A stretch of 22,041 nt of DNA from a virus, in IMG/VR virus record IMGVR_UViG_3300025133_000664, positions 1-22,041 of that record, one strand, 5' to 3'. Shown piece after piece: positions 1-22,041 of the stretch. The position numbers and the translations under genes were made by a program. Every line of letters starts with the position of its first letter. The stretch's first letter is position 1. The notes beneath the pieces were generated by a model, which saw only the letters and a program-made list of their open reading frames with translations, did no database searches and was not told the DNA's origin.

Positions 1-620
1 TTCATGTCCGCAGGCGTTCTGATGGGGACCTGTTCTCCATTGACCTCCATCGTACCTAGTTCGAGGTCGTCAAGGTCGCCAGCCAACTTATAACCATTAT
101 AGGACCAAGTAAAAACAAAGTCGTTGCTTAAAAGGGAGCCGACTGCTTGATCAAAAGAAGAAAAGTCGAGGCTCGACGTCCTCACCATCAGGACAGAATC
201 ATCAAGACTGCCCATGTAAGGAAGGGCTGTTGAGACCGGTTCAACTAGAGGCTGACCTGGGTCAGGTCTCTGTGGTAGCGATCGATATCTTATTTGGTCA
301 CTCCGCTTGAGTCCGATTAGGCGGGAGTGGGGCGGAACATAATCGTCAGGGACTTCAATCATGTTGGACTCGTCGGGTTCAGGAGTAGGATTGTTTGGGT
401 CTTGAATCCAAATACGTCCCTCTCCGTCAGAATCTAGCTGTCCATAATGCTTGCGGCTATAATATTGTATAACCGGGGGAAGATCGACCTGGAGAGGGTC
501 AACCTCGTAATCTCTTGATTGTGCTCGTCTAATTGTCGCAAGACGATTCTCTTCAGTGTTTCGTTCGCGTGCTTGGTTGCCATGGAATTCGCGTACGGAC
601 TCTGGTGTTCCTCCGGGCAT
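1..620 (-). CDS. Hypothetical protein, 3' end cut by the window (206 codons visible)
   Basis: The reading frame opens with ATG at 620 and stays open to the left edge, so the C-terminus lies outside the window. The start follows the upstream gene's TAA by two bases, and an AGGA at 631-634 lies ten bases before the ATG, which supports it. The visible part begins MPGGTPESVREFHG. It has a charged, Arg/Glu-rich stretch (residues 10-40), then a proline- and aspartate-rich stretch (about 45-125, including IWIQDPNNPTPEPDES), then a more folded-looking part with FVFTWSYNGYKLAGDLDDLE near residues 170-190. No signal peptide or membrane segment is visible. I do not recognise a family. Its place as last visible gene in a tail/baseplate operon suggests a virion protein, which is inference only. 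Confidence 0.8.
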   Translation of the reverse strand, partial: MPGGTPESVREFHGNQARERNTEENRLATIRRAQSRDYEVDPLQVDLPPVIQYYSRKHYGQLDSDGEGRIWIQDPNNPTPEPDESNMIEVPDDYVPPHSRLIGLKRSDQIRYRSLPQRPDPGQPLVEPVSTALPYMGSLDDSVLMVRTSSLDFSSFDQAVGSLLSNDFVFTWSYNGYKLAGDLDDLELGTMEVNGEQVPIRTPADM

Positions 621-622
621 AA

Positions 623-3600
623 TTATGGTATCCTAAGTTCTGGGCGTTGGTTGCCTAAGAGAAAATACTTATTGTAAATAGGTAATTCAAATATTTCTTT
701 TTTCTCTAATATAGTGGGGCCCGATGGATCAAATCCCAAATCTTCATTAACCAGGGTTCTAATTCTACAAAGAAGTGGAGCAGTCATAAGCTGAACGCTT
801 CTGAACACTTCTCCTGTGAGCGATGTCCATTCTGGTCTCCCGAGCTTCATTTCGCCCCTTGTGCCCGGTCCTCCAGCCGTGGAACCAAAACCGGATAAAT
901 ATTCGATCCTCCCCAATTGCTTATAGTTCATCCAAAATGCAAGAAATTTGGAATAAGACTTCATTGGATCCTTAATATAGGAATACTCCTCTCCGCCACT
1001 ACGAAGGCGGTCGGATGGCTGTTTGTAGCTAATAAGTCCTGAGTTGGAATCGGGCATGTCACCGAGGGTCTCGTGTTCTTGTCCATCGGATACAGGGGTC
1101 GTCAGAGTGGGACGTTTCGGCTGCCACGTCCCCACCGTCGATCCAGGTCCGCCAAGTCCAAAATTAGAATTAGAGGCGGCAATTAATATCATAGATTTTA
1201 TTTGAGCGGGGAGATGAGCGTACTCTTCCTCCAGACGAATTTTTATCTCCGGATCTCCCAGAAGCCCAAGCCGTTCAGCGGTCTGTGTCATAGAATTAAA
1301 GACATCTTGCTGATATGTAGGGCTTGACGGTAGCGGAGGGTAAGTATAAATCTCCAGGCTTGGGTCTACGGACAATTCTCCAAAAATAGCAAACAGCAGG
1401 TTGGTGGCTTCAAAAGGCGGACCAGACCCGGTAGCATCTTTGTACTCTGAGGTGAGTCTCTCTCTTCTAGCACCGGCATCCTCAAGAGATTGGACACTTT
1501 CACTTTGTCTACTCTCGTTTAAGGTGATCCCCCCGAGAATATCTGGGAACATCCTGTTTCCGAAAACCTGTCTCTGAATTCCCTGGATTTGTTCCTGGCT
1601 TAGTCCCGTAATAACTTCCAATTCCCCGGAGCGTTCAGGGGTTGAAAACTCCTCAAAGTGCCCTGGCGTCACGTCACACGCACTCTTCACCTTTAACTGC
1701 TGGTTGACTTTTGTATTTAAAGCATCCCCGTTTTTCCCACTGCTCTCTGGGGCTTGATAAAAAGACCTATTCAGGTATTCTGCCTTGCTGTTGAAGTCTA
1801 TAATTTGACACAGCAGTTCAGCGTATTCATCATAATTATATTCTGTCGTTCCCAGCGGAGCACCACGGTCTTCGGATAAATTTGCATAACGAAATTGGTC
1901 TAAGGTCTGTCCTCCTGGGGTGCGAATAAACCGAGGTGTCAAGGTGTTCCAAAGCGAAGACTCAAATGAAGTGGTGTCCAAATCCGGAGGAGGGGACCCA
2001 TTACCTGTCGCTGGTTGGAAAAAGTATTTATAAAACTCTCTTCGCACTCTTTTTTGAAAGGCGTCTGTATCAACCCGAAGTAGCCCTTGCCTATTCTGGG
2101 CTGATTGAGTGCTCCAAAGGGGCACCGGCGGGATTTGATGTTTATATATCCACGCTGACGAAGGAGCGTAGTCATATCCAAAATTATTATTTTGTCCACA
2201 AATAAAGGTTTCGTCAAAATAATGCTCACACTCAATAAGATTAAAATTATTGTCGGGAGAGGTCTGGACTCCTCCTATTTGAGAGACAGCCAAAGAAGGC
2301 TTTAGTTTTTGAACCTCTCGTGACAATAATATGTCTTCTATTTGCCCCAACAATGAACCAATAGACCTTTTAATGTTGATAAGGGAAGCAACGTTGGGAT
2401 ACCAGCTTACAACGTCTGACAGGTCTTTTTCTAGTTTTCCGTAGACTCTCCCGGCCGTTAAAGGGTTATCCATTTCTTTTTCCGTATGCGGAACAACTTT
2501 TGAATTTACATCTATCCCAAAAATTCTTAAATTTTCAACATATGATCCAAGTGCTGTTAAAAATATGGACTCGGCATTTAAACCACCCTTCATCTTAATC
2601 GTCTTAAGTTGCTCAATTAATAATCCTGTTTTCCGATTTATTATACGGGGCCCAGCTACCCCTAAAATATCAAGGACTTCGCCGACCGCAGAAAGATGTT
2701 GCCGAAGCATGGAGGTCCGAGACTTCACATAAACCAAAGACACATCTTCTAGAAGGAGGTCTACTCCGTATTGATATTTTCCCGGTGACTGGTTTACCAT
2801 ATTAGAAGAGTAATCATCGCCACCTTGGTAATATTCAATACCACTTTTTTGACTTGCAACCCGAGGCAGTGAAAGGTTTATTTTCTGAGGTGTTGGTGTC
2901 GTACTCACTGGATAAGTTGAAGTAGGTACGATCCGGGCAGGACCGGAGTCCGTCAGAGATACACTATTGTTCCCGCTAGCTGTTCTCTCCATGAATCTTT
3001 TCTTAGTCGTTATGTTTAGAATTCGACTTCGATAATTGACGCCGTTGTAAGAGAATCCGCCCAGCAAGTCGCTCTGGGCGTTTCCTCGATTATCTTGATA
3101 CAAAGCGGGAAAGACTGCTTTAGCCATAAATATATTTTTCTTATCCACCCCAAAACAATAAGAAGCATTATCCTCTTCGTTACGAGTTAACCACATCGGC
3201 GTAAAATAGTTCTGGTTTTTAATGATTTTCGCCACGCTGGAATTCAAAGAAGTGGCCTTAACGGGAGAATGATAGTCTCCATAGAGACCTGCCCCGGTGG
3301 TGGTAATTTCCGACATTTTAGTGGAAATGATATCCATTTTTCTAGCATCAGGGGACGAAATCTGGTTGGCCGCTATCATATCCATGCCAGTTGAATTCTC
3401 AAAAGACTGGACAGAAGACAAGGGAGGGTATATATTTTTAATGCCAACTGGTGTGACCTGAACTGTTCTTCCCATTCCTGTGACAAAGGCGTTTTTGTAC
3501 TGAACAGCATTTTTTCCGATGGATCTTTGGCGACGTTGGTCTGCGGGCGGAATCCCTCTTGCGGTTGCTACCTTTTCATAATCCAGATAAGCAAAAATGT

Positions 3601-4405
3601 ATATTGAAAGATGAGAGAAAGGATTAGTAACAACCTGGGGACCTGTGACACCGCCGCCGATGTCGAGCACTATGTCTGATAATGAGACATCCTCCAATAC
3701 CAAAGTTCTCTCTTCTGGTGTTCCGCCAGCGTAAACTTCCGCCACTTTTCGAGAAAAGGGATTCTTCCCCACCAACTCATTTACCGAAGCATCGTATAAA
3801 ACAGTGTCTCCTAGTGGGTGCGGAATATCTCTGATGATATCAGGATCTTGTCCATTCGCAAATCGAAGAGCAGACATGGTAGGATAGTTATGAGCCTTGT
3901 CTCTGAAGGTTTGTTGCGGGGATTCTATTTCATAAGGAGAGTACCAATCACTTGCAAAGTTTATTCCCTCTAGGGGAGCCGGCTCTGTTCTTAAAATATA
4001 CCGCCCATTGTCTTCCTGTGTAGTTCTAGTCTGAAGTCCGTGAGTAGAGAAAACTTTATCTATTTTTTGGATAAAGTCTCTCTGAGGCATAAATTTAAGC
4101 TGCCCGTCCGAAAGGTCTGTGAACATCCCCTCTTTGTTTAAGTATTCATTAAACCTCTGGGTGATAAAATCATAATACGGGGCATTCTTGCTAGAAAAGC
4201 ACGCAACCGCTCGTATGCGAAGATTAGACATATAATCTTTATTATTATACCACTTAGCTTCATTGGCGGCGGCAGATTTTTCCCGCATCGAAATATTGAT
4301 CGCCAGCCGCAAAGGACTATATTCACCGCCTCCGGAGCCTTCAGCCGTCACTTTTTTGACAATTATTTGGGGCGAGATAGGATAAATTTTACAATTTCTA
4401 GCCAT
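623..4405 (-). CDS. Large virion-associated protein of unknown function (1260 aa)
   Basis: The ATG at 4405 lies one base after the upstream stop, with GGAG nine bases before it. No signal peptide or membrane helix is visible. The N-terminus (MARNCKIYPISPQIIVKKV) leads into a mixed region. Residues about 550-700 look mostly helical, with repeated Leu/Ile/Val spacing. A cysteine pair occurs in IECEHYFDETFICG near residue 725. The last 130 residues form a compact block: KSYSKFLAFWMNYKQLGRIEYLSGFG, then PEWTSLTGEVF, then APLLCRIR, then ELPIYNKYFLLGN just before the C-terminus. I recall a similar C-terminal block in large proteins of uncultured marine phages, always unannotated, but I cannot verify this here. 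Its position two genes after the giant structural protein, in the same operon, makes a tail or baseplate role likely. No enzyme motif was found. Confidence 0.85.
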   Translation of the reverse strand: MARNCKIYPISPQIIVKKVTAEGSGGGEYSPLRLAINISMREKSAAANEAKWYNNKDYMSNLRIRAVACFSSKNAPYYDFITQRFNEYLNKEGMFTDLSDGQLKFMPQRDFIQKIDKVFSTHGLQTRTTQEDNGRYILRTEPAPLEGINFASDWYSPYEIESPQQTFRDKAHNYPTMSALRFANGQDPDIIRDIPHPLGDTVLYDASVNELVGKNPFSRKVAEVYAGGTPEERTLVLEDVSLSDIVLDIGGGVTGPQVVTNPFSHLSIYIFAYLDYEKVATARGIPPADQRRQRSIGKNAVQYKNAFVTGMGRTVQVTPVGIKNIYPPLSSVQSFENSTGMDMIAANQISSPDARKMDIISTKMSEITTTGAGLYGDYHSPVKATSLNSSVAKIIKNQNYFTPMWLTRNEEDNASYCFGVDKKNIFMAKAVFPALYQDNRGNAQSDLLGGFSYNGVNYRSRILNITTKKRFMERTASGNNSVSLTDSGPARIVPTSTYPVSTTPTPQKINLSLPRVASQKSGIEYYQGGDDYSSNMVNQSPGKYQYGVDLLLEDVSLVYVKSRTSMLRQHLSAVGEVLDILGVAGPRIINRKTGLLIEQLKTIKMKGGLNAESIFLTALGSYVENLRIFGIDVNSKVVPHTEKEMDNPLTAGRVYGKLEKDLSDVVSWYPNVASLINIKRSIGSLLGQIEDILLSREVQKLKPSLAVSQIGGVQTSPDNNFNLIECEHYFDETFICGQNNNFGYDYAPSSAWIYKHQIPPVPLWSTQSAQNRQGLLRVDTDAFQKRVRREFYKYFFQPATGNGSPPPDLDTTSFESSLWNTLTPRFIRTPGGQTLDQFRYANLSEDRGAPLGTTEYNYDEYAELLCQIIDFNSKAEYLNRSFYQAPESSGKNGDALNTKVNQQLKVKSACDVTPGHFEEFSTPERSGELEVITGLSQEQIQGIQRQVFGNRMFPDILGGITLNESRQSESVQSLEDAGARRERLTSEYKDATGSGPPFEATNLLFAIFGELSVDPSLEIYTYPPLPSSPTYQQDVFNSMTQTAERLGLLGDPEIKIRLEEEYAHLPAQIKSMILIAASNSNFGLGGPGSTVGTWQPKRPTLTTPVSDGQEHETLGDMPDSNSGLISYKQPSDRLRSGGEEYSYIKDPMKSYSKFLAFWMNYKQLGRIEYLSGFGSTAGGPGTRGEMKLGRPEWTSLTGEVFRSVQLMTAPLLCRIRTLVNEDLGFDPSGPTILEKKEIFELPIYNKYFLLGNQRPELRIP
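631..634 (-). promoter_or_regulatory. Ribosome binding site (AGGA) for the left-edge gene
   Basis: On the minus strand AGGA ends ten bases before the ATG at 620. It sits inside the last codons of the preceding 1260-residue gene, so translation of the two genes is probably linked. It supports the choice of start for the partial gene. Confidence 0.5.
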
Positions 4406-4406
4406 C

Positions 4407-5366
4407 TTAGTCTACTCCGAACAAATTAAGATCACAATCAGTTAGTTCATCTAGTCCGGACCTCTCGCCTTTGTACATGTGACTTCCCCGTGGTTCCAGA
4501 TTATCAACAATTTCACTATCCACCTTCAAAGAAAGGTAGTATTCTACATATGTGGGGTCAAGGATAGGAAAAGCAGCGGTAAGCTCGTCCTCTGTTCCTT
4601 CTAGGGTCCTCAGATAGGTATAAGGATCAAGCTGGCGGCTCAGGGCGTGAAAGTCTTTACTATCCTCGTTTAAAAATTTCAACTGATCCGGAGTTCCGGT
4701 AAGTTGTCCGTTTTGATCGTTTGGAATTTTAAAAACTTCTATATCATAGTTCCCATTAGATTTAAAAATCGTATTAGCCTCCTCTATGTCCACCCAAAAC
4801 TTCTGCTGGTCGAGAAGTACATTATAGCTTCGTCCTAACATATCCGGTTCTGTAATCCAGTAGATTGTAGAAAGGGAGGAAGATAACAAAGGGCTTCCAA
4901 TAGTAGAATCATACTGGTAGGTTCCCTCATCATTGTTGAACCCCTGACTTCCAGTAAGATGGTTTATTTGCCAAGAAGGAGCGTATTGCGACCATGGGCT
5001 ACTGGACCCAAGTGGTTTCAGAAACTTACTGTTGGCCACGGTGATATTGTTACTCCCAGGAGACTGAAGTCCTATAGTTTTCACCTGTGCGTTGGATTTT
5101 TCTCCTGCAAACTGAGCAAGGGGTCTTAAAGACGGAGTATTTTTTACTCTTGGGACGATACTATTTTGACTTTCAGCGGCGGGGGGGCTTGGCCAGGGCT
5201 CCAGGTCGTTGGGCTTAATATTGGCACGGAGCCCATCATAGAGTACACCAAAATCAAAAAACGAATAATATTGAGGATCAAACTTTCCCAAAGAAAACAT
5301 AGTTTTGCCGTAATCAGTGAGAGCTATCTCAAACACTTGTTCTTTTTTGTTAAAAAAAGTAGCCAT
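4407..5366 (-). CDS. FFNKKE-family phage structural protein, function unknown (319 aa)
   Basis: The protein starts MATFFNKKEQVFEIALTDYG, followed by KTMFSLGKFDPQYYSFFDFGVLYDG (residues 21-45). I recall this type of N-terminus, with an FFNKKE start, an LT.YG segment and a K..P.YY.F.D..VLYD segment, from small proteins next to baseplate genes in uncultured marine phages. That is memory, not a search result. The middle (about 60-150) is rich in Ser, Asn, Gln and Pro and looks loosely structured. The C-terminal half is acidic and ends GLDELTDCDLNLFGVD. No membrane segment or catalytic motif is visible. A 29-base gap separates it from the giant gene upstream. A small structural or assembly partner of its very large neighbours is a reasonable guess. 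Confidence 0.87.
   Translation of the reverse strand: MATFFNKKEQVFEIALTDYGKTMFSLGKFDPQYYSFFDFGVLYDGLRANIKPNDLEPWPSPPAAESQNSIVPRVKNTPSLRPLAQFAGEKSNAQVKTIGLQSPGSNNITVANSKFLKPLGSSSPWSQYAPSWQINHLTGSQGFNNDEGTYQYDSTIGSPLLSSSLSTIYWITEPDMLGRSYNVLLDQQKFWVDIEEANTIFKSNGNYDIEVFKIPNDQNGQLTGTPDQLKFLNEDSKDFHALSRQLDPYTYLRTLEGTEDELTAAFPILDPTYVEYYLSLKVDSEIVDNLEPRGSHMYKGERSGLDELTDCDLNLFGVD
4415..4418 (-). promoter_or_regulatory. Ribosome binding site (GGAG) for the 1260-aa gene
   Basis: GGAG lies nine bases before the ATG at 4405 on the minus strand and inside the 3' end of the 319-residue gene. The stop and start are separated by one base (TAAGATG), so ribosomes ending one gene are well placed to begin the next. 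It fixes the start at 4405. Confidence 0.6.
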
Positions 5367-5377
5367 ACCTTAATTAT

Positions 5378-5384
5378 CTTCCTT
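5378..5384 (-). promoter_or_regulatory. Ribosome binding site (AAGGAAG) for the 319-aa gene
   Basis: AAGGAAG lies eleven bases before the ATG at 5366 on the minus strand, within the longest intergenic gap of the window (5367-5395). A weaker AGG is directly next to the ATG. The rest of the gap is AT-rich and shows no clear hairpin. Confidence 0.55.
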
Positions 5385-5395
5385 AAAAATTATAT

Positions 5396-5551
5396 CTAAG
5401 ATTTCCAGTCCCTGGGATCATCCCAGCCGCCCATGCCAACATTAGCGGCTCCGCCATATCTAAAGTGGTCCGGTTTGTCGGGGCCCATGCTAACATTAGA
5501 GGCTCCGCCATATCTAAAGTTTTCCGGTTCGAAGCCGCCCATGCTAACATT
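5396..5551 (-). repeat. C-terminal tandem repeats of 54 bases (18 residues) in the giant protein
   Basis: Two full units lie at 5498-5551 and 5444-5497, with a shorter, divergent third at 5396-5443 that runs into the stop codon. The full units read NVSMGGFEPENFRYGGAS and NVSMGPDKPDHFRYGGAA. The third begins NVGMGGWDDP and ends DWKS. At DNA level the units share a nearly identical block coding for FRYGGA and another coding for NVSMG; the segment between them differs mainly by substitutions that change residues. The repeats are in frame, so changes in copy number would leave the gene intact. Confidence 0.9.
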
Positions 5552-8500
5552 GGCAGTAGAGTTACGCACTACCATCGGAGTCGAAAATTGACCAAAGGAC
5601 GGGGCATCAAGTGCGGGAACATAGGTAGCATTATTTAGATTTTCTGCTAACGTCCCTACAGAAGTGGAAGCCATAAGCGAGTCAGCATTAGGAGGCAACG
5701 TCACTCCGGTGATCCTAATATCTTGTGGCAGACGCGGAGGTTCTTGTTGAATCTGGTAGTCTGCTAGTTCTCCTGCTAACTCAGGTCGAAATCCTATCTT
5801 GGTTTGTAGGTTTGCGGTCTCAACCAAGGACATATAATCGTAAGGCCAATTATAAGTTGGGTCAGATACTGAATTATTAAAGAAATAATTTTGCCGCTCA
5901 GGTGGGTTGGCAGGATGTCGCTGGATTGTGTCCAATAGGCGATTGTCTACCCCATCTATTTCGTTGGCAATTAATGCAGAGTAATTAGAGTAACCCTTCT
6001 GTTTTACTTTGAAAATTATCCACCTAACTTGGGGACAGAATCCATTGCCGGAGTCTTCAGTTATTGTGTCCATGAGGTCTATTTTAGGCAAACCGCTCCC
6101 ATCTTGAATCCCCTCCTCTATCTCCTTCTGTAAAAGCTCCGGATAGGCAAGTTCGTCTTCTCCTGTTGCTCTTCCCGGCATGTAGTGATCAATCGCCACC
6201 ACGTTACGTTTCATATTTGTTCCAATTTCCGGTAATATTCCTTGCCAGATGTCAGCTAAATCTTGTTTGCTTAATTTTATCTGGTGTTCAAATAAGTAAA
6301 CGATTGGAACCCTGGACGGGTCAGAGTTCATAAGTATGTTACTATAGTCGTCATCGTCGGCGAATGGGTTAATAAGTCCGTCATCATTGGGATAATTGGT
6401 CGGGACCAAGGAGGATAGACGAGTTGCCAAAGGGGGCGGCATCGAATACTTGGTGAATGCTCGTCGGAATTTCCGTAACTTGGGTCCGAGGTCATGACCC
6501 GATCCTTGCAAGGTCACCAAGCGTTGACGATTTTGCTCGTCATAGTAGAATGGCAATGCCAGTATAGCCTCAGAGAGGCTCTTCTCTCCTCCTGTCGCTA
6601 ACTCACCGAGCCGCTTGGCTTTGGACAGATCTATGCCGCTGCTCATAACTTCTTCAGGGGCGAACCCAACTAAGTCCGCCAAAGATCCTACCTCTTTTCC
6701 GTTATTTATAGCCTCTTGAACGGGCCATGGGATTTTCTTTGCATAAGTATAATACCCCTCAGGGGCCCCTGTTACAACATTGGGATCGCCCACTAAAATA
6801 TAATCTGGCTCTGTAAGCAAAGAGGTATGGTCCTTGATGTATAAATATACTCCCTCGTTATTAGTCGGCGACATTCCATATTGATGCCACATACCATATG
6901 TTTGCTGGTTAAAGTTAAGAGATATGTTACTGTTGTCGGTGTCTACTGATCCGGAAAAATCATAAGAGTTGCCCGGACCTGGAAAGTCTAAGATCGGGGA
7001 CTCCCATTTTGGCATAATTACCCAGCGGTTGGGATTCTTTGATGTATAGGTCCCATTATCTATCTTAAAACTATTATTGAGCGTAATGGAGGCATCAATA
7101 TCCATGCGGTTTTGCCAGGCCCTATTCCACTCATAGGCAGGAGAACTACTTAAAGTTACTTCTGTACCATCGAAGGAGGTAAATGACCCCGAAGAATAAT
7201 CATAAAAGCTTCCGCTTTCATTTCTGTACTGGACAAACAGTTCAGGATTATTTTGTCCTGTTGACGTTAAAATATCGTTAAGAGATACCCTTTTATCTTG
7301 ATTAGGGGCATAAAAGAAACGAGCCACGCTCGGTCCATAATAATATGGAGGGGTAAAAGGTGCAAATTCTCCTCGGTGTTTTGGCCACGCTGACCCGCTG
7401 GGGGTTGATTTTCCGACGCTATAAGAGGCATTGTTCCAGCTTCCGCCGCTCTCTGATCCAGTAGCGGTCGGCGGACCAAACGCATAGGGATTATTATACA
7501 TATTAAAGTTGTCAGTTTTCATTAGTCCAACTTCCATCATGTAGATTTTGTTGCCGCTGACAAGTTTATGGTTAACATCGTCGCTGTCGTTTGGTCCAAA
7601 TTGAGATACAAACTTTGTTAAATACCCAGAACTGTGGTTGGCGGTTGGCTTTTTCTTTAAGAAAAATTCAGGAACGGAGGCCAAGAAGTTGGAAATGGCC
7701 TTCTTGTAAAGAGAGTCTTCAACTTGTCCGGAAATACTCCCAGAGATATCATTTTTTGTTACGTTACGAATATCTGAAATAATAAGAAAATCTCGAAGAC
7801 TAGTACTAGAGATGTGAGGCTCTGGGTCGAGGATAGCCTCGAAAGGTAATCTGTCAGTCCAGAAAAATTTATCCACGTTGTCGATTGTAAAATCAAAATT
7901 CCCAGCGGAAGGGGTTCTTGGGCGGCGGCGGCCGCCAGGTACCGAGACATAATCCCCTCCAGAGGTTCCAAGATTTCCGCTCAGGGCCCCTTTTAAAGGC
8001 TGTGGTGCTTCGGTTGCAGCAAACTGGGCACCTCCCCAGGGGCCACGGCGAACCGGGTGATTAACAGCGACGCCCGACTTAATAGAGTTATAGAGAATCC
8101 CTGGGGCGAAAAATGGCTTTAAAATAGAACGCCAAGGTCCCTTAGTCGAATCATCGCCCGCATATATAGCATTAGAAGAATATGAAGACGAAAAAAGAGT
8201 GGCTATTTGCAGTGTCCTGTTCATGGGAAAAAAGCCATTATAAGGAAGAAGCTTTAATGTGGCATTTGACGTGAGCTGAAAATGTTTAGGATACTTATTA
8301 AACTCCAGGTCCCGCCCAGACATAAATTGCTTCAAGTATTCTATCGTGTCACTGTCTGAGTATCTTGTGAAAAAGTCTGTATTGCTTCCGTTATAATTTT
8401 GAGTGTTTGCTCCCGTCAGTTCTACCGAGTTTGGAACATAAGAAAGAGGATCGCCAGAGGTTCTGTAGGTCGAAACCCAATTACTCATAATATACTCTGG

Positions 8501-11500
8501 AATAATTGTATTCTCTTTTCCCGACAGACGGACGCTTTCTGCGTATTTTTCGTAGGTGTCATAAGAAGGCTCTTTAGGTGGCAGCGAGGTGCCGCGGGAA
8601 GGTCCATCTATTATCTTCCTGTCTTTTCCGGCGGTCCATGGCGGACGAGTGGTTGCTCCGCCTGGAGCCAACGCGGTGGCTTCCATTTTCAAAGAGACAC
8701 TATTTTGGACTTCTGTAGGAACTGAATATACATATTGGGCAGCTACTATGGATGACGGCTCATAGGTGGCACCGGCACCCAGTCCGTAAGAAGACTGGTC
8801 TATGATGGTCCCATAATTTGTCATCATCAGCTCTCCGGCTGCCATGGTGGCAACATCGGCTAGTAAAAGCCTGTTACCGGCTGATCCTGTCCAGGCAGGC
8901 AGATAATCTGAATATAAATAACTATCTAGAGGCCAAATTGAGGCGTTTGCTGGTTCAGAAGTGGCATATGCAACATCGCTAGGGACTGATTCGCTTACCT
9001 GTATTTCATACCCTTGGGATGTTTGAAAAATGCGATTGCCGGCTCGGGTACTTGGTTTTTGAACCCTGTTAAACTGCCTATTCCAGCCAGCAATATTAGA
9101 ACTCTGATTGTATTGAGACACTGACAGTCCAAAATCGCCGGTCGCAACCAAATCCGCAGCATTGCTATTATGGTAGACCGATATGTCAGATTTCCAAAAA
9201 TTATCAACAAACGAAAGGCGGGAGCGAGTACCCGACAAATAGGTATACACCTCTTTGGGATAAATGGTTTCGGAATAAGTCAACATATTGATTCGTTGAA
9301 TCCCGTCAGAAGATGGAAGCACTCCATCTAGCCGATGGTTTCTCATAATTTCGTAAGGTCTCTTGATCTTATTATAGCTGAACTTGTAAGGGTTTCCCGT
9401 GGCTTGATTAAGACGCTTATTCGCAAATCCGCAAAGCATATTTCCATATGAAAACTCCATCTTCGCCGGAACTTTCTGCCCGTAGCGAGTTGAAGAAGGG
9501 GACCCTAAATTAGTTTTGAGATTAGCTCGCATTGGCTTAAACTTAGAAGTAAGCGGTGGTTCAATAAATCTTGCCCCCAAAGAATAAGTTAAAATATTGG
9601 CGGATGAGCCGGAGGTGGTTCCGGCACGTCCTGCTCGGTCAGAGGCAGTTCTTGTGCCAGCAGAGGCGTGGTACTTTCCCTCTAGTGCTACAGAATTTCT
9701 ATCATAGGATGTTATTTCCAGCGATGGTGGGAATTCATAAATATTATTTTTCCGTAAATAAGCCCCTTGGGCGTTTTGTCCTGCCCGTAGTTGTTGCCAC
9801 GGGACAAACCCATACTGGTCCGACCACACAAATTTATTTTTTCCTGATGTGCCGGAAACTAGAGCGGAACCAAAATTATAGTTCACTGCGGATCTGCCGT
9901 CTTCAAAGTCCGTATAAGTGGCAGGACTTGTTGGTGATGGAAAATTCTCTTGAAGTTCGGTATTCCCCTCAGAGCCAGCCATTCCTTGATAAAGCGATAC
10001 GCCCAAGCCAGACCAAGTGTTATCCACTGCTGAAATATCGATATCCCCAGCATATAACGCTGATAATATCGCCTCAGAGAACGACGATCCCCATTCTGAT
10101 ACAGTTGTCATGAACCCAACGCCATACTCCCAGCTTCCGGCGGCTGTTTGGGACGGGGGGCTGCCGATGGGTATAGACGCGGTACCTGTAAAAGTACACT
10201 GATTTCCGCTAGTATCTGTCAGCTTGATGTAGATGGCGTCCCACTTGGCCTCTAGTCCCGACGTGGGAACTATGGTTGCCACAGCCTGGTTAGGGAGTGA
10301 GACTAGAGAGGAAGACATTCTCGAAATATTTTGAGGATATCGAGAGCCCGAGAGAACATACTGATCATAAACATGAGTGGGTGTAACAGTCACGGAGTTC
10401 CCAGGAAAATAATCAGAATAAGGGTTCCAACCGCCAGCGGCAAAGTTCATAAACCATTCAGTCCGGTCTGCTCTTGGAATTGGAGTCGTAACATACCCAT
10501 TGTCGTATGCTGTGCCAGTGACCGGACCAAGGACAAAAGGCCAAACACTATAGTCTATTGCCGTCTCAATTCTCTCAAGACCATTTCTTTGAGTTTTCTC
10601 CACCGGCTTGGCGTCGCCAGACCCATTCAGAATCATCGTGGACCAATTGCTCTGTCCGCCAAAAGCTACGTTTATATCAACACCATCGTTTAAATTTTGT
10701 AATGCCTGGGGTCCATTTAAGTTTAAATACAAATAGGGGAATGATATAAACCCTCCCCAAAAAGTGTATCCCCTAAATATTTGTCGTAGTCCAGCATGTG
10801 AGTAAAGTAATTTATAATTTCTCCAAGGAAGGGCATTATTGGGAGAAAGTTCATCCGAAGAAATATCCCTAAACTGCTGTTTAGATGTATATTTACCCCC
10901 AGGGCTGGCGAAGCGGCTCGTAATAACCGACTTGGTCGTTCTCCTCGTAGAAATCTCGCGAGGGGCGGCATAATCGACAGACCCGCCATTCCAAGAACTT
11001 GTTAATCCTGCTTTCGTTGAAGAGAGACGAGGGTCCACCTGAACTCCTCCTGGCGTCACCCCCCGGTAAGATGGAGGCACCACAAACGCAGAGGCAGCGG
11101 TGGCACCAGCTAGTTCAAAAATTTGATAATTAGGATTATTAAAAACAAAATCGATATTGGCTGTTTTTCGTCCCGTCGAACTCACCACCTCATAATTGTT
11201 GGTAAAATTCCCAATAGGTCTGCGACCATCGGCTTGAGAGTAAGAGCCTGTATAGGATTTTAGATTGGTTATGTTTACCGGACGCTTGGCTCCTAGTCCG
11301 CGAGCATATTTCCCCTGAGGAGTGGAAACTTGTCCGTAAGAATAGTCGTCATAAGAAGAGGACCAGTTGGTTGGGCGAGGTCCTATCCCCTCTACCCTGT
11401 AAGGAGAACTACTCGTCAAAATAAGCCTAAATGCTTCGGGTCTATCATTTTGGGAAAATATCCATGCATGGCGAGATTTGAGTCCCCCAACATGTTCAGA

Positions 11501-12103
11501 AGTGAACGGGCCCTGTAGGGAAACATCATGCTGAATCGGGAAAGGGGCGTCTTCGTGAATATTGGTGATATCCACCCAACTAGGCATAAATTCATTAGTA
11601 AAGGCTTTATATCCCTTATCTGTCGAAAGAATACTTGAACTATAAACGCTAAAGGGCGTTAAGACTTTTCCTCGATAATTAATACCGTCCTTGCTCGCTG
11701 TAAATGCTAGTTTTCTCTTCTGGTTAAGTCCTGAGTCGTCATCACACCTAGCAAAGGGTACACCAGATTCATTAAATGCGAGCCCAGACTGAAAACCACT
11801 AAATTCAAAATCAGTTATTTTCCTTTTTTTCGAAAGGTCCTCATTAATACCACTATAAATAGAAGTACTGATTTCTCCGGACAAACAAACCAAAACACTT
11901 GAAGTAAGTCTGCCCTGCACTGCTTTTAAAATGCTGTTTCGGCTGGATAAGATTCCGGACTTTGTCCCTAAGGTTGCTCCGGAACCGGATGTGAAAGTGT
12001 GTCTTTCAGCCTTATTTTTCCACCAATCGCAATTTTTAGACTGGAGTCGTGGGATGGGGGCATGGTTGAACCTCCACGCAGGGGCGGGACATCTTTTGGT
12101 CAT
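5396..12103 (-). CDS. Giant virion structural protein, probably tail/baseplate (2235 aa)
   Basis: The ATG at 12103 overlaps the upstream stop by four bases (ATGA) and has a strong GGGGAGGA site seven bases before it. The sequence is rich in Ser, Gly, Asn and Tyr, mostly beta-looking, with no membrane segment or signal peptide. Landmarks: NCDWWKNKAERH near residue 28; a block with HEDAPF, LQGPFTSEHVGGLKSRHAW and DRPEAFR (about 180-225); LPFEAILDPEPH (about 1416); YMMEVGLMKTDNFNMYNNPY (about 1520); FYAPNQDKRVSLNDIL (about 1595); GMWHQYGM (about 1740); VYLFEHQIKLSKQDLADIWQ (about 1930); VRWIIFKVKQKGYSNY (about 2020). I recall similar landmarks in giant proteins of uncultured marine phages, where no function is assigned. 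The last 50 residues are short tandem repeats. Following the wedge genes, it is probably a peripheral baseplate or fibre-like component; its exact location in the virion is unknown. Confidence 0.9.
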   Translation of the reverse strand: MTKRCPAPAWRFNHAPIPRLQSKNCDWWKNKAERHTFTSGSGATLGTKSGILSSRNSILKAVQGRLTSSVLVCLSGEISTSIYSGINEDLSKKRKITDFEFSGFQSGLAFNESGVPFARCDDDSGLNQKRKLAFTASKDGINYRGKVLTPFSVYSSSILSTDKGYKAFTNEFMPSWVDITNIHEDAPFPIQHDVSLQGPFTSEHVGGLKSRHAWIFSQNDRPEAFRLILTSSSPYRVEGIGPRPTNWSSSYDDYSYGQVSTPQGKYARGLGAKRPVNITNLKSYTGSYSQADGRRPIGNFTNNYEVVSSTGRKTANIDFVFNNPNYQIFELAGATAASAFVVPPSYRGVTPGGVQVDPRLSSTKAGLTSSWNGGSVDYAAPREISTRRTTKSVITSRFASPGGKYTSKQQFRDISSDELSPNNALPWRNYKLLYSHAGLRQIFRGYTFWGGFISFPYLYLNLNGPQALQNLNDGVDINVAFGGQSNWSTMILNGSGDAKPVEKTQRNGLERIETAIDYSVWPFVLGPVTGTAYDNGYVTTPIPRADRTEWFMNFAAGGWNPYSDYFPGNSVTVTPTHVYDQYVLSGSRYPQNISRMSSSLVSLPNQAVATIVPTSGLEAKWDAIYIKLTDTSGNQCTFTGTASIPIGSPPSQTAAGSWEYGVGFMTTVSEWGSSFSEAILSALYAGDIDISAVDNTWSGLGVSLYQGMAGSEGNTELQENFPSPTSPATYTDFEDGRSAVNYNFGSALVSGTSGKNKFVWSDQYGFVPWQQLRAGQNAQGAYLRKNNIYEFPPSLEITSYDRNSVALEGKYHASAGTRTASDRAGRAGTTSGSSANILTYSLGARFIEPPLTSKFKPMRANLKTNLGSPSSTRYGQKVPAKMEFSYGNMLCGFANKRLNQATGNPYKFSYNKIKRPYEIMRNHRLDGVLPSSDGIQRINMLTYSETIYPKEVYTYLSGTRSRLSFVDNFWKSDISVYHNSNAADLVATGDFGLSVSQYNQSSNIAGWNRQFNRVQKPSTRAGNRIFQTSQGYEIQVSESVPSDVAYATSEPANASIWPLDSYLYSDYLPAWTGSAGNRLLLADVATMAAGELMMTNYGTIIDQSSYGLGAGATYEPSSIVAAQYVYSVPTEVQNSVSLKMEATALAPGGATTRPPWTAGKDRKIIDGPSRGTSLPPKEPSYDTYEKYAESVRLSGKENTIIPEYIMSNWVSTYRTSGDPLSYVPNSVELTGANTQNYNGSNTDFFTRYSDSDTIEYLKQFMSGRDLEFNKYPKHFQLTSNATLKLLPYNGFFPMNRTLQIATLFSSSYSSNAIYAGDDSTKGPWRSILKPFFAPGILYNSIKSGVAVNHPVRRGPWGGAQFAATEAPQPLKGALSGNLGTSGGDYVSVPGGRRRPRTPSAGNFDFTIDNVDKFFWTDRLPFEAILDPEPHISSTSLRDFLIISDIRNVTKNDISGSISGQVEDSLYKKAISNFLASVPEFFLKKKPTANHSSGYLTKFVSQFGPNDSDDVNHKLVSGNKIYMMEVGLMKTDNFNMYNNPYAFGPPTATGSESGGSWNNASYSVGKSTPSGSAWPKHRGEFAPFTPPYYYGPSVARFFYAPNQDKRVSLNDILTSTGQNNPELFVQYRNESGSFYDYSSGSFTSFDGTEVTLSSSPAYEWNRAWQNRMDIDASITLNNSFKIDNGTYTSKNPNRWVIMPKWESPILDFPGPGNSYDFSGSVDTDNSNISLNFNQQTYGMWHQYGMSPTNNEGVYLYIKDHTSLLTEPDYILVGDPNVVTGAPEGYYTYAKKIPWPVQEAINNGKEVGSLADLVGFAPEEVMSSGIDLSKAKRLGELATGGEKSLSEAILALPFYYDEQNRQRLVTLQGSGHDLGPKLRKFRRAFTKYSMPPPLATRLSSLVPTNYPNDDGLINPFADDDDYSNILMNSDPSRVPIVYLFEHQIKLSKQDLADIWQGILPEIGTNMKRNVVAIDHYMPGRATGEDELAYPELLQKEIEEGIQDGSGLPKIDLMDTITEDSGNGFCPQVRWIIFKVKQKGYSNYSALIANEIDGVDNRLLDTIQRHPANPPERQNYFFNNSVSDPTYNWPYDYMSLVETANLQTKIGFRPELAGELADYQIQQEPPRLPQDIRITGVTLPPNADSLMASTSVGTLAENLNNATYVPALDAPSFGQFSTPMVVRNSTANVSMGGFEPENFRYGGASNVSMGPDKPDHFRYGGAANVGMGGWDDPRDWKS

Positions 12104-15100
12104 CTTCCTATCCTCCCCTCAATGATGGGATAATTTCCTACTACAGCCCCAGGGTACCCGTATCTCATTTTGTGCCTTTCTAAGACATGACTTTCTATCA
12201 TCGTCCGAACGTCTTCAGCGTGTTTTGCTGATGCGGGGAAAAGTTGTTGAATTATCTCTCCCATAGAAGTATCTACCCATTTATAAAAATCTAAATATTT
12301 TTCAAAATCTGGCACGCCTTCAACCCTTCTAAAAAATATTTCTCTTAATTTTTCCATCTGTTTGTAGTTATCACGATATTTGTTGACCGGCTCGCCAATA
12401 AGGTTGTGAAAGTCGTCAATCGAGGCAAAGAAATTCAATATGCGGTCAGATATGCTCCGATTCATACTTTTCTCTACCGCAAAAAAGATACTACTCGGTC
12501 GCACATCTGTTCCAAAAGCTTCGTCATCATGGCTAAGAATTTTTATCATCTCGTCACTAAGAGACTCTTCAGGGGGACGCAGCTTGCTGGTGTATACATA
12601 TTCTTTAAATGCCGCAGGCTCGGAGGCAGCAAAGAAGTCGGCACGTCCGGGGTGTTTTCGCAAATTAGCATTACTTAGTGCCCTCCCTTGATAGGTAGAC
12701 AAATAATCCAGTCCAACTGATCCTGATGAGACATCTGTTACCCTGAACTGCCCGTCAATATTGCTGGAGCTTATGTTTTGGAAATCCCAATTCAACGCCA
12801 GTGTTTGAATTGCAGGGATATAGCTCCTGTTGATTGGGCCTGCGGAGGCAGGTTTTTGGAAAGTATAGGCATTCCGCTCCGGGTGAAGTCGTCCAAAGCT
12901 ATCAACGTCCTTTGCGTGTAAATCTATTACGGTAGGACTTAAATAGTCGTTCCAATATCTTATACTGGATGCTTTTATATCCGACAGCGTGTCCACTTGT
13001 CCATTAAAGTTAGTCCGATGAGCCCCAGCATAAATTCTTTTCGAACTGGTTAGATGAAGACTTCCGGAAGGATAGTTTAACGAAGAAGATATAGAAAATG
13101 AGTTTTGTTTAAGTCCCGCCTCATAATTTACGCCATAAAACTCTAAAATCCAGCCGGACCCGGCACCGGTGTTAGTCCCGTCTACGGTAGTTGCAAAAGG
13201 ATATTGATCTGGGCGGAGGGAGACGGCAACATTCCACTTTTGATTATCATAGACATTCCTGAAAACATCCGTTTTCAAAACTTCCTCTCCTGCTCTGTTT
13301 TTTATTACAAAATATGCGTCCTGTTGAAATCCGGTCTGGACGTTGTTTTTAGCTGGGCTAGCTTCAGCCTTGACCGCATAAATTTGCCACCCATAATCTC
13401 CCGCGGCAACTGGCCAGTTTAAGTTTGTAGAGGTAGCATTATCTCCCTCATCGGGCGGAGTATGAAATCCGAACAAAGAAGAAGTTAAAATGGGGGGCGG
13501 TGTGGACCGGAGCGTGTTCATTTGAGATTTGTCTGGAAAAAGAAACTCCCCCTGAAGCGTAAAGGCGTACTCATTTAGTTCTTCGGAGCCGGACAATATA
13601 CTATAAGAAGATGTATACGAACTACTCGGGGCGTACTGATAGATTGTGGAATAAGGCGATTCGCTATTCCTGAATCCTGTAAAATCTATATATTTTTTAG
13701 TAGAGGGTCCTTCCCTGTAGCTACTGCTCAGGGTGTAGTCTGCCTCATTGGGATACACGCCCACAGTCATTATTTCCTCGCCAATACCGAAGCATCTTAT
13801 AAGGTTTCTTATCGACTTTTCTGTGCCCTTTGACTTAAGGATATATGGCAAGTTGTTATAAATGTTTTTATAGATAGAATTTTTAGTATGAATAAGAGTT
13901 TTTTGGAAACTTATTTGCTCATCTCTTTCTAAAAACTGTCCCATTGCCCCAATGTTCTCAAATATTTCCGGTGCCTCTATTCCGAACTCTTCTATAAGCC
14001 GGTCAGTATAAGGAAATTGAAACATGCTTCCTGTGGTAGAAGTTTGCTCATATGACCTATCTTTTATTTTGTTCAAGGCGGATATTTGTAAATGTAGGGT
14101 GTCAAAATAACTCGCCATGATCTGTAACAGGCTGCGTAGCTCATTGTTTCCCGACTCCTCCTCTTCTATGATCCACGAAGGTATTTGATTTTTTAAGCTT
14201 CCGTTGTTCGTTGCGTCGTAACTACTTCCACTCAGGATTAGCCCAGCCCTATTAGTAGAAACTCTTGGGTTGGCAGGGCGAACAATAATATCTGGCTTTT
14301 CGGGGCGGCCTGACTGGCTCATCGCACTCATTGCCGACAGCGTACTTCTTGAACTAGACGAGTCGTAATTTATAAATGCCCCGTTAGACAGCCGGCCCGA
14401 GTAATCGAGGACAATTCTATCAACCGAGTCCGCACCCACAATTCCCTCGTTAAATTTATAATAAACTCCGAGATCAACATTGGCGTTATATTTATCTGCA
14501 CCCCCGTCAACATGAGAAAACCAGTGGCGACCAATTTCTTGGGCGTTTCGGTTAGATTTCCAAAAACGAAATTCATCTATAGAACCAGATAATTTTGCCC
14601 AGCCTAAGCGGCTTGGGTCTGAGCTATCTGCTGCACCAAAGGGGGCTGTCCGCAGTCCTCCAATATTAGAAGTGAGAGATCCCGTCACAAGTTTAATTTC
14701 GCCGGCTTGGTGTCCGCTGGTTGGCAACGTAGAACTCGTTATCTCGCCCTCGTGAAGAGATCCGTCAACATAAAAATCGATGGTGGGATTTGTCTTGCTA
14801 GTGTTAAAGGAGAAAGAATAATTATGCCAGGAGCCACTGTTGAACGATAGTCCCCCCAAGGTAGGAACTGACTGAGTAAAAAAGCCGGTGGTGCCCGACA
14901 GCATCGTGACCAAAAAACGGTCTTCGCCCTGTCCAGGGGTGGAACCCGACATAATCTCAAAAGTCATTCTGCCATATTCCGCAGAAGAGCTTACTACTCC
15001 ATTCCACAAATCAAAAATGACCTGATTCCGCGATTGAATGCCGCCGGCCGGAATTCCTGTGTTTTTCTTAAAGAAAAACTCCACGGTGGAACCTGAAGGT

Positions 15101-15597
15101 CCTCCAAAATTAAGATTGGAGGTTCTATTAGTTCCCACATTATAAACTGTATCTTTGTGAGGTCCCCCGTAGGTTTCAATATACTCCGCGGAAGAAGAAT
15201 AATATCCATTTGTTTTAGATGTGACGGGTCCGTAAGTGTCCCCAATCGTGATAAACCCCGTAGATCTGGGGTAGTTTTCTAGAAAAATATATTTCTCTAA
15301 AGGGTTTAAGTCATTATAAAATTTTGTTTTTTCAAACGCCGAGCCGTCATAAGGATAGTACCCAGATAAAAAGTCATATGCTCTTCTGTAATATTCCTCA
15401 GCGGAACCAAACTTAACAAAGTTGGAAGGATTTGAGTAATCAACGTTAGGAAGAAAGGTGTCCCTTTTCTTGATGCTCTCGCTTAAATGTCCTTGAGATT
15501 CTATGCCGTCGCCTAGTTGACCAGGGGAGGAATCTTTAAGAAATTTGCTAACTATTGTAGTTTGCTTATTTTTATCGAATAACTTCTTTAGACTCAT
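12100..15597 (-). CDS. Tail protein I / gp7-like baseplate wedge protein with two LamG-like domains (1165 aa)
   Basis: Order of parts: an N-terminal lead (1-155) with Tyr-rich helical-looking segments; a LamG/concanavalin-like domain (about 160-390) with STVEFFFKKN, SWHNYSFSFN, IDFYVDG and the typical ending GSIDEFRFWKSNRNAQEI; a helical part (about 465-610) with YNNLPYILKSKGTEKSIRNL, resembling the 'HKGT..AI..L...FG' core of the tail protein I family (P2 gpI; the Tri2 or T4 gp7 position of the wedge); a second LamG-like domain (about 670-905) with WNVAVSL, RIYAGAHRTNF and SIRYWNDYLS; then a C-terminal helical region (about 1030-1150) with SMNRSISDRILNFFASIDDF and VLERHKMRYG. The length is near that of T4 gp7 (1032 aa). 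The start overlaps the upstream stop by four bases (ATGA) and lacks a good ribosome binding site. The LamG calls are strong for the first domain and moderate for the second; the I/gp7 assignment is moderate and supported by the neighbouring J/gp6 gene. Confidence 0.82.
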   Translation of the reverse strand: MSLKKLFDKNKQTTIVSKFLKDSSPGQLGDGIESQGHLSESIKKRDTFLPNVDYSNPSNFVKFGSAEEYYRRAYDFLSGYYPYDGSAFEKTKFYNDLNPLEKYIFLENYPRSTGFITIGDTYGPVTSKTNGYYSSSAEYIETYGGPHKDTVYNVGTNRTSNLNFGGPSGSTVEFFFKKNTGIPAGGIQSRNQVIFDLWNGVVSSSAEYGRMTFEIMSGSTPGQGEDRFLVTMLSGTTGFFTQSVPTLGGLSFNSGSWHNYSFSFNTSKTNPTIDFYVDGSLHEGEITSSTLPTSGHQAGEIKLVTGSLTSNIGGLRTAPFGAADSSDPSRLGWAKLSGSIDEFRFWKSNRNAQEIGRHWFSHVDGGADKYNANVDLGVYYKFNEGIVGADSVDRIVLDYSGRLSNGAFINYDSSSSRSTLSAMSAMSQSGRPEKPDIIVRPANPRVSTNRAGLILSGSSYDATNNGSLKNQIPSWIIEEEESGNNELRSLLQIMASYFDTLHLQISALNKIKDRSYEQTSTTGSMFQFPYTDRLIEEFGIEAPEIFENIGAMGQFLERDEQISFQKTLIHTKNSIYKNIYNNLPYILKSKGTEKSIRNLIRCFGIGEEIMTVGVYPNEADYTLSSSYREGPSTKKYIDFTGFRNSESPYSTIYQYAPSSSYTSSYSILSGSEELNEYAFTLQGEFLFPDKSQMNTLRSTPPPILTSSLFGFHTPPDEGDNATSTNLNWPVAAGDYGWQIYAVKAEASPAKNNVQTGFQQDAYFVIKNRAGEEVLKTDVFRNVYDNQKWNVAVSLRPDQYPFATTVDGTNTGAGSGWILEFYGVNYEAGLKQNSFSISSSLNYPSGSLHLTSSKRIYAGAHRTNFNGQVDTLSDIKASSIRYWNDYLSPTVIDLHAKDVDSFGRLHPERNAYTFQKPASAGPINRSYIPAIQTLALNWDFQNISSSNIDGQFRVTDVSSGSVGLDYLSTYQGRALSNANLRKHPGRADFFAASEPAAFKEYVYTSKLRPPEESLSDEMIKILSHDDEAFGTDVRPSSIFFAVEKSMNRSISDRILNFFASIDDFHNLIGEPVNKYRDNYKQMEKLREIFFRRVEGVPDFEKYLDFYKWVDTSMGEIIQQLFPASAKHAEDVRTMIESHVLERHKMRYGYPGAVVGNYPIIEGRIGR
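12111..12118 (-). promoter_or_regulatory. Strong ribosome binding site (GGGGAGGA) for the giant gene
   Basis: The purine run lies seven bases before the ATG at 12103 on the minus strand and inside the last codons of the 1165-residue gene (IEGRIGR stop). It is the strongest Shine-Dalgarno-like sequence among the gene junctions here. Combined with the ATGA overlap, it suggests both coupling and high independent initiation for the giant protein. Confidence 0.7.
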
Positions 15598-17090
15598 GGT
15601 GACGTTTCTTGAACTCGGAATTTAAATATTTCTGGCTGCTCTTTGTATTGCCCATCTATATTGTAGAGAAATTGCAAACTATACATGTATCCCGGCTCTA
15701 AATACGACGTGTCTAAATCAAAATAGTTGCCGCTCATATCGTAGGAAAGCTTCGTATATTTATTACTTCCAGTCCCAAATGCAATGATTTCCATATTATC
15801 AATATCTCTGTATAGTCTATAATATGACTCTTCAATAGGGGTAGGAGTAATCAGAGTGTTGGCGACAGTATAGATGTTAAGGCTACTACGGTTGTTTCTT
15901 TTAGCAAAAATTCGAAGCCTTTCTTTTTGCCCTTTCATATACGACGATTTTAAATTAGAAATCGAAGTAGTATATTCTTCCCCGTAAACGACCTCATTTG
16001 CATAAATGTTGGAAGGGGAAAAAGAGCCCGTAAAGTACTGAGTAGATCCCGAAAACCACACATCGTTAATAGACTCAAAACTGCTGGTGATAGCGAAAGA
16101 ACAAGAGTAGGACCCCGTTATAGGAATGCCGTTTTCATAGACTAGTCCGCCTGTGATATTGGTGACAGGCTCGCCATCTTTATTAACCACTACAAGCTTG
16201 CTTCCACTGGGGGATCCACTGCTTCCACTGTAAAAACTTACCAAAAGCTTTTGCTGGTCGGGCCAATAGGCTTCAAGTCCGGGAATATTTTTGAATTGTC
16301 CTCGAATTCTGTTGTACAAAAATAAAGAATTTAGGTTATCCGAAGCAGGTGCCAAGGCACTGCTAAGATATGTATTCCCCCTGTCATCTTGCCGGGAAGA
16401 ATCCCAGCGTGCTTCTACGCATGGTCTGTTCAAGAAATAATCACTGGTTCGAGAAAAGAATTTTTTAGTATAAAACGTTCCCTCTGATCCCGAGATGATA
16501 TTATCGGGGTACTTTATCAATAGCCCGTAATTCTGATATTCTCCCGACCTCCAGCGATCCATTAAAAAATTTATGTTCAAATCTAGGTTTTCCATCCCCC
16601 CAGAAAAGAAATAGCTTGCCGAATAGTCGCCGCCGGCATTGCCTAGGTAATCTCCCCCTGGTTGATCCCACTCAACTGAGTCCGAGGCAAAAATCCAGTT
16701 ACTTTCACCAGCGTCGGTAAACTCTTCCATGTCCAAGCCACGTCCCTCGGTCCAGGCCCTAGTTCCCATTGCAACATCCAGGCTATAACTAAGCGGGGTC
16801 GTGCCACCATGTGGAGCGTTATAGAGCCGCAGAATATAGTCAACACTAGAAGACGGAAGGACCCCGCTCGATATATCATTTTGAATCGCATCTACATCGA
16901 AACGCAGCAATATTCTCATCTGTTCCGCATTAGTGGCACTAATAGAAGCTGAAGTTTGTCCTTGAATTACAAAAGCCTCTAAAATATCTGAGGCCCCCAT
17001 GTTGGATCCCGTACCTCTTGTAAGGAGATTCTCCTTAAATGCATTAGTGATTGTATTATCCGCTAGGAGGTTGTATTTTTTAATAGCCAT
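15594..17090 (-). CDS. DNRLRE/CBM-like beta-domain phage structural protein (498 aa)
   Basis: The N-terminal half looks like a DNRLRE-type beta-sandwich, a fold related to carbohydrate-binding modules. It has ADNTITNAF, then GTGSNMGASDILEAF (about 27-41), RILLRFDVDAI (about 58-68), WTEGRGLDMEEF (about 112-123) and DYFLNRPCVEARWDSS (about 216-231). The second half (about 240-498) is Ser/Gly/Tyr-rich and beta-looking, including YWPDQQKLLVSFYSGSSGSP and a C-terminal YMYSLQFLYNIDGQYK. No catalytic motif, signal peptide or membrane segment is seen. The ATG at 17090 overlaps the J-like gene's TAA by one base (TAATG), with GGGGTGG seven bases upstream. Its place between the J-like and I-like wedge genes points to a baseplate adaptor or peripheral wedge protein. 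I recall similar proteins at this position in uncultured marine phages. Binding of a carbohydrate is inferred from the fold only. Confidence 0.85.
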   Translation of the reverse strand: MAIKKYNLLADNTITNAFKENLLTRGTGSNMGASDILEAFVIQGQTSASISATNAEQMRILLRFDVDAIQNDISSGVLPSSSVDYILRLYNAPHGGTTPLSYSLDVAMGTRAWTEGRGLDMEEFTDAGESNWIFASDSVEWDQPGGDYLGNAGGDYSASYFFSGGMENLDLNINFLMDRWRSGEYQNYGLLIKYPDNIISGSEGTFYTKKFFSRTSDYFLNRPCVEARWDSSRQDDRGNTYLSSALAPASDNLNSLFLYNRIRGQFKNIPGLEAYWPDQQKLLVSFYSGSSGSPSGSKLVVVNKDGEPVTNITGGLVYENGIPITGSYSCSFAITSSFESINDVWFSGSTQYFTGSFSPSNIYANEVVYGEEYTTSISNLKSSYMKGQKERLRIFAKRNNRSSLNIYTVANTLITPTPIEESYYRLYRDIDNMEIIAFGTGSNKYTKLSYDMSGNYFDLDTSYLEPGYMYSLQFLYNIDGQYKEQPEIFKFRVQETSP

Positions 17091-18883
17091 TATTTAACCA
17101 CCCCTCTTACATCGTCGCTTGGTAATAAAACCTCAGCCGCTGCATTAGAGGGAATTATCAAAAACCTTCCATCGTCGCTCATGTTTTTATCAATATTATA
17201 AGAATACTGGCTATAAGCTCCTCCCACTTTGTTGCTGAACTCTATACTTATGGTGTCCGTTACGCCTGGGACATCATTCAGCAATTTATAAATATCGGAG
17301 AGATAAACAGCCTCCCCGATTCCCCCTTTAACATTTAAAAACTTGTCTTGTATCTCTTGCGAGCACCTTTGCAAAAGCTCATACCGATTAACATCTAAAT
17401 CGGCAAGAACTTCAAAATTAATCCCAATATTTATAATTTTTCCGTCTAAGATATCAATTGTATCATTAATCATGCGGCGACCGTCGAGCCATGCCTTAAG
17501 ATTTTGTTTAAGTGTTTGATTAGGTACTGCAAAGTTCCCGTCGGAATCCTCAGATAAAATATACATGTTTAAGTTCTGTTTGTAAGAATCTTTATCCCTT
17601 ACCACGTTAGCTCTCTTTATTCTTCCAAATTTTGGAGGTAATCGGTAGGCCATCGTGATATAATCGGTGCGAGTTACTGCTCGATTTTGTGTGGAATAAG
17701 AGGCAAAAGCTCGTTGTCGAATATCTTCTGACGAAAGCAAAGAAGCGTCGCCCAGTATAGGCTCTTCATTTTCTACCTCCAGCGATGCCTCCACAGTATT
17801 CATGACAGTCGAAGTCAAAGAAGTGCGATCATCAAATACAAGACTAGAGTTGACAATAGTGCCAATAGCACCAACAGTGGCATTGATGCTGTCCGAAGTA
17901 TTAGCGGTGTAGGTAATAGTCAGTGTCGTGTTGACAGGAGCGACGCCCAATTTGTCAGATTGTATCAGATTTGTTGGATCAAAAGTCTCGTCTGTAATAT
18001 AATTTCTACCCGTAACGTTCAACACTACATCGGCGGGATCAGCTATTATGTTACCCGTTATATTGTCGGCAGATCCGTGCCCAAACTGTATGTAGGTGTT
18101 TGAGATAGTATCGTGATCGACTATAAATCGACGTGGGGATGGGACGGCTCTCAATTTATATGGAACAGCTATTTTATCAGAGTTGTAATTAGGAATCTCT
18201 TTATAAATAACATCCTGGGTCAGATAGGGAACCTCATAGTACTCATTCCCCTGTGAATCAACCACAGAGATGATCTCGCTTATAAGCTTCTTTTTTAGTT
18301 TATGTTTATAAAAACGCTGGTAGTTTCCCACGGACACAGTTTCCACATAGCTTTCTCCAGAAACTATTTGTCCGAAGGCCTTCACGGCAAAATAAGTAGG
18401 AACACCAGAATCCGCATCTACTCTAGCAACCGTGATTTCATTATTCGTGTTAGAAAAATCAACATCCTCATTGAGGGAATAGGTGGCTCCCCCGTCCGAA
18501 ACCAGCGTCGCCCCTTTTTGTATAGTTGGTATATATCTTTGATCAGGACCTCTTCCACTAGTAGATGCTGGAACTAGGACATAAAATGCACACATGCCTG
18601 TGCTACGAGCAGAGCCTGGGATTTTAAAACCCAGTTGTTTTGACAAACGGACAACATTCTTATATTCAATAGCTGATTCTAAGAAACTCTCGTTGGCTTG
18701 ATAATCTGTATAGAAAGACAATTGGTCCCCCACATATGCGACCATATCCGTCATAAGCGACCCGAACGAAGCCTCGCTGAAATCTTTATAGGTGCTGGGG
18801 TAATATCTCCGTGCATAGTTGACTAGATCGTTTTTGATACTTTCGAAGTCTCTACTGGTATAATTTATTGGTCTTTTTGCCAT
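17090..18883 (-). CDS. Baseplate wedge protein, T4 gp6 / baseplate J-like (597 aa)
   Basis: This is the core wedge subunit of contractile tails; two copies join one I/gp7-type subunit to form each wedge, and the ring of wedges opens at infection. The N-terminus is characteristic of T4-like gp6: NYTSRDFESIKNDLVNYARR, then FGSLMTDMVAYVGDQLSFYTDY and RLSKQLGFKIPGSARS (residues 7-95). A baseplate J-type core follows around residues 383-415 (SSEDIRQRAFASYSTQNRAV, TRTDYITMAYRLPP). The C-terminal part carries LKAWLDGRRMINDTIDILDG and DIYKLLNDVPGVTDTISIEF. The length is a little below T4 gp6 (660 aa). The start at 18883 follows the gp25 stop by 21 bases, with AAGGA about twelve bases before it. Its order directly after gp25 is the usual one in contractile tails. 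Confidence 0.95.
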   Translation of the reverse strand: MAKRPINYTSRDFESIKNDLVNYARRYYPSTYKDFSEASFGSLMTDMVAYVGDQLSFYTDYQANESFLESAIEYKNVVRLSKQLGFKIPGSARSTGMCAFYVLVPASTSGRGPDQRYIPTIQKGATLVSDGGATYSLNEDVDFSNTNNEITVARVDADSGVPTYFAVKAFGQIVSGESYVETVSVGNYQRFYKHKLKKKLISEIISVVDSQGNEYYEVPYLTQDVIYKEIPNYNSDKIAVPYKLRAVPSPRRFIVDHDTISNTYIQFGHGSADNITGNIIADPADVVLNVTGRNYITDETFDPTNLIQSDKLGVAPVNTTLTITYTANTSDSINATVGAIGTIVNSSLVFDDRTSLTSTVMNTVEASLEVENEEPILGDASLLSSEDIRQRAFASYSTQNRAVTRTDYITMAYRLPPKFGRIKRANVVRDKDSYKQNLNMYILSEDSDGNFAVPNQTLKQNLKAWLDGRRMINDTIDILDGKIINIGINFEVLADLDVNRYELLQRCSQEIQDKFLNVKGGIGEAVYLSDIYKLLNDVPGVTDTISIEFSNKVGGAYSQYSYNIDKNMSDDGRFLIIPSNAAAEVLLPSDDVRGVVK

Positions 18884-18904
18884 TCCCGTTCACCGTCCTT
18901 GTCT

Positions 18905-19309
18905 TTAATTAGTTATTTGTGAACTTATTGATAAGATGTCCCCAGACCCCTCATCTCCCAGATGATATTTCACAACCAGCTTTACTTGGTTATCTGCAAG
19001 AGCCGGATCTTGTTCATTTGTGATAAACTCTACCGAGGATAAATTAATATAAGGAGTGTACTTAGCACTCTGTATGTTTATCTCCTCAACTATTTGCTGG
19101 TAAGTGTTGGAATTCATTTGTTCAAATAAAAAAGATCGAAGGCCTACACCAAAACCTGGCAACATAACTCTTTCACCAGCAGAAGTCAAGAGAAGATTTT
19201 TAAAATTTTGCTTAGCCGATTGTCTGAAGTCTTTGTTTAAATGATAAGGTCCATCTCGCTGGTCGAGGACCAGAGGCAACGCTACTGACACTCCTTTCAT
19301 TTTACTCAT
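18905..19309 (-). CDS. Baseplate wedge subunit, T4 gp25-like (134 aa)
   Basis: gp25-type proteins (also TssE in type VI secretion) sit on the inner baseplate ring and template the first disc of the contractile sheath. The match is clear from the length (T4 gp25 is 132 aa) and from the central signature KNLLLTSAGERVMLPGFGVG followed by LRSFLFEQ (about residues 36-64). After this comes an amphipathic helix (YQQIVEEINIQSAKYTPYIN) and a C-terminal beta strand pair ending ILSISSQITN, as in the family. The ATG at 19309 is chosen because GAGG lies seven bases upstream; a second ATG at 19300 has no comparable site. It follows the upstream gene by 27 bases and precedes the J-like gene by 21. Confidence 0.95.
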   Translation of the reverse strand: MSKMKGVSVALPLVLDQRDGPYHLNKDFRQSAKQNFKNLLLTSAGERVMLPGFGVGLRSFLFEQMNSNTYQQIVEEINIQSAKYTPYINLSSVEFITNEQDPALADNQVKLVVKYHLGDEGSGDILSISSQITN

Positions 19310-19316
19310 AAAATAT

Positions 19317-19320
19317 CCTC
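19317..19320 (-). promoter_or_regulatory. Ribosome binding site (GAGG) deciding the gp25 start
   Basis: GAGG lies seven bases before the ATG at 19309 on the minus strand, in the 27-base gap after the preceding gene. The spacing to the alternative in-frame ATG at 19300 would be 16 bases, too long, so 19309 is preferred. Confidence 0.6.
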
Positions 19321-19336
19321 ACTCTGTAAGTATCTT

Positions 19337-22041
19337 CTAATATATGTTTCCACGAGAAAACCCACCATACAAGAGACGCTCGGGGGAAACCGAATAAGAA
19401 AAATTCTCGTCAGCAAAAGTTATGTTTCCCATAGTCAGAGAGTTAAAGTAGTCCGAATAGTAGCATACGTCTATCTGATCATACGCTATGATAGCCTGAG
19501 CATATTGGGCAGGAAAGGGAAGATATGGCACCATCTTCATTACATACAGAGGGGACCGGGCCGGCCTAACTACGCTAGTGTAGCGGGTGATCTGGTCCGC
19601 CCATTCTTCAGGGTTGTCAGCATTTTCATCTGTTCTATGAGGAGGCTCGTCATCTATAATTTCCCACCTCTCTCGTGACCTCTCCAAGGCGGCGGCTCGG
19701 CGGGCCCGCTCCTGCTCTTCATATCCCTCCTCGCCGGGCCTGAGCGGTGGGTCTCCTGGTGCGTCGTCGTAGTCAGGGCGACCGATCAGTTCAACCAGGG
19801 GTGTAAGAATGGTTTCATTTTCTGCTTCGAGGTCCCTCACTCCGATCATTACCTCCTCATATCTGTAGTTAGCCACCGTATCAAGATAGGTACGATCGGT
19901 AGCCGGGGTTCCCTCCGTCGAGAGTCTATCTGCGAGATTTTGTGAACCATCAATTAATTCGTCCCGGAATTGGCTGAAAGTGGACATTCCTACAAGTGGG
20001 GCTCCTCCAGATCGATCATCGCTGAGGTTTATAAAGGAGGCCAACAGACATCGTCTGACGACCAATGGTAATTTTTTTTCCAAAGGAAGTGAAAGCTCAT
20101 CGGGATTGAGGGGTAATCCTGTATTCACGAACTGGTGTCCATAGGCCTCGTAAAATAGATTAAAATTCTCTACCAACACATCATATAAATTACTTTTAGA
20201 CTTAAAGTCTCTTGTGATGTTTCGTGAAATATAATCCGCCAAAAGACCGACAGTAGAAGGCTGGTTCCAGCAGGGATAGACTTCCAAGAGAGGTGCGGCG
20301 TTAAGATAAAGTTTCCTTATTCGGGATTTTATCACTTGCTGAATGGAACTAGCTATTATTAGCTCGTAGCTGGACAGGCACTTTTGATCTGCCGCAAAAT
20401 AGTCCGTTGATATTCCAGACATAAAGCTGTTTAGGTCTCGGTCCTCGTCGAAGTCGTAATAAAATTTCTTATAAGTTGCAGCAACATTTGCGGCGTATTG
20501 ACAGCCGAGAATTCCAGCCTCCGAAGACCCTAAAAAGCCAGTCAAAATGGTGTTGTTGGTGTTGTGGGCACCATAGAGAGGGGAGGTTAAATAATCTATA
20601 TATCGAGGTCCCAGAGTGGGTCCACTGGTACCATAAATACCTTTTAAAGTATATTGAGTGGGAAGCCCAAGCTCGTCTTTCAAAATATCACGATGAGCCT
20701 GTACAAGCCCCAAGTGATTGGCAGGGTCTTCTGTAGTTGGAACATCAATCTCAGCTAGCAAGTACCGTGGGTGGCCTGGCGGGTCGTAGAAAATCTTTAT
20801 GGTCTCGCCAATCGTCAGGTAGGACAACGGAAAAGGAAGTCCCCCTGGTCCCAGTTGCGTATTAGCCTCATCAACAGCATTTGGGGACTGGTCCGAGGGG
20901 GGCATTGGTGGAGAGGCGACTTCAATACCCTGGCCAGTTATCCCACGCCATACACTTCTTAGTGCCCCTCCTATAGTTTCACCGACGCCTTGCCCTGTTC
21001 TTACGGGGATAGGCGGAAGAGGTTCAATGGGCTGAGGAAGTATCCGCCATCGTATGGGAGCGGTCCTATATTGATCATCGACAACCACATTAAATACTGG
21101 CTGCTTAGTATAGGTGTAGCCTGGATTACATTGGTCTCTGTTGTAAGGAAAATCGCAAACCGCAGGCATAAGACTCCTTCCAAGATCGCTGTCAGGAAAA
21201 TTACTGGCCCGAGCAGTGGACACACGGCTAGGCATAGCGGTAATTTCTGCGGCACTCTCAGATATTAACTCTTCTAGCCAGTCGCTAGCACCTGTAAGCC
21301 ATTCTAGAAAATCCGTATAGAATTGAGCATCTGGTATATTTTCCATAAACTTGGCTATTTGAATTTCAATGTCTTCGAATCCCAGGTCAATGGAGCACAA
21401 ACTATCCAGCTTTGACATATGAGCCTCAACCCTTTGGTCAAAAATGAGAACCAATTGTTCGTCTGAAAGTCCAGGCATCCCCACTACCGTATCTTTTAGG
21501 TCACAATTTGCCAAATCTGGTGTTATTTGTTGATTTCGAAACATCAGATCTCTATTAGCTGGCGATATTAGTCCTCCGATTTCTCTAAAATAATTTTTTA
21601 TAGTATTTTCGCTCAGCCCTAGTCCGCCATAAAGAGTATCATTTGCGTCTAGGGAATTATCAAATTTCTCTCGAAAAATTGGATCAATCCGTTGGGCGGT
21701 GGTTAGGCTGTTAAAGCCTGGTGACATATCTCCGGAATATATCATCTCTCGGATGGTCGCTAGGAGGTCCGAGTCGGTGTTCCCGTCTAGGAGGGTACTC
21801 AATTCTATTGGTGTTAAGATTGAGGAAACATCTTGATTTAATTGTATCAATTGCTCCATCGTTGGTGGGGATACAATGATGGTGCGTCCGGCTTCATTTT
21901 CCTCCACCTCTCTATTAACCATGTTTAAGTCTTCCGCTAGCGGGACCAAGTTTATATGTGAAACATAGTCGTTAAGATTTGTGAGTCCGTAACTAGACTT
22001 CTTTCTGCGATTGGCGAGGCCCTTGCCCTCTTCATCCTCGC
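19337..22041 (-). CDS. Large putative virion protein, 5' end cut by the window (900 codons visible)
   Basis: The frame is open to the right edge, and the codons before the first ATG (21922) keep the purine-first, pyrimidine-last bias of coding sequence, so I treat the gene as continuing outside. The visible part has an N-terminal helical region with LTPIELSTLLDGNTDSDLLA and IKNYFREIGGLISPANRDLM, then GLSDEQLVLIFDQRVEAHM. A proline-rich middle contains RILPQPIEPLPPIPVRTGQG. Later come KSRIRKLYLNAAPLLEVYP and a very charged linker with EEQERARRAAALERSRERWE (about residue 770 from the window edge). It ends PERLLYGGFSRGNIY. No membrane segment, signal peptide or enzyme motif is evident. I do not recognise a named family. 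Position directly before gp25 in the baseplate operon suggests a tail or baseplate structural role. An alternative start is ATG 21922, with GGAAG eight bases before it. Confidence 0.8.
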   Translation of the reverse strand, partial: EDEEGKGLANRRKKSSYGLTNLNDYVSHINLVPLAEDLNMVNREVEENEAGRTIIVSPPTMEQLIQLNQDVSSILTPIELSTLLDGNTDSDLLATIREMIYSGDMSPGFNSLTTAQRIDPIFREKFDNSLDANDTLYGGLGLSENTIKNYFREIGGLISPANRDLMFRNQQITPDLANCDLKDTVVGMPGLSDEQLVLIFDQRVEAHMSKLDSLCSIDLGFEDIEIQIAKFMENIPDAQFYTDFLEWLTGASDWLEELISESAAEITAMPSRVSTARASNFPDSDLGRSLMPAVCDFPYNRDQCNPGYTYTKQPVFNVVVDDQYRTAPIRWRILPQPIEPLPPIPVRTGQGVGETIGGALRSVWRGITGQGIEVASPPMPPSDQSPNAVDEANTQLGPGGLPFPLSYLTIGETIKIFYDPPGHPRYLLAEIDVPTTEDPANHLGLVQAHRDILKDELGLPTQYTLKGIYGTSGPTLGPRYIDYLTSPLYGAHNTNNTILTGFLGSSEAGILGCQYAANVAATYKKFYYDFDEDRDLNSFMSGISTDYFAADQKCLSSYELIIASSIQQVIKSRIRKLYLNAAPLLEVYPCWNQPSTVGLLADYISRNITRDFKSKSNLYDVLVENFNLFYEAYGHQFVNTGLPLNPDELSLPLEKKLPLVVRRCLLASFINLSDDRSGGAPLVGMSTFSQFRDELIDGSQNLADRLSTEGTPATDRTYLDTVANYRYEEVMIGVRDLEAENETILTPLVELIGRPDYDDAPGDPPLRPGEEGYEEQERARRAAALERSRERWEIIDDEPPHRTDENADNPEEWADQITRYTSVVRPARSPLYVMKMVPYLPFPAQYAQAIIAYDQIDVCYYSDYFNSLTMGNITFADENFSYSVSPERLLYGGFSRGNIY

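Follow-up and report, generated by a model that had tools for sequence, protein, structure and literature searches.

Sugar-binding folds on contractile-tail wedge proteins are already known. The Herelleviridae Bacillus phage Vp4 encodes Gp119 (baseplate wedge 3, 831 aa), a wedge protein with CBM folds which binds host cells; these folds are absent from its homolog, Deep-Blue Gp177 (341 aa) (PMC11406892). In AlgoCIS, the wedge component Alg11 contains two carbohydrate-binding modules, and the gp7-like part of Alg12 was termed a re-engineering hotspot by the authors (PMC8894135). Also, XM1 gp17 anchors spikes through a loop and its C-terminus (PMC10457771). With these precedents, the general idea of the wedge protein described here is already known. 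The protein, of 1165 aa, resembles Vp4 Gp119 in having folds of a sugar-binding type on the wedge; the two were compared by description, and they differ in that Gp119 has CBM folds, not LamG folds, with cell binding shown. AlgoCIS is an extracellular injection system and not a phage, and its modules lie in the Alg11 cage around the spike, not in the gp7-like part (PMC8894135). No earlier report of LamG folds on a wedge protein, of a natural empty site or of a fusion was found in the literature searched, which leaves novelty unproven.

Concerning gene position, P2 gpI, T4 gp7 and XM1 gp17 are all encoded after gpJ/gp6, as is the 1165-aa protein. P2 gpI also shares a KGT motif with it, but has 176 aa and no LamG domain. 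The Kyanoviridae gene after gp6 is found at the same position and encodes giant single polypeptides (for example, 4067 aa in SynMITS9220M01, named ‘baseplate wedge initiator’, and 5195 aa in P-SSM2); unlike the 1165-aa protein, the Kyanoviridae proteins have no Pfam LamG domain and the giant ones contain a YHYH domain. KGT is present in the members from Melnitz-1, a Pfam Baseplate_wedge protein, and P-RSM6. In P-RSM6 (locus L086:16102-28471) a single 25.7-kb frame of about 8,570 aa is annotated after gp6; its first 4,123 aa match Baseplate_wedge and YHYH and, weakly, a CBM. Two cultured phages have homologous wedge proteins. Microcystis phage Mel-JY01 WWT39511.1 (1336 aa) has the same gene neighbourhood, a different N-terminal part and no Pfam LamG match; a literature search on this phage found nothing. 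Wedge gene 161 of Flavobacterium phage immuto (1265 aa) is homologous in the core and the C-terminal part, lacks the insertion of LamG-like domain 2, and no domain 1 was seen in it.

Gene order and distribution of the wedge protein family

The window, that is, the whole stretch of DNA analysed, is an IMG/VR record of 22,041 bp. The genes considered lie on the minus strand, where an open 900-aa frame is followed by these genes:

18905-19309, minus strand: gp25-like protein, 134 aa (Pfam GPW_gp25, 7.5e-12)
17090-18883, minus strand: gp6/gpJ-like baseplate wedge subunit, 597 aa (phrog_219, E 5e-22)
15594-17090, minus strand: protein of 498 aa, encoded between the gp6-like gene and the wedge gene and kept in nearly all relatives
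12100-15597, minus strand: baseplate wedge protein at the gpI/gp7 position, 1165 aa, ATG start (ORF, relatives, AlphaFold2 model)
5396-12103, minus strand: downstream protein, 2235 aa, whose start overlaps the wedge stop (ATGA) and which is fused to the wedge protein in most relatives

Frames of 319, 1260 and 206 aa follow the 2235-aa gene. The 1260-aa (623-4405) and 206-aa (3-620) frames have a homolog in none of the fetched loci, many of which stop earlier. The 597-aa protein matches the immuto ‘baseplate wedge protein’ over nearly its full length; the 498-aa protein has no family match in Pfam or PHROG. The wedge gene sits directly after the gp25-like, gp6-like and 498-aa genes, an order seen in nearly all loci.

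Relatives of the 1165-aa protein are encoded in 174 IMG/VR loci, and a second contig (L002) holds an identical copy. Among phage records, immuto was the only tblastn match, at the core. A contractile sheath family was matched in seven of the 12 larger relative contigs, in five of them above the family cut-off; in relatives L087-L090 the sheath matches lie in open frames of about 980-1170 aa, which is large for a tail sheath. The 1165-aa protein belongs to a large, mostly uncultured myovirus family. An attempt at host assignment gave only four MAG contigs, of mixed taxa. Also, a core relative at 43% identity is found in L092 (CP070664.1), labelled as the chromosome of a WOR-3 bacterium; this is either a prophage or a misassembly.

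Domain organisation of the wedge protein

An AlphaFold2 model of the wedge protein was built from 63 family sequences (mean pLDDT 74, pTM 0.51). The initial annotation had placed two LamG-like domains in a gpI/gp7-type wedge protein, one ahead of the core and one between the core and the C-terminal part, and structure prediction of the protein alone gave beta domains at these places, with pLDDT there mostly 70-94. The predicted parts are as follows:

15265-15597, minus strand: N-terminal helical part, residues 1-111 (AlphaFold2 model; residues 1-33 of low confidence)
14305-15264, minus strand: LamG/pentraxin domain 1, residues about 112-431 (fold alignment and Pfam Laminin_G_3)
13738-14280, minus strand: tail protein I-like helical core, residues about 440-620 (sequence profiles, KGT motif)
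13822-13830, minus strand: KGT motif, residues 590-592, common to P2 gpI, immuto, Mel-JY01 and some Kyanoviridae wedge proteins
12883-13725, minus strand: LamG-like domain 2, residues about 625-905, between the core and the C-terminal part (fold alignment, homologous flanks)
12490-12882, minus strand: linker/beta region, residues about 906-1036 (AlphaFold2 model)
12160-12489, minus strand: conserved C-terminal helical part, residues about 1037-1146, with an ESHVLER motif at its end (conservation, homology)

Both LamG regions are found in all 62 aligned relatives, which are 36-54% identical to the window protein, so their presence is not due to chance. In PDB sequence searches the whole-protein profile gave one chance match only (E 0.73), and the profiles of domains 1 and 2 gave none. 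When the two domain profiles were aligned with each other (E 0.33), the C-terminal LamG signature alone lined up.

Domain 1 is securely predicted, from model and sequence, to be a LamG/pentraxin jelly-roll. Pfam Laminin_G_3 matches residues 207-355 in the full-length scan (3.4e-5, 24.5 bits, below the cut-off of 27.6) and passes the cut-off when domain 1 is scanned alone (2.4e-6, 28.2 bits); of 31 relatives, 30 have the match in domain 1, the best at 1.7e-14. In VIA-align the top match is the PAPP-A LG domain (Z 19.1, rmsd 3.2, 220 aligned residues), followed by 4DQA, a Bacteroides protein that putatively binds carbohydrate (Z 17.9), and by pentraxins (Z 16-17, rmsd about 3, about 195-212 aligned). 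The fold named by the initial annotation is therefore borne out for this region (Z about 16-19, Laminin_G_3), with the limits moved from residues 160-390 to about 112-431. Foldseek rows to neurotoxin-complex chains were read as shared jelly-roll matches. Domain 1 is found in the window family only; immuto and Mel-JY01 share a different N-terminal part (E 1.7e-66, spanning the N-terminal part and the core), the place of which domain 1 would occupy.

Domain 2 is probably LamG-like by fold only and not a Laminin_G member; the evidence is moderate, because Pfam Laminin_G matches this region in none of 32 relatives. Alignment of the whole model to chains with two LG domains covers both regions (2jd4, 327 residues, 112..942; 3r05, 343 residues, 113..950), compared with about 177 residues for a single LG domain. 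The proposed second LamG domain is accordingly supported with moderate strength as a fold and not as a member of the Pfam family, and its limits change from 670-905 to about 625-905. The Mel-JY01 family aligns in the domain 2 region as well (E 0.0018), as far as the typical LamG end signature.

The two flanks of domain 2 are homologous to immuto (core, E 2.3e-15 in hhalign; C-terminal part, E 8.6e-8). Compared with immuto, domain 2 has therefore been inserted, or else immuto has lost it. The C-terminal helical part is the most conserved region of the wedge protein, based on regional identity among relatives. From KGT to the C-terminal motif there are 182 aa in immuto and 180-182 aa in most immuto-type rows (226 in one), counting only rows where the motif was found; the distance is 466 aa in Mel-JY01, 466-471 aa in Mel-JY01-type rows and at least 511 aa in the window family. 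These alignments show a natural ‘empty site’ for the domain 2 insertion in a cultured phage, immuto. Other inserts of about 120-155 aa, with no Pfam match, are seen at differing wedge sites in seven loci (L016, L007, L008, L067, L021, L058 and L079), for example after residues 184 (L067), 207 (L016) and 963 (L021). In L016 (5049-17797), near copies are also found in the homolog of the 498-aa protein and at two places in the downstream protein; in L007 and L008 they lie downstream.

Concerning the core, hhalign joins the window family to Mel-JY01 WWT39511.1 over the core, the domain 2 region and the C-terminal part (E 5.6e-18). A profile of ten gpI proteins aligns in register at KGT with the window family (E 0.015), the Mel-JY01 family (0.0064) and immuto (0.026); the E values are single-pair and the three lineages are not independent. 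KGT by itself turns up in 26% of shuffled sequences, so it is the register, the context and the homology that count. The TIGR02242 tail-protein domain matches 16 of 45 cores (best only 0.0017) and Tail_P2_I just two (best 0.099). A core-only model (residues 430-642) was poor (pLDDT 64) and gave no significant PDB fold match in Foldseek or VIA-align. In hhalign, T4 gp7 had no sequence match to the wedge protein, although the two may yet be related. Of the kinship to known wedge proteins first suggested for the remainder of the protein, the KGT alignment to the P2 gpI profile was recovered and the match to T4 gp7 was not. Based on sequence and gene context, the 1165-aa protein is probably the wedge protein of the gp7/gpI position, its gpI match resting on a short motif. 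Context, homology and fold alignments together support a gpI/gp7-type wedge protein with two LamG-like domains, one of them between the core and the C-terminal part.

Downstream protein and the role of the LamG-like domains

Homologs of the 2235-aa downstream protein, which has no Pfam match and no convincing PHROG match, are present in 76 loci. In most relatives a single ORF spans both the wedge and the downstream protein, with about 2,800-3,600 aa where the locus contains most of it; several fused ORFs run past the locus end. The two are split in the window, its twin L002, L009/L017/L019, L018 and L029, and in the tree the split L009 falls inside a clade whose other rows are fused. A sequencing error as the cause of the split was ruled out by the ATGA overlap and the identical split in L002.

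Identity between relatives varies little from region to region: domain 1 is as conserved as the core, and domain 2 lies about 8-10 points below it in distant pairs, so that the LamG regions evolve about as slowly as the core and the gp6-like neighbour. In close pairs the wedge protein tracks the gp6-like protein and the downstream part is mostly more divergent (wedge against downstream, for example, 97% against 75% and 82% against 49%); in a few pairs (L046/L053, L003/L016) it is as conserved as the wedge. Being as conserved as the rest of the wedge protein, the LamG domains seem to be fixed parts of the baseplate, or to give a weak hold on sugars, rather than to be the main means of recognising the host, and a main role as swapped host-range modules was rejected because of the flat identity. 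The conservation favours a structural or docking role, in which a shared conserved glycan could still be bound.

The reading we prefer, with a probability of about 0.6, is a contractile-tail wedge protein with conserved structural LamG modules and host recognition by the downstream protein. The KGT core and the C-terminal helices would bundle with two 597-aa gp6-like subunits, as a heterotrimer, in each of the six wedges, and the two jelly-roll modules, the second inserted between core and C-terminal part, would decorate this wedge protein. They would most likely be structural or docking modules at the baseplate periphery, perhaps with weak glycan contact, and the faster-evolving downstream protein, part of the same polypeptide in most relatives and a separate gene with the ATGA overlap in the window, would carry host recognition.

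It is possible, with clearly lower probability, that the LamG domains bind host surface glycans and that the wedge itself joins in adsorption, like Vp4 Gp119. The fold family includes many sugar binders, with 4DQA among the best matches of domain 1, and Vp4 Gp119 decorates host cells while its CBM-less homolog Gp177 does not (PMC11406892). Domain 1 also has variable stretches at residues 201-225 and 251-300. Relative to the core or the gp6-like protein, however, no hypervariability is seen in the LamG domains, which are retained in every aligned relative. LamG folds serve protein–protein contacts too, as between neurexin and neuroligin. The receptor contact through the wedge that the initial annotation had suggested is thus not supported, and neither are LamG folds standing in place of separate fibres, given that large proteins (2235, 1260 aa), either separate or fused, are encoded next to the wedge on its downstream side.

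We consider it improbable that this is a phage lineage in which the wedge protein, two lectin folds and a distal arm for host contact are united in a single chain of about 3,000 aa or more in each wedge, covalently linking recognition to the contraction trigger, with LamG as the surface-binding part. It is very improbable that the protein belongs to a fibre or spike, as a subunit bearing LamG domains, and not to the wedge. Many other viral proteins have LamG-like folds, and the core-only model is without a fold match; but the gene directly follows the gp25/gp6-like genes in nearly all loci, immuto and Mel-JY01 have a homolog of its core encoded at the equivalent place, and its KGT motif recurs in a Kyanoviridae protein matched by Pfam Baseplate_wedge.

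The wedge protein illustrates the remodelling of a conserved baseplate part, two lineages having a lectin-type fold that a third lacks. Cultured phages exist on either side of the insertion (Mel-JY01 and immuto), which makes its role directly testable. The fusion of wedge and downstream protein in most relatives offers a system where a signal from the periphery to the sheath could run along one chain.
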